Shown here piece after piece: positions 1-64,000 of a stretch of 64,000 bases of DNA. The stretch lies in assembly GCF_002251795.1 (NCBI RefSeq), contig NZ_NOXU01000032.1, positions 558,001-622,000 of the forward strand, read 5' to 3'. Position numbers and translations under genes: made by a program. This DNA comes from Niveispirillum lacus. GTDB lineage: Bacteria; Pseudomonadota; Alphaproteobacteria; Azospirillales; Azospirillaceae. Every line of letters begins with the position of its first letter. Within the stretch, counting starts at the first letter, position 1. The notes beneath the pieces were generated by a model, which did no database searches, was not told the origin of the DNA, and worked only from the letters and a program-made list of their open reading frames with translations.

Positions 1-3000
1 CGCGGTGAGGCTGCCCTGTTCGATCGTGTAGGTGCCAACATTTTCCCCGGCCGCCCGACGCAGATCGCCGGTCAGGCTGTCGCCCGTCACAAGACCGGAA
101 ACGCTGTAGGACAGGCCGGGGTCAGCGTCGCCATAGATTTTAGTCGCCGACAGGGCGGTGATGGTCAGGGGGGCCGGATTGATGGTCAGGGTCCCGTTCT
201 GGAAGCTGACGCTGTAATTGGGCCCGGCAGACAGGCTGCCCTGGCTGATCGCATAGGTGCCGACATCCTGTCCAGCGGCGCGGGTAAGGCTGCCGGTGAC
301 CGCATCCCCGCTGACCAGTCCCACCACCTTATAGGTGAGGGCGGGGTCAGCGGCGCCATACAGGCGGTGCAGACTGTCCGCCGTCACGGTCAGGGGTGCC
401 GGCGTCACGATCAGGGTGGCCGTGGTCCCCGGCCCGCCGGATAGGGTGTAGTTACTGGCCGAACTGCCGGTCAGGCCCGTCACCCGCTGGGTATAGGTGC
501 CGACCCCCAATTTCGGTCCCAGGGCAACAGTACCGCCGCCGCCTTCCACCACCAGATCAGCCGTGACATCATCGCCCGCCATGACACCGGTGAGAGCGAC
601 AGCCCCGACCGAAGCCGCCTGACCATAGATGCTGCTGACGTTGGCGACGCTGACTGTCAGCGCCTTGGGCGTAACGGTCAGGATGCCGTGACGGTTGCCA
701 GCATCGGCAATGACATAATTGGCCGCCGCACTGCCTGTCAGGTCACCAAGCCGCAGCGTGTAGGACCCAACCGGCAGCCGCTCCGACAGGCTGCCGCTTT
801 GCAGGACGGCGGTGGCTCCGATGACATCACCCTCCACCACCCCGGCCAGGACCGGTGTGGGCGCCAACGGTGCCGTGCCGTAAAGGCTGGTCGTGTCGGC
901 AATGCTGTAGGTCAGCGATCTGCGCGCCACGGTCAGGGTGCCGATGGCATTGCCATTGTCCGCGACCCGGTAATTGGACAGATCGCTCCCCCCCAGGGTG
1001 ATGGTCTGGTCATAGGTGCCGGCTGCCAGTCTCGCCGAAAGCGTGCCGCCGGCCAGGCCCACCGTGGCAGAGACATCATCACCGTCGATCACGCCTGACA
1101 GGGTCGCCGTGCCAAGGGTGGCCAGGGTGCCGTAAACGGAATTGACCGCCGCCACAACATAAGTCAGGGCCCTTTGTGCAATGGTCAGGCTGCCATCATT
1201 ATTGCCAGCGGTGGCAATCTGGTAATTGGCCGCGTCGACACCGGTCAGCGACGTGACCCTCTGTGTCAGGGTGCCCACCGGCGTCCGGCTGGCCAGGGTT
1301 TCGACCGTGCCGTTACGATAGGTGGTGACCATACCGCCAACATCATCCCCATTCACCACGCCGGTCAGGGTGACGGCCCCATTGCCCGCCAGCGTGCCAT
1401 AGGTGACGGTGCCATTAGCGACCGAATAGGTCAGGTCCTTGCGGTTGATGGTGAGGGCGGCAGTGACGGGTCCACCTGTCAATTCATAATTGGCCGCTGA
1501 ACTGCCTGTCAGACCGGTCACGGTCTGGGTGTAGGAACCGGCATCGAGGGTAGGCGACAGGGTGACCGTTCCCCCAGTGCCCGACACAGCGACGACACCG
1601 CCGACGGTATCGCCATCCAGAACACCGGTGAAACTGACCGGACCCGTAGTGGCTGTGGTGCCATAGGTGGCCGTAACCGCGGCGATGCTGGCCGTCAGGC
1701 TTTTGCGCGCCACCGTCAGGGTACCGGCGGTGTGCCCGCTGCCGGCCAGCATATAATTGGCGGCAGATGCGCCGGACAGGGCGCCACTGACCAGCGTATA
1801 GCTGCCGGCGGCCAGTCGCGATGTCAGGGTGCCGCTTTGCAACTGCGCCGCCGAGGTCACGGTGTCCCCGGACAGAATACCGGTCAGGCTGGGCGTGGGA
1901 AGGGTGGCCAGGGTGCCATAGGTGCTGGTCACATCACTGATGACATAGGTCAGGGGTTTGCGCGCAACGGTCAGTTGCCCGATTGTATTGCCTGTGCCGG
2001 CCAGGGTGTAATTGCCGGCATCGGCCCCGCCCAGGGTCAGTGTCTGGTCATAGGTGCCGGCGGCCAGGGTCGCCGCAAGGGTAGCCCCCGAAAGGCCAAC
2101 GTTACTGGTCACGGTGTCGCCATCGACGACACCCGTCAAAGTTCCCGCGCCCAGGGTGGCCAGCGTGCCATAGACGGAACTGGCGGCGCCGATGACGTAG
2201 GTCAGCGCCTTTTGCCCGATGGTCAGGGTGCCGTCGCTGTTTCCCGACGCCGCGATCTGGTAATTGCTGGCATCCGTGCCGGTCAGGGCCGTCACCCTCT
2301 GGGCCAGCGTACCCACATCGCTGCGGGTGGTCAGGGTTTCGGCCGTACTGCCGCGCCAGGTGGTGACCGTACCCGCCACACTGTCCCCATCGACAATACC
2401 AGTCAGGGTGACGGCCCCATTGCCGGCCAGCGTGCCATAGGTGACGGTGCTATTGGCAACGGCGTAGGTCAGGTCCTTTCTGGCCACGGTCAGGGTGCCG
2501 GTGCCAAAGTTGAACCCATATCCCAGGTCCGAGGCCAGGGTACCCGCCCCAGCGGTCAAGGTGTAGGTGCCGGCATTGCGGCCGGACCCACTGATGGTTC
2601 CTGTACCGCTTACAGCATCCGAAAGACTATCACCCGTGACCAGTCCGGTAATTGTATAGGTTGAGCCGGTGAATGTTGCTCCCGTATAGGTCCGGTTCAC
2701 CGCATCGGGGGTGACGGTCAGATTGGGGGCGTAAGAATAGACAAACCGGTTGCCGGTATTGGTCAGCGCCGTATAGGTGCGACCCGAGAAGGTGAAGGAG
2801 CGGTTATAATAAGGCAGAGCGGTGATCCCGCCGGTGCTGCTGGTCAGAGGCGAGGTGGAGAAGACCAGGAAACGCCCGCCGCCCGATACCGACAGGGCGC
2901 TGGCCCCGCCCTGGTTGGTGAAGGTGCCGTTGGCTGCCAGAACCAGGGCATCCCCCGCGCCCGCAGCCGACACGCTGGCACCAGACGCGATGGACAGGTT

Positions 3001-6000
3001 GCCACCGCTGCTCAGTTTCACCGTCCCGGTGGTTGTAATGCCGGTCACAGACCCGGCGGTGCCGATACTGGCCGTCCCCGATAGACCCAGATCAACCGAT
3101 CCGGTATTGGCAGCAACGGTGGAAACGGCGTTGGCCGTATGGGCCAGCGTATAGGCGGCGCCCGTGCCGGACAGGGCCAGACCCGCAGCAGATATCGCAG
3201 CCGTCTGGGTGACCGCGCTGGTGCTGATCAGGTTCAGGGTGCCGGTCCCCAAACTGATGCCTGCGACCGTGTCCACCGTACCGATGGCAAAACCGCTATC
3301 GTCCCGAAAAGCCATATTCTGATTGCTGGCGCTGGCGGCGACGCTGGTCACGGCGTTGTTCACCGCCGCCAGAGCCACAGTCCCTCCCGCCGTCAGGGCG
3401 AGATTGCTGACCGTGATGCTGCTGGTTTGGGTAATGCCGGCCCCGCTGCGCAGATGCAGGCTATGGCTGCCGGTTGGTTCAATGGCCTGGGTCACGCTGA
3501 TGGCGCCGGCATTGCTGGCCCCCACCCGGATCACGCCGGCGGTGACCTGATTCAGCTCAGCCGACGAAATCTCCAGGGCATTGGCCGCGTTGGTGGTCGA
3601 CCCCAGGTCGATGGCCCGTGATGCGGTGGCGGTGGTCAGCGTGGCCGTGGCGGTCCCGGCATTCACACCGCCGGTCAGGGCCAGCCGGTCTGCCGCCAGG
3701 GTGATGGCCCGGTTCTGGGTGGTGATGGCGGCACCCACCGTCAACAGCCCCCGGGTTTCCAGCGACAAGGTCCCCGCATCGCTGCCCGTACCGGTGGACA
3801 GGGCGCCGGAGACGGTCACGGCACCGGTCCCGCCTTGAATGGTGGTGTTGCTGGTAAAGGCAGCACCGGAGACGGTGATCGCACCGGTGCCAGTGGTCTG
3901 ACCCACCACGATGCTGCCGAAGCCCGCGCGCAGCGTGTTCAACTCGGCCTGGCCCAGTTCCAGATCATGGCTGCCGATGGCACCGTCGCCGACGCCGACA
4001 CTGGCGCCGGTACTGACCGGTTTCAGGACCAGGGTGCCGGAGCCGCCGATGCTGATATCGGCGCTGCCGCTGGCGCTGGTGAGGACCATATTATCGGCGA
4101 CCAGGCTGACGGTTCCGCCATAGGCATTGGTGCCGTCCCACCCGATATGGGCGCGGCTGCTGTCACCGCTGCCGCCATGGGCCGAAATTTGCCCATCCGT
4201 TCCCGTGGCCTTCAACTCTACCCCGCCGCTGGCGGTAGCGTAGATGGCGCTGCGCGTGGTCGGATCATTGCGCAACAGAATACCATAGCGGTTGGTGCCG
4301 CTGCTGGCCTGCGCCCCGTTAATGGCCAAAGCGCCGCTCGCGGTGCGGATGATGCTGCCGTCCCCAATGGCAATTCCCGCCGTCAGCGTGTTGCCCGACC
4401 CGCCCGTCCCGTTCAACGTGATGGTTCCCGACCCGGCAGCGATCAGGCTGCTGGCCGATATGTTGATACCGATGCCGGTGGCGCTGAACGTGCCACTGGC
4501 AGCGCCCTCGCCATTGATCACAATGGCCCCGCCTGTCCCGCTATTCAGCGTGCTCGACAGGATATTGACGCCGATGCCGGTATCCGACTTGCCCATGGCT
4601 GCCCGGCTGGCCGGGGTCGCGCCGCTGCCAATGGTGATGTTGCCACCATTGGTGGACAGGGTCGCGTTGCTGATGGCCACTCGGCCCGGTGACCCGGCAG
4701 CATTGCCATCAGCAGCCAGCACAATGTTCAGTTTACCGCCATTCGATACGCCGGCATTGGCCGACACTGTCAGATCAACATGGCCGGAGACGGTCAGCGT
4801 GCCCGTCCCCGACCCTGCATAGGTGGCGGTCTGGCCCAAGGTGATCAGCGTGTTATGGGCATAAAGGCTGGCGTCACCGGTGAAAGTAATACCTGTTGTC
4901 CCCGCCACAGTTCCAACGGCGAAGGACGATCCAGACTGGAAATCGAAACTGCCGGTATTCGCGGCAAGCGTCGTGACGCTATTGCCGCTGCGCGTCAAAC
5001 TATGGGTGCCACCGGTGCCCAGCAGGGACAGATTGGCAACGTTGATATCAGCGCTCTGTGTCACCGCCCCGCTACTGGCCAGTTCAACCACATCGCTGGC
5101 ATGGCTCAAGGCGCTGCTGATCACCAGATTGCCACCGTCGAGCGCGCCCAGGCGCACCACACCCGCGCTGATCTGGTTCAATTCAGCCTGAGAGATTTTG
5201 GTGACACCGCCAGCGGAGCCGCCAAAACTCATATGCCCGCCCGTCGTGAAGGGGCGCAGGATGACACGGCCCGTGCTGGTGATGGACGTGCCGGACAGGG
5301 CGATGTCCCCGCCGGCCAGGGTGATGGTCCCGGCCCCGGCAGTCAGACTGCTGCCCGACAGGGAAAGGCCGGTGCGCCCTGAAAAACCGATGCTGCCGCC
5401 ATTGCTGGCAAAGCTGCCCGCCCCGCTGGTGGTGACACTGCCGGTCGTGCTGCCGCCGCCGGTAACATCCATGGACAGTCTGTTGCTGCTGGAGGTAACC
5501 CCGATGGCGTTGCTGAAAATCAGGTCACCGCCAGCGTGCAGGGTTAAAGTCGCGTCGGCGCCAGCGGTTTTGGCGATGCTGTCGGTGACAGTCATGGTGC
5601 CGGCGGTCTGTACCGTGGCATCCTTGCCCGCGTTCAGGAAGGTTTCCAACAGGCCGGTGAGGGCGCTGCCCAGGCTTAAACTGCTGCTGATCAGTTCCAG
5701 CCCTTCAATCGCGGTGGTCGACGGGTTGGCCGATACACTCAGCGACCCGGTATGGGTCGAATGCCCGATGGACAGGGTGCCGGCCGTGACAGTGGCCAGT
5801 TCCGTGCTGGACAGAGCCAGACCGGCAGTGTCGTCGGTACCCCCGATGATCACGGCGGCACTGTCCGTGCGGGTACGCAGATTGACGGTCCCCGATGACC
5901 GCAGGGTGGCACCGGTCAGGGCCATGTCATTGGCAATCAAGGTGACCCGACCAGACTGCGCGACACCGCCCAGCGTGCTGCCGCCGCTGGCGGCGATACC

Positions 6001-7881
6001 GGTTCCTCCCGATCCACCTGTGCCGGTCAGGGTCAGGATACCGGTGCCCGCACGCAGAAGCGACGAATTCTGTACAAGAATACCATTTGTACCCGTACCG
6101 GTCACGGAAACACTGCCAGAGCCGCTGACAAGGCTGGCTGCATTGTCCAGCAGAACCCCGGTGCTGCTACCGGTGCCGGTCAGAGACAGGCTGCCCGCCC
6201 CGCTGGTTATGGCGACCCCGGACAGGCTGATGCCGGTGGTGGCTGCGGCCCCGGTGGCCGTAATGCTGATGCTGCCGCCATTGCTGGTGAAGGTGGCGTT
6301 GCTGGCCGCAAAGGACCGGCCTGCCGTAAAACCCATGGACAGGCTGCTGCTGTTTGACGTCACCCCCACACCCGACGCAAAGGTCAGGTCACGCCCCGCC
6401 GTCAGGGACAAGGTCGCCCCGCTACCCCCCGTCTTGGTGATGCCACTGTTGACCCTGATATCGTTGCTGGCGGCCAACGAAACGCTGGTGCCACTGTTCA
6501 GCAGACTGGTGATGGCGGTGGCAGTAATCAGACTGTCAGCGCCACTATAATCGCCGGCCGCGATGCTGCCATCACCTGGCAGGTCATCGCCGGTGGAACT
6601 GTCGCCATCCACATCGGCAGTGCCGCCGATCGTGATGTTGGTCGGGTCCAGCAGCAATTCGCCGGCCTTGCCGCCCGGTCCACCGATCAGGTCGGCGGTG
6701 CCGTCAAAGCGCAGTGACCCTTTGCCCGACACTTCGGCGAACCCGCCATCCGTGGCGCCACGGGCGCTGATGGCCCCGGCATAATCCGTGCGCCCGTCGG
6801 ACCAGACAATGACACGTCCGCCGGTGCCGGTGCTGCCATCGGCATTGACCCGGCTGTTGGCGTCGATGCGGGTGGTGCTGGCACGGTGCAGGTCGCCGCC
6901 GCCCTGGAAATCCCCCCCGATACGCACCTGGCCACCATCGCCCTGACCGCTGGCATCGACCTGGGCGCCGGTCAGGGCGACATGATCACCCAGAATGTCG
7001 ATGGACCCGCCCGCCGCATGCGCCGTACCGGTCACGACGGTGTCGGTACCCTCTCCCCCGATGATGATCCGGCCCTGGACGTTCCGGGCGCTGGTGGCCT
7101 CCACCAGACCGCCGGCATTGACCACCCCCGCCATACCGTCGCGCGCGGCGCGCGCGGTCATCAGGATGTCCGCCCCGGCGAGCCGACCTTCATTGATCAC
7201 CCGGCCGGCCAGTTCGGCTGGCACTTCAAAACGCAGCAGCCCGTCCCCCGCCAGATCCAGGCTGAACCGTTCGGCCCCGGCAACCACAACCCGACCCAGG
7301 CGTGCCTCCACAACGCCGCTATTGCGGACCTCAGGCGCCGCCAGTACGGCATAGCCACCATCGGCCACCCGGATCGTGCCCTCATTGACGATGGCGGCCC
7401 CTGCCTGCCCGGCCTTACCAAAGATCAAACGGCCAGCCGCAAAATCAGCATTGTCAATATCAGCACTGGTCGCCAGAAAGGCGCCGGCATCCACGCGCGC
7501 CCGCGCCCCCATCACCACACCGGCCTTGTCGATAACCACCACCTGACCATTGGCAGACAAGGTTCCGTTGATATATGTCCCTGTACCGTCACCGGTCACG
7601 CGATTGATTAGGATGGAGCTGGCGCCTGGCTGTGCCACCGCCACTGACCCCTCCGGACCGATGTCAAAGCGCCGCCAGTCAATCAGAGCCCGGTCACTGG
7701 TCTGGTTGATCAAGGTATGATTACCCAGACTGCTGATCACCGCGCCACCGACCACCACGGTCCCACCCTGCGGCGTCTGGGCTGCCGCCGGCAATGTAAA
7801 GACCGATGCCAGGGTCAGGGCGCGGAACCCCCGCCCCCACCGCCTGTGCGCATTTGCCTGTGGTTGCGATGCTGCCGCCAT
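1..7881 (-). CDS. Giant filamentous-haemagglutinin-like TpsA exoprotein (3' end outside window)
   Basis: The frame is open from the ATG at 7881 to the left edge, at least 2,627 codons, so the protein is incomplete at its C-terminus. An N-terminal signal region (ending near LPAAAQT) is followed by a typical TPS secretion domain at about residues 35-160, including ASSILINRVTG and a GVVMGA segment equivalent to the NPNG motif. The middle, roughly residues 160-1720, is low-complexity beta-helix-like sequence rich in G, T, S, A and V. From about residue 1727 there are eleven MBG/YDG-type repeats of about 85 residues (signature LTYxxxxxxxxYGT), the last cut by the window edge. The start lies 9 bp after the tpsB stop, so the two are one operon. 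Family knowledge: TpsA proteins are exported through their TpsB partner and act as adhesins or contact-dependent toxins. The toxin or adhesin end is not visible here. Confidence 0.9.
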   Translation of the reverse strand, partial: MAAASQPQANAHRRWGRGFRALTLASVFTLPAAAQTPQGGTVVVGGAVISSLGNHTLINQTSDRALIDWRRFDIGPEGSVAVAQPGASSILINRVTGDGTGTYINGTLSANGQVVVIDKAGVVMGARARVDAGAFLATSADIDNADFAAGRLIFGKAGQAGAAIVNEGTIRVADGGYAVLAAPEVRNSGVVEARLGRVVVAGAERFSLDLAGDGLLRFEVPAELAGRVINEGRLAGADILMTARAARDGMAGVVNAGGLVEATSARNVQGRIIIGGEGTDTVVTGTAHAAGGSIDILGDHVALTGAQVDASGQGDGGQVRIGGDFQGGGDLHRASTTRIDANSRVNADGSTGTGGRVIVWSDGRTDYAGAISARGATDGGFAEVSGKGSLRFDGTADLIGGPGGKAGELLLDPTNITIGGTADVDGDSSTGDDLPGDGSIAAGDYSGADSLITATAITSLLNSGTSVSLAASNDIRVNSGITKTGGSGATLSLTAGRDLTFASGVGVTSNSSSLSMGFTAGRSFAASNATFTSNGGSISITATGAAATTGISLSGVAITSGAGSLSLTGTGSSTGVLLDNAASLVSGSGSVSVTGTGTNGILVQNSSLLRAGTGILTLTGTGGSGGTGIAASGGSTLGGVAQSGRVTLIANDMALTGATLRSSGTVNLRTRTDSAAVIIGGTDDTAGLALSSTELATVTAGTLSIGHSTHTGSLSVSANPSTTAIEGLELISSSLSLGSALTGLLETFLNAGKDATVQTAGTMTVTDSIAKTAGADATLTLHAGGDLIFSNAIGVTSSSNRLSMDVTGGGSTTGSVTTSGAGSFASNGGSIGFSGRTGLSLSGSSLTAGAGTITLAGGDIALSGTSITSTGRVILRPFTTGGHMSFGGSAGGVTKISQAELNQISAGVVRLGALDGGNLVISSALSHASDVVELASSGAVTQSADINVANLSLLGTGGTHSLTRSGNSVTTLAANTGSFDFQSGSSFAVGTVAGTTGITFTGDASLYAHNTLITLGQTATYAGSGTGTLTVSGHVDLTVSANAGVSNGGKLNIVLAADGNAAGSPGRVAISNATLSTNGGNITIGSGATPASRAAMGKSDTGIGVNILSSTLNSGTGGAIVINGEGAASGTFSATGIGINISASSLIAAGSGTITLNGTGGSGNTLTAGIAIGDGSIIRTASGALAINGAQASSGTNRYGILLRNDPTTRSAIYATASGGVELKATGTDGQISAHGGSGDSSRAHIGWDGTNAYGGTVSLVADNMVLTSASGSADISIGGSGTLVLKPVSTGASVGVGDGAIGSHDLELGQAELNTLRAGFGSIVVGQTTGTGAITVSGAAFTSNTTIQGGTGAVTVSGALSTGTGSDAGTLSLETRGLLTVGAAITTQNRAITLAADRLALTGGVNAGTATATLTTATASRAIDLGSTTNAANALEISSAELNQVTAGVIRVGASNAGAISVTQAIEPTGSHSLHLRSGAGITQTSSITVSNLALTAGGTVALAAVNNAVTSVAASASNQNMAFRDDSGFAIGTVDTVAGISLGTGTLNLISTSAVTQTAAISAAGLALSGTGAAYTLAHTANAVSTVAANTGSVDLGLSGTASIGTAGSVTGITTTGTVKLSSGGNLSIASGASVSAAGAGDALVLAANGTFTNQGGASALSVSGGGRFLVFSTSPLTSSTGGITALPYYNRSFTFSGRTYTALTNTGNRFVYSYAPNLTVTPDAVNRTYTGATFTGSTYTITGLVTGDSLSDAVSGTGTISGSGRNAGTYTLTAGAGTLASDLGYGFNFGTGTLTVARKDLTYAVANSTVTYGTLAGNGAVTLTGIVDGDSVAGTVTTWRGSTAETLTTRSDVGTLAQRVTALTGTDASNYQIAASGNSDGTLTIGQKALTYVIGAASSVYGTLATLGAGTLTGVVDGDTVTSNVGLSGATLAATLAAGTYDQTLTLGGADAGNYTLAGTGNTIGQLTVARKPLTYVISDVTSTYGTLATLPTPSLTGILSGDTVTSAAQLQSGTLTSRLAAGSYTLVSGALSGASAANYMLAGSGHTAGTLTVARKSLTASIAAVTATYGTTATTGPVSFTGVLDGDTVGGVVAVSGTGGTVTLSPTLDAGSYTQTVTGLTGSSAANYELTGGPVTAALTINRKDLTYSVANGTVTYGTLAGNGAVTLTGVVNGDDVGGMVTTYRNGTVETLASRTPVGTLTQRVTSLTGVDAANYQIATAGNNDGSLTIAQRALTYVVAAVNSVYGTLATLGTATLSGVIDGDDVSATVGLAGGTLSARLAAGTYDQTITLGGSDLSNYRVADNGNAIGTLTVARRSLTYSIADTTSLYGTAPLAPTPVLAGVVEGDVIGATAVLQSGSLSERLPVGSYTLRLGDLTGSAAANYVIADAGNRHGILTVTPKALTVSVANVSSIYGQAASVGAVALTGVMAGDDVTADLVVEGGGGTVALGPKLGVGTYTQRVTGLTGSSASNYTLSGGPGTTATLIVTPAPLTVTADSLHRLYGAADPALTYKVVGLVSGDAVTGSLTRAAGQDVGTYAISQGSLSAGPNYSVSFQNGTLTINPAPLTITALSATKIYGDADPGLSYSVSGLVTGDSLTGDLRRAAGENVGTYTIEQGSLTA

Positions 7882-7890
7882 TGCCCGCCC

Positions 7891-9576
7891 TCAGATCTGG
7901 ATCGTCAGGTCGATAAACAGGCGGGTACGCTGCCCCTCTGCGCCTGGCAGCGGCAAGGAACGCAGGGTGCGCGCCAATTCCGCCGACAGGTTGGCTTGGC
8001 CAAGCAGGCCCAGGCGCACACCGAAGCCGGCCGACAGCAGATGCGTGCTGGCCGCCACACTGTCCCAAACCCGGCCCGTATCCAGAAAGCTGTAGAAGGT
8101 CATGCCATCAACCCGCTCCACACCGGGATTCCAGGCGCGTCGCAGTTCCAGGCCAGCACCAAGGCCACGGGGGCCGGACAGGTCACCCGTATTGTAGCCG
8201 CGCCCGAACCGGCTGCCGCCGAGCGCAAATTCCTCCCCCGCGAGAAGCGTGTCGGACGTGTATTGCCCTGCGACCGTGAGTGTGGCGCCAATATCGGCGG
8301 GCAGGCGCCGGCCATATGCAATTTCAGCATTGAGCTTGCGGTACCAGGGGGTGGGCCGAAGACGGCTGGCCGCCTTGTCCCCCCGTTCCGTGGCGCCGGC
8401 CAGATCCAGACCCTGGGTGATACCGGCCTGGGCAAACAGGTCCCCACCCAGAAACCGCAACTGGCTGTAGCTGACTTTGGCGTCAAGGCTGCGCCACCGG
8501 TCACGGCTGAATGGCAGGTTCAAGAGGTTCACTGTCGCCGTCTGCGCATTCCACCCGGCCTCGACGGTCAGATTGCGTGCCCGCGACCGGACCAACGGCA
8601 GGGCGAGGCGCTGTCCCCCACCATAAGATTCCGTGGCAACGGCAAAGGGTTTCAGCGCCGCCCCTGGTCGTCCCCGGCTGTAATTGGCATTGCTGGTCAA
8701 CAACAGACCGCTGCCGGCCAAAGGCTGCACCCAGCGGCCATTGGCTGAGCGCTGTTCACGGATCTGCGGCGTCGCTGACAGGGTCAGACCCAGTTGCTCC
8801 CCAAAGCCCAGCGGTGAATTGGCGGCAACATCCACAAAGGCCGACCAGGGACCGGCAAAATCCGACCCGCGATTCCCCAGACCGGCGACCATCGCATAGG
8901 GCGCCTCCGTATAGCCCACCAGCAGTTCGGCCGCACCGAAACTGTCGCCAGGCCGGACCAGTCCAGTGACAGTGACCCCCGGCAGGTCATCGACCAGGAG
9001 CAGGCCGCGTTCTATGAGATCGACCCGCGCGGGTCGTGCCGCCAGCGCGTCAACCAGCCGTGCTTCCACCCGCGCGCGCTCCCGCAATCCCCCGCCTTCG
9101 ACTCGCGCGCGTTCCAGATGGCCTTCGATGACACGGATTGTAATGGTCTGGTCGCGCAGTTCCTGCGCCGGCACAAAGACACGGGTCAGGCCGTAACCGC
9201 GTTCCAGATATCGGGCCTGGATCTGGTCAGCCAGGGCCGATATCTCGGCAAGCGTGACAGGTCGCGCAATCAGCGCCTTGATGGCGTCGGAAAACTCCGT
9301 CTCCGGGTTAAAGACGGTTGCGCCCTCGACCGCGATACGGGCCAGCGGAAAACGCAAGTCACCAGCCCCAGCCGCCGCCGCGCCCTTGCGCTGTGCTGGA
9401 ATGGAAAACTGCAACTGCGCTTTCGGCGCCCGGCGCATCTCGTCCAGCGGCGCTGGAACGCTCGGACGGCCGGGCTCAACGCTGCCCGGCAGGCGGCCCC
9501 CCGGCACCGACTGCGCACCGGCCCCCACCGGCACCAGAACTGCTGCCATGCCCGCAATCACCAACCGCCGTCGCAT
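7891..9576 (-). CDS. TpsB outer-membrane transporter (ShlB/FhaC/HecB family)
   Basis: A 561-residue Omp85-superfamily protein that exports the neighbouring TpsA across the outer membrane. A signal peptide (MRRRLVIAGMAAVLVPVGAGA) is followed by a proline-rich linker, then a POTRA region at about residues 75-165 (RFPLARIAVEGATVFNP to IRVIEGHLERARVEGG). The remainder is a 16-strand-type beta-barrel ending in the outer-membrane signature RLFIDLTIQI. Length matches the family (550-590). It is the first gene of the operon, immediately upstream of tpsA. About 196 bp separate it from the next upstream gene on the same strand, enough for its own promoter. The partner is inferred from adjacency. Confidence 0.93.
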   Translation of the reverse strand: MRRRLVIAGMAAVLVPVGAGAQSVPGGRLPGSVEPGRPSVPAPLDEMRRAPKAQLQFSIPAQRKGAAAAGAGDLRFPLARIAVEGATVFNPETEFSDAIKALIARPVTLAEISALADQIQARYLERGYGLTRVFVPAQELRDQTITIRVIEGHLERARVEGGGLRERARVEARLVDALAARPARVDLIERGLLLVDDLPGVTVTGLVRPGDSFGAAELLVGYTEAPYAMVAGLGNRGSDFAGPWSAFVDVAANSPLGFGEQLGLTLSATPQIREQRSANGRWVQPLAGSGLLLTSNANYSRGRPGAALKPFAVATESYGGGQRLALPLVRSRARNLTVEAGWNAQTATVNLLNLPFSRDRWRSLDAKVSYSQLRFLGGDLFAQAGITQGLDLAGATERGDKAASRLRPTPWYRKLNAEIAYGRRLPADIGATLTVAGQYTSDTLLAGEEFALGGSRFGRGYNTGDLSGPRGLGAGLELRRAWNPGVERVDGMTFYSFLDTGRVWDSVAASTHLLSAGFGVRLGLLGQANLSAELARTLRSLPLPGAEGQRTRLFIDLTIQI

Positions 9577-9772
9577 CCTGTTACGGGCCTTCCCCTGTAC
9601 GTGGCCGAAGATTTAAGCCAAGTGATCCAGGGTATGCTAGCCGTTTATGCGTTGACACCGCAATGGAAACCCCGGTTGTCCATCAGCGAAGCCAAAGATG
9701 AAATACGATCATCATCGGGCGATTACACAGCCCTTGGTCGCAGTTCCTACGCCGCGTGCCGGTAATGCTGCG

Positions 9773-10624
9773 TCAGTCCGGGCGTTCCCCATCCGGTGTG
9801 ATCACCTGCCCTTCCCGCGCCACCAGAGCACCTGGATGCATGGCACGGGCGGCTGCCGCAATCTCGTCCAACATTGCATCGGTGCGGTCGGGGCAATGGT
9901 GGAAAATCACCGGGTGACGCACCCCGGCATGGTCGGCCAGCCGCAGTGCCTCCTGCCAGGTGGAATGGCCCCAGCCGACATGATCGGCATATTCGGCATC
10001 GCTGTAGCTGGCATCATAGATCATGACATCGGCGCCACGCACCAGATCGGCAATGGTCTCGTCCCGGCCATGGACCGGATGCTCGGTATCGGTGATCAAA
10101 CAGATGGACCGACCCTGGTAATCCACCCGATAACCGGTGGCACCGTTGGGATGGTTCAAGGGGCAGGTCCGCACCACCAGACCGGGCCGTGGTTCCAGAA
10201 CCGCGCCGGCGGCAAATTTACGATAGTCCAGGCACCGTTCCAGGCCGCGCAGCGGTACAGGAAACAGGGGGGCTGCCATCAGACTGCCCAGCACACTGCC
10301 CAATGTCAGATCGGGGCCCAGATGCCCCTCCCACAGGCTGATCCGGCTGCGCTGGTCATGAAAGGGGGAAAAAAACGGAAAACCCACAACATGATCAATG
10401 TGGGAATGGGTGAAGAACAGATCAGCCGTGACCGGCTCGCCCGTCATCTCCAGCGCATCCCCCAGCAGACGGATACCCGTGCCGGCGTCAAAGATCAGCA
10501 GATGCGGGCCACAGCGCATTTCCAGACACGTGGTATTCCCCCCATAGCGGAGCGTGTCGGGGCCCGTGGTGGCGATACTGCCGCGCACCCCCCAGAATCG
10601 CACAAAAAAGCCATTATCGCCCAT
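9773..10624 (-). CDS. Metallo-beta-lactamase-fold hydrolase, phosphodiesterase/RNase Z-like
   Basis: 283 residues. Starts at the ATG at 10624 (MGDNGFFVRFWGVRGS); the frame stays open upstream but there overlaps the opposite-strand gene. Metal-binding motif THSHIDHVVGFP near residue 80 (HxHxDH), preceded by the GxRGSxxxTG...YGGNTTC signature of the MBL branch that includes cyclic-nucleotide phosphodiesterase-like enzymes. Further likely metal ligands are in TDTEH and the C-terminal FHHCP. No signal peptide, so cytoplasmic. The gene is divergent from a protein with two cyclic-nucleotide-binding domains, with 156 bp between starts. That suggests, without proving, a cyclic-nucleotide-linked substrate. 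The exact reaction cannot be read from the sequence. Confidence 0.8.
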   Translation of the reverse strand: MGDNGFFVRFWGVRGSIATTGPDTLRYGGNTTCLEMRCGPHLLIFDAGTGIRLLGDALEMTGEPVTADLFFTHSHIDHVVGFPFFSPFHDQRSRISLWEGHLGPDLTLGSVLGSLMAAPLFPVPLRGLERCLDYRKFAAGAVLEPRPGLVVRTCPLNHPNGATGYRVDYQGRSICLITDTEHPVHGRDETIADLVRGADVMIYDASYSDAEYADHVGWGHSTWQEALRLADHAGVRHPVIFHHCPDRTDAMLDEIAAAARAMHPGALVAREGQVITPDGERPD

Positions 10625-10780
10625 AGCCCGCCAGTCCACCGCCGCCCATGACGCTGGATCAGTCGCGGACCCAACGCCGGCACTTTCAGCCAAGGATTGG
10701 AAAAGGGCAACCACCCACAGCCCCGACACACCAAGATTCCGGGATAGGTTCCTCTTGTGCGGGCCAACCGACCTCCGTAA

Positions 10781-11572
10781 ATGATTGTTAACCCACGACT
10801 GGCAGACTGCATTCCGCCGCCACCGAACAGGAAATCGGAATTGGAAGAGATCAATGTCGGACCGGGAAAGTTGCTGATCAAGGAAGGCGACGGGTCGGGC
10901 GATGCGTTCTTGATCACCAGCGGCCGCGTGGAGGTATTCCGGGCTGTCAACGGCACCAAACACCGGCTGGCCACGCTGGGACCGGGCGACATCGCGGGGG
11001 AGATGGGCCTGATTGACAATGCGCCGCGGTCGGCTTGTATCGCCACGATGGAACCGACACGTCTGGTGGTCATCTCGCGGGAGTTGTTTGTAAAACAGCT
11101 CCGGACCAGCCCCCCCCTGGTGCGATACGTGCTGCATTCGCTGGTGCGCATGCTGCGGTCCCTGAACGGTATCCCCGCCGACCATGGCGACCCGCTGTTC
11201 GCCGACGAGCCTATCGTGTCGGAGCGCACGCACAAGCTGTTGCGCCGCGATACCTTTGCGCCCGGTCGGGTCATTTTCCGCCGCGGGGATGTCGCGCATG
11301 GCGCCTACCTGATTCAGACCGGTCTGGTGGAAATTTGGCGGGAAACAGCCGATGATCAGGTCCAGGTGCTGGGCCGGGCCGGACCCGGTGCGGTGTTTGG
11401 GGAAATGGCGCTGCTGCGTGATGCCAACCGGTCTGCCAATGTAACCGCCGTCGAACTGACCGTATGCGAGGTAATTCAGCGACACCGGTTTGAGGAACTG
11501 CTGCGCACCGCCCCAACCCTGATCCGTCAGTTGATCGCCGCTTACGTGCAACGGATCGAGCGGTCGGCCTGA
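10781..11572 (+). CDS. Protein with two cyclic-nucleotide-binding (Crp-type) domains
   Basis: 263 residues with two tandem cNMP-binding beta-rolls, about residues 20-130 and 150-255. Phosphate-binding-cassette-like sequences are visible: GDIAGEMGLIDNAPRSA in domain 1 and GAVFGEMALLRDANRSAN in domain 2. Both keep the GE...R(S)A pattern known to hold the cyclic phosphate. There is no C-terminal helix-turn-helix and no catalytic domain, so it is a sensor or regulatory subunit rather than a classical Crp factor. It is divergent from the MBL-fold hydrolase and 108 bp upstream of the first diguanylate cyclase on the same strand. The bound ligand (cAMP, cGMP or other) cannot be decided. Confidence 0.85.
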   Translation: MIVNPRLADCIPPPPNRKSELEEINVGPGKLLIKEGDGSGDAFLITSGRVEVFRAVNGTKHRLATLGPGDIAGEMGLIDNAPRSACIATMEPTRLVVISRELFVKQLRTSPPLVRYVLHSLVRMLRSLNGIPADHGDPLFADEPIVSERTHKLLRRDTFAPGRVIFRRGDVAHGAYLIQTGLVEIWRETADDQVQVLGRAGPGAVFGEMALLRDANRSANVTAVELTVCEVIQRHRFEELLRTAPTLIRQLIAAYVQRIERSA

Positions 11573-11680
11573 AGGACTGACCGGCCCGCCATCCTGTACT
11601 GATGGATAGTTTCCGGATCGGGCATTGTTTGTAGCCCGGAGGCGACTAGGATTGGTCCGTCTTCGGCGGATCAACCCATA

Positions 11681-12886
11681 ATGATGCTTTTGGATCTGAC
11701 ATCACTTTGCCTTGCCAACAGCATGTTGACCGGCGTGTCGGCGCTGGTGCTGTTGTGCATGCGCTGGCAACAGGCCCAGATGCAGGGGGTGGGGTGCTGG
11801 TCGATGGGTCAGGCCGCCTATTCCGGTGGCTTTCTGCTCCTGCTTCTGGTCGATGCGGACCCGGGGCCGCACGCGGCCTTGCCGGGCTTTTTTGTGATTT
11901 TCACCGGTTCTCTGCTGACAAGTTTCGGGTTGCTGCGTTTTTTCCAGGCCGCCGGCACCACCGCACGGCGCTTCCTGGCGGTGGCAGCGTCCATTGTTTG
12001 GACGCTGCTGGTGATAGCCATGCTGATCTGGGACACGACCGGCCCGGTGCTAACCCTGATGCCCGCCATCCAGATCCTGGTCTCTGTCACCAACATCCTG
12101 GTGCTCTGGCATTTTGGGCGTGGGGCCCTGCGTCCGCCGGCTTTGGCGCTGGCGATTGTTTTCACGCTTTGGGCGCTGTTCTGTGTGGTGCGGCTCGGTT
12201 TCATCCTGGTCCACGGCGCGGATACAAGCGTGGCGATGGCGACGCTGCCCAGCGCAGTGCTGGTATCCACCCTGGTACTGACCTGTCACGCATTGGGTCT
12301 CGTCTGGCTGGTCGTTGGCCGGATGCAGCAGCATTTGCTGACCCAGGCCCTGACCGACCCCCTGACCCACGCGCTGAACCGGCGTGGTCTGGAGGAGAGG
12401 GGCCGCGAACATCAATCGCTGGCGGGACGGGGGGGACCTCCCTTCGCCCTCGTCACGTTTGACCTGGACCATTTCAAGCTGTTGAATGACACGCATGGGC
12501 ACATGGTGGGTGACACCGTGCTGGTGCGGGTTGTGGAAACGGTGCGACAGCAATTGCGGCCCTCTGACCTTGTCGCCCGGCTGGGTGGGGAGGAATTCTG
12601 CCTGCTGTTGCCGGGAAGCGCAGATACGGCCGCCATCGCCGTTGCCGACCGGATCAGACGGGGCATCGCCGATCTGGTGATCCCGTCTGTTACCGGGCCG
12701 GTCAGTGTCACGGCCAGTTTTGGGGTGGCCTGGTATGGCCCCCATGGCAAAGACTGGCAAACGCTGCTGGGGGCAGCCGACCAAGCGCTGTATCAGGCCA
12801 AACACAACGGACGCAATCGTGTTGAAACAGCGCGGATTGATCTGGTCACACCAGCGGTCACGCTGCGGTTGATCGGGAGTCGCTGA
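11681..12886 (+). CDS. Membrane-bound diguanylate cyclase (GGDEF) 1
   Basis: 401 residues. The N-terminal half (to about residue 225) is a chain of hydrophobic helices, about six membrane segments, acting as a sensor. The C-terminal GGDEF domain (about 225-390) makes cyclic di-GMP from two GTP. It keeps FDLDHFKLLNDTHGH for metal and substrate binding and the active-site variant GGEEF. The inhibitory I-site RPSD lies five residues before GGEEF, so product inhibition is expected. Start ATGATG at 11681 follows GGCGGA. The next gene is a close paralogue in the same order. What the sensor part detects is unknown. Confidence 0.92.
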   Translation: MMLLDLTSLCLANSMLTGVSALVLLCMRWQQAQMQGVGCWSMGQAAYSGGFLLLLLVDADPGPHAALPGFFVIFTGSLLTSFGLLRFFQAAGTTARRFLAVAASIVWTLLVIAMLIWDTTGPVLTLMPAIQILVSVTNILVLWHFGRGALRPPALALAIVFTLWALFCVVRLGFILVHGADTSVAMATLPSAVLVSTLVLTCHALGLVWLVVGRMQQHLLTQALTDPLTHALNRRGLEERGREHQSLAGRGGPPFALVTFDLDHFKLLNDTHGHMVGDTVLVRVVETVRQQLRPSDLVARLGGEEFCLLLPGSADTAAIAVADRIRRGIADLVIPSVTGPVSVTASFGVAWYGPHGKDWQTLLGAADQALYQAKHNGRNRVETARIDLVTPAVTLRLIGSR

Positions 12887-12981
12887 TCGCTCCACCCCAC
12901 ACATTGGTATGCTTTATGGAATGGCATTGCCGGGGAAAGAGATTGGTGTAGCATCGCTGCCCACACAATATTGGGTTGCCG

Positions 12982-14136
12982 ATGCTGCCTCCCCTGGACC
13001 TTGCCACCATTTTTGCGACCAACAGCGCGATTGCGGCTGTGACGGCCCTGGTGCTGAGCGTGCTGCGGCGCAATCAGCCGGCCATCAATGGTATCGGCTC
13101 TTGGGCGACGGGGCAGGCGGCCTATGCGGTCGGCTTCCTGCTGCTTTATCTGTCGATGGCGGATGCGTTTCAGCGCTCAGCCCTACTGGGCTTTTTCTTC
13201 AGCTTTGCTGGCGCCTTGTTTACCAGCCTCGGTTTCCACCGATTTCTGGGACTGGCCCCCTGGGCGACGCGGGTGGCGGCGAGTGTATTTTTGGCGGTGC
13301 TGGTCCTTCTGCCGCTTCTGTCGCTGACGGAACGGACGGGCCTGATCATTGCAACCACCATCGCGATTCTGGGCAGCACTGCGGCAATGAATGCCTGGCT
13401 TCTGTTTCGCAATGGCCGGGGCGCCCTGCGCCCCGCCGCCATGACACTGGCTGCTCTACACGGATTATGGGCCCTCTTCGCCCTGGGCCGGCTGATTTTC
13501 ATCGCTGCCCATGGGTTTGAACGGCCCGCGGCCATCGCCACGCTGCCACCGGCCATGCTGATGGCCACCGTGATGTTAACCTGCCACGCCCTGGGCCTGA
13601 TCTGGCTGGTGGTGGGACGATTGCAGGAAGACCTGGTGATACAGGCCGCCACAGATCCCCTGACCGGCGCCTTGAACCGTCGCGCCCTGCTGGCCCGGCT
13701 GGATCAGGAACGGGCGCGGGCGGCGCGCGATGGCATCGGTTTTGCGCTGGCCACCTTCGATCTGGATCATTTCAAACAACTGAATGATACGCATGGCCAT
13801 GTGGTGGGCGACGCCACCCTGGTCGGCGTGGTGGAAACGGTCCGGCGTCTGCTGCGCCCGAACGATGCCGTCGCCCGTTTAGGGGGCGAAGAGTTCTGTG
13901 TGCTGCTGCCGGGCGTGGTCGGCGACGATGCGCTGGCGCTGGCCGAACGGCTTCGCGAACAGGTATCGTCTCTTGTCATCAACAGCGCAGCCGGGCCCGT
14001 GCAGGTGGCCGCCAGCTTCGGTGTCGCCTGGTACGGAACCCATGGACAGGACTGGTCATCCCTGCTGAAGGCGGCCGATGGCGCGCTTTACTGCGCCAAA
14101 CGCCTCGGGCGCAATCAGGTGGTGGCAGCGGCCTGA
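12982..14136 (+). CDS. Membrane-bound diguanylate cyclase (GGDEF) 2
   Basis: 384 residues from the ATG at 12982; a TTG two codons upstream is possible. Same build as the preceding gene: a multi-helix membrane sensor to about residue 215, then a GGDEF domain with FDLDHFKQLNDTHGH, active-site GGEEF, and an intact I-site (RPND) five residues upstream. The matching phrases WATGQAAYAVGFLLL here and WSMGQAAYSGGFLLL in the first enzyme, and CHALGL(I/V)WLVVGR in both, show a tandem duplication followed by divergence. The gene ends 16 bp from the stop of the convergent RTX gene. Confidence 0.92.
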   Translation: MLPPLDLATIFATNSAIAAVTALVLSVLRRNQPAINGIGSWATGQAAYAVGFLLLYLSMADAFQRSALLGFFFSFAGALFTSLGFHRFLGLAPWATRVAASVFLAVLVLLPLLSLTERTGLIIATTIAILGSTAAMNAWLLFRNGRGALRPAAMTLAALHGLWALFALGRLIFIAAHGFERPAAIATLPPAMLMATVMLTCHALGLIWLVVGRLQEDLVIQAATDPLTGALNRRALLARLDQERARAARDGIGFALATFDLDHFKQLNDTHGHVVGDATLVGVVETVRRLLRPNDAVARLGGEEFCVLLPGVVGDDALALAERLREQVSSLVINSAAGPVQVAASFGVAWYGTHGQDWSSLLKAADGALYCAKRLGRNQVVAAA

Positions 14137-14152
14137 CACCGTCGCGACAGCC

Positions 14153-16810
14153 CTACAGCACAATATCCGTGGCCGCCAGCGTGGTGACTGCCGTCAGGGT
14201 GATGGCGAAATCAGCAGTGCCGTCGCCATTGATATCCCCCAGCAATTGCAGATCCGCCCCTGCCGCCGCAATGCGCAACTGTCCCGCAACATTGGTGAAG
14301 GCTGCGGCACCGATAAAGGTGAAAGCATTGTCGGCCGGTGTGGAACTGTCGGCATCAATGCCGGAAAGGTCGATCCGGTCGCCGTCGGCCGTGGCAAAAT
14401 CGGCAATGGTCATGGCGGTGGCAACAGGGCTGTCGCTTGCATTCGACAACACAAAGCTGTCAGCCCCCGTACCACCGGTCAGCGTATCCGCTCCCCCGCC
14501 GCCTGTCAGCGTGTCCGCCGCGGCGCCACCGGTTATGGCATTGGCAAGCGCGTTGCCGGTGCCGATAAAGTTGCCGCCGCCAGTGTAGATCAGATTATCG
14601 ACATCGGCCGTCAGACTATAGGAAGTCAAGCTGGTCCGCACCGTATCGGTGCCCTCGCCGGCCGCTTCGACCACCACATCACCGGCATTGTCGACGATGT
14701 AGGTATCATTGCCCAGACCACCGATCAGCCGGTCGGCACCCGCCGCGCCATCCAGTGAATCATCGCCCGCCGCACCCCTCAACGTATCGGCGGCGGCGGC
14801 ACCGGTCAGGATATTGTTGCTGTCATTGCCCGTGCCGGTGAAAGCGGCAGTGCCGGTATAGATCAGGTTCTCCACCTCGGCCGCCAGGGTGAAGGTTGTA
14901 AGGCTGGTGCGGACAATATCCGTCCCCTCCCCCGCCAGCTCGGTGATCGCGGCTGATCCGGCCGTGACGATATAGACGTCATTGCCCGCCCCGCCGATCA
15001 GCACATCGGCACCGCCACCCCCCGTCAGCGTGTCGGCACCGGCTGCCCCGTTGAGCGTATCATTGCCCGTGCCGCCGGTGATGGCATTGTCCAGGCCATT
15101 GCCCGTGCCGGTAAAGGCGCCAACCCCGACAAAGACCAGCGCCTCCAGCTCTGCGCCAAGACTATAGGTTGCCGAGCGTGACCGGACCGTGTCGGTGCCT
15201 TCACCGGCCAGTTCCAGGATCACATCATTGGCATTGTCCACAATGTAGGTATCGTTCCCGGCCCCACCCACCAGGCTGTCTGTGCCGCTGCCGCCGTCCA
15301 GCGTATCGTCGCCAGCCAGCCCGGTCAGCGTGTCAGCACCGGTGCCGCCGCTGATGCTGTTATCACTGCCGTTACCGGTGCCCGTCGCATCGGCCGTGCC
15401 GGTGAATTGCAGATGTTCCAGATCAGCGGCCAGGGTAAACAGGGTCAGGGCCGTCTGTACGGTGTCGATGCCATCTGTTTCCGCGATCACGTCGCCGGTA
15501 TCATCAATGACATAGGTATCATTGCCTTCGCCGCCGGTCAGGGTGTCAGCACCGGCACCACCGTCCAGCGTGTCATTGCCATCACCGCCCGTGATGGAGT
15601 TGTTCCGATCATTGCCGAAACCGCGGAACGTGCCTGCCCCCAAATACAGGATATTATCCTGGGTCGCCGACAGCGTATAGGACGCCGCCGTTGTGTTGAC
15701 GGTGACTTTGCCCGCAGCATCGGTCACGCTGAAGGAATAACCGAAATCCGTGACGTCCAACGACCCGGAAAAGGCCTGAAGACGGAAGATGTAGTCATCT
15801 GTGCCCAGATTGTTGGTGCGTGTCGGCCCCGAGATCAGCAGATAGACCTCTCCCAGATAGCTGAAAAGGCCGGCCGTGTTGGTCTCGTTGAGCGGGCGGC
15901 CCCGTGCGAACAGACCGTTCATCGCCTCATAGAAGGACACGCCCGTGGCACGCACAACACTGCTGCTGACCACACTGTTCACGGCGAAAGGCAATTCGAC
16001 ACTGTCACCCAGCAGGTTGCCACTACCGCCGAAATCGAAATTGACGATCGTATCCATACTGTTGAAGGTCAGGGCGGTTGTGAGGCGGGTATCGCTGCTG
16101 CGGGCCATGACAAAGCGATCACGGCCCGATCCGCCGACCAGGCGGTCAATGCCCGCCCCGCCGATCAGCGCGTCATTGCCGGCCGTCGCCACCAGCGTAT
16201 CATTGCCAAAGCCGCCTTCCAGACTGTCATCGCCATAACCGCCAATCAGGCTGTCATGGCCCGATCCGCCAATCAGCGTGTCATTACCCATCGCCCCATC
16301 GATCGTATCGTTGCCGTCGCCACCATCGATGTAATTCTCAAACCGCTCCTTGATGTCGCCACGCAGAGTGTCTGACCGGCTGTTGTTGAAAGTCTGGACC
16401 TGTACCGGCCCCTGAATGGTTTCCGGTAACAAGGTAAACAGGCGCGGAGCACCGCCGGTCCCACCAGCATCAAAGGCGGTGATGACCGCGTTCAGCTTGT
16501 CCACCGCATAGACGATGACACTATGGGCCTCGATCCTGGTGCCGTTGTTCCAGACAAAATGCAGGATCTCACCGGGCTGAAGGTTGCGGTACATGTAGAC
16601 GAGATCTTTAACCGCCACCGTGCGATAGTCGGACCAGCTATCCAGCCGGTCATCCACCATGGTGACGCTGTCCGTAGACCCGTTGCTGACCCGCTCCCCA
16701 CCCCAGATCATGCCCGCCTGGTTCAACAAATCGCGGAACAGGTCGATCTCGTCAGTCGCAGGCACCCCGGCGGTGATGGCGGCATCAAGAACGCTCTTCA
16801 AGGTCTGCAT
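14153..16810 (-). CDS. RTX (haemolysin-type calcium-binding repeat) secreted protein
   Basis: 885 residues. An N-terminal globular part (about 1-165; GGERVSNGSTDSVTMVDDRL, VWNNGTRIEAHSVIVYAV) is followed by a first RTX block (GGDGNDTIDG, GGSGHDSLIGG). After a beta-rich spacer (about 265-390) come several more RTX blocks to about residue 800. Blocks of GGxGxDxLxGG alternate with a repeated segment of the type GTDTVRTSLTSYSL..ADVDNLIYTG. A C-terminal region follows with FADFAT-like sequence (TIADFATADGDRIDLSGID), typical of type I secretion substrates. No Sec signal peptide. No type I exporter genes are in the window, so secretion would use an unlinked system. Catalytic function not recognised. 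Confidence 0.88.
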   Translation of the reverse strand: MQTLKSVLDAAITAGVPATDEIDLFRDLLNQAGMIWGGERVSNGSTDSVTMVDDRLDSWSDYRTVAVKDLVYMYRNLQPGEILHFVWNNGTRIEAHSVIVYAVDKLNAVITAFDAGGTGGAPRLFTLLPETIQGPVQVQTFNNSRSDTLRGDIKERFENYIDGGDGNDTIDGAMGNDTLIGGSGHDSLIGGYGDDSLEGGFGNDTLVATAGNDALIGGAGIDRLVGGSGRDRFVMARSSDTRLTTALTFNSMDTIVNFDFGGSGNLLGDSVELPFAVNSVVSSSVVRATGVSFYEAMNGLFARGRPLNETNTAGLFSYLGEVYLLISGPTRTNNLGTDDYIFRLQAFSGSLDVTDFGYSFSVTDAAGKVTVNTTAASYTLSATQDNILYLGAGTFRGFGNDRNNSITGGDGNDTLDGGAGADTLTGGEGNDTYVIDDTGDVIAETDGIDTVQTALTLFTLAADLEHLQFTGTADATGTGNGSDNSISGGTGADTLTGLAGDDTLDGGSGTDSLVGGAGNDTYIVDNANDVILELAGEGTDTVRSRSATYSLGAELEALVFVGVGAFTGTGNGLDNAITGGTGNDTLNGAAGADTLTGGGGADVLIGGAGNDVYIVTAGSAAITELAGEGTDIVRTSLTTFTLAAEVENLIYTGTAAFTGTGNDSNNILTGAAAADTLRGAAGDDSLDGAAGADRLIGGLGNDTYIVDNAGDVVVEAAGEGTDTVRTSLTSYSLTADVDNLIYTGGGNFIGTGNALANAITGGAAADTLTGGGGADTLTGGTGADSFVLSNASDSPVATAMTIADFATADGDRIDLSGIDADSSTPADNAFTFIGAAAFTNVAGQLRIAAAGADLQLLGDINGDGTADFAITLTAVTTLAATDIVL

Positions 16811-16895
16811 GAACGCACTCCGGCGGCAAATATTTCCTGGCGCACCGGAACAAAGCCGGCGGTCTGCTCCATTGATGCAAGGGCCGAGCCAGCCT

Positions 16896-17927
16896 TCAGG
16901 TGCCGCGCACCATCAACTGTGCGGCCAGACTGGCCGATGCCGCCTCTTCTCCGTTGATCAGGGAGAGGATACGGCGCGCCAGCAAGGTGCCACCCGCCTG
17001 CCAATCCTGTCGTACCGAGGATAAGGCAGGTGTCAGGCTGGCGCCAAGCGGCGTATCGTCGTAACCGATCACGGATACCATATCCGGAACCGCGATATGA
17101 CGTTTCCGCAAGGCCTGCAGGGCGCCGATGGCCAGAAGGTCGCTGGCCGCCAATAGACAGTCGAACGCACCGCCGCCGCCATCGACCCACTGGGCAATCG
17201 CCGCCGATCCATCTGCAAGGCTGAACGGGCAGGAAATGCCGCCGACCAACTGGCCCCCACCCGCGACCAGGGTATTGCGAAACCCCTCATGGCGCTGGGC
17301 GATGTCGGCGTGGCGGGTGTCGCCGATGAACAATCCCCGCCGACGGCCCATGGTCAGAAAATGCTGCGCCGCCAGCGCCCCCCCTTGTCGGTTATCCGGC
17401 CCGACCGTCACATAATCATGCCCTGGCACTTCGGTTCCCCAGACCACCAGCGGCACGTTGCTGTCGGCCAACAGCGCTGCCGCCTCATCCTGGCGGCCCT
17501 GGCCCAGCAGGATAAGGCCATCCGCTGTCTGCACGGCGGGCGTATGCACCCCGTCGCGGGTGGTCAACAGGACGGCATAGCCGACGCTGGTCAGTTCCTG
17601 GCAGATGCCGCCTATCAGGGCCATGGGGAACGGGTCGGACAGGGGCCGGTCGGGGTTGGGCTTCATCTCCACCACCACAGCCACCATGTTCGACCGTTGC
17701 AGGCGCAGGCTGCGTGCCGACAGATTCAGCTTATAGCCATGTTCCTTGGCCAGCGCCTGGATCTTGGCCCGTGTGTCGGGTTTCACCGTCGGGCTGTCAC
17801 GCAGGGCCCGCGACACCGTAATCTTTGATACCTGCGCCAAATCCGCCAGATCGGCCATGGTCAACCGGCCAGCGGGCCCGGCCTTGGCTTCAGTCTCGGG
17901 TCCGCGGGTGGCGGCGGGCTTGGGCAT
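16896..17927 (-). CDS. LacI-family transcriptional regulator
   Basis: 343 residues from the ATG at 17927 (MPKPAATRG), chosen because the 28 upstream codons do not resemble the family. The helix-turn-helix (about residues 24-70, TMADLADLAQVSKITVSRAL) is followed by the hinge (LNLSARSLRLQRSN) and a periplasmic-binding-protein-like sensor domain. The effector is likely a sugar or sugar-derived compound by family, but no sugar gene is adjacent. The RTX gene starts 85 bp downstream on the same strand. A perfect 22-bp palindrome lies 277 bp upstream of the start and is a candidate operator. Confidence 0.9.
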   Translation of the reverse strand: MPKPAATRGPETEAKAGPAGRLTMADLADLAQVSKITVSRALRDSPTVKPDTRAKIQALAKEHGYKLNLSARSLRLQRSNMVAVVVEMKPNPDRPLSDPFPMALIGGICQELTSVGYAVLLTTRDGVHTPAVQTADGLILLGQGRQDEAAALLADSNVPLVVWGTEVPGHDYVTVGPDNRQGGALAAQHFLTMGRRRGLFIGDTRHADIAQRHEGFRNTLVAGGGQLVGGISCPFSLADGSAAIAQWVDGGGGAFDCLLAASDLLAIGALQALRKRHIAVPDMVSVIGYDDTPLGASLTPALSSVRQDWQAGGTLLARRILSLINGEEAASASLAAQLMVRGT

Positions 17928-18564
17928 CGGGCCTTCGGCAGATGACGGACGGAGATGTCGAGATTGGCACGGGAAGCGATTCTTTCCAAGGGCTTGGCAA
18001 AGTCCCATCACCCAGGCCCCGCCACCAGCTTGGAGGTCCGCACCGAAATGATACGGATATCATGAATGATCAGACGAACCACCCTGCCTGACGCTGGTTG
18101 GTGTCAGCCAATCCCTGGGTCGGCCAGGATGACGATTTGGGGGTCGATGGCGATAGGGGGCCGCGGCGGGCCATCGGCTTCAACCTGTGGCACAGGGACT
18201 TTTATCATTACGGTACCGTAATGATGTCTGGCAACAGGCGGTTCACAGAGCTGGAGGGTTTTTGAAAATCTTAGTTATTACGCAACCGGAATATTCTGCA
18301 CCACGCTGGTTGATCCGCTGCGCAACACCAAGCCTTGGCCGGGTCGGCACCAATGGCGACTTCGCCGATGGTGACCAGCGACCCATGGTCGGTAGGGTCG
18401 CGATGAAAACGCGGCGGGGGATGGCCCCGCACCCAGCGCACCGGGCTGACCGACAGGTTCAGTCCCCTGAGAACCAGCCGCGCCATGCAGGTCCCCCGCC
18501 CGAACGGAAAACAAGTTACGGCCTCCGGACGGGGGCACTCTCATCATCCATAGTCCGGGTGAGT
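17928..18564. other. Intergenic region with a long palindrome and no convincing gene
   Basis: Holds the 22-bp palindrome at 18204-18225 followed by a comparatively AT-rich stretch (18240-18300). On the minus strand, 18271-18486 is open for 71 codons with a purine-rich stretch (GGGGGA) before its ATG. The predicted peptide (MARLVLRGLNLSVSP...) matches no family I recognise and may be the remnant of a lost gene. No other coding signal seen. Confidence 0.5.
18204..18225. promoter_or_regulatory. Perfect 22-bp palindrome, candidate regulator operator
   Basis: Left half ATCATTACGGT is followed directly by its exact reverse complement. Even-length perfect dyads of this size are typical of dimeric repressors such as the LacI family. 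The nearest candidate is the LacI gene starting at 17927. A regulon outside the window is equally possible. Confidence 0.5.
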
Positions 18565-19101
18565 TTACCCTGGCAGTTCCGTCATCACCACCAGCAAACC
18601 CGTCCCCTCCCCCGTTACCTTTGCCACCTCATGCGGACCGACCAGCAGCGCGTCCCAGCGGCTCAAGCCCCGATAACCGTCCTCCAGCGCCAGCAGCAGC
18701 CGCACCGCCGGCACGCCGCCCAGCGCGACCGGCCCGCGCACCCGCGCCACGGAATGGCTGAAACGCCCGCGCCGTGTCATGACGTTCAGATCATGCACCG
18801 GCCCACCGGTCACCAAGGCCTGCATCGGCAGGGCCCCATCAAACGCGAACGGCGCGCTGTCGGGCGTCAGCACATGGCCGTTCAGCGCCAGGGACCCGCC
18901 CGTCAGGAGGGTCAGGGTTCGGTCAATGCCCGGAAAGGCCGAAAAGGGCCCATCCCCATCCACCCGCGCGATGGAGATGCGCCAGTCGAAATCCGACAGG
19001 CCCGCCCCTTCCGGGAAAACGGCCACCGTCGTTGTCTCGCCCCCGCCATTCTTCCAGGGCGTCGATACGCGGGTCGCCGCGCGGAGCAGAAGTCCGCTCA
19101 T
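18565..19101 (-). CDS. hutD: HutD-family cupin protein
   Basis: 178 residues matching the HutD family (conserved near the N-terminus: TPWKNGGGETT; also DFDWRISIARVDGDGPFSAFPGIDRTL). The family is a small cupin thought to modulate histidine utilisation, possibly by binding a pathway intermediate such as formylglutamate. Its start overlaps the hutC stop by four bases (ATGA), so it is translationally coupled as the last gene of hutFCD. It has no enzymatic residues to name with certainty. Confidence 0.9.
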   Translation of the reverse strand: MSGLLLRAATRVSTPWKNGGGETTTVAVFPEGAGLSDFDWRISIARVDGDGPFSAFPGIDRTLTLLTGGSLALNGHVLTPDSAPFAFDGALPMQALVTGGPVHDLNVMTRRGRFSHSVARVRGPVALGGVPAVRLLLALEDGYRGLSRWDALLVGPHEVAKVTGEGTGLLVVMTELPG

Positions 19102-19829
19102 GCCGCAGCCCCCCCGGCACCGGTAAAGCGCGCCACCAGATCAAAGCCCGCCCCCGGAAACACCTGCCGCACATGGGTGATGGGCTGGTCCCCGCGCCAG
19201 GTGCGGCGATCCAGGATCAAACAGGCCGTGCTCTCCTCCACGCCCAGGGCACCGGCCAGCCGCGCGGCGGGCGCGGCGGTGATGCGATGCTCGGCCTCTG
19301 TCCACGGCACATGCGCCAGCAGCCAGGAGCCCGGCGCCACTTCGGTGAAATCCGCCGTTGCGGCTTCTGGCACAGCTTTCAGGCTGATCAACCGTTCCTC
19401 CACGGCAAAGGGCACGCCATCGGCCAGATGCCGGCAGGTCAGCGCCAGCACCTTGGCCCCGCGGGGCGGCCGCATCCGCTCTGGGTCGACTGACGCCGCT
19501 GGTAACACGTCGCGCGACAGCAGTTCCAGTCGGTAGATCTGGCCCCGTCCTGTCACCTCCGCCTGGATATCGGGGATGGCCAGTGCCGCCATATGGATCT
19601 GCGGACGCGACACAAAGGTGCCTGCCCGCCGGCGCCGCTCCAGCAGCCCCGCCTCCACCAGCCCTGACAGCGCCTTGTTCACCGTCATGCGCGCACAGCC
19701 ATATTGCGTCATCAGCTCATGTTCGAACGGGATACGGTCACCAGGCTTCAGGGTGCCGGACAGGATGGCCCCCTCGATATCGGCCCGGATACGGGCATGC
19801 AGCGACAGGTTTGTATCGTCCAAACTCAT
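19098..19829 (-). CDS. hutC: Histidine utilisation repressor, GntR/HutC family
   Basis: 243 residues. Winged helix-turn-helix at about 8-75 (LHARIRADIEGAILSGTLKPGDRIPFEHELM, CARMTVNKALSGLVEAGLLE), then a UTRA ligand-binding domain (about 95-235). In characterised systems HutC binds urocanate and then releases the hut promoters. The start overlaps the hutF stop (ATGA) and its stop overlaps the hutD start, forming a tightly coupled operon. The tandem 17-bp repeat upstream of hutF contains GTATAGAC, the type of site bound by this subfamily, so autoregulation is likely. Confidence 0.94.
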   Translation of the reverse strand: MSLDDTNLSLHARIRADIEGAILSGTLKPGDRIPFEHELMTQYGCARMTVNKALSGLVEAGLLERRRRAGTFVSRPQIHMAALAIPDIQAEVTGRGQIYRLELLSRDVLPAASVDPERMRPPRGAKVLALTCRHLADGVPFAVEERLISLKAVPEAATADFTEVAPGSWLLAHVPWTEAEHRITAAPAARLAGALGVEESTACLILDRRTWRGDQPITHVRQVFPGAGFDLVARFTGAGGAAA

Positions 19830-21181
19830 GACAGGATGGTTCCCAGCGCCAGACGGTAACGCGCGGCGACGGCGTCGCGCACGATGTGGCGGCCCCCGCT
19901 TACCACGCGCCGGCCCCGCCGCCAAACCCCGTCCACCATGCGCTGCCCCGCAAAGATAAACCCGTCCAACAGGGCATCGCCGCGCCGCGCCGTCAGACTG
20001 GGCTGTGTGGCGTCCAGGGTCAGAAAATCCGCCGCCGCCCCCACGGACAGGCCGACATCCTTCTGGCCCAGCGCCCGCGCCCCGCCGGTCAGCGCACCGT
20101 CGAACAACGCTCGCCCCGTCGAGGGCGTATCTGCCCGACCCAGCACATTGCGCGCCCGATGGGCCAGACGCTGGGCATATTCCAGGCTGCGCAGTTCTTC
20201 TGCCGCATCGATCAGGACATTGCTGTCCGATCCGATGCCGAACAGGCCGCCAGCGGCCAGATAATCCCTTCCATTGAAAATCCCGTCGCCCAGATTGGCC
20301 TCGGTAATGGGGCACAGGCCCGCCACCGCCCCACTGGCCGCCAGCTTCGCCGTCTCCGCCGCATCCATTTGGGTGGCATGGACCAGACACCATTGGCCAT
20401 CGACTGCCATATGGTCGAACAGCCACGCCACGGGCCGCTGCCCGCACCAGGCATGGCAGTCGGCCACTTCCTTCACCTGCTCAGCGATATGGATATGGAT
20501 GGGGCCACCCGCCGCCAGGGCGGGCACATGGGACAGGCTGTCCGGCGTCACGGCGCGCAGACTGTGCGGCGCCACGCCCACCACTCCGTCGGGCAGCGTG
20601 GACAGGGCGGCCCGGCTGGCCTCCACCACCCGTGTGAAGCCGTCGATGCTGTTGATGAACCGCTTCTGCCCTGGCCCCGGCGCCTGCCCGCCGAAACCGC
20701 CATACTGGTACAAGACCGGCAGCAGGGTCAGCGCAATCCCCGTTTCCGCCGCAGCCTGGGCCAGCCTTGCCCCCATTTCCGCGGGGTCGGCATAGGGCCG
20801 GCCATCGACATCCTGGTGGATATAATGGAACTCGCCGACCCGGGTGAACCCGCCCTCCAGCATCTCGACAAAGGCCATGGCGGCGATGGCCTGCATCTCG
20901 TCGGGGCCGATCCGGTGGGCGAAGCGATACATCACCTCCCGCCAGGTCCAGAAACTATCCTCCCCCGGCCCCCGCCTCTCGGCCAATCCGGCCATCCCGC
21001 GCTGAAAGGCATGGGAATGCAGGTTGGGCAGGCCCGGCAGGGCGATGACGTGACGCTCGTCGGTGGGTTCAGGAGCCGTGCCGATGGTTACAGACGCGAT
21101 CACGCCGCCCTGCTCCACCACCCGCACCCCCTCCGCCCATCCACCCGGCAGCAGCGCCTGCTGAAACCAGAACCCGGCCAT
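19826..21181 (-). CDS. hutF: Formimidoylglutamate deiminase
   Basis: 451 residues of the amidohydrolase superfamily. Converts N-formimino-L-glutamate to N-formyl-L-glutamate and ammonia, a step of the five-enzyme histidine pathway. Metal-ligand motif NLHSHAFQRGMAG near residue 53, with later His and Asp in HIHIAEQ, CLVHATQM and GIGSDSNV. The start at 21181 (MAGFWFQQALLPGG) lies 36 bp from the tandem operator. It pairs functionally with HutG further on, which removes the formyl group. First gene of hutFCD. Confidence 0.95.
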   Translation of the reverse strand: MAGFWFQQALLPGGWAEGVRVVEQGGVIASVTIGTAPEPTDERHVIALPGLPNLHSHAFQRGMAGLAERRGPGEDSFWTWREVMYRFAHRIGPDEMQAIAAMAFVEMLEGGFTRVGEFHYIHQDVDGRPYADPAEMGARLAQAAAETGIALTLLPVLYQYGGFGGQAPGPGQKRFINSIDGFTRVVEASRAALSTLPDGVVGVAPHSLRAVTPDSLSHVPALAAGGPIHIHIAEQVKEVADCHAWCGQRPVAWLFDHMAVDGQWCLVHATQMDAAETAKLAASGAVAGLCPITEANLGDGIFNGRDYLAAGGLFGIGSDSNVLIDAAEELRSLEYAQRLAHRARNVLGRADTPSTGRALFDGALTGGARALGQKDVGLSVGAAADFLTLDATQPSLTARRGDALLDGFIFAGQRMVDGVWRRGRRVVSGGRHIVRDAVAARYRLALGTILS

Positions 21182-21216
21182 CACCCGCTCCCCGAATTTC
21201 GTCTCTGACCTCATAT

Positions 21217-21250
21217 TAATGTATAGACATAAATAATGTATAGACATAAA
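21217..21250. promoter_or_regulatory. Tandem 17-bp direct repeat, probable HutC operator
   Basis: TAATGTATAGACATAAA occurs twice with no spacer (21217-21233 and 21234-21250). Each copy contains the partial dyad ATGT-ATAG-ACAT and the core GTATAGAC, which resembles GntR/HutC-subfamily sites. It lies 36 bp upstream of the hutF start codon, where a repressor would block transcription. Its AT-richness stands out from the surrounding DNA. Confidence 0.8.
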
Positions 21251-21352
21251 ACAGGGAAAAACCAGCGCGACAGACGCCAGACGGTTCAGTGGGGAAAGGG
21301 TTTGGGCATGCGGCATTGGTTCAGTGGTCATCCCGTGATGACATCCTCCACC

Positions 21353-21476
21353 CGCCTTCCCGGCGAAGGCCGGGACCCAGGGGCCGCTGCTGCCACGCCT
21401 TGGCTGGAACCGTTTTATAACAAGCCCGTCCGGTCGGGCGCTTGGCCCCTGGGTCCCGGCCTTCGCCGGGAAGGCG
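21353..21476. repeat. REP/BIME-like inverted repeat, copy 1
   Basis: Two perfect 33-bp arms (21353-21385 and 21444-21476), beginning CGCCTTCCCGGCGAAGGCCG, flank a 58-bp centre. The same arm type recurs at 54205-54324. Such palindromic intergenic elements are common and mobile in alphaproteobacteria. This one ends just before hutI. Confidence 0.85.
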
Positions 21477-21500
21477 TTGAGTGGACGGAAAGCCCCACCC

Positions 21501-22706
21501 ATGCAGGCTGACCACCTCTGGACAAACGCGCGGCTGGCCACCATGCGCCCCGACCTGCCCGGCCTGGGGATCATTGAGGATGGGCTCATTGCTGCGCAGC
21601 ATGGCCGCATCATTTTCGCCGGTGCCGCTGCCGATGCCCCCACCTTCACCGCAGCACAGACGACGGACCTTCAGGGCCGCTGGGTCACGCCCGGTCTGAT
21701 CGATTGCCACACGCATCTGGTCCATGCCGGCGACCGCGCGCATGAATTTGAACGGCGCCTGCAGGGTGCAACATATGAAGAAATCGCGCGGGCGGGCGGC
21801 GGTATCCTCTCCACCATGCGGGCCACGCGGGCTGCGACCCTGGAGGCACTGACCTGCCAGACCATGCCGCGTCTGGACGCGCTGCTGGCCGAGGGCGTGA
21901 CGACGGTGGAAATTAAGTCCGGCTATGGCCTGACCCTGGCGGACGAGGTGAAGATGCTGCGTGCCGCCCGCGCGCTGGCCAACCATCGCCCCGTCAGCAT
22001 CGCCACCACCTTCCTAGGCGCCCATGCGGTACCGCCGGAATTTGCCGACGATCCCGACGCCTATATTGATCTGGTCTGCCGCACCATGATCCCGCAGGTG
22101 GCCCAGCAAGGCTTGGCTGATGCGGTGGACGGGTTCTGTGAAGGCATCGGCTTTTCCCTGGCCCAGGTCCGCCGGGTTTTCCACGCCGCCAAGGCCAATG
22201 GGTTGGCCATCAAGCTGCATGCCGAACAGCTTTCCAACCTGCAGGGCGCCGCCCTGGCCGCCCAATGCGGGGCGCTGTCGGCGGACCATCTGGAACATGT
22301 CGATGAACCCGCCGTGCGCGCCATGGCGCAGTCGGGCACCGTCGCCGTCATGCTGCCCGGCGCCTATTATTTCACGCGCGATACCAAACTGCCCCCGATC
22401 GACCTGTTCCGCACCCATGGCGTGCCTATGGCGGTGGCAACCGACTGTAACCCCGGCACGGCGCCGCTGACCTCTCTGTTGCTGTCCATGAACATGGCGG
22501 CGACCCTGTTCCGGATGAGTGTGGAGGAGTGCCTGCTGGGCGCCACCCGCCATGCGGCCAAGGCGCTGGGCCGCCAGCTTTCGGTGGGCACGCTGGAAGC
22601 CGGGAAATACTGCGACCTCGCCATCTGGGACATTGAGCGTCCCGCCGAACTTGTCTACCGCATGGGGTTCAATCCCCTGCATGCCCGTATCCACAGGGGG
22701 AATTGA
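21501..22706 (+). CDS. hutI: Imidazolonepropionase
   Basis: 401 residues from the ATG at 21501 ([15 protein letters not shown]), preceded by GGACGGAA. An upstream in-frame TTG at 21477 sits at the edge of the repeat and is less likely. Amidohydrolase that opens 4-imidazolone-5-propionate to formiminoglutamate. Motifs: [16 protein letters not shown] (metal and substrate), [21 protein letters not shown], and TDCNPGTAP near the C-terminus. Its TGA shares one base with the hutH ATG, so translation is coupled. First gene of hutIHGU. Confidence 0.95.
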
Positions 22707-24250
22707 TGTCGGATTTGTTGACCGTTACGCTGCGCCCCGGCGCTGTCAGCCTGTCCGAATGGCGTCGCATCTATCAGGGTGCCGCCGTCACGCTGGAACC
22801 CGCCTGCCGGCCGGCGGTTGAACGTTCTGCCGCCACTATCGCCCGTATCATCGCCAAGGGCGACCCGGTCTATGGCGTGAATACCGGCTTCGGCAAGCTG
22901 GCATCGGTGCGGATTGCTGCGGACGATCTCGAATTGCTGCAACGCAACATCGTGCTCTCCCATGCCGCCGGCGTGGGCGATCCGATGCCGCGCAACGTGT
23001 TGCGCCTGATGATGGCGCTGAAACTGGCCAGCCTGGGCGTAGGCGCGTCCGGCGTGAAGCCGGCAACCCTCGACCTGCTGGAAGCCCTGCTGCATCACGA
23101 TATCCTGCCCGTGGTCCCGGCCCAGGGCTCGGTCGGCGCCTCGGGTGACCTCGCGCCCCTGTCGCATATGGCCGCTGCCATGATCGGCCATGGCGAGGTC
23201 ACCGCCAAGGGCACGCGCATGAACGCCGCCGAGGCGTTGAGCGCCGCCGGCCTGTCGCCCCTGACCCTGGGGCCGAAGGAAGGCCTGGCCCTGCTGAACG
23301 GCACCCAATTCTCCACAGCCTATGCCCTGGCCGGGTTGTTTGAGGCCGAACGCCTGCACGGCTCCGCACTGGCCACCGGTGCTTTATCGACGGAGGCCGC
23401 CAAAGGCTCCGACACGCCCTTTGACCCGCGCATCCATCTGCTGCGCGGCCATAAGGGCCAGATCGCGGTGGCCGACACGCTGCGCCGCCTGATGGACGGC
23501 TCTGCCATCCGCGCGTCGCACCGCGAGGATGATATCCGCGTGCAGGACCCCTATTGCCTGCGCTGCCAGCCGCAGGTGATGGGGGCGGCCCTGGACCTGC
23601 TGCGTCAGGCGGGCCAGACGCTGCTGACAGAGGCCAACGCCGTCTCCGACAATCCGCTGGTGTTTACCGAAGATGACAGCGTGCTGTCCGGCGGCAATTT
23701 CCACGCCGAACCGGTGGCCTTTGCCGCCGACATGATCGCCATGGCCGTGTGCGAAATCGGGTCCTTGTCCGAACGCCGCATCGCCATGCTGGTCGACCCG
23801 GCCTTGTCCGGCCTGCCCGCCTTCCTGACGCCGAAGCCCGGCCTGAATTCCGGCTTCATGATCCCGCAGGTCACCGCCGCCGCCTTGGTGTCGGAGAACA
23901 AACAGCGCGCCTACCCGGCCAGCGTCGACAGCATCCCCACCTCGGCCAACCAGGAAGACCATGTCTCCATGGCGGCCCATGGGGCCCGCCGCCTGCTGTC
24001 CATGGTGGAAAACGCCGACAGCGTGGTGGCCATCGAATATCTGTCGGCCGCCCAGGGCTGTGACTTTCACGCGCCCCTGACCAGTTCCACGGTGCTGGAG
24101 GCTTTGCGCGCCACCCTGCGCGCCGAAGTCCCGACGCTCACTGACGACCGTTATTTCCACGCCGACATCGCCGCCGCCTTGACCCTGGTCCGCACCGGTG
24201 CCCTGATCAGGACGGTGACGAAGGGCGGTGTCGAGCTGCCTGGGGTGTGA
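22706..24250 (+). CDS. hutH: Histidine ammonia-lyase
   Basis: 514 residues. Removes ammonia from L-histidine to give urocanate. The Ala-Ser-Gly triad that cyclises to the MIO prosthetic group is present in [14 protein letters not shown] (about residues 142-144), at the position usual for the family. Other family signatures: [11 protein letters not shown] and a C-terminal half with NQEDHVSM and SADSHVAI-like segments. The start overlaps the hutI stop (TGATG). A REP-like repeat separates it from hutG. Confidence 0.97.
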
Positions 24251-24276
24251 AACAATCCATTCCCTCGCCCCTTCTC

Positions 24277-24390
24277 TTCGTCATCCCCGCGGAAGCGGGG
24301 ACCCAGCGTAAGCGGCGATAGCCGCGATATGACTCATATCGGCGCTAACCGCGCCTCTCGCTGGGTCCCCGCTTTCGCGGGGATGACGAA
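24277..24390. repeat. REP-like inverted repeat inside the hut operon
   Basis: Two 32-bp arms (24277-24308 and 24359-24390) differ at one base and enclose a 50-bp centre that itself holds ATATGA/TCATAT. Arm core TCATCCCCGC.AAGCGGGGAC. It differs in sequence from the element at 21353. Located between hutH and hutG, it could stabilise or attenuate the polycistronic message. Confidence 0.85.
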
Positions 24391-24442
24391 AAGGAGAGTA
24401 TGAGGGCGCGCGTTACCCACCCCCACCCCAACGGACATCGCC

Positions 24443-25273
24443 ATGACCGAAACACCCGACTGGCTGATCATCCACCAGGGCACCGCCCCCCTGATCCTCT
24501 CCATCCCGCATGCGGGAACGGAGATTGACTGGGCGCTGGAGGATGCGCTGGCCGATCCCTGGCGGGCGCGCAAGGATGCCGACTGGTGGGTGGGGCAACT
24601 TTACTTCTTCGCCCGCGACCTGGGCGCCACCATCGTGCAGACGACCCTGTCGCGCACCATGATCGACGTGAACCGCCCACCCGACGGTGCCTCACTCTAT
24701 CCCGGACAGGCCACGACCGACCTCTGCCCGCTGACCACCTTCGACGGCGAACCCCTCTATCATCCGGGCCAGGAACCCGACGCGATGGAGGTCCTGCGCC
24801 GCCGCGAACACTTCCACGCCCCCTATCACGCCGCCTTGATGGCCGAAATCCTGCGCCTGCGCCGCACGCATCCGCGCGTGGTGCTCTATGATTGCCACTC
24901 GATCCGGTCCTGGGTGCCGCGCCTGTTCGACGGGCTGCTGCCGCATTTCAACATCGGCACGTTCGAGGGCAAAAGCTGCGATCCCGGCCTGACCCGCGTG
25001 ATGGAGGCGGCGTGTGACGCCACACAGTTCAGCCGCGTGACCAATGGCCGCTTCAAGGGCGGCTACATCACCCGTCATTACGGACAGCCCGCCAAGGGCG
25101 TGCATGCGGTGCAGATGGAGCTGGCGACGCGCGGTTACCTGCTGGAACCCGACGACGACCCGGCGCCTGACAATTGGCCCCCCGCCTATGACGCGGCCTA
25201 TGCCGCGCCGATGGAAAAGGCCCTGCGCACTATCCTGACCGCCTGCATCGGCTGGGCGACGGACCCCAAGTAA
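24443..25273 (+). CDS. hutG: N-formylglutamate deformylase
   Basis: 276 residues of the FGase family. Hydrolyses N-formyl-L-glutamate to glutamate and formate, the last step after HutF. Signatures: LILSIPHAGTEI (metal His), DWWVGQLY, TIVQTTLSRTMIDVNRPPDG and VVLYDCHSIRS. With HutF this makes the five-step pathway complete rather than the one-step formiminoglutamase route. Separated from hutU by 12 bp. Confidence 0.95.
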   Translation: MTETPDWLIIHQGTAPLILSIPHAGTEIDWALEDALADPWRARKDADWWVGQLYFFARDLGATIVQTTLSRTMIDVNRPPDGASLYPGQATTDLCPLTTFDGEPLYHPGQEPDAMEVLRRREHFHAPYHAALMAEILRLRRTHPRVVLYDCHSIRSWVPRLFDGLLPHFNIGTFEGKSCDPGLTRVMEAACDATQFSRVTNGRFKGGYITRHYGQPAKGVHAVQMELATRGYLLEPDDDPAPDNWPPAYDAAYAAPMEKALRTILTACIGWATDPK

Positions 25274-25285
25274 CCGAGGGAAAAC

Positions 25286-26953
25286 ATGTCTCGCATCGAC
25301 AATACCCGCGTGATCCGCGCCCCCCACGGCACCGACCGCACCGCCAAAAGCTGGCTGACCGAGGCCGCCTTGCGCATGCTGATGAACAACCTGGACCCCG
25401 ACGTGGCCGAACGGCCAGAGGAACTGGTGGTCTATGGCGGCATCGGCCGGGCTGCGCGCGATTGGGCCAGTTTCGACCGGATCGTCGCGGCGCTCCGCGA
25501 TCTGGAGGATGACCAGACCCTGCTGGTGCAATCCGGTAAACCTGTCGGCGTCTTCCGCACCCATGCCGATGCGCCGCGCGTCCTGATCGCCAATTCCAAC
25601 CTCGTCCCGCACTGGGCCACCTGGGACAAGTTCCACGAGCTGGATGCCAAGGGCCTGATGATGTACGGCCAGATGACGGCGGGAAGCTGGATCTATATCG
25701 GCACCCAGGGCATCGTCCAGGGCACCTATGAAACCTTTGTCGAGGTGGGCCGCCGCCATTATGGCGGCAGCCTGGCTGGGCGCTGGATCCTGACCGGCGG
25801 CCTGGGCGGCATGGGCGGGGCCCAGCCGCTGGCGGCCGTGATGGCCGGCGCGTCGTGCCTGGCGGTGGAATGTCAGCCCTCGCGCATCGACATGCGCCTG
25901 CGCACCGGTTACCTGGACCGCGCCACCGACAGCCTGGACGAGGCGTTATCCATCATCGCTGAAAGCTGCAAGGCGAAAAAACCCGTCTCCGTCGGTCTGC
26001 TGGGCAATGCGGCCGATGTCTTCCCCGAACTGGTTCGCCGTGGCGTGCGGCCTGATGCCGTGACCGACCAGACCAGCGCCCATGACCCGATCAACGGCTA
26101 CCTGCCCGCCGGCTGGACGCTCGATCAATGGGCCAAGGCGCGCGAAGACGACCCGAAATCCGTGGAAAAGGCATCCCGCGCCTCCATGGCGGTACAGGTC
26201 CGCGCCATGCTGGATTTCTGGAAGGCCGGTGTGCCCACGCTGGATTATGGCAACAATATCCGGCAGATGGCGCTGGAAGAAGGGGTAGCCGACGCCTTCG
26301 CCTTCCCCGGCTTCGTGCCCGCCTATATCCGCCCGCTTTTCTGTCGCGGCATCGGTCCCTTCCGCTGGGCAGCCCTGTCGGGCGATCCGGAAGACATCTA
26401 TAAGACCGACGCCAAGGTCAAGGAACTGCTGCCCGACAATGGCCATCTGCACAATTGGCTGGACATGGCGCGGGAGAAAATCAAGTTCCAGGGCCTGCCC
26501 GCCCGCATCTGCTGGGTCGGCCTCGGCGACCGTCACCGTCTGGCCCTGGCATTCAATCAGATGGTGGCAAACGGCGAGCTGAAGGCCCCCGTGGTCATTG
26601 GCCGCGACCATCTCGACAGCGGCTCCGTCGCCTCCCCCAACCGCGAAACAGAGGCCATGCTCGACGGCTCCGACGCCGTCTCCGACTGGCCCTTGCTGAA
26701 TGCCCTGCTCAACACCGCCTCGGGGGCCACCTGGGTCTCGCTGCACCATGGCGGCGGCGTGGGCATGGGTTTCTCCCAGCATAGCGGCGTGGTCATCGTC
26801 GCCGACGGTACGGATGCGGCGGCCCGCCGTCTGGAACGGGTCTTGTGGAACGACCCCGCCACCGGCGTTATGCGCCACGCCGACGCTGGTTACGACATTG
26901 CCCGCGACTGCGCACGCGAAAAGGGCCTGAACCTGCCGGGCATCCTGGGGTGA
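25286..26953 (+). CDS. hutU: Urocanate hydratase
   Basis: 555 residues. Adds water to urocanate to give imidazolonepropionate, using tightly bound NAD+ as an electrophile. The NAD-binding segment is near [13 protein letters not shown] and the rest matches the family throughout ([61 protein letters not shown]). Last gene of hutIHGU. A strong hairpin 11 bp after the stop probably ends transcription. Confidence 0.97.
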
Positions 26954-26964
26954 GACTGACCTGT

Positions 26965-27004
26965 CTTCTGCCGGCCGCCTCCCCTGGGTGAAGGCCGGCA
27001 GAAG
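26965..27004. terminator. Hairpin after hutU
   Basis: A 12-bp perfect stem, CTTCTGCCGGCC (26965-26976) with its complement at 26993-27004, and a 16-nt loop. No T-tract follows, so it may work with Rho or as an mRNA-end stabiliser. Confidence 0.7.
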
Positions 27005-27071
27005 ATTGATTGCGGCAGCCGCATCCATATGCATAATACTCTTATTGGTAGAATTTTATGCTGATAAGAAT

Positions 27072-27791
27072 ATGCAAAGCTCTATCCCCGACAATCAGGA
27101 CCCACCCGACTTCATTGAAAAGATCGCCAATCGTGCCGGCCAAATTCTATTGGGATCGGTTGCCCTGATTATCGCGGTCTGGACGTTCTATTTCAGCGTT
27201 TATGGCGAATTGCCAGCCGGAAAACCGGACGTCTGGGGCCAGTTCGGTGATTTCGTCGGTGGCACCCTCAATTCCATTTTTGCCTTTTTCAGCTTTATGA
27301 TCCTGATTGCCTCTCTGCGGCTGCAGGTGAAGGAATTGCGCCTGACCCGCGAAGAACTGGCTTTGACCAGGAAGGAACTGGCGGCAACCAGTCAATCTCA
27401 TAATAATCAGGTGCGGCACTTACAGAGAGAAGCTGAAAAGAAAGATCTGATCTATTCAATTGAATTTATCCTCGGTCAGAATATCATTGATAGAATAAAT
27501 TTTGTCATCGTCATTGGCACCGGTCGTGATGCGACTACCATTCTGAACCTGATGGACATGAACTTTCCAACCAGGGCAGAGGTGGATCAGGCAGCGGTGG
27601 GCACCTATGACACGGATTGTTTCTTCAAGGAGCTGCACGCCCTGCACAAGCTGGACAGGGACTGTGCCGCTCTGCAATGCCTGCTGGCGGACGCACCCCT
27701 TCTGAAATGCGCCAAGGAACGGTACAGGGAGATTGTCCGCCGGCTGATCGCCAAGGGCTGGACCGACGGCTGGCACTATCTGAACCAGTAG
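27072..27791 (+). CDS. Small membrane protein resembling the putative AbiC family
   Basis: 239 residues from the ATG at 27072. An in-frame GTG at 26988 would lie inside the hutU hairpin, so it is unlikely. Two membrane helices (about 25-45 and 58-80) flank GQFGDFVGGTLNSIFAFFSF, a phrase typical of proteins annotated as putative phage abortive infection (putAbiC-type). A basic, heptad-like coiled coil follows (LRLQVKELRLTREELALTRKEL), then a helical cytoplasmic tail of about 120 residues. The coding region uses more A and T (ATA, TTA, AGA codons) than its neighbours, which points to recent acquisition. A defence role is only a family-based guess. Confidence 0.65.
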   Translation: MQSSIPDNQDPPDFIEKIANRAGQILLGSVALIIAVWTFYFSVYGELPAGKPDVWGQFGDFVGGTLNSIFAFFSFMILIASLRLQVKELRLTREELALTRKELAATSQSHNNQVRHLQREAEKKDLIYSIEFILGQNIIDRINFVIVIGTGRDATTILNLMDMNFPTRAEVDQAAVGTYDTDCFFKELHALHKLDRDCAALQCLLADAPLLKCAKERYREIVRRLIAKGWTDGWHYLNQ

Positions 27792-28087
27792 CCCCTGAGC
27801 GCGTGCGTTTGTTGACCGGACATGCTCTGTGCGTTCAGGTGCCTTCAGCGCCGGCGCTGTTTCCGGTCTGCCGCAACCAGCGCCAACCCAGCAGTTCGAT
27901 CAGTTTCGCCGCATTGTCGGCGGGGGCCGTACACCGATGGAGCGGCTGCCCGATTGGGTGGCAACGGTCCGGAACCGATAGCTGACGGCAGGCCGCTCCT
28001 CCCGGCTGACACGCGGTTGTGCTGCCCATTGCCTTTCACCGGACTTGGCGCGACAAAGACCTCAATGCCCAAACAAGAAAGCAATCC
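27792..28087. other. Intergenic gap before the peptidase gene
   Basis: 296 bp with no supported gene. A short minus-strand frame with PADNAAKLIELLGWRWLRQ looks protein-like but has no recognisable family or clear start. Confidence 0.4.
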
Positions 28088-30304
28088 ATGCGCTCCTCCC
28101 TTTCGGCCCTTCTGCTGGCCTGCCTGTCCGCCCTGCCCGCCACCGCCGAACAATTGACCATCGACCGTGTGGTGGCCAGTCCCGCCCTGTCGGGTGCGGC
28201 CCCGCGCGGGGTGGAATTCTCTCCCGACGGCACCCGCGTCACCTATCTGGAGCGCGCGGCCAGCGATGCCAGCCGCCGCGACCTCTGGGCCTATGACCTG
28301 AAACAGGGCAAGCCCGTGCTGCTGCTGGACAGCACCGAATTCGCTGCCGTGCCGGAAAGCGAAGAGGAGCGCGCACGGCGGGAACGGCAGCGCATCCCGG
28401 AAACCGGGGTGACCGAATATGTCTGGGACAATCAGGGCCTGGCCATCCTGGTCCCGAAATCGGGTGATATCTGGCTGAAACCACTCACCGGTCCTGTCCG
28501 TCGCCTGACCCGTACCGAAGAGGCGGAAACCGACCCGAAATTCAGCCCTGATGGCACCCATATCGCTTATGTGCGGGCCGGCAACCTGTATGTTCAGTCG
28601 CTCTCCACGGGCGTGGAACGGGCCATTACGACCGATGGTGGCAAGGACGCCATCTTGAACGGCATGGCCGAGTTTGTGGCGCAGGAGGAGATGGACCGCG
28701 ACACTGGCTATTGGTGGTCGCCCGACGGCAAATCCATCGCCTATGCCCGTGTGGATGAAAGCAAGGTGCCACTGGTCAACCGATATGATTACGGCGCCGA
28801 CGGGGTAAAGGTCATTCCACAGCGTTACCCGTTTGCGGGCGGGCCCAATGTCGCCATTCGGCTGTTGGTGGCGCCCATCGACGGCTCCGCCCCACCTGTC
28901 GCCATCGATCTCGGCAGTGACCCCGATATCTATCTGGCGCGGGTCAATTGGAAACCGGATGGCGGGTTGGCCGTGCAGCGCATCAGCCGGGACCAGAAAC
29001 GGCTGGACCTGCTGTTCGCCGATGTAAAGACCGGCCGCACCCGCCTCGCCCTGTCCGACACCCAATCCACCTGGGTTGATCTGCACAAGGATCTGTATTT
29101 CCTGGCGGATGGTCGGTTCATCTGGTCATCCGAACAGTCCGGCTGGCGCCATCTCTACCTGCATGACCGCCATGGCAAACGCCTGCACGCCATCACGCGT
29201 TGCAAATGGCCGGTCAAATCCCTGGCCGGTGTTGAGACCAAGACCGGTATTGTCATGTTCACAGCCCATCGGGAAGGGCCGCTTGAGACCCATGTTTATA
29301 CCGCACGGTTGGATGGCCGGGACGCTGGTAGCCCCCGACGGGTCAGCCAGGGCGAAGGCTGGCACGGGGCCGTCCTGGCCGATGCCGGCGGCGTCTGGCT
29401 GAACAGTTTTTCCAGCCCGACACAGCCGCCACAGCTCTCCTTGCGTAACCGCGACGGCCAGGTACTGACCTGGCTGCAGGAAAACAAGGTGGAGGGGGCG
29501 CACCCCTACGCCCCCTATCGGGCCAACCATATCCTGCCGGTCTATGGCACCCTGAAGGCCCCGGACGGGGCCACCCTGCACTGGTCGATGCTGAAGCCGC
29601 CCGGCGTGGATGCCGCTAACCCGGCGCCGGCCATCCTCTATACCTATGGTGGTCCCACTTCCCGCGTCGTCACAAAAGGCTGGGGCGGCCGCACCAGCCT
29701 GTTCCTGCAGGCGCTGGCCCAGTCGGGTTACGTCGTCTTTATGCTCGATAATCGTGGCACACCGGGCCAGGGCAAGGCCTTCCTGGACCAGATCTATAAC
29801 GCCTTCGGCACCATCGAAAGTGATGATCAGGCGCTCGGTGCCCAATATCTGAAGACGCTGCCCTTTGTGAAGGGCGACCGCATCGGCATCTATGGCCATT
29901 CCTACGGCGGCTATAACACCTTGATGAGCCTGCTGCGCCATGGCGATCTTTACGCTGCGGGTGTGGCGGCGGCCCCGGTCAGCGACTGGCGGCTCTATGA
30001 TACATTCTACACCGAACGTTTCATCGGTATGCCCGATGCCAAGGGCGGGGTCTATGACCGGGCCGACGCCACCAAACTGGCTGACAAACTGTCAAAGCCG
30101 CTATTGCTGATCCACGGCATGGCCGACGACAATGTCTTCCTCGACAATTCCGTCCGCATGGCCGCCGCCCTGCAACAGGCGCGCAAGCCCTTCGACATGA
30201 TGTTCTATCCCGGCGAACGCCATGGTTTTTACGACACCAATCTGGCCGCGCATTACTTCTTGTCAACCAAGGCGTTTTTCGACCGGGAACTGATGGGGCG
30301 GTAA
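28088..30304 (+). CDS. Secreted dipeptidyl-peptidase IV-type serine peptidase (S9)
   Basis: 738 residues from the ATG at 28088, chosen because it begins a clear signal peptide (MRSSLSALLLACLSALPATA). A beta-propeller DPP-IV N-terminal domain covers about 40-450 and includes EEMDRDTGYWWSPDG, whose EE pair anchors the substrate N-terminus in DPP-IV. The alpha/beta-hydrolase domain covers about 510-735. Catalytic Ser is in IYGHSYGGYNTL (about 604), Asp in MADDNVFLDNS (about 680), His in GERHGFY (about 712). It should cut X-Pro or X-Ala dipeptides in the periplasm and feed amino-acid catabolism. Confidence 0.93.
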   Translation: MRSSLSALLLACLSALPATAEQLTIDRVVASPALSGAAPRGVEFSPDGTRVTYLERAASDASRRDLWAYDLKQGKPVLLLDSTEFAAVPESEEERARRERQRIPETGVTEYVWDNQGLAILVPKSGDIWLKPLTGPVRRLTRTEEAETDPKFSPDGTHIAYVRAGNLYVQSLSTGVERAITTDGGKDAILNGMAEFVAQEEMDRDTGYWWSPDGKSIAYARVDESKVPLVNRYDYGADGVKVIPQRYPFAGGPNVAIRLLVAPIDGSAPPVAIDLGSDPDIYLARVNWKPDGGLAVQRISRDQKRLDLLFADVKTGRTRLALSDTQSTWVDLHKDLYFLADGRFIWSSEQSGWRHLYLHDRHGKRLHAITRCKWPVKSLAGVETKTGIVMFTAHREGPLETHVYTARLDGRDAGSPRRVSQGEGWHGAVLADAGGVWLNSFSSPTQPPQLSLRNRDGQVLTWLQENKVEGAHPYAPYRANHILPVYGTLKAPDGATLHWSMLKPPGVDAANPAPAILYTYGGPTSRVVTKGWGGRTSLFLQALAQSGYVVFMLDNRGTPGQGKAFLDQIYNAFGTIESDDQALGAQYLKTLPFVKGDRIGIYGHSYGGYNTLMSLLRHGDLYAAGVAAAPVSDWRLYDTFYTERFIGMPDAKGGVYDRADATKLADKLSKPLLLIHGMADDNVFLDNSVRMAAALQQARKPFDMMFYPGERHGFYDTNLAAHYFLSTKAFFDRELMGR

Positions 30305-30330
30305 GGGACGCGCAGCAGGGCCCCTGCGGC

Positions 30331-31671
30331 TTACACCCGCAGGGCCTTGGTCACATCATCCGCCACGAGGGCAATCCAGCGCACAATGTTCTCCGGCGCG
30401 GTGGCGGCGCGCATGTCCGGTGCCCCCAGGCTCTGGGCCTTGCGATACCATTTGGCGCGCACCGCATAGGGTTCACCCGTCAGGAACTGCAGCGCCCGCT
30501 GTGCAGTGGCGGACAGGACGGGCGGTTCCGATCCTTCGGGGGTCAACCGTACAGGGGCCGAGGCGGCCGGATGCAGCTTCTCCAACCAGGCACGGAAGGC
30601 AGCGGACGGGTTGCGGCAGGGTTCTTTCTGCCGCATGGCCCATTCAGCCCAGCTAAAGATGGCGGCCTGCATGTCCACGTCGGGATATTGGGCCATCAAT
30701 TCCTCAATCACCCCCAGCGATACACGCTGGATCAGGCCCAGCGTGCCCGCCGGGCCGCGCTCGCGGTCGGTGCGGCCATCTTCCAGATCGGGCGTGTCCT
30801 GATCGCGGCCATTGGTTGACGGGGCCGCCCGCCCCACCGGGGCCTTGGCAAATTCGGTGATGCGGGCCGTCGCCACCAACTCGCTGTTCGATTTCTTCTT
30901 CACATCGAACAGCAGTTTCTCCACCTTGCGGCCGCGCCCGTTGGAGCGGATTTCCTGATACGCGATCACCAGACCCGAAAGCTCGTTGATCTCTCCCACG
31001 GCGGGGTCAAGGACCCGACGCTGGAAATGGGCGTAATTGGGCATCTTGTCGGCACAGCCCAGGCTTTCACGGAGATCGTCCAGGCTCACTTCCCAGCGCG
31101 GTTCGCGCAGATTGACCCGCAGGCTGAGCAGTTCATACAGCGCCAGCGAATATTTGGAGGAGAACTGAGCACAGATGGCCAGATGGATGCGGGCCCAGGC
31201 GCCGGGCTTGGCCAGAAGCGGTCGCAGCTTGGGCGGAAATTCCCATTCGGCATAACCCGAACCGCGCGGCAGAGCCCGGAAGGAGAGCAGCGGCGATCCC
31301 CCCTCTTTCAATTGCTGGTCGGCCTCGCTCCAATAGGGGAAACGCACCAATGTCTGCATCAGCCGGTCGAAGGATTGGCGCAGACGCACATTGTTGCTTT
31401 CGGTATCATCACCGATGGCCCGGCGCAGATCGGCGGTGGAGGCCCGGAAGGGCGGCAGCGGCGCTTCCGGATCGGCCAGCTTGTCCCAGCTATAGGCCAG
31501 CAACACATTGAAAAGCTTACGATCCGCGAGTGTCAGGCCATTACCCGTCTCCATCACCTCGATCTGGGTGCGCGGTTTGGGCAGGGTTGGGTCGGTGGAC
31601 AGGTCAAGGACATTGCCTGTAATGCGCGGCCGGACCATGTCCGGTTTGACCGCATTCGCCTGCGCCGCCAT
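30331..31671 (-). CDS. Plasmid/chromid replication initiator protein (Rep_3-like)
   Basis: 446 residues from the ATG at 31671, preceded by GGGGGA at good spacing; the upstream extension lacks family similarity. Winged-helix initiator features: NGLTLADRKLFNVLLAYSWDKL, SSKYSLALYELLSLRVN, WEVSLDDLRESLG and FQRRVLDPAVGEINELSGL, which fit the RepA/RepB initiators of iteron plasmids. The C-terminal third (about 290-446) is a separate helical region. Twelve iterons lie just upstream, as expected for an initiator that binds its own origin and promoter. The family assignment comes from motif pattern only. Confidence 0.85.
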   Translation of the reverse strand: MAAQANAVKPDMVRPRITGNVLDLSTDPTLPKPRTQIEVMETGNGLTLADRKLFNVLLAYSWDKLADPEAPLPPFRASTADLRRAIGDDTESNNVRLRQSFDRLMQTLVRFPYWSEADQQLKEGGSPLLSFRALPRGSGYAEWEFPPKLRPLLAKPGAWARIHLAICAQFSSKYSLALYELLSLRVNLREPRWEVSLDDLRESLGCADKMPNYAHFQRRVLDPAVGEINELSGLVIAYQEIRSNGRGRKVEKLLFDVKKKSNSELVATARITEFAKAPVGRAAPSTNGRDQDTPDLEDGRTDRERGPAGTLGLIQRVSLGVIEELMAQYPDVDMQAAIFSWAEWAMRQKEPCRNPSAAFRAWLEKLHPAASAPVRLTPEGSEPPVLSATAQRALQFLTGEPYAVRAKWYRKAQSLGAPDMRAATAPENIVRWIALVADDVTKALRV

Positions 31672-32330
31672 TGATCCCCCCACGCGCACTGTCTCAGTGC
31701 CAAAGAGCCTGTGAGTCACGTCACTGTGACAGACCATCACCTGCAGGGCACAGGGATCAAGCAGGAATTATCACCCCCGTGCGAGATGGCACAGTGAGGA
31801 CTGGAAATGCCGATTCTGATCCGTGCAATCCGGCACAGAGAGGACGCCAAACCTGATAATGCCCGTGCAATCCGGCACAAGAACGGCCGAAACCGGAGAA
31901 TCGGTAGGATCGGGGGGCCGTGAACACTGGCACAGCAAGGGAATCGCCCCCGTGATATCCGGCACAGGAAGCCCGTAGCACGGCGCCAGGGGGCTGGCCG
32001 AGGTGCCAACCCCGTGCGATCTGTCACAGAAAAGCCGCGAAAAGCCGCACAAATCCTTGATTCTCAACCTTGCTTGAGGGTGGCCCCGTAAGATATGGCA
32101 CAGGATTGAGGGTGTGGGCGTGAGATATGGCCCTGGAAGCCGGACAGATTGGCACAACAAGCCGTCAGAACCGGCACAAGGACTCGTAAGCCATGGCACA
32201 GGAAGCCGTACCCGATGGCACAGGGTCGGGTAACAACACATTGTTATAAAAGGGATAAACGGGTCATGAACAATGAATCCTGAAAGGATAGAATCTAACG
32301 AACAGGGTGGTTGAGGGTAATTTGAGGCAA
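31672..32330. other. Probable replication origin (oriV)
   Basis: The region directly upstream of the initiator gene holds an odd dyad GTCACTGTGAC near the presumed promoter (31721-31731) and twelve iterons. An AT-richer stretch follows (about 32225-32330) with the inverted repeat AACAA-caca-TTGTT (32232-32245) and two copies of AGGGATAAAC, suited to strand opening. I found no perfect DnaA box TTATCCACA. Confidence 0.8.
31777..32223. repeat. Array of twelve 18-bp iterons
   Basis: Copies begin at 31777, 31821, 31863, 31918, 31950, 32012, 32086, 32118, 32140, 32162, 32184 and 32206, all in the same orientation. Working consensus: CCGTGNGATNTGGCACAG. The GGCACA half is most conserved; the copy at 32118 is degenerate (GGCCCT). 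The last five are spaced exactly 22 bp, two helical turns. The earlier copies are 32-74 bp apart. Confidence 0.88.
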
Positions 32331-32388
32331 GGGATAAACAACCAGGCTGGCATCGGTATTCCCCCACACTCCCCACAGGCAAGGCGGT

Positions 32389-32634
32389 CAGGGAACCAGC
32401 CAGATGCACATGGTCACGACCAGCACCTTTGGCAAAGTAAAGCGCAGAACCAGCAGCCGTGGTCAGGGCGGCAACGTGGCCAGTATCCGTCAACCCGACC
32501 ATGCCGGCACTGCGGAAACCGGCTGTCCGCAAACCGCAGCGCACCCTGTCCAAAAGGGCGACCGCGTCTGCGGGTGAAAACTGGGACAGGATGACGGCAA
32601 ATTCCTCGTTACCAGATTGCCCGACACAGTCGGT
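32389..32634 (-). pseudogene. Relic of a GGDEF domain beside the origin
   Basis: The 82-codon frame has no start and is preceded by a TGA at 32635-32637. It reads DCVGQSGNEEFAVILSQFSP, then DAVALLDRVRCGL, and ends with ALYFAKGAGRDHVHLAGSL. This matches the second half of GGDEF domains (GGEEFxxxLP ... ALYxAKxxGRxxV), with the active site degraded to GNEEF. The N-terminal half and sensor are missing. It is probably a decayed diguanylate cyclase gene, not functional. Confidence 0.6.
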
Positions 32635-32792
32635 TCATCGCAACCGCTGGCGCCGCTAACGGCCGAGCGCTCGCCGTCAGCGGTCACCGGCCGCGAAGCG
32701 CTGACGGGTTTTAGCATTCGATGATCCGTCCGGTGTCGAACATGGGGGATCTGTGGACATTGTGGCCCAGGTCCGCGCGGTTTGGGGCAAGA

Positions 32793-34406
32793 TCATGTTC
32801 CGAACTGAATGAAGGGTACTTGCGCGAACAGGCGGCGTTCCGCCCCGCGTGGATCATCCACCATCCGGCACTCGTCGTTCAGTATCAATGTGGGCCGTCG
32901 GGCCAGGTCATAGGGCGCCCAATCCGGCAGCCCAGAATGGTTAGGATTGCCTGTCCGGGCCAGGGCAATGAAGGCATCGGCCAGCCTCGCGGCCATTTGC
33001 CGGGCTTGGGGGCCGTCACCCGTCTGGCTGCCGGGCTGGTCGGTATTGTCGAAGGCCAGCGGGATGTCCAGCGTGTGATGGGCACCCCATTTGCCGCCAT
33101 CGCGCGGTGACCGGAAATCCAGTTGATAGGCCCAGGTGGGCGCTGTGCCTGCTGGTTGTTTCGCCCGGGCCTCCAGTTCCTCCACCGCCCCGCGCCAGGA
33201 TCGGCCGGCGGTGGTCGCGGCAAAAAACACGTCGCTGGCACTGTATTGTGGATAAAGGCGGCGATATTCAGCGATCACCGGTTCCGGGGCGATGTCCACC
33301 CGCATGGCGGGGAACAGCTTATCCGGCAGCGCCTCCCAGGTCAGGGAGAAGGCGCCCGGATCGCCGCCACCGATCAGGCTGCGTGTCTCGTCATGGGTAT
33401 TGCCGATGATCATGGGGATGTCGGCGGACAAGACGGGCGCGTCGGGAAAGAACGGATGGCGGGGCAGGTTGCGCCCGTCCAGAACCGGGCCGGCATAAAC
33501 ACCGCCCGATCCGGCGATGGGATCCACGGCTTTCAACCCGGCCTTCAACCGTTCCACCGGCAGCGACAGCAACGCTTCCGCTCCGGCCCGATCCGCCGAA
33601 AGGTCCAATTGTTTCAATACCGAAACGGCGCGGGCCGTGGCGTTGCGCGGGCCGCCGGCGGTCACCTGCTGCCCGCTCATGGTCGCGACCTTGTGGAACA
33701 GCCCGCGTGCCGCGGGCATGGCCATCAGTGTGGCAATCTTGGCCCCACCGCCCGATTGACCGAACAGCATGACATTGCCAGGGTCACCGCCGAATGCTGC
33801 GATATTATCCCGCACCCATTGCAGGGCCAGGATAAGGTCCAGTTGTCCGGCATTGCCGCTGTCAGCAAACCGTTCATCTTCCATCCCCGCCAGACGCGCC
33901 AGATAGAGATACCCGAATAAATTAAGCCGGTGGTTCAGGGTGACCACCACCACATCGCCGCGCAGCGCCAGCCTGGTACCGTCATAAAGCGGGTCGGACC
34001 CCGACCCGTTGGCATAGGCGCCGCCATGGATATAGACCATGACAGGTCGTTTGGCCCCATCGCTCAAGCCACGCGTCCAGACATTCAGGAACAGACAATC
34101 CTCTGACTGGTTCGCCTCGTTCGAACCCTGGGGGCTGGCATGACCGAAATCGACAGCGTCGACGATCCCCTTCCAGGGGGTGGGTGGCAGGGGGGCTTGA
34201 AACCGGCGGGGGCCGGTGTCGGACCCATAGCGGATACCCTTAAAGACATGGACGCCGCTGAGGGTGCGGCCCCGCACCCGGCCGGCGGCCGTCTTCACCA
34301 CCGGCCCCTTGGCAGGGCTTGCTTGCGCCCCCGATGCCAGAACCAACCCGGACGCCGCCGTCAGCAGCAGCGACCGCCGCGTCACTCCAATCCCCTGCAT
34401 CGCCAT
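32793..34406 (-). CDS. Secreted type-B carboxylesterase
   Basis: 537 residues. The N-terminus has a twin-arginine-like motif ([21 protein letters not shown]), implying export; a second ATG at 34400 is possible. Alpha/beta-hydrolase with [11 protein letters not shown] and oxyanion [10 protein letters not shown]. The nucleophile is in FGQSGGGAK (about residue 212), with acid and His further on ([19 protein letters not shown]). This family cleaves esters of various alcohols, and the substrate here is unknown. It is divergent from a LacI regulator with a LacI-like dyad between them, suggesting inducer-controlled expression. Confidence 0.9.
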
Positions 34407-34459
34407 CCCCTTGCCTGATCCTGGCCGGACTAACGTCGGCCCTGGAGGGCGAGGGTAAT

Positions 34460-34473
34460 TGTCACCGGTGTCA
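34460..34473. promoter_or_regulatory. Candidate LacI-type operator between esterase and regulator
   Basis: TGTCACCGGTGTCA is a dyad with one mismatched pair and a CCGG centre, the form usual for LacI-family sites. It lies 54 bp upstream of the esterase start and about 175 bp upstream of the divergent LacI gene. Confidence 0.5.
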
Positions 34474-34645
34474 CTGACAAGATTTCCCCGCGCTGCGACA
34501 ATCTTCCAGTCAAATTCAGGTCGTCATCGGCCGACAAAACAGGTGTCCCGGCCCTGTCCGGATTGGACAACGTTGTCAGATGCGGCGATCCATGCTAAAC
34601 CCACAATGTACCGGATGTGAAGGTCCGGGCAGGAGGGGGCGTTCC

Positions 34646-35698
34646 TTGACCGATTTTCAGCTTTATGCCGCCAATGACCGGGCACCGGTGCCGGCACGGG
34701 CCGCCACCATCTTCGATGTGGCGCGGCGGGCGGGCGTGTCGACCAAGACCGTGTCGCGCGTGCTGAACAATGAGGGGCGGGTGGCCGAGGACACGCTGGC
34801 ACGGGTACGGGCGGCGGTGGCCGATCTGGATTACCGACCCAATCCCAATGCCCGCTCGCTGGCCGGTCGCCGGTCCTATCTGATCGGTTTGTTTTATGAC
34901 AACCCGTCCAGCAACTATATGGCCGATATCAAGGGCGGGGCCATCCGGCGCTGTCAGGAGAAGGGCTATCACCTGCTCACCGAACCTTGTGAGGCGGATG
35001 ATCCCAATCTGCCCCGCCTGATGGTGAGCGTGGCCACGCGGTTCCGCCTGGATGGGCTGATCCTGACCCCGCCATTGGTGGACCGACAGGATGTTCTGGA
35101 TGCCGTTGCCGCCGCCAATGTGCCCCTGGTGCGTATTGCCCCTCGGACTGATCCGGAACGCACGGCCCATGTATGTATGGATGATCAGGCGGCGGCCCGG
35201 TTGGCGGCGGAGCATCTGGCTGATCTGGGGCATCATCGGCTGGGCATGATCCTGGGCCATCCCGACCATGGTGCCGCCATGCTGCGCCAGCGGGGTTTTC
35301 AGCAGGCGGCGGCGGATCGTGGCCTGACCCTTCTGCCCCATCATATCGTGCCCGGTGATTTCAGTTTCGCCAGCGGCTTTGCGGCGGCCGAACGGCTTTT
35401 GTCGCTGCCCGACCGTCCCACCGCCATTTTTGCCGGCAATGATGATATGGCGGCGGCCACGGTGGCGGCCGCCAACAAGCACGGGCTGCAGGTGCCCCGT
35501 GACCTGTCGGTGGTGGGCTTCGATGACAGCCCCATCGCGCAGGTCATCTGGCCGCCATTGACCACCATCCGGCAGCCCACCATGGCCATGGCGGCGGCGG
35601 CCGTCGACCTGCTGATTGGCGATGGAGAAAGTGAGCCGGTGCGCCAGCTTGATTTTGAACTGATGGTCCGGCAATCGACAGGCCCGCTTCCGGGTTGA
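34646..35698 (+). CDS. LacI-family transcriptional regulator
   Basis: 350 residues from the TTG at 34646, which follows AGGAGG (34631-34636) at ideal spacing. The ATG at 34580 would add 22 residues unlike the family. Helix-turn-helix at about 20-65 (ATIFDVARRAGVSTKTVSRVLN), hinge NPNARSLAGRRSY, and a sensor domain with GFDDSPIAQVIWPPLTTIRQP near the end. Probably controls the divergent esterase, and perhaps sugar genes elsewhere. The effector is unknown. Confidence 0.9.
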   Translation: MTDFQLYAANDRAPVPARAATIFDVARRAGVSTKTVSRVLNNEGRVAEDTLARVRAAVADLDYRPNPNARSLAGRRSYLIGLFYDNPSSNYMADIKGGAIRRCQEKGYHLLTEPCEADDPNLPRLMVSVATRFRLDGLILTPPLVDRQDVLDAVAAANVPLVRIAPRTDPERTAHVCMDDQAAARLAAEHLADLGHHRLGMILGHPDHGAAMLRQRGFQQAAADRGLTLLPHHIVPGDFSFASGFAAAERLLSLPDRPTAIFAGNDDMAAATVAAANKHGLQVPRDLSVVGFDDSPIAQVIWPPLTTIRQPTMAMAAAAVDLLIGDGESEPVRQLDFELMVRQSTGPLPG

Positions 35699-35762
35699 CG
35701 GCGGCGGGATCGGGATGCTGCCATAGGGCCCTTCCTGCCCCGGCATCCTGTTTTGAGCCCCC

Positions 35763-36386
35763 ATGACCAGACCCAACCCCGTTCCCACCCATCTGGATGC
35801 GCCGCGCACCAACCTGCTGATGCGGTCGGGCCGTTGGGTGAACCTTTATGACCCCTCCCCCACAGATATCGTGCTGGAGGATTGGGTGACCGGTGCCTCT
35901 CGCGTGGCCCGCTGGGGCGGACAGACGCGCGGTGACTGTGCCTACAATGTTCTGCAGCATTCGGTGCTGCTGGAACAGGTGCTGGTCACCCTGCTGGCGC
36001 CTGATGCCGGCCCCGCCCTGCGCCGGGCGGCCCTGATGCATGACCTGCATGAAGGCGGGGGGCTGGGTGATGTGGTCACCCCCTATGGCAAGCTGTTCGC
36101 CACGGCGGGGTTGAAGGAGGTGAAGGCGCGGCTGGACCGGGCCTTGTTCCTGGCTGCGGGCCTGCCCTGGCCCTTGTCCCCCGCCGATACTGACCTGATC
36201 AAGAAGGCCGATCGCATCATCGCGGTGTCAGAGGCCATTCAGTTGATGGGCTGGCCGGAAAGGCTGGCCCGCCGCGATATCGGTGCCGGCTATCGCGGCA
36301 AGCTGTGGACCGCCCCGATTGAGGTGGTGGATGAAGCGCAGGCGCGGGCGCTGTGGTGGGAACGCTATCGCAGCCTGACCCCTTGA
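35763..36386 (+). CDS. HD-domain phosphohydrolase
   Basis: 207 residues. The HD motifs are clear: first His in CAYNVLQHSVLLEQ, HD pair in ALMHDLHEGGLG-like sequence (ALMHDLHEGGG), and the last Asp in DLIKKADRIIAVSEA. This is the layout of YfbR-like nucleotidases and other small HD phosphohydrolases. Cytoplasmic, no other domain. It starts 65 bp after the LacI gene on the same strand but is functionally unrelated as far as can be seen. A strong terminator follows. Confidence 0.8.
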   Translation: MTRPNPVPTHLDAPRTNLLMRSGRWVNLYDPSPTDIVLEDWVTGASRVARWGGQTRGDCAYNVLQHSVLLEQVLVTLLAPDAGPALRRAALMHDLHEGGGLGDVVTPYGKLFATAGLKEVKARLDRALFLAAGLPWPLSPADTDLIKKADRIIAVSEAIQLMGWPERLARRDIGAGYRGKLWTAPIEVVDEAQARALWWERYRSLTP

Positions 36387-36391
36387 TTGAA

Positions 36392-36425
36392 AAAGGGCCG
36401 CCCCGATCCCCCGGCGCGGCCCTTT
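36392..36425. terminator. Terminator after the HD-domain gene
   Basis: Ten-bp perfect stem AAAGGGCCGC / GCGGCCCTTT (36392-36401, 36416-36425) whose flanking A and T runs make it usable in both directions. Confidence 0.75.
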
Positions 36426-36449
36426 CCACACGTATACATCCCCGAAGGC

Positions 36450-36540
36450 GAGCGGTTTCCCAGATGGGGGAAACCGCTCCGGCGGCGACTGCCGACGCGC
36501 GGCACGTGCCGCGTAAGCCAAGGCGGCGGATGCCGCCGCC
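36450..36540. repeat. Cluster of three hairpins between convergent genes
   Basis: A 12-bp perfect stem GAGCGGTTTCCC with a 6-nt loop spans 36450-36479. It is followed by the 16-bp palindrome CGCGGCACGTGCCGCG (36498-36513) and GGCGGC-gga-TGCCGCC (36522-36540). With the terminator at 36392 this packs four secondary structures into 150 bp, probably a bidirectional transcription stop. Confidence 0.65.
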
Positions 36541-36565
36541 CGGCGCCTGAGGGAACACAAAAGCT

Positions 36566-38788
36566 TTAGAACTTCGAGGTCAGCTCCACGCCATAGAACG
36601 GGGCCTGGTTGACGATGCCGGTCAGGTTGTTGAAGTCGATGGCGCCTTCCAGCGACTTTTCGTTGGTGATGTTACGACCGAAAATGGCCACGCCCAGCTT
36701 TTCATCATCCGACACGTAACCCAGCTTCAGGCCGCCTTCCAGCTTGCTGTCGGAGTAGAATTCCCGCGACGTGTACAAGAAGAAATTGACCTTGGAGCGG
36801 TAGTTCCAGTCCGTGAAGGCATAGATCTCGCCCCCTTCCACAGGGATGCCGTAGCGCGCGCTGGCAGAGAAGATCCACTTGGGCGCGTTGGGGAAGGAAT
36901 TGCCATCCAACTGGGCAAAGCCGTTCACCACCGGGTCGGTGACGGTGCAGCCACCGCCGCAGACGGGAATGCGCAGCGTGCTGTCCTTGATTTCCGTGTG
37001 ATTGTAGGACAGGCCACCGGTCAGCATCAGGTTTTCAACCGGCAGCAGTTCCAGTTCCGCTTCAAACCCATACCCTTCGCCGCCCTTGGCATTGATCAGG
37101 GTGTTGTTGTTCGACGCGCCACCGACGGCGGTGAACTGCTGATCTTCAATGTCGGTATAGAAGGCGGTGACGTTCAGGCGGGCCTTGCGTTCCCACAGGT
37201 CCGACTTCACGCCAGCTTCATACGACATCAACGTTTCGGCCTTGGCGATGGACAGGGCGTCGCGGTTGATGTTGTTGCCGAAATAGAAAAGCGGCCGGCT
37301 CTGGATCGACGGTGCGCGATAGCCGTTGGCCACGCGGGCGAACAGGTTGACATCATCCGTCGCCTTGTAGGTCAGGCTGAGATCCCAGGTCACCTGCCCG
37401 TCCGACAGCTCGGCGCCGCCGGTGGTGGAGCCAGGTACGCCCGGCATGGTGCGGATGACGGCGAAATCCTTTTCTTCGTCATTGTAACGCAGGCCGCCGG
37501 TCAGCGTGACCTGTTCGGTCAGATCGTAGCTGGCCTGACCGAACAAGGCCCAGGTCTTGGTTTCCTGCTGGCTGTCGGTGAAGATGGCGATGCCGCGCGG
37601 ATCGGCAGCATTGCCATAGGCATAACCGTAGGCGGTCACGTCCTCATTGAAATAGAACAGGCCACCCTGCCACCGGAACCGCTCGCCATCGGCATTAGAC
37701 AGGCGCAGTTCCTGTGTCCATTGCGCATGGTCCGGCACGGCGTCGGCCGTTTCGCTGTCGAACGGCACAAAGCCGGGGCCACGGCCGGCCACGCCGCCAT
37801 CAATATCGCCGCGCGTGTAGACATCCACCGTCTCGAACCCGGTGATGGAGGTCAGCATCACGCCGTCGAAATCATATTCCAGCTTCAGGCTACCGCCCTG
37901 GCTGGACACGGACAGGGCGTTCTGACCGTTCTGGAACACGCTGTTGCGGGAGAAGGTGGAGGACAGGTCGTTGCTGCCCTTCTTGATCGCATTGGCCACA
38001 AACACGCGGGCCGTACCGTCCAGGTCACGGGCATGGACATTGAACAGGGCGGACAGGGGGCCCTTCTCATAGGCCAGCTGCAGGCGGGCCGCGACTTCGT
38101 TATGGCCGCCCGCGGCGTTCTTTTCACCGGTAAAGGTGTTGTCGATGAAATCGTCCTTGCGGTCGTACTTCATCGACAGGCGGGCCGACAGGATGCCGTC
38201 GACCAGGGCGCCACCGATCGCGCCTTCGGCGCCGATCGTGTTCTTGGAGCCATAGCTGGCGGTCAGATACCCTTCAGTTTCCTGTGTCGGCTTCTTGGAG
38301 ATGAAGCTGACAGTGCCGGCCGGCGTGTTGCGGCCGAACAAAGTGCCCTGCGGCCCGCGCAGCACTTCCACCCGTTCCACGTCGAACAGCGGGAAACCGC
38401 GCAGCATCGGGTTTTCCTGTACCACCTCGTCGATCACCAGCCCCACGGGCTGGGTGGAGGTCAGGTCGAAATCGCTGTTGCCCAGGCCGCGGATATAGAA
38501 GCGCGGGAAAGTGCGGGAGAAGGTGGACTCCACATACAGGCTGGGCACCTGCGCCGACAAGGCCAACAGGTCAACACCGCCCGACATCACAGCATCCAGC
38601 TTTTCCGGGGCCACGGTACCAACGGAGATCGGCACCTGCTGCTGGTTTTCCGCGCGCTTGGTCGCGGTGACGATGATTTCGTCCAGTACGGCCTGGGCCT
38701 GCACGGTGGCCGGGGCGGCCACGGACAGGGCCATAAGGCTGGCGGCGCCGGCCAGCAGACGGGTGAATGACGGATTGCCTGTACGCAT
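36566..38788 (-). CDS. TonB-dependent outer-membrane receptor
   Basis: 740 residues. Signal peptide ending at AAPATVQAQA, a TonB-box-like DEIIVTATKR, then a plug domain (about 45-165) with YIRGLGNSDFD and VERVEVLRGPQGTLFGRNTPAG. A 22-strand-type barrel follows and ends with the signature VELTSKF. Imports a scarce ligand using TonB energy. The substrate is unknown: the closest family pattern is the broad siderophore/carbohydrate group. The start is well supported by the signal peptide. It is followed by hairpins and convergent with the HD gene. Confidence 0.93.
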   Translation of the reverse strand: MRTGNPSFTRLLAGAASLMALSVAAPATVQAQAVLDEIIVTATKRAENQQQVPISVGTVAPEKLDAVMSGGVDLLALSAQVPSLYVESTFSRTFPRFYIRGLGNSDFDLTSTQPVGLVIDEVVQENPMLRGFPLFDVERVEVLRGPQGTLFGRNTPAGTVSFISKKPTQETEGYLTASYGSKNTIGAEGAIGGALVDGILSARLSMKYDRKDDFIDNTFTGEKNAAGGHNEVAARLQLAYEKGPLSALFNVHARDLDGTARVFVANAIKKGSNDLSSTFSRNSVFQNGQNALSVSSQGGSLKLEYDFDGVMLTSITGFETVDVYTRGDIDGGVAGRGPGFVPFDSETADAVPDHAQWTQELRLSNADGERFRWQGGLFYFNEDVTAYGYAYGNAADPRGIAIFTDSQQETKTWALFGQASYDLTEQVTLTGGLRYNDEEKDFAVIRTMPGVPGSTTGGAELSDGQVTWDLSLTYKATDDVNLFARVANGYRAPSIQSRPLFYFGNNINRDALSIAKAETLMSYEAGVKSDLWERKARLNVTAFYTDIEDQQFTAVGGASNNNTLINAKGGEGYGFEAELELLPVENLMLTGGLSYNHTEIKDSTLRIPVCGGGCTVTDPVVNGFAQLDGNSFPNAPKWIFSASARYGIPVEGGEIYAFTDWNYRSKVNFFLYTSREFYSDSKLEGGLKLGYVSDDEKLGVAIFGRNITNEKSLEGAIDFNNLTGIVNQAPFYGVELTSKF

Positions 38789-39288
38789 TATTGAATGCCC
38801 CCTTCAGAGCCTTAGATGCGGCGGGTCATGCCGCCTGCGTCGATTCCGTTGCAAAAGCGTCGTCCCTTCCCTGTCTTGGCACGAGAGACGTTCGCCCATC
38901 TTCACATAGAAATACCCGTCCGGGTCTGTCCATGTTTGTTGCGACACAGCATGGAGAGGGTTGCCGACGCTTTCAAGATGGCGCGCAGGGGGGTGTGTGA
39001 CGTTGCTATGACGGTGATGCAGTTTGACCACACAAAGGAAGTAAAGGCTGGAATGTTACAGTAATGTGACATCTGCCCACGCGGGATGTTGCACTGCGCT
39101 TGATTGGGCGGATGAGGGCCGCGTTGGCAATGGTATCTACCGCTGCCAGAGCCGCCGTAAATGAACAGCCCAGCGATAAAATTGGCGCTATGCATGGTGT
39201 CTCCGGGCCTGATATGGGCTATCCCGTCAATTTCTGAAGACGTGGTAAACACGGCCAGACAACCTTGTCCGAAAGGGAGGACACGCGC
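38789..39288. other. Intergenic region between receptor and antiporter
   Basis: 500 bp with divergent promoters expected. An imperfect 20-bp dyad, ATGTTACAGTAATGTGACAT (39053-39072), is the only site I noticed. A 116-codon minus-strand frame is not gene-like in composition. Confidence 0.4.
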
Positions 39289-40587
39289 GTGACGCCAGCC
39301 CAGCTCAGTGTGGTCTTTTTCATTCAGCTTGCGGTGATCATCATGGCCTGCCGTGGCGTCGGCTGGCTGGCCAAACGCTATCTGGGCCAGCCGCAGGTGG
39401 TGGGAGAGATGATTGCCGGCGTCATCCTCGGGCCATCCCTGCTGGGGCTGTTTGCGCCTGATATTCAGGGGCTGCTGTTTCCCAAGGAGTCACAGGGCGT
39501 GTTGTTTGTCGGGGCGCAGTTCGGCGTCGGACTTTACATGTTCCTGGTCGGCCTGGGTTTCCGGTCCGACCATTTCCGCGCCAATGTCGGCAGCGCTGCG
39601 GCCGTCTCCCTGTCGGGCATGGCCGCACCCTTCCTTCTGGCCATTCTGATCACACCCTGGTTGGTCAGCCATGGTCTGTTCAACGAGAGGCTGACGCTGC
39701 CCCAGGCCACCTTGTTCATGGGTGCCTGCATCGCCATCACCGCTTTTCCCATGCTGGCCCGGATCATCCATGAACGCGGTCTGTCAGGCACGCCCCTGGG
39801 CACCCTGTCATTGTCAGCCGGCGCCATTGACGATGCCGGGGCCTGGGCGGTTCTGGCCATTGTGCTGGCCACCTTTGGCGATGGTCCCATGGTCGCGGTA
39901 AAGGCCATTGGCGGCGGTGGCGCCTTCGCCATCTTCATGCTGACCTTGGGGCCGAAGCTGCTGGCTCCGCTGGGTCGTCGGGCGGAACGGATGGGTCGTG
40001 TGGATCACACGACGCTGGGCATCGTTCTGATCCTGTTCCTGCTCTGTGCCTGGGCCATGGACGCAGCCGGTATCCATGCGGTGTTCGGTGGTTTTCTGCT
40101 GGGCTGTGTCATGCCGCGTGGCGTGTTGAGCACCGAGTTGCGCAAACAGTTGGAACCGTTTGCTGTGGTCGTGCTTCTGCCGATGTTCTTCACCTATTCC
40201 GGTCTGCATACCCAGTTGACGCTGGTCGATAACTGGGAGTTGGCGCTGGTGACGGTGGCTATTCTGGGGGCATCCATCCTGGCCAAGGGTGGGGCCTGCT
40301 GGGCGGCGGCCCGCCTGACGGGTCAGGACAATGCGACCGCCATGGGTATCGGTGCCTTGATGAATGCGCGGGGCCTGATGGAACTGATCATCATCAATAT
40401 CGGCCTGCAGAAAGGCATTATCGGCCCGGCCCTGTTCTCCATCATGGTGCTGATGGCCATCATCACCACCCTGATGGCTTCGCCTTTGTTTGAACTGGTC
40501 TATGGCCGCAAGGCCAGGGCGCGGGGCGAATTGGGGGAGTTGAAGGATCAGGATAGCGACGTTGCGGAACTGCGCGAGGCGCGGTGA
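39289..40587 (+). CDS. Cation/proton antiporter (CPA2, Kef-like)
   Basis: 432 residues from the GTG at 39289, preceded by GGGAGG (39275-39280); a TTG at 39265 is less likely. About twelve membrane helices. Family features: GQPQVVGEMIAGVILGPSLLG, CIAITAFPMLARIIHERG, LSAGAIDDAGAWAVLAI (the paired acidic DD used in cation exchange) and FGGFLLGCVMPRG. No C-terminal TrkA-N domain, so a membrane-only form exchanging K+ or Na+ for H+. Role here is ion or pH balance, and no link to neighbours is evident. Confidence 0.9.
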   Translation: MTPAQLSVVFFIQLAVIIMACRGVGWLAKRYLGQPQVVGEMIAGVILGPSLLGLFAPDIQGLLFPKESQGVLFVGAQFGVGLYMFLVGLGFRSDHFRANVGSAAAVSLSGMAAPFLLAILITPWLVSHGLFNERLTLPQATLFMGACIAITAFPMLARIIHERGLSGTPLGTLSLSAGAIDDAGAWAVLAIVLATFGDGPMVAVKAIGGGGAFAIFMLTLGPKLLAPLGRRAERMGRVDHTTLGIVLILFLLCAWAMDAAGIHAVFGGFLLGCVMPRGVLSTELRKQLEPFAVVVLLPMFFTYSGLHTQLTLVDNWELALVTVAILGASILAKGGACWAAARLTGQDNATAMGIGALMNARGLMELIIINIGLQKGIIGPALFSIMVLMAIITTLMASPLFELVYGRKARARGELGELKDQDSDVAELREAR

Positions 40588-40704
40588 GGGTCTCGACGCA
40601 GTGAAAACGAAAGAGCGGCCCGCAACGGCCGCCCTGTTGGTTTCGGTCTGCCTTTTGTACGGAATTTGGGCGGTCGCTTAGCATTTGGTAGCGCAGATCC
40701 CTGC

Positions 40705-41631
40705 TCATCCGGCCCACGGATGCACATCCCGCCAATGCCGCGCGATATCGACACGCCGCGCCACCCAGACGCCCTCATGCGCCATGATATGGTCCAGGAA
40801 TTTCTCCAGCCCGCGCACCCGCCCCGGCCTGCCGATCAGGCGGGTATGCAGCCCCACCGACATCATCTTGGGCGCCGTCTCCCCCTCCGCATACAGCGCG
40901 TCAAAGGCATCGCGGGCATAGGTGAAGAAATCATCCCCCTGGTTGAAGCCCTGGGCCGTGCCGAACTTCATGTCATTGACGTCCAGCGTGTAGGGGATGA
41001 CCAGATGCGGCTGGCTCTGCCCCTCACAGGTGCCGGGTGGCAGCCAGTAGGGCAGATCGTCATTATAGGCGTCGGCATCATAGAGGAACCCGCCCTCCTC
41101 CATCACCAGCCGGCGCGTATTGGGGCCCAGACGCCCCGTGTACCAGCCAAGGGGCCGCTCCCCCGTCAGGTCACGGATGGTATTGATGGCCAGGTGCATA
41201 TGCTCGCGCTCCACCGCTTCCGGCACATTCTGGTAATCAATCCAGCGCCAGCCGTGCGAGGCAATCTCATGCCCGGCCTCTACCATGGCGCGGCCCGCAT
41301 CGGGATGCCGGGCCAATGCCATGGCCACGGCATAGCAAGTGATCTTGATGCCATAGCGGTCAAACAACCGCATTAACCGCCAGAACCCGGCCCGGCTGCC
41401 ATATTCATAGACGGATTCCACCGACAGGTTGCGCTGACCGGCCAGGGGCTGGGTGCCCACCACCTCCTGCAAATAGGCCTCCGACTGCCCATCCCCATGC
41501 AGCAGGCAATTCTCCCCGCCCTCCTCATAATTCATCACGATCTGCACCGCGATGCGGGCCCCGCCCGGCCATTGCGGATGCGGCGGCTGGGCGCCATAGC
41601 CGATCAGGTCACGGGGATAGGCTTGGGTCAT
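40705..41631 (-). CDS. puuE: Allantoinase, polysaccharide-deacetylase-like (PuuE)
   Basis: 308 residues from the ATG at 41631 (MTQAYPRDLIGYGAQPPHP). The opening PRDxxGYGxxxPxPxWPGGARIAVQxVxNYEEGGE and the phrase HEIASHGWRWIDYQ are typical of PuuE. This metal-independent relative of polysaccharide deacetylases hydrolyses allantoin to allantoate. It is divergent from uraD with about 80 bp between them, consistent with a shared control region for urate catabolism. No allantoicase or ureidoglycolate gene is in the window. Confidence 0.93.
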   Translation of the reverse strand: MTQAYPRDLIGYGAQPPHPQWPGGARIAVQIVMNYEEGGENCLLHGDGQSEAYLQEVVGTQPLAGQRNLSVESVYEYGSRAGFWRLMRLFDRYGIKITCYAVAMALARHPDAGRAMVEAGHEIASHGWRWIDYQNVPEAVEREHMHLAINTIRDLTGERPLGWYTGRLGPNTRRLVMEEGGFLYDADAYNDDLPYWLPPGTCEGQSQPHLVIPYTLDVNDMKFGTAQGFNQGDDFFTYARDAFDALYAEGETAPKMMSVGLHTRLIGRPGRVRGLEKFLDHIMAHEGVWVARRVDIARHWRDVHPWAG

Positions 41632-41651
41632 GCGCGAGAACCTCCTCATCC

Positions 41652-41679
41652 TTGACGGGCTCGATCTTCACAATAATCT
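41652..41679 (+). promoter_or_regulatory. Candidate sigma70-type promoter of the uraD operon
   Basis: TTGACG (41652-41657) and TAATCT (41674-41679) with a 16-bp spacer, placed about 30 bp before the uraD start. Inferred by eye, no supporting data. Confidence 0.4.
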
Positions 41680-41712
41680 CACCTATCGTTTCGCTTGCGC
41701 ACAAGAAAATCC

Positions 41713-42267
41713 ATGGCACCATGGGTCATGGCTGATGACACCGACCCCGTCCCCGCCCGATCCACGCCTGCCCTGCTGAACAGCTTGGCCCACGCTGATT
41801 TTGTGCATCTGTTGGGTGGCATCTGGGAGGACAGCCCCTGGGTGGCGGAAGCGGCGTTTGAGGCCCGGCCCTTCGTTGATATTGTTGCACTGCACCATGC
41901 GATGGTGCGGGCCGTCCGGGATGCCGGGCATGAGGCGCAACTGGCCCTGCTGCGTGCCCATCCCGACCTGGCTGGCAAACTGGCGCGTGGCGGCGGCTTG
42001 ACGGCGCACAGCACCGCCGAACAGGCGGGTTTAGGCTTGGACCGGCTCAGCGACGCAGAATTCGACTGGTTTGATCGGCATAACAGTGCCTATCGCGACC
42101 GTTTCGGATTTCCTTTCATCATCGCGGTGAAGGAAAACACCAGGGACAGCATCAAGGCTGCTCTGGCAACCCGGCTGGACAATGATCCCGCCGTGGAAAT
42201 GAAAACAGCATTGGGAGAAGTCGCCAAAATAGCCAAATTCCGCCTGGAGGGGCTTTTTGGGACATGA
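41713..42267 (+). CDS. uraD: OHCU decarboxylase
   Basis: 184 residues from the ATG at 41713; the ATG at 41728 is an equal alternative, and neither has a strong ribosome site. Decarboxylates 2-oxo-4-hydroxy-4-carboxy-5-ureidoimidazoline to S-allantoin. Family marks: FVHLLGGIWEDSPWVAE, LLRAHPDLAGKLA (the HP of the active site), SAYRDRFGFPFIIAVKENTRDSI. Its stop overlaps the next start by four bases (ATGA), the first link of a three-gene operon. Confidence 0.93.
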   Translation: MAPWVMADDTDPVPARSTPALLNSLAHADFVHLLGGIWEDSPWVAEAAFEARPFVDIVALHHAMVRAVRDAGHEAQLALLRAHPDLAGKLARGGGLTAHSTAEQAGLGLDRLSDAEFDWFDRHNSAYRDRFGFPFIIAVKENTRDSIKAALATRLDNDPAVEMKTALGEVAKIAKFRLEGLFGT

Positions 42268-43688
42268 GTGATGATGGTTTGGCAGCGCTTGCTGCCCAGG
42301 TTGCGCGCGACCTGACCCTGTTGGATTATCCCGCCCGGCCCTGGGTGCCGGCGCGCACCCATGCCGACGGCCATGTGTATGACGTGGTGATTGTTGGCGG
42401 CGGACAGGCGGGGCTGGCAACCGCCTTTGGTTTGATGCGGGAAAAGGTCGGCAATATCCTGGTGATCGACCGCAATAAGGCCGGCCAGGAAGGACCCTGG
42501 GTCACCTTTGCCCGTATGATCACGCTGCGCACACCCAAACATCTGACCGGTCCCGATCTGGGTGTACCCAGCCTGACGCCGCGCGCCTGGTATGAGGCGC
42601 GGTTTGGCAGCGATGCCTGGGCCGGTCTGGGCAAGGTGCCCAAGGAGGTCTGGCAGGACTATCTGAACTGGTATCGCCAGACCCTGAACATCCCCGTGTG
42701 CAACGAATATGACCTGGTTCGCATCGACCCGGAGGAGGAGAGCGGCATCCTGCGCTTGGGCGTTGAAACACCGGCGGGGGAAAAACTGCTGCTGGCGCGC
42801 AAGCTGGTGCTGGCCACTGGCATTGACGGGGCCGGTCGCTGGCACGTGCCGGATTTTATCCGCGGCGTTGTGCCGGAAAGCCGCTATGCCCACACCTCTG
42901 AATTTATCGACTTCACGGAACTGCGGGGTAAACGCATCGGCGTGCTGGGGGCCGGCGCGTCGGCCTTTGACAATGCCGGTACGGCGCTGGAATCGGGCGT
43001 GGCATCGGTCGATCTTTGCCTGCGCCGGCCTGACTTGCCGCGCGTAAACCCCTATCGCTGGATGGAATTCTCCGGTTTCCTGGGCCATTTCGCGGCGATG
43101 GGCGATCTCCACCGCTGGCGCTATATGCGGCACATCTTTGACCTGAACCAGCCGCCGCCGCAGGACACGTTCCACCGCTGCGCCATGCATCCCAATTTCG
43201 CCTTCCACACGGCCTGCCCCTGGGAATGGCTGCGCATGGAGGGCGATGAAATCCATGTCGGCACGCCCAAGGGTGTGATGATCTTCGATTTCCTGGTGGT
43301 GGGCACCGGCTTCATCGTCGAAGCCGCCTTCCGGCCGGAAGTGGCGGCTTTCGCCAAGGATATCGCCACCTGGGCCGACCGTTTCACCCCGCCCAAGGGG
43401 GAGGGCAACCCGCTGCTGATCCGCTACCCCTATCTGGGGGATGCGTTTCAGTTTACCGAACGCGTCCCCGGCTGTGCCCCGCATCTGGCCAACATCCATA
43501 ATTTCACCTTTGGCGCCACGCTTTCCATGGGCCTGTCGGGGGCGTCGATCAGCGGCATGAAATATGGGGTGCAGCGGCTGGTGCAGGGCATCATCCGCGA
43601 CCTGTGGCTGGCCGACCAGGATCATTTCCTGGAAGACCTGAAAGCCTATGACCAACCCGAACTGGTGAGCACGACATGGCCCGCCTGA
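42264..43688 (+). CDS. FAD/NAD(P)-dependent oxygenase, probable urate hydroxylase of HpyO type
   Basis: 474 residues. FAD-binding Rossmann motif [16 protein letters not shown] at about residues 40-55 and a second dinucleotide motif [16 protein letters not shown] near 230, as in flavin monooxygenases; also [12 protein letters not shown]. It lies between uraD and uraH, overlapping both genes. There is no classical uricase, and no HpxO-like gene is visible. HpyO is the flavoprotein urate hydroxylase known from Xanthomonas and is unrelated to HpxO. By position and fold this gene is the best candidate to turn urate into 5-hydroxyisourate. The assignment is inferred from context. Confidence 0.75.
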
Positions 43689-44029
43689 GCACCCATGTCC
43701 TGGACACCGCCACGGGCCGCCCCGCTGCCGGGTTGAAACTGGAGCTGTTCTCTCTGGAAGGCGGGCAACGCGCCCTGATCAAGACCGAATGGACCAACAG
43801 CGACGGTCGCACCGACAGCCCCCTGCTGTCGGGCGACACGATCCCGGTTGGCACCTACGAACTGCTGTTCCAGGCCGGCGACTATTTCCGCAGCCTTGGC
43901 GTGCCCCTCGCCGACCCGCCCTTCCTGGACGAGATCCCGCTGCGCTTCGCCATTGCAGAGGCCGACGGCCATTACCACGTCCCCCTGCTGCTCAGCCCGT
44001 GGAGTTACTCGACCTACCGGGGGAGTTGA
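43676..44029 (+). CDS. uraH: 5-hydroxyisourate hydrolase (transthyretin-like)
   Basis: 117 residues. Hydrolyses 5-hydroxyisourate to OHCU, the substrate of UraD. Catalytic signatures: N-terminal [16 protein letters not shown], central DGRTDSPL, and the C-terminal tetrapeptide YRGS. It overlaps the flavoprotein gene by 13 bp and is the last gene of the urate operon. Length is normal for the family (110-120). Confidence 0.96.
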
Positions 44030-44055
44030 GGCGGACCTGGCCAGATCGCTAGGGG

Positions 44056-44217
44056 ATGGCCACGTCTAGGAAGCAACAGAGGTCGGTCTAGAATCGTTCG
44101 TCGTGATACGAATACGGGTGATTTATCCCCTGCTGTCATCAATCAGGCTGGCTCTTGCCCGGCTTGGACCTGGATTTCCCGCGTGAACGGGATACCGGCT
44201 GCGAGATTGATCTATGA
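44056..44217 (+). pseudogene. Broken antitoxin in front of vapC
   Basis: In one frame: an ATG at 44056 (MATSRKQQRSV), a TAG at 44089-44091, then open frame to a TGA at 44215-44217 that overlaps the vapC ATG (ATGA). The end, LDLDFPRERDTGCEIDL, looks like the C-terminal tail of Phd/YefM-type antitoxins paired with PIN toxins. The middle has no antitoxin body, and about 50 codons are too few for a usual antitoxin. I read it as deleted and interrupted. Confidence 0.5.
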
Positions 44218-44645
44218 GTGGTTGGCTGCTGGACACCACCGTCATCGCCGCCCTGATCAACCCCAAAGGTGCGCCCAGCGTCAAGCACTGGGCAGCGGCC
44301 CAGGACGAGGCGCTGTTCCATGTCAGCGTCCTGACTATCGGCGAGTATGAGAAGGGCATCGCTGCCTTGCCGCCCGACGATCCGCGGCGACTTGCCTATG
44401 CCGGTCTGCGCGATGAGTTGCTGGACCGGTTCGCCGGTCGTATCCTATCGGTAACGGATGCGGTGGTGCGCCGTTGGGGAGTGATCATGGGCACCACACG
44501 GCGCCTGAAGGGGCACCCGCCGCCAGTCATCGACACCATGCTGGCGGCAACCGCACTGGAGGCCGGCTTGTGCCTCGTCACCCGCAATATCCGCGACGTC
44601 GCCGACAGCGGTGCCACCCTGTTCAACCCATGGGATGGGCGGTAA
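44214..44645 (+). CDS. vapC: PIN-domain toxin, VapC/FitB family
   Basis: 143 residues. Acidic residues of the PIN nuclease are present: D7 in WLLDTTVIAALI, E in LTIGEYEKGI (about 44), D in PVIDTMLAATAL (about 104), and the late acidic residue in NIRDVADSG. VapC toxins cleave tRNA or rRNA when freed from their antitoxin. The matching antitoxin looks broken, so this copy is either rescued by an unlinked antitoxin or poorly active. All acidic positions I can identify are intact. Confidence 0.88.
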   Translation: MSGWLLDTTVIAALINPKGAPSVKHWAAAQDEALFHVSVLTIGEYEKGIAALPPDDPRRLAYAGLRDELLDRFAGRILSVTDAVVRRWGVIMGTTRRLKGHPPPVIDTMLAATALEAGLCLVTRNIRDVADSGATLFNPWDGR

Positions 44646-44648
44646 CGC

Positions 44649-46667
44649 TCACGCCGCAAACCGATCCACCAGCCGGCCGCCCAGATGCAGCTTCTGGCCA
44701 TCATCCAACACAAAAGCGACACCGTTCTGCGCGCCCTCGCGTGTCTTCACCCGGAATGGCAGCGTACCCTCCAGCCCTGGCACCGACAATGAACCCTCTG
44801 TCCCCTCGGCCAGCGCCAAACCTTCGATCAGCGCGCCGCCGGCGGAAATGTTCAGCAGTCGGCCCTGTCGGACCTCACCCCCGACCACAACCGAGACGTC
44901 CAGTTCCACGATATGGCGGGCGCCATGGCGGCGATCGACATCCACAGTGGCGGTGCGGACCACGCGCACCAGGGTCTGGCGCAGGTCGCTGACCGATCCC
45001 ACGATGCGCATGGCCACTTCGCGCATGGCTGCGGCCTTATCGCCGGTGCTATCCGCTTCACGTGAAACAGTATCGATGCGGGTCGCCACTTCCTGGGCCG
45101 CTTCTGCCGTTTCGGTGACATTGCGGGAGATTTCGCTGGTGGCGGCGGCCTGCTCTTCCATGGCCTCGGCAATCCCGGCCGACACTTCATCCATGGCGCG
45201 GATGGCATCGGCAATGCCCTCCACGGCCATCACCGCTTCTGCCGTGACATTCTGGATCAGCATGATCTTGGCGGAAATCTCTTCTGTCGACCGCGTGGTC
45301 TGCGTCGCCAGGTTCTTTACCTCCGACGCGACCACGGCAAAGCCCTTGCCGGCATCGCCGGCCCTTGCGGCCTCGATGGTGGCGTTGAGCGCCAGAAGGT
45401 TGGTCTGTTCGGCGATATCGCGGATCAGATTGGCCACCCCGCCGATCTGGTCCACCACCTCCGACAGGCTGTCGATGGTGCCGCGCGTGGCCCGGCTGCG
45501 CTCCACCGCCTGACCGGACAGGCTGGTAGCATGCGCCACCTGGGCACTGATCTCATTGATCGACGCGGTCAATTGCTCTGTGGCGCCGGCCACGGCCTGG
45601 GCGTTGGCCAGGGCATGCATGGCGGCACTGGCCATGTTGGCCGCACTATCGCGTACCTGCAACGCGCTGTCGGCCATGGCGGCGGCGGCCCCGTCCATGT
45701 CGCGGGTTTCCAGGGCAATGCCATCCACGCTGGCCCGGCTTTCCGCCTCCACTGTTTCGGCCATATGGCGCAGGGCGTTGCGGCGATGCTGTTCGGCCTC
45801 TGCATCCTTGGCGGCCTGTTCCTCGCGCAGTCGCGCGGCTTCGATCGACCGATCGCGCAGCGCCTCGATGGCATGCGCCATGTCGGCCAGCTCGTCATGG
45901 CGGTCAGTCATGGCGGGCACTGCGACCTTCAACTCGCCGCGTCCGATCCGGGTCAGCTCACCTGTCAGCCCGATCAGCGGCATGACAACATTGCCGCGCA
46001 GCGCCAACAGCACGATGATGGCAATCGCTACGCCGATCCCGGCCAGCGCCAGGACCAGCCAGGTCAGCTTGGCGGCGATGGCGTCGGCGGCGGCCAGTTC
46101 GGTCTGCATTTTCTGCTTGGCGGCCTCGGCCACCTTGCGCACATCCTCGGCCACGGCGTCCAGCTCGGCTGACATGCCATCGGTTTCGCCGACAAAGGCC
46201 CCCATCAGCATGTTGCCCACTTCCGGCCCGCTATTGACATAGGCGGTCGCCATGGCCGTGCCTTTGGCATAAAAATGGGCGAAGAACCCTTCCACACGGC
46301 CCAGGGCGGCCTCCACATCGGACAGACCCATGGATTTGGCATGGGCGCGTGCGGTCTGCATGTTGCGCAGCAGATCGGCCTTGGCCTTCTCTGCCTCCGC
46401 AAATCCCGTATCCAGCCCGTCCAGCCCGCGCGTGGCGGCCACATCGGTCAGCCAAAGCTGTACCCGCATGACATCACCGCGGATATCCTTGACCAGGGCC
46501 ACCAGTGTCAGCGCCTGATCGGCGGCGCGGTCGGCGGCCTGTTTGGCTACGGCAACCTGGGCCCGCTGCTGGCTGGTGCCCACTGCCATGACCAGGGCGG
46601 CGATCAGCAGCAGTGCCAGGATGGCCAGGTTCGACAGCAGTATCTTCATCGACAGGTTGAGACGCAT
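44649..46667 (-). CDS. Methyl-accepting chemotaxis protein with C-terminal PilZ domain
   Basis: 672 residues. Membrane helices at about 9-31 and 200-222 flank a periplasmic helical sensor. A HAMP domain (about 222-275) is followed by the coiled-coil signalling domain, whose hairpin tip reads [33 protein letters not shown]. The last 95 residues are a PilZ domain (RHGARH, then NISAGGA: the RxxxR and (D/N)xSxxG motifs that bind cyclic di-GMP). The receptor could therefore answer both an external ligand and cyclic di-GMP. The two I-site cyclases at 11681-14136 lie on the same replicon. Its gene converges with vapC. Confidence 0.93.
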
Positions 46668-46873
46668 GACAGGCCCTGTGATCGCTAACTTTAAGGATTA
46701 GGCCGGAAGTAACATAACTGCCTTCTGATTGAAAGAATCGGACTATGTCTGATGGACCTGTCGACCAGGCTCCTGCCCGTCCGTGCCGGTCATCCGTGAC
46801 GCAACTGGTGAAACCGTATAAGGTCCGCGCCCAAGTCCGGTGGCAATCCGGGCGGGGGAGGCGTCAGTCGATT

Positions 46874-48247
46874 ATGGGAATGGTGGGTCTTCGGGCCAGG
46901 GTCGGCTATGCGGTCGGCGATTTCGGCCTCAATCTTTATTGGCAATCGCTGTTGCTGTTCATTCTGTTTTTTCAGATGGATGCGCTCGGCCTTTCGGCGG
47001 TGGATGCCGGCATTTCCTATCTGATCGCGTCGATCTGGGATGCCTGCATGGACCCGCTGATGGGCATCCTGTCCGACCGCACCCGGACCCGGATGGGGCG
47101 GTACCGTCCCTATATCCTGTTTGGCACGGTGCCGTTGGCCTTGTCCTTCTGGCTGTGTTTTTCCCCGCCGGATTTCCTGGTGGCCGGTTCGCTGGGCATG
47201 CTGGTCTTCGCCACGCTGACCCATATGGTGCTGCGCACCTGTTATGCCGTTGTCGCCATTCCTTATTCCTCCCTGACCGCGGCGATCACGCGCGACAGCG
47301 ATGAACGGGCCAGCCTGACGGGCTGGCGTATGTTGCTGGCTTTTGCCGGATCAACCTCCGTGTCGGCAATGCTGCCATTGCTGGCTGGCTGGTTCGGCAG
47401 CTACAGCCCGGCAGCGGCCTGTGTCGGGGTGCTGGCGGTGCTGGCGCATCTGGTTTGTGTGGCTGTCGTGCGTGAATTGCCACCGCCAATGCCAGGGGCT
47501 GTGGCGCCACTGCCGGGCCTGCGCGCCGATCTGGGCGGTTTCCTGCGGGCGGTGCTGCGCAACGGACCGTTGCTGCGCCTGCTGGCTGCGACGGTGGCTC
47601 TGCACCTGTCGCTGGGCATCTTGATGCGGAATATTCCGTATCTGTTGAAATATGATCTGGGCAGTGATGCCGCCCTGTCCGCGCAGGCCCTGGTCTGGTT
47701 TTCGGCGGCCGGGGTGGTGGCCGTGCCCTTATGGGTCTGGGTGGCCCGCCGCTGGTCAAAGGCCATGGCTTGGCAGGCCGGCAGCGCCCTGGTCATGGTT
47801 GGCGCTGTCGCCCTGGCTTTCACATCACCCGCCGCTTTCTGGCCAACCCTGTCCTGTCTGGCGTTGATCTCCTTTGGACATGCGGCGCATGCGGTGGCCA
47901 TGTGGTCCATGCTGCCCGATGCCGTCGATTATGCCCATTGGCGCCACCGCCGCCGGGATGAGGCCAAGGTTTATGGCTTGGCCTCGCTGATCTTCAAGCT
48001 GGCGCTGGGCGGGTCTGCCTTTCTGGGCGGTCTGGCCCTGGACGGGGTTGGCTATGTGCCGGGGGCGGCTCAGACAATGGCCAGCCTGACCGGCTTCCGC
48101 CTTCTGGCCGGGCTTGTGCCGGTGCTGGGCCTGGGTCTGTCGATGCTGGTGATCGCCGGATATCCACTGACGGCGCAACGCCATGGACGTATCCAGACAT
48201 TCCTGGGACGGCGCCGGGTGAAACAGGTGGGCGATGGTCGGCGCTGA
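46874..48247 (+). CDS. GPH-family sugar/cation symporter
   Basis: 457 residues from the ATG at 46874, behind a GGGGGAGG; an upstream ATG at 46745 would add 43 polar residues unlike the family. About twelve membrane helices. MelB-like signatures: YAVGDFGLNLYWQS, DACMDPLMGILSDRTRTRMGRYRPYILFG and MWSMLPDAVDYAHWRHRRRDEAK. Moves glycosides, pentosides or hexuronides with a cation. No sugar enzyme adjoins it, so the substrate stays open. Convergent with parB. Confidence 0.88.
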   Translation: MGMVGLRARVGYAVGDFGLNLYWQSLLLFILFFQMDALGLSAVDAGISYLIASIWDACMDPLMGILSDRTRTRMGRYRPYILFGTVPLALSFWLCFSPPDFLVAGSLGMLVFATLTHMVLRTCYAVVAIPYSSLTAAITRDSDERASLTGWRMLLAFAGSTSVSAMLPLLAGWFGSYSPAAACVGVLAVLAHLVCVAVVRELPPPMPGAVAPLPGLRADLGGFLRAVLRNGPLLRLLAATVALHLSLGILMRNIPYLLKYDLGSDAALSAQALVWFSAAGVVAVPLWVWVARRWSKAMAWQAGSALVMVGAVALAFTSPAAFWPTLSCLALISFGHAAHAVAMWSMLPDAVDYAHWRHRRRDEAKVYGLASLIFKLALGGSAFLGGLALDGVGYVPGAAQTMASLTGFRLLAGLVPVLGLGLSMLVIAGYPLTAQRHGRIQTFLGRRRVKQVGDGRR

Positions 48248-48317
48248 CGGCCGGGCCGGCGTCGGACCTGTGTGCCCACGGCCCAGCCACAGCCGGTTGG
48301 CGACATTGTGCCGGATC

Positions 48318-49268
48318 TCACGGTTCCAACAGACCATCCAGCCGGCTTGCCATACGGGTCAGTGTGGCGCGTAACGCCTCCAGGCGGGCGCGTTCTTCGG
48401 GTTTCAGGCGGCCAGGCCCCTTCTCCGCGACAGCCTCAATTCCGGCAGACAGGCTTTCTTCCAGCTTGCCCAGGCCAGCGATGAATTTCTTTGCTGTGAC
48501 AGGTTTCACGCCCGGCGCACCTTTGCCCCCATCGGGGGGGCGCTGCAGGCGGGCCCGATATTCGCGGGCTTCGCGGGCTGTCAGTTCACCTTTCTTGACC
48601 TTGAGCCATAGGCTCAATTGGTCAACCTCCTCCATCCGGGCCAATTCCAGCAGCACAGCCTTCGGCACGTCATTGTGTGACGTCACACAGTCGCTGCGGA
48701 TTGTTGCATGCAGTTTCAGCAAGGTCAGCGTGGTGTTGACCTCGGTGCGTGACCGGCCCAGCAGATCTCCAACCGCTTCCTGATTATAATCATGGGTCTC
48801 GATCAGCCGACGAATACCCTCGGCCTCCTCCACGGGTGACAGATCCACCCGTTGCAAATTCTCAATCAGGGCAATCTGATCGGTATTGGCATCGGTGGGC
48901 AGGATATGCGCCATGATTCTGGTCAGGCCGGCCATGCCCGCTGCCCGCCAGCGACGCTCACCAGCCACCAGCATGAAGCGTTTGGGCTGGGTTGGATGCG
49001 CCTGTACCAGGATCGGTGATAATTGCCCGACTTCCCGCAGGGAGAAGGACAATGCCTGCAACTCCTCCTCATCGAAATGGCGGCGGGGTTGGTTGGGATT
49101 TGGCTCAACATCGGTGAGGCGTAACAACACCGTGTCGCGCAGACCTTCGGCCGTGCCAAATATCAGATCCGCGCCGGGTCGTTCCAGGCTTTCACCAATG
49201 GATTTCGCCACCATGGTCGGCTGGGGTGTCGGCTGCGGGCCTGCCGGTTTACGCCAGTTCTTAACCAT
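48318..49268 (-). CDS. parB: Chromosome/plasmid partition protein ParB
   Basis: 316 residues. ParB N-terminal nuclease-like domain (about 50-145) with VEPNPNQPRRHFDEEEL and the CTP-binding GERRWRAA, then IENLQRVDLSPVEEAEG and an HTH region (QEAVGDLLGRSRTEVNTTL) that reads parS. The C-terminal part is a dimer region rich in charged residues. The start overlaps the parA stop by eight bases, so parA-parB is one operon. One candidate parS palindrome lies inside this gene. Confidence 0.94.
   Translation of the reverse strand: MVKNWRKPAGPQPTPQPTMVAKSIGESLERPGADLIFGTAEGLRDTVLLRLTDVEPNPNQPRRHFDEEELQALSFSLREVGQLSPILVQAHPTQPKRFMLVAGERRWRAAGMAGLTRIMAHILPTDANTDQIALIENLQRVDLSPVEEAEGIRRLIETHDYNQEAVGDLLGRSRTEVNTTLTLLKLHATIRSDCVTSHNDVPKAVLLELARMEEVDQLSLWLKVKKGELTAREAREYRARLQRPPDGGKGAPGVKPVTAKKFIAGLGKLEESLSAGIEAVAEKGPGRLKPEERARLEALRATLTRMASRLDGLLEP
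48674..48689. promoter_or_regulatory. Candidate parS site 1, inside parB
   Basis: Perfect 16-bp palindrome TGTGTGACGTCACACA within the parB coding sequence. Identical to the core of the two sites upstream of parA. Confidence 0.65.
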
Positions 49269-50211
49269 TGACGATCTCCTGTGCCAGGGTGCGGTACACC
49301 CCGATCGGGTGGCTCTTGGGCAGCATTTTCAGCGGCACGGCGCCGGCATAGGTGGCTTGGTCGATCTCCGTGGATCGCGGCACCGGTGCAAAGATGCGCG
49401 CCTTGTCGCCCAGGCTTTCCTGCAGGTCCGACAGCACCTGCTGCTCAACGGCGAAGTTGCGGTTGAACATGGTGGGCAGTACACCCAACACCTTCAGGCT
49501 GGGATTCTGCCGCCGCTGAATCTTTGACACGGTATCAAAGATCAGCGGGATGCCGCGGACATCATATCGGCTGGCCTTTGTCGGGATCAGCAGGTAATCG
49601 GCGGCAATCAGGGCCGTGACAGTAATCAACGCCAGTTCGGGCGGGCAGTCGATAACGATAAAGTCGTAATCGCGCAAAATCTCTGACAGTTTTTCCCGCA
49701 GCACATAGCGCCCATCGTCGGGGTCCAGCAGGATTTTGATCTGCGCCTCTGCCAGGGCGATCGTACAGGGCAGCAGATCGTACCCGTCACATTTGACGAT
49801 GGCGTCATGAATGCCGGTCTGCCCGAACAGCACATCCTCCAGACCGCCCTTTCGATCCTGCACTTCCAGCGGATCAATGCCCGATCCTTCGGTGGCCGTT
49901 GCCTGTTGGTCGGCATCGACGATCAACACCTTTTTGCCCAGTTCGCCCAGCGCATAGCCCAGATTCAGGGTCGTGGTGGTCTTGCCGACGCCACCCTTCT
50001 GGTTGGCCACTGCGATGATGGTGGCCGTCCGCTGACTGGCGGCGGCCAGAAACTCCGCCACCCGAACCGGCAGGCGTTCGGCACCGGATTCCCAGCGGCT
50101 GATGGTGGCATTATCATATTTACGGCCCAGCTTGGCATTCACCCAGGTCGCAAAGGCGGCCTGGCTTTCGCCGCGGCTTTCACGGAAATGGCGCAGTTCA
50201 TCGGGCGTCAT
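49261..50211 (-). CDS. parA: Partition ATPase ParA with N-terminal DNA-binding domain
   Basis: 316 residues. The first 60 form an XRE-like helix-turn-helix (TPDELRHFRESRGESQAAFATW ... ISRWESGAERLPVRV). The ParA ATPase follows with deviant Walker A KGGVGKTTTTLN (about residue 75), Walker A' DADQQATAT and Walker B VIDCPPELAL. ParA proteins with an N-terminal DNA-binding domain repress their own operon as well as moving ParB-bound DNA. The two palindromes upstream (50333 and 50397) are possible targets. Heads the parAB operon. Confidence 0.94.
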   Translation of the reverse strand: MTPDELRHFRESRGESQAAFATWVNAKLGRKYDNATISRWESGAERLPVRVAEFLAAASQRTATIIAVANQKGGVGKTTTTLNLGYALGELGKKVLIVDADQQATATEGSGIDPLEVQDRKGGLEDVLFGQTGIHDAIVKCDGYDLLPCTIALAEAQIKILLDPDDGRYVLREKLSEILRDYDFIVIDCPPELALITVTALIAADYLLIPTKASRYDVRGIPLIFDTVSKIQRRQNPSLKVLGVLPTMFNRNFAVEQQVLSDLQESLGDKARIFAPVPRSTEIDQATYAGAVPLKMLPKSHPIGVYRTLAQEIVNG

Positions 50212-50332
50212 GGCACCGGTCCATGGGTGGGGATTTGAGGCTTTGAGAATTGGCTCAAATCACAGGCGCCGTCAATGGAGAACAGGGGTCTGGTGCGGAG
50301 GCCTGTCACTGTGCCGCAATGCACGGGTGCTG

Positions 50333-50348
50333 TGTGTGACGTCACACA
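50333..50348. promoter_or_regulatory. Candidate parS site 2
   Basis: Palindrome TGTGTGACGTCACACA, 122 bp upstream of the parA start codon. Confidence 0.65.
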
Positions 50349-50396
50349 GAAGGGTTTGGTGTCCTTGCTGTGCCAAACCGCACGGGTGGCGTTGGG

Positions 50397-50416
50397 CCTG
50401 TGTGACGTCACACAGG
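50397..50416. promoter_or_regulatory. Candidate parS site 3
   Basis: Same core extended to a 20-bp perfect palindrome, beginning CC and ending GG, 64 bp from site 2. Confidence 0.65.
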
Positions 50417-50539
50417 TTCGGCTGCCCCTACCCCTTTGCCCGCCCCATTCCTGTCGTTTGTCGGGTGAAGTTCAACCGTTTCGGCTGTCCCCGACTGCCA
50501 TCCTGAAGGGAACGAAAAGCACCCGTCGGGGAGACGATC

Positions 50540-51766
50540 ATGGATATGCGGACCAGCATCAATGCCGATGCCATTGCAGTTGAGAAGCGCTGGTGCGCAC
50601 AGAATTACAAGCCGCTGCCGGTGGTGATCACTCGGGCCGAGGGGGCCTGGATGTGGGACGGCGATGGCAAGCGGTATCTGGATATGATGGCGGCCTACTC
50701 CGCCGTCAATACTGGCCATGGGCATCCGCGTATCCTGGCGGCCCTGACGGACCAGGTCTCAAAGGTCGCTGTGATTTCCCGTGCTTTTCACTCGGATAAG
50801 CTGGGCCCGTTTCTGGAGCGTCTTTGCCGCCTCACCGGGCTGGATGGCGCCTGCCCGATGAATACGGGCGCCGAAGCGGTGGAAACGGCGATCAAGGCCG
50901 CGCGTCGCTGGGCCTACCGGGTCAAGGGTGTCGCCGCCGATCAGGCCGAAATCCTGGTTGCCGACGGTAACTTCCATGGTCGCACCACCACCATTGTCGG
51001 CTTCTCGTCCGAACCGGCCTATCGTGACGGTTTTGGGCCCTTTGCAGGCGGTTTCCGCATCGTGCCCTTTGGCGATGCCGCTGCCATGGAGGCAGCAATC
51101 ACCCCCAACACGGCGGCCATCCTGGTCGAACCGATCCAGGGGGAGGCGGGGATCATCGTGCCGCCGGACGGGTATCTGAGGCGCCTGCGGGACATCTGTG
51201 ACCGCCACAATGTCCTGTTAATTCTGGATGAAATCCAGTCGGGTCTGGGTCGCACCGGCCATTGGTTTGCCCATCAGCATGACGGCATCCGCCCGGATGG
51301 TCTCTGTTTGGGCAAGGCACTGGGCGGCGGTGTCATGCCGGTATCAGCCTTTGTCGCGCGGCGTGACGTGATCGACATGTTCGGCCCTGGCAGCCATGGG
51401 TCGACGTTTGGCGGCAGCCCATTGGCAGCGGCCGTTGGTCTTGCGGCGCTGGATACGATTGCCGATGAGGGGTTGGTCGAACGGTCGGCGACGCTGGGCG
51501 CGCATATGTTGTCGCGGCTTCGGGCCATCCGCAGCCCGGCCATCACCGCCGTGCGCGGTCGGGGGCTCTGGGTGGGGGTAGAGATTGATCCGTCGATTGC
51601 CAGCGCCCGGCATGTCTGCGAGTTGCTGATGCGGCAGGGTGTGTTGTCGAAGGAGACCCACGACACCACCATCCGTTTCGCGCCGCCCCTGGTCATTGAC
51701 CACGCGGACCTGGATTGGGCGCTGGATCGGTTCGCCGATACCCTCTCCCATCTCACCAACCGTTGA
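50540..51766 (+). CDS. rocD: Ornithine aminotransferase
   Basis: 408 residues, class-III PLP aminotransferase. Transfers the delta-amino group of ornithine to 2-oxoglutarate, giving glutamate semialdehyde. PLP lysine in LCLGKALGGGVMPVSAF at about residue 259; LILDEIQSGLGRTG holds the cofactor Asp; NTGAEAVETAIKAAR binds phosphate. The N-terminal CAQNYKPLPVVITRAEGAWMW is characteristic of RocD rather than ArgD. Arginase follows 26 bp downstream, forming an arginine-degradation operon. It starts next to the par control region. Confidence 0.94.
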   Translation: MDMRTSINADAIAVEKRWCAQNYKPLPVVITRAEGAWMWDGDGKRYLDMMAAYSAVNTGHGHPRILAALTDQVSKVAVISRAFHSDKLGPFLERLCRLTGLDGACPMNTGAEAVETAIKAARRWAYRVKGVAADQAEILVADGNFHGRTTTIVGFSSEPAYRDGFGPFAGGFRIVPFGDAAAMEAAITPNTAAILVEPIQGEAGIIVPPDGYLRRLRDICDRHNVLLILDEIQSGLGRTGHWFAHQHDGIRPDGLCLGKALGGGVMPVSAFVARRDVIDMFGPGSHGSTFGGSPLAAAVGLAALDTIADEGLVERSATLGAHMLSRLRAIRSPAITAVRGRGLWVGVEIDPSIASARHVCELLMRQGVLSKETHDTTIRFAPPLVIDHADLDWALDRFADTLSHLTNR

Positions 51767-51792
51767 TAAGAACAGAAAAACAGGAAACGCAG

Positions 51793-52707
51793 ATGAGCGG
51801 CTGGTACGGTTTCATTGGGGTGCCCACGGATGTGGGGAACAAGGCTTGCGGCGCGGCAGAGGGGCCGGCGGCCCTGCGCGCCATCGGTCTGGCGCCACGG
51901 ATGGGTATGGTGGATCGCGGTGATGTCCGCGGCCCCGCTTATGACGGCACACCCGATGAAACCGGCAGCCGGTCAGTTCGGGAAACCGCCGCCTGGTGTA
52001 CGGGGGTGCGTAATGCTGTGGCCGGGGTTCTGGCCGATGGCGGGGTGCCGGTGATGGTGGGCGGTGACCATGCGATGGCGCTGGGCTCCGTGGCCGCGGC
52101 GGCGGAGCATGCGCGCCGCCAGGGCAGGAATCTTTATGTTCTCTGGTTCGATGCCCATCCGGATTTCAACACGCCGGAAACCTCACCTTCGGGCAATACC
52201 CATGGGTATCCGGCCGCCCTGGCCTGCGGCATCGGTCATCCCTGTCTGCTGCGGGTAGGGGCTTTCACGCCGTTGCTGCGCCCCGACCGGTTGGTTCAGT
52301 TCGGTATCCGCGACATTGATGCCGGGGAACGGGAGAATCTTCGTCGGTCCGGGATTGAGTTTCATGAGATGCCGGCCGTGCGGGAACGCGGGCTGGCCGC
52401 GCTGGTCGCCCATACAATCAGCCGCATCCAGGCCGCCGGCGGTGGCCATGTTCATGTCAGTTTTGATATTGATGCGCTGGACCCTTCGGTGGCGCCAGGG
52501 GTTGGTACGCCGGTACCCGGTGGTCTGCTGCTGGACGAATGTGTCGACAGCCTGCGTCTCCTGGGTGCCTCTGGCCTCGTGCAATCGCTTGATATTGTTG
52601 AATATGCGGCGACGCAGGACCAGGGTAACCGCACCGCCCATGTGGTTGAACATCTGCTGGCGGGCTTTATGGCTGGGCGGGACGGGCAGACAGCGCTGGT
52701 CGCCTGA
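51793..52707 (+). CDS. rocF: Arginase
   Basis: 304 residues of the ureohydrolase fold. Hydrolyses arginine to ornithine and urea. The three manganese-binding motifs are intact: GGDHAMALGS, WFDAHPDFNTP and SFDIDALDPSVAPG. Opens with FIGVPTDVGNKACGAAEGPAALR, which favours arginase over agmatinase. Its product is the substrate of RocD encoded just before it. A hairpin terminator lies 45 bp downstream, and an Lrp-type regulator follows. Confidence 0.95.
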   Translation: MSGWYGFIGVPTDVGNKACGAAEGPAALRAIGLAPRMGMVDRGDVRGPAYDGTPDETGSRSVRETAAWCTGVRNAVAGVLADGGVPVMVGGDHAMALGSVAAAAEHARRQGRNLYVLWFDAHPDFNTPETSPSGNTHGYPAALACGIGHPCLLRVGAFTPLLRPDRLVQFGIRDIDAGERENLRRSGIEFHEMPAVRERGLAALVAHTISRIQAAGGGHVHVSFDIDALDPSVAPGVGTPVPGGLLLDECVDSLRLLGASGLVQSLDIVEYAATQDQGNRTAHVVEHLLAGFMAGRDGQTALVA

Positions 52708-52751
52708 TCTGTCGGACGATGACTGACCTTTGCGTCTTCTAGGCCTTTGTC

Positions 52752-52778
52752 AAACCCCCTCCACCCTGGCGGGGGTTT
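52752..52778 (+). terminator. Terminator after rocF
   Basis: Eight-bp stem AAACCCCC / GGGGGTTT with an 11-nt loop, ending in TTT. Good intrinsic-terminator form. Confidence 0.75.
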
Positions 52779-52817
52779 CCTGCTACGCTGGTCACCCCGC
52801 CACCATCCGGACCCATT

Positions 52818-53306
52818 ATGCGTCGCCGTCTTGATCAGATCGACCTGCGTATCCTGACCGAACTCCAGGCCGATGGCCGCATTACCAACCAGGCCCTGTC
52901 TGAACGGGTGGGCCTGTCGGCGCGGCCCTGCCTTGAACGGGTCCGCCGTCTGGAACGGGAAGGCTTGATCACCGGCTACCGTGCGGTGCTCGACATCCGC
53001 AAGCTGCAAAGCTGCATCACGGTGCTGACCCAGATTGCCCTGGAACATCAGGGGCGACATGGGCGTCAATTGTTTGAACGCCGTCTGGCCAATACGCCGG
53101 AGGTTGTGGAGTGTTTTGAGGTTAGCGGCGAATTCGACTATATCGCCAAACTGATCTGCCCCGATGTCGATGCCTATCAGGAACTGACCCAGGGCTGGAT
53201 TGACGATACCGAACTGGGGGTGAGCCGTGTCACCTCCAACATCGTGCTGCGGCCGGTTCGTGATCAAATGCCGACACCCCTGTTCGGGTCCGAACAGGAA
53301 GGCTGA
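52818..53306 (+). CDS. Lrp/AsnC-family regulator
   Basis: 162 residues. N-terminal helix-turn-helix (LDQIDLRILTELQADGRITN, ALSERVGLSARPCLERVRRLEREGLI) and C-terminal RAM ligand-binding domain (about 75-150). Such regulators usually sense an amino acid and control the catabolic genes beside them, so arginine or ornithine control of rocDF is the natural guess. Separated from rocF by a terminator, hence independently transcribed. Confidence 0.92.
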   Translation: MRRRLDQIDLRILTELQADGRITNQALSERVGLSARPCLERVRRLEREGLITGYRAVLDIRKLQSCITVLTQIALEHQGRHGRQLFERRLANTPEVVECFEVSGEFDYIAKLICPDVDAYQELTQGWIDDTELGVSRVTSNIVLRPVRDQMPTPLFGSEQEG

Positions 53307-53482
53307 CCCATGGCGCTGGCCGGTGCCTGAATACTATTGAAAGTCAAAATCAATCGCCGACCATCTGCCGATATATCCCGATGCACCGCATGAAAATGCC
53401 GGAGCAACCCCTTATTTTGCCGCCGGTTAACCTCTGCCCCTGGGTATCATAAACGCAAAAGGGCACAGAAAAGGCTGGCAGG

Positions 53483-54167
53483 ATGCTTAAACAGTTGGCA
53501 GCACTGACGTTGGTAACGGGTGTCTGGGTGGGGCCGGCCCTGGCGGATATCGAAGGCTCAGTGGCGATCACCACCGACTATATCGACAAGGGGGCCTCAC
53601 AATCCGATGGTCATGCGGCTTTTCAGGCTGGCCTGACCTGGATCGCTGAAGGGGGGGCTGTTCCTGGGGGTGGATGGCTCGACCGTCGACTTTAATGACG
53701 GCACCGATGCGGAAGTCAATTTTGTCGGGGGCTATCAATGGGATTGGGACCAAGGCGCCTTGGTGGCCGGCATTGCCCGCACCCATTATGCCGGTGCTCC
53801 CAAAGGGGCCGGTGCCGATCTATGGGAATTCGCCCTCGCGGTGGCCCTGGATTTCGACACCCTCCAATGGGAAGCGGAAATGGTCTATAGCCCCGATGAT
53901 GGCGGGGCCGGCGACGCGCTCTATCATCGTATCGGCGTCACTCTCCCCTTTGCCGAGCGCTTTGCCCTCTCCCCGCATCTCGGCCATCAATGGTATGACC
54001 GCAAGGATTTGGGCGGCCCCAACTTCTGGGAATGGGGCGCTGAACTCTCCTACGCCCTGACCCCCGCCACGGTTGGCATCGCCTATACCGATAACAGCCT
54101 GAAGAACGTGGATGGTTGCAAATGCGGCGGGCGGGTGGCGGCTTTTGTGGCGGTCAGTTTCCCCTAA
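53483..54167 (+). pseudogene. TIGR02001-type (Gcw_chp) outer-membrane protein gene with a frameshift
   Basis: The first frame gives a signal peptide (MLKQLAALTLVTGVWVGPALA) and the family opening ITTDYIDKGASQSDGHAAFQAG, then leaves frame at GLTWIAEGG. The continuation, LFLGVDGSTVDFNDGTDAEV through VAAFVAVSFP, lies in the +1 frame. The break is at a run of seven G (53651-53657). Dropping one G restores a 227-residue protein of normal layout. It may be a true mutation, a phase-variable switch or a sequencing error. These proteins are small beta-barrels of unknown function. Confidence 0.8.
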
Positions 54168-54204
54168 ACGGAGGGGAGGGGACACACCTGTCACCCCCGT
54201 ACCC

Positions 54205-54324
54205 GCCTCCCCGGCGAAGGCCGGGGCCCAGGGGCCAAAGGTAACGCGTTCTCCACCTGCCTCGCTATCCGCAGCACCCACGTTGGGCGTGTGGCCCCTG
54301 GACCCCGGCTTCCGCCGGGGAGGC
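54205..54324. repeat. REP/BIME-like inverted repeat, copy 2
   Basis: Arms 54205-54237 and 54292-54324 (33 bp, three mismatches), of the same family as the element at 21353: shared core CCGGCGAAGGCCGGG. Fills most of the 346-bp gap between two genes; the rest shows nothing I can name. Confidence 0.8.
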
Positions 54325-54513
54325 AATTTATGAATTTCAATGGGTTAGTAAAGCTGCACCCGGAATTTCAATAGGCCCTGATCCGCGCTACATAAACGCC
54401 GTCACAAGGCGACCGGCATGATCGCGGGCGCTGCATAGCGGTCCGCACCACCCCCATTGCCGCACCCCACCCGGTTGTGAAAAGATAACCATCTTCCACA
54501 CCGGGACCCGCCC

Positions 54514-56169
54514 ATGCCGAATATGCCCAAGCATCTGCCCGAGAATGACCGCGCCCTGGTTGAGGCGGCGGTGGCGGGGCGTGGCTGGTCGCTTCTGCTG
54601 CTGCCTCTGCTGCTGCTGGCGCTGTTTGCAGCACCTGCGGTCCGTGCCTGTTCTACCTATTACGAACCAGGGCAAACGCCGAGGACGCCTTATGCAGAGG
54701 TGGCTGCGGCACCTATTGTCGTGGAGGCACGGGTGATCCGGCCATTGGCGGATGACTATGTTGAGTTCGCCGTGAAGCGTGTGCTGCGCGGAACGGCGGA
54801 ACGACGCATCCGGGTTTCTGGACGCTATTTTTCCGATCTGCGGACCTACGGCGGCTGGTTGGGCGAATGTTTTCACGACGTCTATCAGGCGGGTGCCACC
54901 TACCTGCTGCTGCTGTCACCCGATGACAAGGGGGGCTACAGCCCCAATGCCTCGCCTTTGCAGTTTGCACCGGGTCACTCGTCCCTCCGCCGGGCCTGGG
55001 TAGAGGTGGCGGCAGAAATTGTGCGGATCGAGGATGACCTGCCGCCGGATCAGCGAATGGCTGCCATCCGTGCCGCTCTGGCACGGGTTCAGCACCCCAA
55101 GGCCAGCGAGACGGAGAAGTTCAAGGCAGCACGTCTGTCGGAACAATTGGACACGATACAGGCGACACAGCCGACAAGCCATCTGATCTGGCTACATGGG
55201 GAGTTGGAGGCGGGCCGCATCCCCGCCGAGCTGCGTTGGAATCCGTGGGTGGAGGATTGGACAGTCACCAGCAGCGATGGCACGGTGACGGGCCCTCATG
55301 TCTATACCGCGTCGGAATTCCGTGTTGCCGTACTTTGGGCGCTGTCGCGGCCTGGGCATCCGGATGCCGCTGAGTTCTTCGCGGGTCTGGCGGCACGAAA
55401 TGATGATCCCGCTGGCCTATTCTTCGCCATCATCCACATGGCGTGGGATGACCGACGGGCTGACGCTGCGCGGCTTTTGTCCACACGGATCATGACCGTT
55501 TCAATCGCAGAGGTGCATAAATACATACGCATGGTTGAAAAATCTATGTCCGGCTACACTGATCGTGATGGGAAGCCAGCGTGGCACCGCGACCCCGATT
55601 TGCGTGCCATCTGGCCCGATCTGGCTTGGCGTATCATGGATTATTTGGGACGGGATTCCAGTGGCCGGATTTTCGACGATATCGCTCCCTACCTGATGGT
55701 TCCCGATCCGATAGCCGAACCGGATAAAGCCCTTTGGCTGACCTATGTGACCACAGACCATCCGCTGCTTGCGTGGGCCGAGAAACAACTTCGCGACCCT
55801 GCTAACCGCGTGGAATGGGATCAGCAATATGAGGGGTGGGAACAGGACGACCCGCAGCTGGCCTTGCAGTTGCTGGTGGGCGAACGCAAGGGCGAAGCTG
55901 TGTTGACGGAGCTGTTCTGCCGCGATGGCAAATCCCGTATGGGGGTGATCCAAGCCTTCCGCAAACAATTGACACGTATGGAAGACCGCCTTTTTGCCCG
56001 CATGCTGGTCACGCCCGGCCTGTCAGAGGAGCAGCGCGACGGCTTGTTGTTGGCAGCTGCAGCTGCTGCAAGCCGCTTTCCCTACAGCGAGCGTGACTTT
56101 CTTCCCATCCTGAAGGGTGGCAAACCAATAGCGGAACCACTTTCCTGTCCGATGCGGAAAGACGACTAA
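54514..56169 (+). CDS. Secreted protein with possible NTR/TIMP-like domain, member 1 of a pair
   Basis: 551 residues. A hydrophobic segment (about 26-45) ends at VRACSTYYEPGQ, so either a signal peptide or an anchor. Residues 46-140 have the pattern seen in bacterial NTR/TIMP-like domains: a leading Cys, A.IVVEARVI, YVEFAVKRVLRGT, then GECF and GATYLLLLSP. The rest (about 150-551) is helical and repeat-like with many W and DP. The next gene has the same build. Function unknown. Codon use is normal for the replicon. Confidence 0.7.
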   Translation: MPNMPKHLPENDRALVEAAVAGRGWSLLLLPLLLLALFAAPAVRACSTYYEPGQTPRTPYAEVAAAPIVVEARVIRPLADDYVEFAVKRVLRGTAERRIRVSGRYFSDLRTYGGWLGECFHDVYQAGATYLLLLSPDDKGGYSPNASPLQFAPGHSSLRRAWVEVAAEIVRIEDDLPPDQRMAAIRAALARVQHPKASETEKFKAARLSEQLDTIQATQPTSHLIWLHGELEAGRIPAELRWNPWVEDWTVTSSDGTVTGPHVYTASEFRVAVLWALSRPGHPDAAEFFAGLAARNDDPAGLFFAIIHMAWDDRRADAARLLSTRIMTVSIAEVHKYIRMVEKSMSGYTDRDGKPAWHRDPDLRAIWPDLAWRIMDYLGRDSSGRIFDDIAPYLMVPDPIAEPDKALWLTYVTTDHPLLAWAEKQLRDPANRVEWDQQYEGWEQDDPQLALQLLVGERKGEAVLTELFCRDGKSRMGVIQAFRKQLTRMEDRLFARMLVTPGLSEEQRDGLLLAAAAAASRFPYSERDFLPILKGGKPIAEPLSCPMRKDD

Positions 56170-56220
56170 GAAAACAGCTATGGCCATGTTGCTCCACCGA
56201 ACCTGCCGAGAAGGAACACC

Positions 56221-57996
56221 GTGTTGATCCGCACTTTGCGAACACGTGCTCTGTGGAGTCTGCTGTTATCAATGCTCCTCCTCCAGGCCGTACCCCCGGC
56301 CTGGGCTTTGTCCCTTCCGTCCCCTCCGCCCGGTGGCTGCGGTGGATATGCGGACATGGCGCGTAGTGCGGCATTCGATATGGTGGCCCGAGCCGACGCC
56401 ATCATTGTGGCGGAGGCGGCGTCTCTGGCCCCACGGCGGGGGCCGGAGCCTTACCAATACCCGCCCTTCGCGACCTTTCGCCGGCTTTCGGCGCTGAAAG
56501 GGGTGGGGCCGGAACAGGCCGATCTTGCGCTGGGCTTCTTCAGCGGCGGGCCACTGGGGGCTGATCAGGTCAATCCCTGCCTACTCTTCATGCCCCAGCG
56601 GGGGCAGCGCTACGTTTTGTTCCTTGCGCGACAAGCGGACGGTTCCTGGACAATTCTGTCGGCGGCAGGTGGGGACGTGGCAGCCCCTTATGGTGGTGCC
56701 AAGTCACGCTGGGTCCACCTGATCCGCGATTATGTGGCGATGCAGAAGGCGGGGCCAGAGACCGCCTTACGCGCGTTGGAAGCCGACTTGCGGTCCCGGC
56801 TCCGTCCTGATGCGGACCCGGATGCGCAATGGCGCGCCCGTCATGCGCTGGATTATCTGACGGGTGCCTGGCCTTCCATGCCGACCGCGCATCTTACAGC
56901 CATGGTCACACGGTCCGAACGAGGAGAACCGCCGGCCTGGGGCGGTCGTATTGACAATGGGATGGGGCGTTACCTGCCCTGGTCGGGGGCTGACCAACGT
57001 CCCTGGCTGGAACTGCTTGCTGGCGTGATCGATGGGGCCGGGCAGTCGCTGGAAGGCAAGGATAGCCGCCGCGCCGACTATGCCCTCTTGGCACTGGTCA
57101 CTGGGCATCATCCCGATGCTGTACCTTTCTTCCAGGCTCGGCTGAACCATAACCGTGACCTGCGAAGCCTGATCTGGACCATACGCCATCTCGCCTTGCT
57201 GGGCCGCCGGGCGGAGGCACTGGACCTGCTGGAGCGGGATTTCGAACTCCTGATCTTCACGGACAATCCATGGCATTATAGTGACGACCTGGAGGGCTTC
57301 ATTCGGGCCATGCAGGGCCGTGTCGGCCCCGATGAACAGAGTGAGGCCTGGCTACAGGACCCCGCCGTTGCCACCCGCTGGCCGAAAGTGGCCTTGGTCC
57401 TGGGAAGGGAGGTCAGAGGTTTCGGTGATCGGCTTTTGGAAGATATATTCGGCCGCCACAGCCAGTATGTCCCCAATGATGAGGAAATGGCAGCCGCCCT
57501 GGCGACCACCAGCAACCGGGGTGTGCGTGATTGGGCGCACGCACAGGCCGCTGCCTTGATTCCGCAATTACCGGAACCGATTCCGATGGGCTGGCCACCA
57601 CCAATGACGGGCGCGCAGCGATTGGCGCCCATCCTGTTGGCGATGAACGAATGGCCCCGCATGCGGCCCCTGATTGAACAGATATGGTGCAGCGATCCAG
57701 GTGCGCGGAAGATGTTTATCTTCTATGCTGGCACGGACGCTCGCGACCCATTCATTCTGGCCGACCTGTTGGCAAGCACAGATCCCGCTGACGCTATCCA
57801 GCGCGCCCAGATTCAACAGGCTCTGATCCGCTTCTACGCCCGCGAGGATGGCAGCACGCCAATGTCTCCGTTCGGTGCTGTTGATCCCTCTCTACCTGAT
57901 CTAACCGATGCAAGGCTGATCCGGGATGCCATGGCGGGTGGTCAGGGACCAGGGCGCCCCTTTTTTTGTGCTATACCGAGCGTAGCGAAGCCATAA
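56221..57996 (+). CDS. Secreted protein with possible NTR/TIMP-like domain, member 2 of a pair
   Basis: 591 residues from a GTG preceded by GAGAAGGAA. Signal peptide (LLSMLLLQAVPPAWA). Residues 40-150 repeat the member-1 pattern: CGGYADM, ADAIIVAEAASL, PFATFRRLSALKG, NPCLLFMPQRGQRYVLFLAR. The helical remainder contains W-rich, TPR-like spacing. It starts 51 bp after member 1, so they are likely co-transcribed. A T7 run near its end (57961-57967) and a 4-bp gap to the convergent gene suggest that the two stop together. Function unknown. Confidence 0.7.
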   Translation: MLIRTLRTRALWSLLLSMLLLQAVPPAWALSLPSPPPGGCGGYADMARSAAFDMVARADAIIVAEAASLAPRRGPEPYQYPPFATFRRLSALKGVGPEQADLALGFFSGGPLGADQVNPCLLFMPQRGQRYVLFLARQADGSWTILSAAGGDVAAPYGGAKSRWVHLIRDYVAMQKAGPETALRALEADLRSRLRPDADPDAQWRARHALDYLTGAWPSMPTAHLTAMVTRSERGEPPAWGGRIDNGMGRYLPWSGADQRPWLELLAGVIDGAGQSLEGKDSRRADYALLALVTGHHPDAVPFFQARLNHNRDLRSLIWTIRHLALLGRRAEALDLLERDFELLIFTDNPWHYSDDLEGFIRAMQGRVGPDEQSEAWLQDPAVATRWPKVALVLGREVRGFGDRLLEDIFGRHSQYVPNDEEMAAALATTSNRGVRDWAHAQAAALIPQLPEPIPMGWPPPMTGAQRLAPILLAMNEWPRMRPLIEQIWCSDPGARKMFIFYAGTDARDPFILADLLASTDPADAIQRAQIQQALIRFYAREDGSTPMSPFGAVDPSLPDLTDARLIRDAMAGGQGPGRPFFCAIPSVAKP

Positions 57997-58000
57997 CGTT

Positions 58001-59416
58001 CTACGGCCCGCCCACCCGCCGTAACCGTATCTCCGTCTCATCCAGGCCGGTCAGGACCAGGGTGCCGTCAGGTTCCACGGTATGAGTCTGCACGCTGCGC
58101 AGGGCCGACAGGAAGGCCTGTTCGCGCAGCATCATCTCTCGCGGGCAGGCCATCATGGTGCTGCCGCCGCTGCGGCCGGCGATAGTCAAGCCATTGGCAT
58201 CAGCGCGGTAGCGGGCCATGAAACGGTTGCAGCCGGCGTTACCGCTGATCTCTCCCTGGCTGGTGAAGCGCAGGGAAAGGCCGGCATCGGTGACCGGCTC
58301 GCCATTCAGCAGCGTCACCGACCATTGCTCCGCCTGGGCCAGGAAGGCTGCCGCTGATCCGCCACAGCCGCTCAACACCTGTTCGCCCATCTCGACCGTT
58401 ACGCGGTCTGGAAATGGCACACTGGTGCGCGGTTCCAGGCACAGGCCGGGATTGATGGTCACCCTCAATTCCCCGGTACTCAGCCGCGCAACATAACGAT
58501 GGCCATCGGCCAGCAATTGCCGCTCGGGCACGGGGATCTGCACGATCTGGGACGTTCCTGTGACAGATCTCACGAGTTCCAGACGCTCCGGCCCGATACG
58601 CAAGGTCCAGTCCGGGCTGCGCCCGCTCGCCTCATACTGGCCGGGTCTGGGGGCCGGGTCGTCAGGGAATTCCGCCTGAGCGCATGACAGCCCGGCCTCG
58701 CCGGTGATGGTCAGCCGCGCATTGCGCCCTTTGGTCCAGAAAAGGATCTCCCGCCCGTCCGGCAAGCCGGTGCCATACCGCGCCCCACTGGCCGACAATA
58801 GGCGTTCCAGCCGGTGGGTGACCCCGTCAAGGGTCAGGTCCAGGCCGTCATCACGGGCCTGGACCAGCACCTGGCGATCCCCGCATTGGAATGGGATGCC
58901 GGGCAGGGTGGGGGCAGGACTGTCCATGGCGGCGGCGGGGGCCGGTGCCGCGGCGCGGGTCAGCCACAGCATGCCCAAATCATGCAGCGGCTGATCCGGA
59001 TTGATGACATGGGCACTCTGTTTGGACCAGAGCGGCTGGCCCGTCCGGTCCTGGATGATGGCGCGCAGGGCATAACGCTCCCCCGCCTTCAGTTTGGCCT
59101 GGGCGGCGGTCAGGCGGAAACTCAACGGCACCTGCTGGCCCGCCAGATCGACGCTCTGTCGCGCCAGCGCAGGGCCTGCCGGATCGCCGCCGCTGGATTG
59201 CTCGGCCAGGGTGACCAGCAAGGTGGCGCCCGGCGGCAGGGCGATCCGTTCCCGATAGCTCAATTCACCGATGATGGTGACCAGGGCACGTGCCGTAGAA
59301 GGGTTGGCGCCGGCACTGCCGGTCTGCGGCGACGGGTCGGCTGCCAGACCTGGCCCCGCCAGCAGCAGCGCCAGCCCCGCTATCAGCCATGCCCTTCCCC
59401 AACCCGTTCTGTGCAT
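58001..59416 (-). CDS. Four-domain envelope protein (YbaY-MliC-COG3650-META type)
   Basis: 471 residues from the ATG at 59416 (MHRTGWGRAWLIAGLALLLAGPGLA, a signal peptide). Domains in order: a YbaY/YscW-like beta domain (about 40-145, GELSYRERIALPPGATLLVTL); an MliC-like lysozyme-inhibitor domain (about 165-235, IPFQCGDRQV ... LLSASGARYGTGLPDGREILFWTKG); a COG3650-like domain (about 245-350, YEASGRSPDWTLRIGPE ... LSGCGG); and a META/HslJ domain (about 362-468, WSVTLLNGEPV, GNAGCNRFMARY, STMMACPREMMLREQ). All four are stress-related envelope families usually found apart or in pairs. No lipobox Cys, so probably soluble periplasmic. Confidence 0.82.
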   Translation of the reverse strand: MHRTGWGRAWLIAGLALLLAGPGLAADPSPQTGSAGANPSTARALVTIIGELSYRERIALPPGATLLVTLAEQSSGGDPAGPALARQSVDLAGQQVPLSFRLTAAQAKLKAGERYALRAIIQDRTGQPLWSKQSAHVINPDQPLHDLGMLWLTRAAAPAPAAAMDSPAPTLPGIPFQCGDRQVLVQARDDGLDLTLDGVTHRLERLLSASGARYGTGLPDGREILFWTKGRNARLTITGEAGLSCAQAEFPDDPAPRPGQYEASGRSPDWTLRIGPERLELVRSVTGTSQIVQIPVPERQLLADGHRYVARLSTGELRVTINPGLCLEPRTSVPFPDRVTVEMGEQVLSGCGGSAAAFLAQAEQWSVTLLNGEPVTDAGLSLRFTSQGEISGNAGCNRFMARYRADANGLTIAGRSGGSTMMACPREMMLREQAFLSALRSVQTHTVEPDGTLVLTGLDETEIRLRRVGGP

Positions 59417-59583
59417 CGTGGTCCTTGTTTCACGGCTTCCGGTCCGGGCGCCGATGATGCCGCCGCCGCGGCCCCGGTGCCAGTTTGAAATGTAGGCCGC
59501 GCGCATTTTCCGGGCAGGGGCAACCGGGAAGCGGCCGGGCCGACAGTGCGCCGGATCACCCAGTTGTCGCGGATTTGCATCTG

Positions 59584-59626
59584 AATACGTATGCGTCGCA
59601 ACGCAGCAATCTTATGCATACGTATT
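59584..59626. promoter_or_regulatory. Paired ATACGTAT operators
   Basis: AATACGTATGC (59584-59594) and its exact reverse complement (59616-59626). Each arm contains the self-palindrome ATACGTAT, and the two centres are 33 bp apart, about three helical turns. It resembles two operator sites for a looping or cooperative regulator. Confidence 0.55.
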
Positions 59627-59758
59627 TTCGCGCTCTCCGTTTTCGGGGTTTGTAACTAAATTCGGAATGCAACATGCCGGAACAACAGGCCCTGAAATGG
59701 GGTCGGTTGCAAACGCCGCCAGTGGGTAGATTGTTCCTGCACAGGATACATTCATCCA

Positions 59759-59779
59759 TTTATTTGCCGCTCAAATAAA
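59759..59779. promoter_or_regulatory. AT-rich inverted repeat
   Basis: TTTATTTG, five-base spacer, CAAATAAA. A dyad of this size can be a regulator site near the receptor promoter or a weak hairpin. Confidence 0.45.
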
Positions 59780-60029
59780 CAGGGGCTGCAAAGGCTGGCC
59801 AATAAAGATCAGGGCTGTTGCGGGTGAGGGTAGTCGTCGCGTCCGCTTGTTATGGTTGTTGCGCGTTCGGATGAAGCGAAAAGCGGGTTCGGGGCCGAAA
59901 CTGGCGCCGGGCAATGGGACTGGCTTGGCTGATCCGGGCGGAAGTCGCTCGCGGTTTGGAACTGCGCCCCGAACGGGGTCAACAAAAAACAATGGCGTCG
60001 GTGACGCTAGTCGATGGGGAGTGAGAGGA

Positions 60030-62849
60030 ATGTCCAAGGTTCATCCAATGCGTTTTGCGTTGCTGGCGACGGTTGCCGGCACTGCCATGCTGACGGCCGG
60101 CGCCGCGATCGCCGCCGATGACAGCATCGTCACCCAGCGGGCAGAGACCCAGGTGGCGCAGGCCGCCCCGGCCGCCGCCGCTCCGGCTGCCGGCGACGGC
60201 TTGCTGGAAGAGATCATCGTCTCCGGCTTCCGCCAGTCGCTCCAGGCGTCGATTGAGCAGAAGCGCAACGCCACGCAGATCGTGGAAGTGATCACTGCCG
60301 AGGATATCGGCAAGCTGCCCGATAACTCCATTGCGGAATCGATCGCCCGTCTGCCCGGTCTGGCGGCCCAGCGTATCGATGGCCGTGCGCAGTCGATCAG
60401 CCTGCGCGGTCTGGGCCCCGACTTCACCACCACGCTGCTGAATGGCCGCGAACAGGTGACGACCGGCAATAACCGCTCGGTGGAATTCGACCAGTACCCG
60501 GCGGAAATCTCGTCCGGTGTGGCCGTCTACAAGACCTCGCAGTCCGACGTGATCGGTCAGGGTCTGGCCGGTACGGTCGATCTGAAGACCATCCGTCCGT
60601 TGGATTACAAGGAGCGGGTGCTGTCCGTCTCGGCCCGTACCGAGTATGTGACCAATGGCAAGCTGAACAGCGACAGCGATGAATATGGCTATCGCTTCTC
60701 CGGCACCTATATCGACCGTTTCGCCAATGACACGATGGGCATCTCGCTCGGCGTCTCGCACCTGATGCAGCCGACGCAGATCAAGTCGGCCCGCTTCTGG
60801 GGCGATGGCAATTATCCGGGCGGCGGCACCCAGACTGATCCGTGGATCATCGGCGGTGGCGAATTCCGCGCCAATTCCCAGACGCTGAAGCGTACGGGCG
60901 TTGTCGCCACCTGGCAGTGGGAAGCGTCTGACAACTTCACCAGCACGGCCGACTTCTACTATTCGAAGTTCGACGATGTGCAGTATCAGCGCGGTGTGGA
61001 ACTGCCGCTGTTCTGGTCCGGCGCCACGCTGGCCACCGCTGGCCGCACCCAGGAAGACGGCCTGATCACCGCCGGCTCCTTCTCGGGCGTCAAGGGCGTT
61101 GGTCGTTCGGACATCCGCACCACCAAGGCCGACCTGTACTCTGCCGGCTGGAACGGCGTTTATAACAAGGACGCCTGGACCGTCACCGCCGATATCGGCT
61201 ACAGCTCGGCCGACCGCAAGTCCTCGCGTTTTGAGGCTTATTACGGCACGGGCCGTGCCGGTACCGGTGCGACCGATACGATCGGCTTTACTTCTGCGCC
61301 GAATGATTTCGGCTGGCAGTTGACCAAACGTTTGAACTATGCCGATCCCAGCCTGATGCTGCTGACCGATCCGGGTGGGTGGTCCGGCGGTTCCATCGGC
61401 ACCCTGGATCAGAACGGCTACCTGAACACGCCCACCATTGATGACGAACTCTGGTCGGCCCGCTTCGATGTGAAGCGTGAGATCGAAAGCAACGCATTCA
61501 GCGCTATCACGGCCGGCGTCAACTACACCGACCGCCAGAAGAACTATTCTCAGCCGGAATGGTATGTGGTCACCACGGCCAATGTGCAGAACCCGCGCGC
61601 CCAGCGTTCGGTGCCGGTCCCAGCCAGCTCCGTTCTGAAGCCGACGGATCTGTCCTGGATCGGTCTGGGCGATACGCTGGCCTTCGACCCGCGTGAGTTG
61701 CTGGCCAACGGCACCTACTCTCTGGTCAAGTGCCCGCGTAACAACTGCGTCAACGACCTGGCCTACCAGATCAATGAGAAGGTCTGGACCGGGTTTGCCA
61801 AGGTTGATCTGGATGCCATGCTGGGAGAGGTCAAGCTGACCGGTAATGTCGGCGCCCAGTATGTCCATACCGACCAGTCCTCGACCGGCCCGGCCATTGC
61901 CAGCAACGGCAGCTTCCGTCTGCGCACCGCCGGTGCCAAGTATTACAACTTCCTGCCCAGCGCCAACCTGATCTTCACGATGCCGAACGAGGATCACAAG
62001 ATCCGCCTGGCGGCCTCGCGTCAGATGGCCCGGGCCCGCCCCGACCAACTGTCGGCCCTGTCGACCTTCAGCTTCAATCCAGCCTTCGCCAATAACACCT
62101 CCATCGACTTCTCGCCGTGGAGTGCAGGTGGTGACGGCAATGGTAACCCCAAGCTGAAGCCCTGGGTGGCGGATGCTGTTGACGCGACGTATGAATTCTA
62201 CTTCGCCGATGCCGGTTACTTCGCCCTGAACACCTATTACAAGTGGCTGAAGACCTATATCTACAATGAGCGTCAGATCCTGGATTTCACCGGCTTTGAC
62301 AGTGGTACGGTCACGCCGCGTATCTTCCAGGGCTATTCGAACCTGCCGGCCAATGGTAATGGCGGCGATATCTATGGGTTCGAACTGGCTTTGTCCTTGC
62401 CGTTCGACATGATCAGCGAGCGTCTGGATGGGTTTGGTCTGACCAGCAGCTTTGGCTACACCAAGACCTCGATCCAGCCGAATCCGGGCGATCCGGCGCA
62501 GCCGATCCCGGGCTTCTCGAAGTACACGTCGCAGGCGACCTTCTACTACGATAAGGACGGTTTCCAGGCCCGTGTCTCGGCCAACTACCGCTCCAAGTTC
62601 CTGGCGGAAGTCACCGGCTTCGGTCAGTCCCGTGCCCTGCGTATGGGCAAGGGCGAGACCATTTACGACGCCCAGGTGTCGTATGAGTTCCAGGAAGGGT
62701 CGTCGCTTGAGGGCCTGACCCTGATGCTCCAGGGCTATAACCTGTCCAACGAACCCTTCACCGCCTATGGCCGTGGCGACACGCGTCTGGTTGAGCGGTT
62801 TGAGGATTATGGCAGCCGCTACCTGTTGGGCGCTTCCTACAAGTTCTGA
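60030..62849 (+). CDS. Large TonB-dependent receptor (Xanthomonas-Caulobacter type)
   Basis: 939 residues from the ATG at 60030, preceded by GAGAGGA and starting a signal peptide (MSKVHPMRFALLATVAGTAML to GAAIAA). An Ala-rich linker leads to the TonB box EEIIVSGFRQSLQ, and the plug has IGKLPDNSIAESIARLPG, SLRGLGPDFTTTLLNGRE and SSGVAVYKTSQ, all typical of this receptor class. The barrel ends in LGASYKF. These receptors often import plant- or polymer-derived sugars. The following tryptophan halogenase is a frequent neighbour of the class. A strong terminator separates the two. Confidence 0.94.
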   Translation: MSKVHPMRFALLATVAGTAMLTAGAAIAADDSIVTQRAETQVAQAAPAAAAPAAGDGLLEEIIVSGFRQSLQASIEQKRNATQIVEVITAEDIGKLPDNSIAESIARLPGLAAQRIDGRAQSISLRGLGPDFTTTLLNGREQVTTGNNRSVEFDQYPAEISSGVAVYKTSQSDVIGQGLAGTVDLKTIRPLDYKERVLSVSARTEYVTNGKLNSDSDEYGYRFSGTYIDRFANDTMGISLGVSHLMQPTQIKSARFWGDGNYPGGGTQTDPWIIGGGEFRANSQTLKRTGVVATWQWEASDNFTSTADFYYSKFDDVQYQRGVELPLFWSGATLATAGRTQEDGLITAGSFSGVKGVGRSDIRTTKADLYSAGWNGVYNKDAWTVTADIGYSSADRKSSRFEAYYGTGRAGTGATDTIGFTSAPNDFGWQLTKRLNYADPSLMLLTDPGGWSGGSIGTLDQNGYLNTPTIDDELWSARFDVKREIESNAFSAITAGVNYTDRQKNYSQPEWYVVTTANVQNPRAQRSVPVPASSVLKPTDLSWIGLGDTLAFDPRELLANGTYSLVKCPRNNCVNDLAYQINEKVWTGFAKVDLDAMLGEVKLTGNVGAQYVHTDQSSTGPAIASNGSFRLRTAGAKYYNFLPSANLIFTMPNEDHKIRLAASRQMARARPDQLSALSTFSFNPAFANNTSIDFSPWSAGGDGNGNPKLKPWVADAVDATYEFYFADAGYFALNTYYKWLKTYIYNERQILDFTGFDSGTVTPRIFQGYSNLPANGNGGDIYGFELALSLPFDMISERLDGFGLTSSFGYTKTSIQPNPGDPAQPIPGFSKYTSQATFYYDKDGFQARVSANYRSKFLAEVTGFGQSRALRMGKGETIYDAQVSYEFQEGSSLEGLTLMLQGYNLSNEPFTAYGRGDTRLVERFEDYGSRYLLGASYKF

Positions 62850-62864
62850 TCCTGTCTCCCTATG

Positions 62865-62896
62865 CCCCCGCCGACCCTGTGCCGGCGGGGGTTTTT
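62865..62896 (+). terminator. Intrinsic terminator after the large TonB receptor
   Basis: Nine-bp stem CCCCCGCCG / CGGCGGGGG (62865-62873, 62883-62891) with a 9-nt loop and a following TTTTT. Confidence 0.9.
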
Positions 62897-62980
62897 CTTT
62901 AGGCATGAACCTTGAGGGAGACCGGGCAGCTTTTCGCCGCCTTTGCGCTATCCTTCTCCCCAAACCAACCGGGGAACACC

Positions 62981-64000
62981 ATGCATAAACCCATTCGCAG
63001 CATCGTGATCGTTGGCGGCGGCACTGCCGGCTGGATGTCGGCGGCCGCCCTTGCCCGCGTCGCCGGCAAGACGCACAGGCTGCATCTGGTGGAGTCGGAG
63101 GAGATTGGCACCGTAGGTGTGGGAGAGGCGACGATCCCGCCAATTGCCACCTTCAACCGCGTGCTGGGCATCGACGAGGATGAATTCCTGCGCGCCACCA
63201 ACGGCACCATCAAGCTGGGCATCGAGTTTAAGGATTGGTACCGCCAGGGCCACCGCTACATGCATGCCTTCGGCGCGCTGGGCCGTCCTCTGGGCATGAC
63301 CCAGTTCCACCATGTCTGGCGCCGGGCCAACGCGCTGGGGCTGGACGGGGACTGGGAACAGTATGTCTATAACACCGTGGCCGCCCGCGCCCTGCGCTAT
63401 GCCCGTCCGGGGCCGCAGCGCCGGTCGCCTCTCGAGCCGCTGACCCACGCTTTCCATTTCGATGCCGGCCTCTACGCCGCCTTCCTGCGCCGCTTCGCCA
63501 CCGAACGCGGCGTGGTTCGCCGCGAAGGAAAGATCCGCCGCACCATCCTGAACGCCTTCAATGGCCATGTGGAGGCTGTGGAACTGGAGGATGGCTCAAA
63601 GATCGAGGGCGATCTGTTCATTGATTGCTCGGGCTTCCGGGGCCTGTTGATCGAGCAGGCGCTGGGCACCGGGTTTGAGGATTGGTCTCACTGGCTGCCC
63701 TGCGACCGCGCCTGGGCTGTCCCCTGCGCCAATGGCGGCGAATTCACCCCCTATACCCGCTCCACGGCCCATCCCGCCGGCTGGCAATGGCGTATCCCGT
63801 TGCAGCACCGCATCGGTAACGGCCATGTCTTTGCCAGCCGCTATATGGGCGAGGAACAGGCCCGCGACATCCTGATGGCCAATCTCGACGGCGAACCCCA
63901 AGCCGAACCGCGCCTGCTGCGCTTCACGGCGGGTCGACGCAAAAAGATGTGGAATCGTAATGTCGTGGCCGTGGGCCTGTCCAGCGGCTTCCTGGAGCCG
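62981..64000 (+). CDS. Flavin-dependent tryptophan halogenase-family protein (truncated by window edge)
   Basis: 340 codons are visible and the frame is open at the right edge; the full family length is about 500. FAD-binding IVIVGGGTAGWMSAAAL at the N-terminus and the halogenase motif GWQWRIPLQ (WxWxIP) near residue 267. A conserved Lys sits in the NGTIKLGIEFKDW segment, at about the position of the catalytic Lys. It starts 132 bp after the receptor stop, beyond a terminator. Members next to TonB receptors are mostly of unproven substrate; halogenation of free tryptophan should not be assumed. Confidence 0.9.
   Translation, partial: MHKPIRSIVIVGGGTAGWMSAAALARVAGKTHRLHLVESEEIGTVGVGEATIPPIATFNRVLGIDEDEFLRATNGTIKLGIEFKDWYRQGHRYMHAFGALGRPLGMTQFHHVWRRANALGLDGDWEQYVYNTVAARALRYARPGPQRRSPLEPLTHAFHFDAGLYAAFLRRFATERGVVRREGKIRRTILNAFNGHVEAVELEDGSKIEGDLFIDCSGFRGLLIEQALGTGFEDWSHWLPCDRAWAVPCANGGEFTPYTRSTAHPAGWQWRIPLQHRIGNGHVFASRYMGEEQARDILMANLDGEPQAEPRLLRFTAGRRKKMWNRNVVAVGLSSGFLEP

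Follow-up and report, generated by a model that had tools for sequence, protein, structure and literature searches.

A probable iteron origin with clustered GANTC sites on a large secondary replicon of Niveispirillum lacus

Main finding

This analysis identified an array of twelve iterons upstream of a Rep_3-type initiator gene in Niveispirillum lacus, which is probably where replication of a large secondary chromosome begins in the genus Niveispirillum. The best reading is an iteron origin of a type already known, here on an alphaproteobacterial chromid. New are the cluster of GANTC sites at the origin, the stray iterons beside a putative parS, and an inversion that separates the origin from parAB. 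No description of this combination on a large alphaproteobacterial replicon was found in the literature searched.

According to the available part of a 2018 review (PMC6090056), large alphaproteobacterial replicons are usually of the repABC type, with iteron origins there found only on small plasmids, and SeqA-dependent iteron chromids are suggested not to be controllable tightly enough in the Alphaproteobacteria. In its layout, the present case runs counter to that review, since an iteron origin is here conserved over two genera and sits on a replicon of 1.0 Mb. Its GANTC cluster is a testable answer to the question of how such an origin could be timed. Any claim of being first is weakened by the Paracoccus chromids with Rep_3-type initiators, as described in the available part of PMC6209633.

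Iteron array and initiator gene

The window (the whole 64,000-nucleotide stretch of DNA that was analysed) contains the following features at the proposed origin.

30331..31671, minus strand, ATG at 31671: Rep_3-type initiator gene (rep), 446 aa, assigned by Pfam
31720..31730, no strand: inverted repeat GTCACTGTGAC, candidate rep operator, between the array and the rep ATG
31777..32103, plus strand: seven gene-proximal iterons, spacings 44, 42, 55, 32, 62, 74
32118..32223, plus strand: five distal iterons in steps of exactly 22 bp, a step kept in 7/7 loci
32200..32349, no strand: candidate unwinding element, an AT-rich stretch of 44 % GC that includes conserved GANTC and TTGAGG repeats
31713..32295, no strand: eight GANTC sites (the CcrM cell-cycle methylation motif), at 31713, 31812, 31898, 31941, 32059, 32181, 32275 and 32291

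The twelve 18-bp iterons all point in the same direction and occupy 31777-32223, 105 bp upstream of the minus-strand rep. On the plus strand they start at 31777, 31821, 31863, 31918, 31950, 32012, 32086, 32118, 32140, 32162, 32184 and 32206, giving spacings of 44, 42, 55, 32, 62, 74, 32, 22, 22, 22 and 22. The consensus proposed in a sequence-only reading of this DNA, allowing up to three mismatches, recovers 8 of the 12 together with five other places in the window (mean 1.03 and maximum 4 in 100 shuffles). A weight matrix made from the twelve scores every iteron at 15.6 bits or more; with each left out in turn, the iteron at 32118 drops to 9.9 bits and that at 32140 to 7.4 bits. Being weak alone, these two are counted as iterons because of their register. 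At 18 bits or above the matrix has 14 matches in the window, ten in the array and four elsewhere. Markov-1 sequence would be expected to give 0.06, and other real DNA (218,753 bp) has none at this threshold and three at 16 bits.

The initiator passes both Pfam cut-offs (Rep3_N, 53.8 bits against 22.4; Rep3_C, 59.7 bits against 21.1) and has one weak match among solved structures, to the pi protein (2nra_C, E 0.00093). At a threshold of E <= 1e-60, orthologues are present in 15 of 119 genomes, comprising 8 of the 11 from the same genus and seven from one other genus. Relatives of 86-97 % identity come from Niveispirillum and from records filed as Azospirillum or as unclassified alphaproteobacterium. 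Other Rep_3-like genes, 24-35 % identical, are found on N. lacus contigs C20, C12 and C10, therefore several iteron-type replicons may coexist. With up to one mismatch of TTATNCACA, no DnaA box was found in the window's origin; the box is absent in five of the six origins scanned and present in one.

The matrix, the Pfam matches and the conservation described below confirm the sequence-only reading in its description of twelve same-direction iterons directly upstream of a Rep_3-like gene, as they do for the five farthest iterons being exactly 22 bp apart and bordering AT-rich DNA, the GC content of 32200-32349 being 44 % as compared with 54-70 % in the surroundings. Its proposal that the nearer block serves autoregulation is less likely than repression through the inverted repeat GTCACNGTGAC, which is found at this place, separating the array from the start codon of rep, in 7/7 Niveispirillum loci and is, based on this position, a candidate rep operator. 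The GANTC cluster, the iterons by parA and the inversion are additions to that reading.

Conservation of the array

When each slot may shift by up to 8 bp from its aligned position and the best match there is used, all 12 slots are occupied in 7/7 Niveispirillum loci, every one of which has 22 bp for each of its last four intervals. Slot 11 is weak in four of the seven (7 of 11 key bases). The eighth species (genome G003) is left out of this count, its contig ending 72 bp upstream of rep. The nearer intervals across the seven loci are 43-44, 42-43, 54-61 or 94, 31-33, 62-64 or 41-44, 70-75, and 31-32 bp. The nearer iterons had been called irregular, but their spacings are near-fixed across the species, and the seven nearer intervals in the window fit a period of 10.5-10.7 bp (p 0.0006-0.0022; p 0.003 with the period left free). 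Pooling 21 spacings gives p <= 0.0001 at 10.5-10.8 bp, but as these come from related species the test is not an independent one.

In a sister genus, the Rep is 53-55 % identical to that of the window and the iteron is quite different in sequence, near TGGCGANAAAACNCATA. About 12 repeats are present in 4/4 loci, a count that leaves out three weak extra matches (10 of 15 scored positions) in two of the four. Their spacings in one locus are 43, 42, 81, 35, 103, 35, 70, 30, 22, 22 and 22, and those in the others are nearly identical. The terminal 22-bp block adjoins an AT-rich stretch in all four loci. The exact steps in 7/7 Niveispirillum loci, and the four iterons 22 bp apart beside the AT-rich stretch in 4/4 sister-genus loci, both support the idea of an iteron origin whose strict 22-bp block is on the AT-rich side. 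Helical phasing, seen in the window (p 0.003), is absent from the sister genus; it was rejected as a general rule and would, judging from these arrays, be at most a Niveispirillum feature. Since the 22-bp block is kept in both genera and the phasing in one, the terminal 22-bp block is the stable feature.

The replicon

The window's contig is 681,753 bp long, within a 4.97-Mb genome. Its homologue in Niveispirillum cyanobacteriorum (genome G006) is a circular replicon of 1,003,851 bp with the array at 141.1-141.6 kb. The GC-skew minimum of this circle lies at 167,066 (detrended) or 170,615 (plain), 25-29 kb from the array; a random point would fall within 29 kb of the minimum with a chance of about 6 %. 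At 17 bits or above, nine of the 13 matrix matches on the whole 1,003,851-bp replicon are inside the array.

The replicon is large and is kept across much of the genus, based on the 681,753-bp contig, the 1,003,851-bp circle, and the presence of rep in 8/11 congeners; this last figure also means that the replicon is not in the whole genus. The 1.0-Mb replicon carries a tRNA-Leu(UAA) that is the sole one among the ten tRNA genes read at nine of 51 matches, these nine being those long enough for Leu, Ser or Tyr. Its N. lacus counterpart is on another contig, C31. A 16S search gave one match in N. lacus and none scored in N. cyanobacteriorum, and is uninformative. The replicon is chromid-like, which falls short of proof that it is a chromid.

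The 1.0-Mb N. cyanobacteriorum replicon also contains an RPA-family initiator gene (C3:499315-500004), perhaps from a fused plasmid; the N. lacus genome has no RPA-family match. Searches for RP-C (RepC) returned no match in five genomes and no clear positive among 14 control genomes.

Partition locus and inversion

The partition genes and the sites around them are as follows.

48306..48323, minus strand: iteron at the parB 3′ end, 24.4 bits, also in genomes G003 and G007 (3/8 species)
48318..49268, minus strand: parB (Pfam ParB_N 77.4 bits, HTH_ParB 48.7 bits)
48674..48689 (C22:606674), no strand: palindrome TGTGTGACGTCACACA inside parB, putative parS copy 3
49261..50211, minus strand: parA with an N-terminal helix-turn-helix stretch (AAA_31 174.6 bits; HTH_31 25.4 bits, just under the cut-off of 27)
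50242..50259, no strand: inverted repeat TTTGAGAATTGGCTCAAA, candidate parA operator, TTGAG(N8)CTCAA in 8/8 species
50309..50326, minus strand: weak iteron upstream of parA, 14.9 bits
50333..50348, no strand: palindrome TGTGTGACGTCACACA, putative parS copy 1
50368..50385, minus strand: iteron upstream of parA, 21.2 bits
50399..50414, no strand: palindrome TGTGTGACGTCACACA, putative parS copy 2

Within one mismatch, the palindrome occurs three to four times per genome in 8/8 genomes that have rep and in 0/3 congeners that lack it, and a backward control of the palindrome gave no matches. All copies are on the rep contig in seven of the eight genomes; in G003 they are on the par contig and one other. 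As expected of a ParABS system, there are few such short palindromes and they are confined to the replicon near parAB, suggesting that the 16-bp palindrome is probably parS. A fourth parS-like palindrome with one mismatch lies outside the window at C22:282174-282189, some 326 kb from parAB, with counterparts on the same replicon in N. cyanobacteriorum and genome G010 and on a small contig in G003.

Upstream of parA, at least one iteron of at least 19.8 bits is found 3-13 bp from the 16-bp palindrome in 8/8 species (gaps worked out by hand from coordinates; the palindrome has one mismatch in two species). These iterons number one to four per species and their strand is variable.

Two further matches were seen near this locus. 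An iteron-like site inside parB (48494-48511, minus strand, 18.6 bits) has similar sites in the parB of N. cyanobacteriorum, G007 and G010. A strong iteron of 22.0 bits is inside a META-domain gene (58558-58575, minus strand); the site scores 22.8 bits in N. cyanobacteriorum and G010 and 16.6 bits in G007, and three other species gave none of this type in the 15 kb beyond parB. Titration of Rep is one possible role; the site could also be a chance match kept by coding.

Six species have rep and parB facing each other across a gap of 69-310 bp. In N. lacus, rep and the array are about 16 kb from parB, with inversion breakpoints at about 30.31 and 48.25 kb. The sister species G003, an independent assembly, has the same junctions on both sides. 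As read from gene order and these junctions, an inversion has separated the origin and rep from parAB in both species.

GANTC sites at the origin

The 700 bp upstream of rep contain eight GANTC sites in the window and 7-11 across the seven Niveispirillum origins; the four sister-genus origins (792-823 bp) have 7-8. At the local rate 0.5-1.1 would be present, so these 11/11 loci hold 6-17 times as many. Shuffling of the origins leaves 2.2-3.0 sites, an excess of 2.4-4.7 times (p 0.000-0.024 per locus, the loci being related). In 719 kb, 16 of the 17 600-bp windows with at least five sites (overlaps counted) are the 11 origins. The densest 600-bp window on the whole 1,003,851-bp replicon is the origin, with nine sites, followed by an AT-rich gene with seven. 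Two sites are kept in 7/7 Niveispirillum loci, one within the 22-bp block (32181) and one within the AT-rich stretch (32291), and six sites are kept in 4/4 sister-genus loci. Seven of the eight sites in the window are outside the iterons.

Control 5-mers are raised in places as well, usually less than GANTC. This is seen for GTNAC (4-6 against 1.6-2.6 in Niveispirillum origins), CTNAG (up to 3 against 0.4) and ACNGT, and for TCNGA in the sister genus; the control TGNCA is part of the iteron.

A CcrM-like methylase match with a RAMA domain is found once per genome in the three genomes tested; among 14 control genomes, the RAMA domain is found in Caulobacter only. Both sequence marks of a CcrM-controlled origin, a GANTC excess and a CcrM-type methylase, are therefore present, the methylase being known by its RAMA domain alone. 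The origin is perhaps timed by CcrM methylation, and its GANTC content hints at, without being proof of, a way in which a second chromosome could be timed. In papers naming both GANTC and iteron, GANTC sites at an iteron origin are not described in the parts available.

For comparison, ten other Rep_3 loci were picked from 40 listed of 1,196 records. Five of the nine alphaproteobacterial loci have 5-7 sites (shuffle p 0.020-0.224) and four have 1-3, these being from Skermanella, Acetobacter, Jannaschia, and one member of the Paracoccaceae; the single gammaproteobacterial locus has two. With such mixed counts, a GANTC cluster was rejected as a rule for all Rep_3 origins.

Alternative explanations

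That the array is not a working origin, and that the replicon is replicated by another initiator, is very unlikely. The RPA-family gene at 499 kb in the N. cyanobacteriorum homologue and the 25-29 kb between the array and the skew minimum could be taken this way, but that gene is itself about 330 kb from the minimum and the N. lacus genome has neither an RPA-family nor an RP-C match, the RP-C panel being one with no clear positive. There is more to be said for the GANTC cluster being a by-product of non-coding, less GC-rich DNA, the genes avoiding GANTC, with no role for CcrM. Shuffled origins do keep well over the local rate, the excess extends to other palindromic 5-mers, seven sites per 600 bp are reached within an AT-rich gene of the homologous replicon, and four other alphaproteobacterial Rep_3 loci have few sites. 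Against this, the observed counts exceed the shuffles at all 11 loci, nearly all of the site-rich windows are these origins, sites are invariant within each genus, and all but one of the window's sites are outside the iterons. A by-product is the less probable explanation, though a fair possibility.

Two alternatives concern what the iterons do. Extra iterons in RK2, P1 and similar plasmids pair (handcuff) origins for control of copy number, and from its layout the gene-proximal block here is possibly of this kind. The seven nearer iterons being purely a copy-number block is in keeping with two sub-arrays of different spacing in 7/7 loci, but near-fixed, phased spacings suggest one shared nucleoprotein structure; this is not decisive, and the purely copy-number role is considered less probable than not. 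The iterons beside parA may instead be sites at which Rep operates transcription, of parA or of the divergent aminotransferase gene, or may merely titrate Rep. They are in the promoter-sized gap between these two genes, and their copy number and even their strand vary between species, as this would allow. On the other hand, their closeness to the putative parS palindrome is kept in 8/8 species and they remained with parA after the inversion removed the origin, leaving a transcriptional or titrating role a serious contender that is somewhat less than evenly placed.

Proposed mechanism

The preferred explanation, in which the array is the origin of a large secondary replicon and Rep, GANTC and parS act in the steps given here, is likely as a whole. 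Sequence, conservation and co-occurrence are the observations, from which binding, opening, repression and methylation effects are inferred. The rep gene points away from the array, and Rep monomers most likely occupy the twelve iterons, of which the five spaced 22 bp apart beside the AT-rich stretch would be the strand-opening side. The gene-proximal iterons, with their conserved and roughly helical spacings, would extend the complex and probably set the firing frequency. Dimers of Rep probably repress rep at the inverted repeat at 31720-31730. Given the GANTC sites amid the iterons and inside the AT-rich stretch, either firing or rep transcription probably depends on CcrM methylation, such that a freshly copied, half-methylated origin would wait until late in the cell cycle. 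Likewise, initiator level is probably coupled to partition through the Rep sites that lie among the putative parS copies upstream of parA.

A more specific form, an alphaproteobacterial iteron chromid with a Rep_3 origin licensed by CcrM at GANTC and with its initiator also bound between parS sites, is put forward tentatively, its chances being a little below even. If true, replication-segregation coupling persists despite the inversion that separated origin and centromere. Such licensing is likened to that of Vibrio chromosome II, by Dam there, without any SeqA, and by CcrM here.

A crtS-like initiator site on the main chromosome was also sought, and no good candidate is among the matches listed. 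One site shared by N. cyanobacteriorum and G010 (one mismatch to the 17-mer) was rejected as coding sequence in which the species are 92.6 % identical, and a look-alike in the N. lacus genome (contig C29) sits in unrelated DNA.

Comparison with known systems

Direct repeats with a period of about 20-22 bp beside an AT-rich stretch, an operator inverted repeat, and copy-number iterons are known from plasmids F, P1, RK2 and R6K. The Niveispirillum origin differs from these in replicon size, the GANTC cluster, the seven conserved irregular slots, and the iterons beside parS.

The available parts of two papers describe V. cholerae ori2/RctB as an iteron origin on a chromid of about 1 Mb with dense origin methylation sites (PMC6090056), and report extra initiator sites near the centromere, with ParB2 spreading from parS into an initiator site (PMC3688505). 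As far as these accounts go, the two origins are alike in being iteron-based, in their density of methylation sites, and in extra initiator sites by the centromere; by analogy, ParB could spread into a Rep site here. RctB is unrelated to other initiators as far as homology can be detected, according to the available part of PMC6090056, whereas the Niveispirillum initiator is of the Rep_3 type. The Dam GATC sites are within the RctB 12-mers, unlike the GANTC sites, which are mostly between the iterons, and counterparts of the V. cholerae 39-mers and chromosomal crtS were not found in Niveispirillum, for crtS among the matches listed.

RepABC secondary origins have a GANTC excess, and CcrM affects the timing of ori2 (chromosome 2) in Agrobacterium, as given in the available part of PMC11514494. 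To that extent, RepABC replicons such as Agrobacterium chromosome 2 share with this one GANTC above expectation at an alphaproteobacterial secondary origin. They differ in that RP-C is unmatched in five genomes, and in that iterons and Rep_3 are present here with the origin outside the initiator gene.

Relatives of Rep of 28-29 % identity are found on Paracoccus Rep_3 (RepB-type) replicons of 0.46-0.65 Mb, such as pYEE1, which is called a chromid in silico in the available part of PMC6209633; iterons are not discussed in that part. Besides the low identity, these replicons differ in having a divergent parA directly upstream of rep. GANTC is raised at the origins of P. denitrificans plasmid 1, P. 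methylovorus p1, and Paracoccus sp. TOH p3 (shuffle p 0.04-0.08), and less clearly at that of pYEE1 (shuffle p 0.22).
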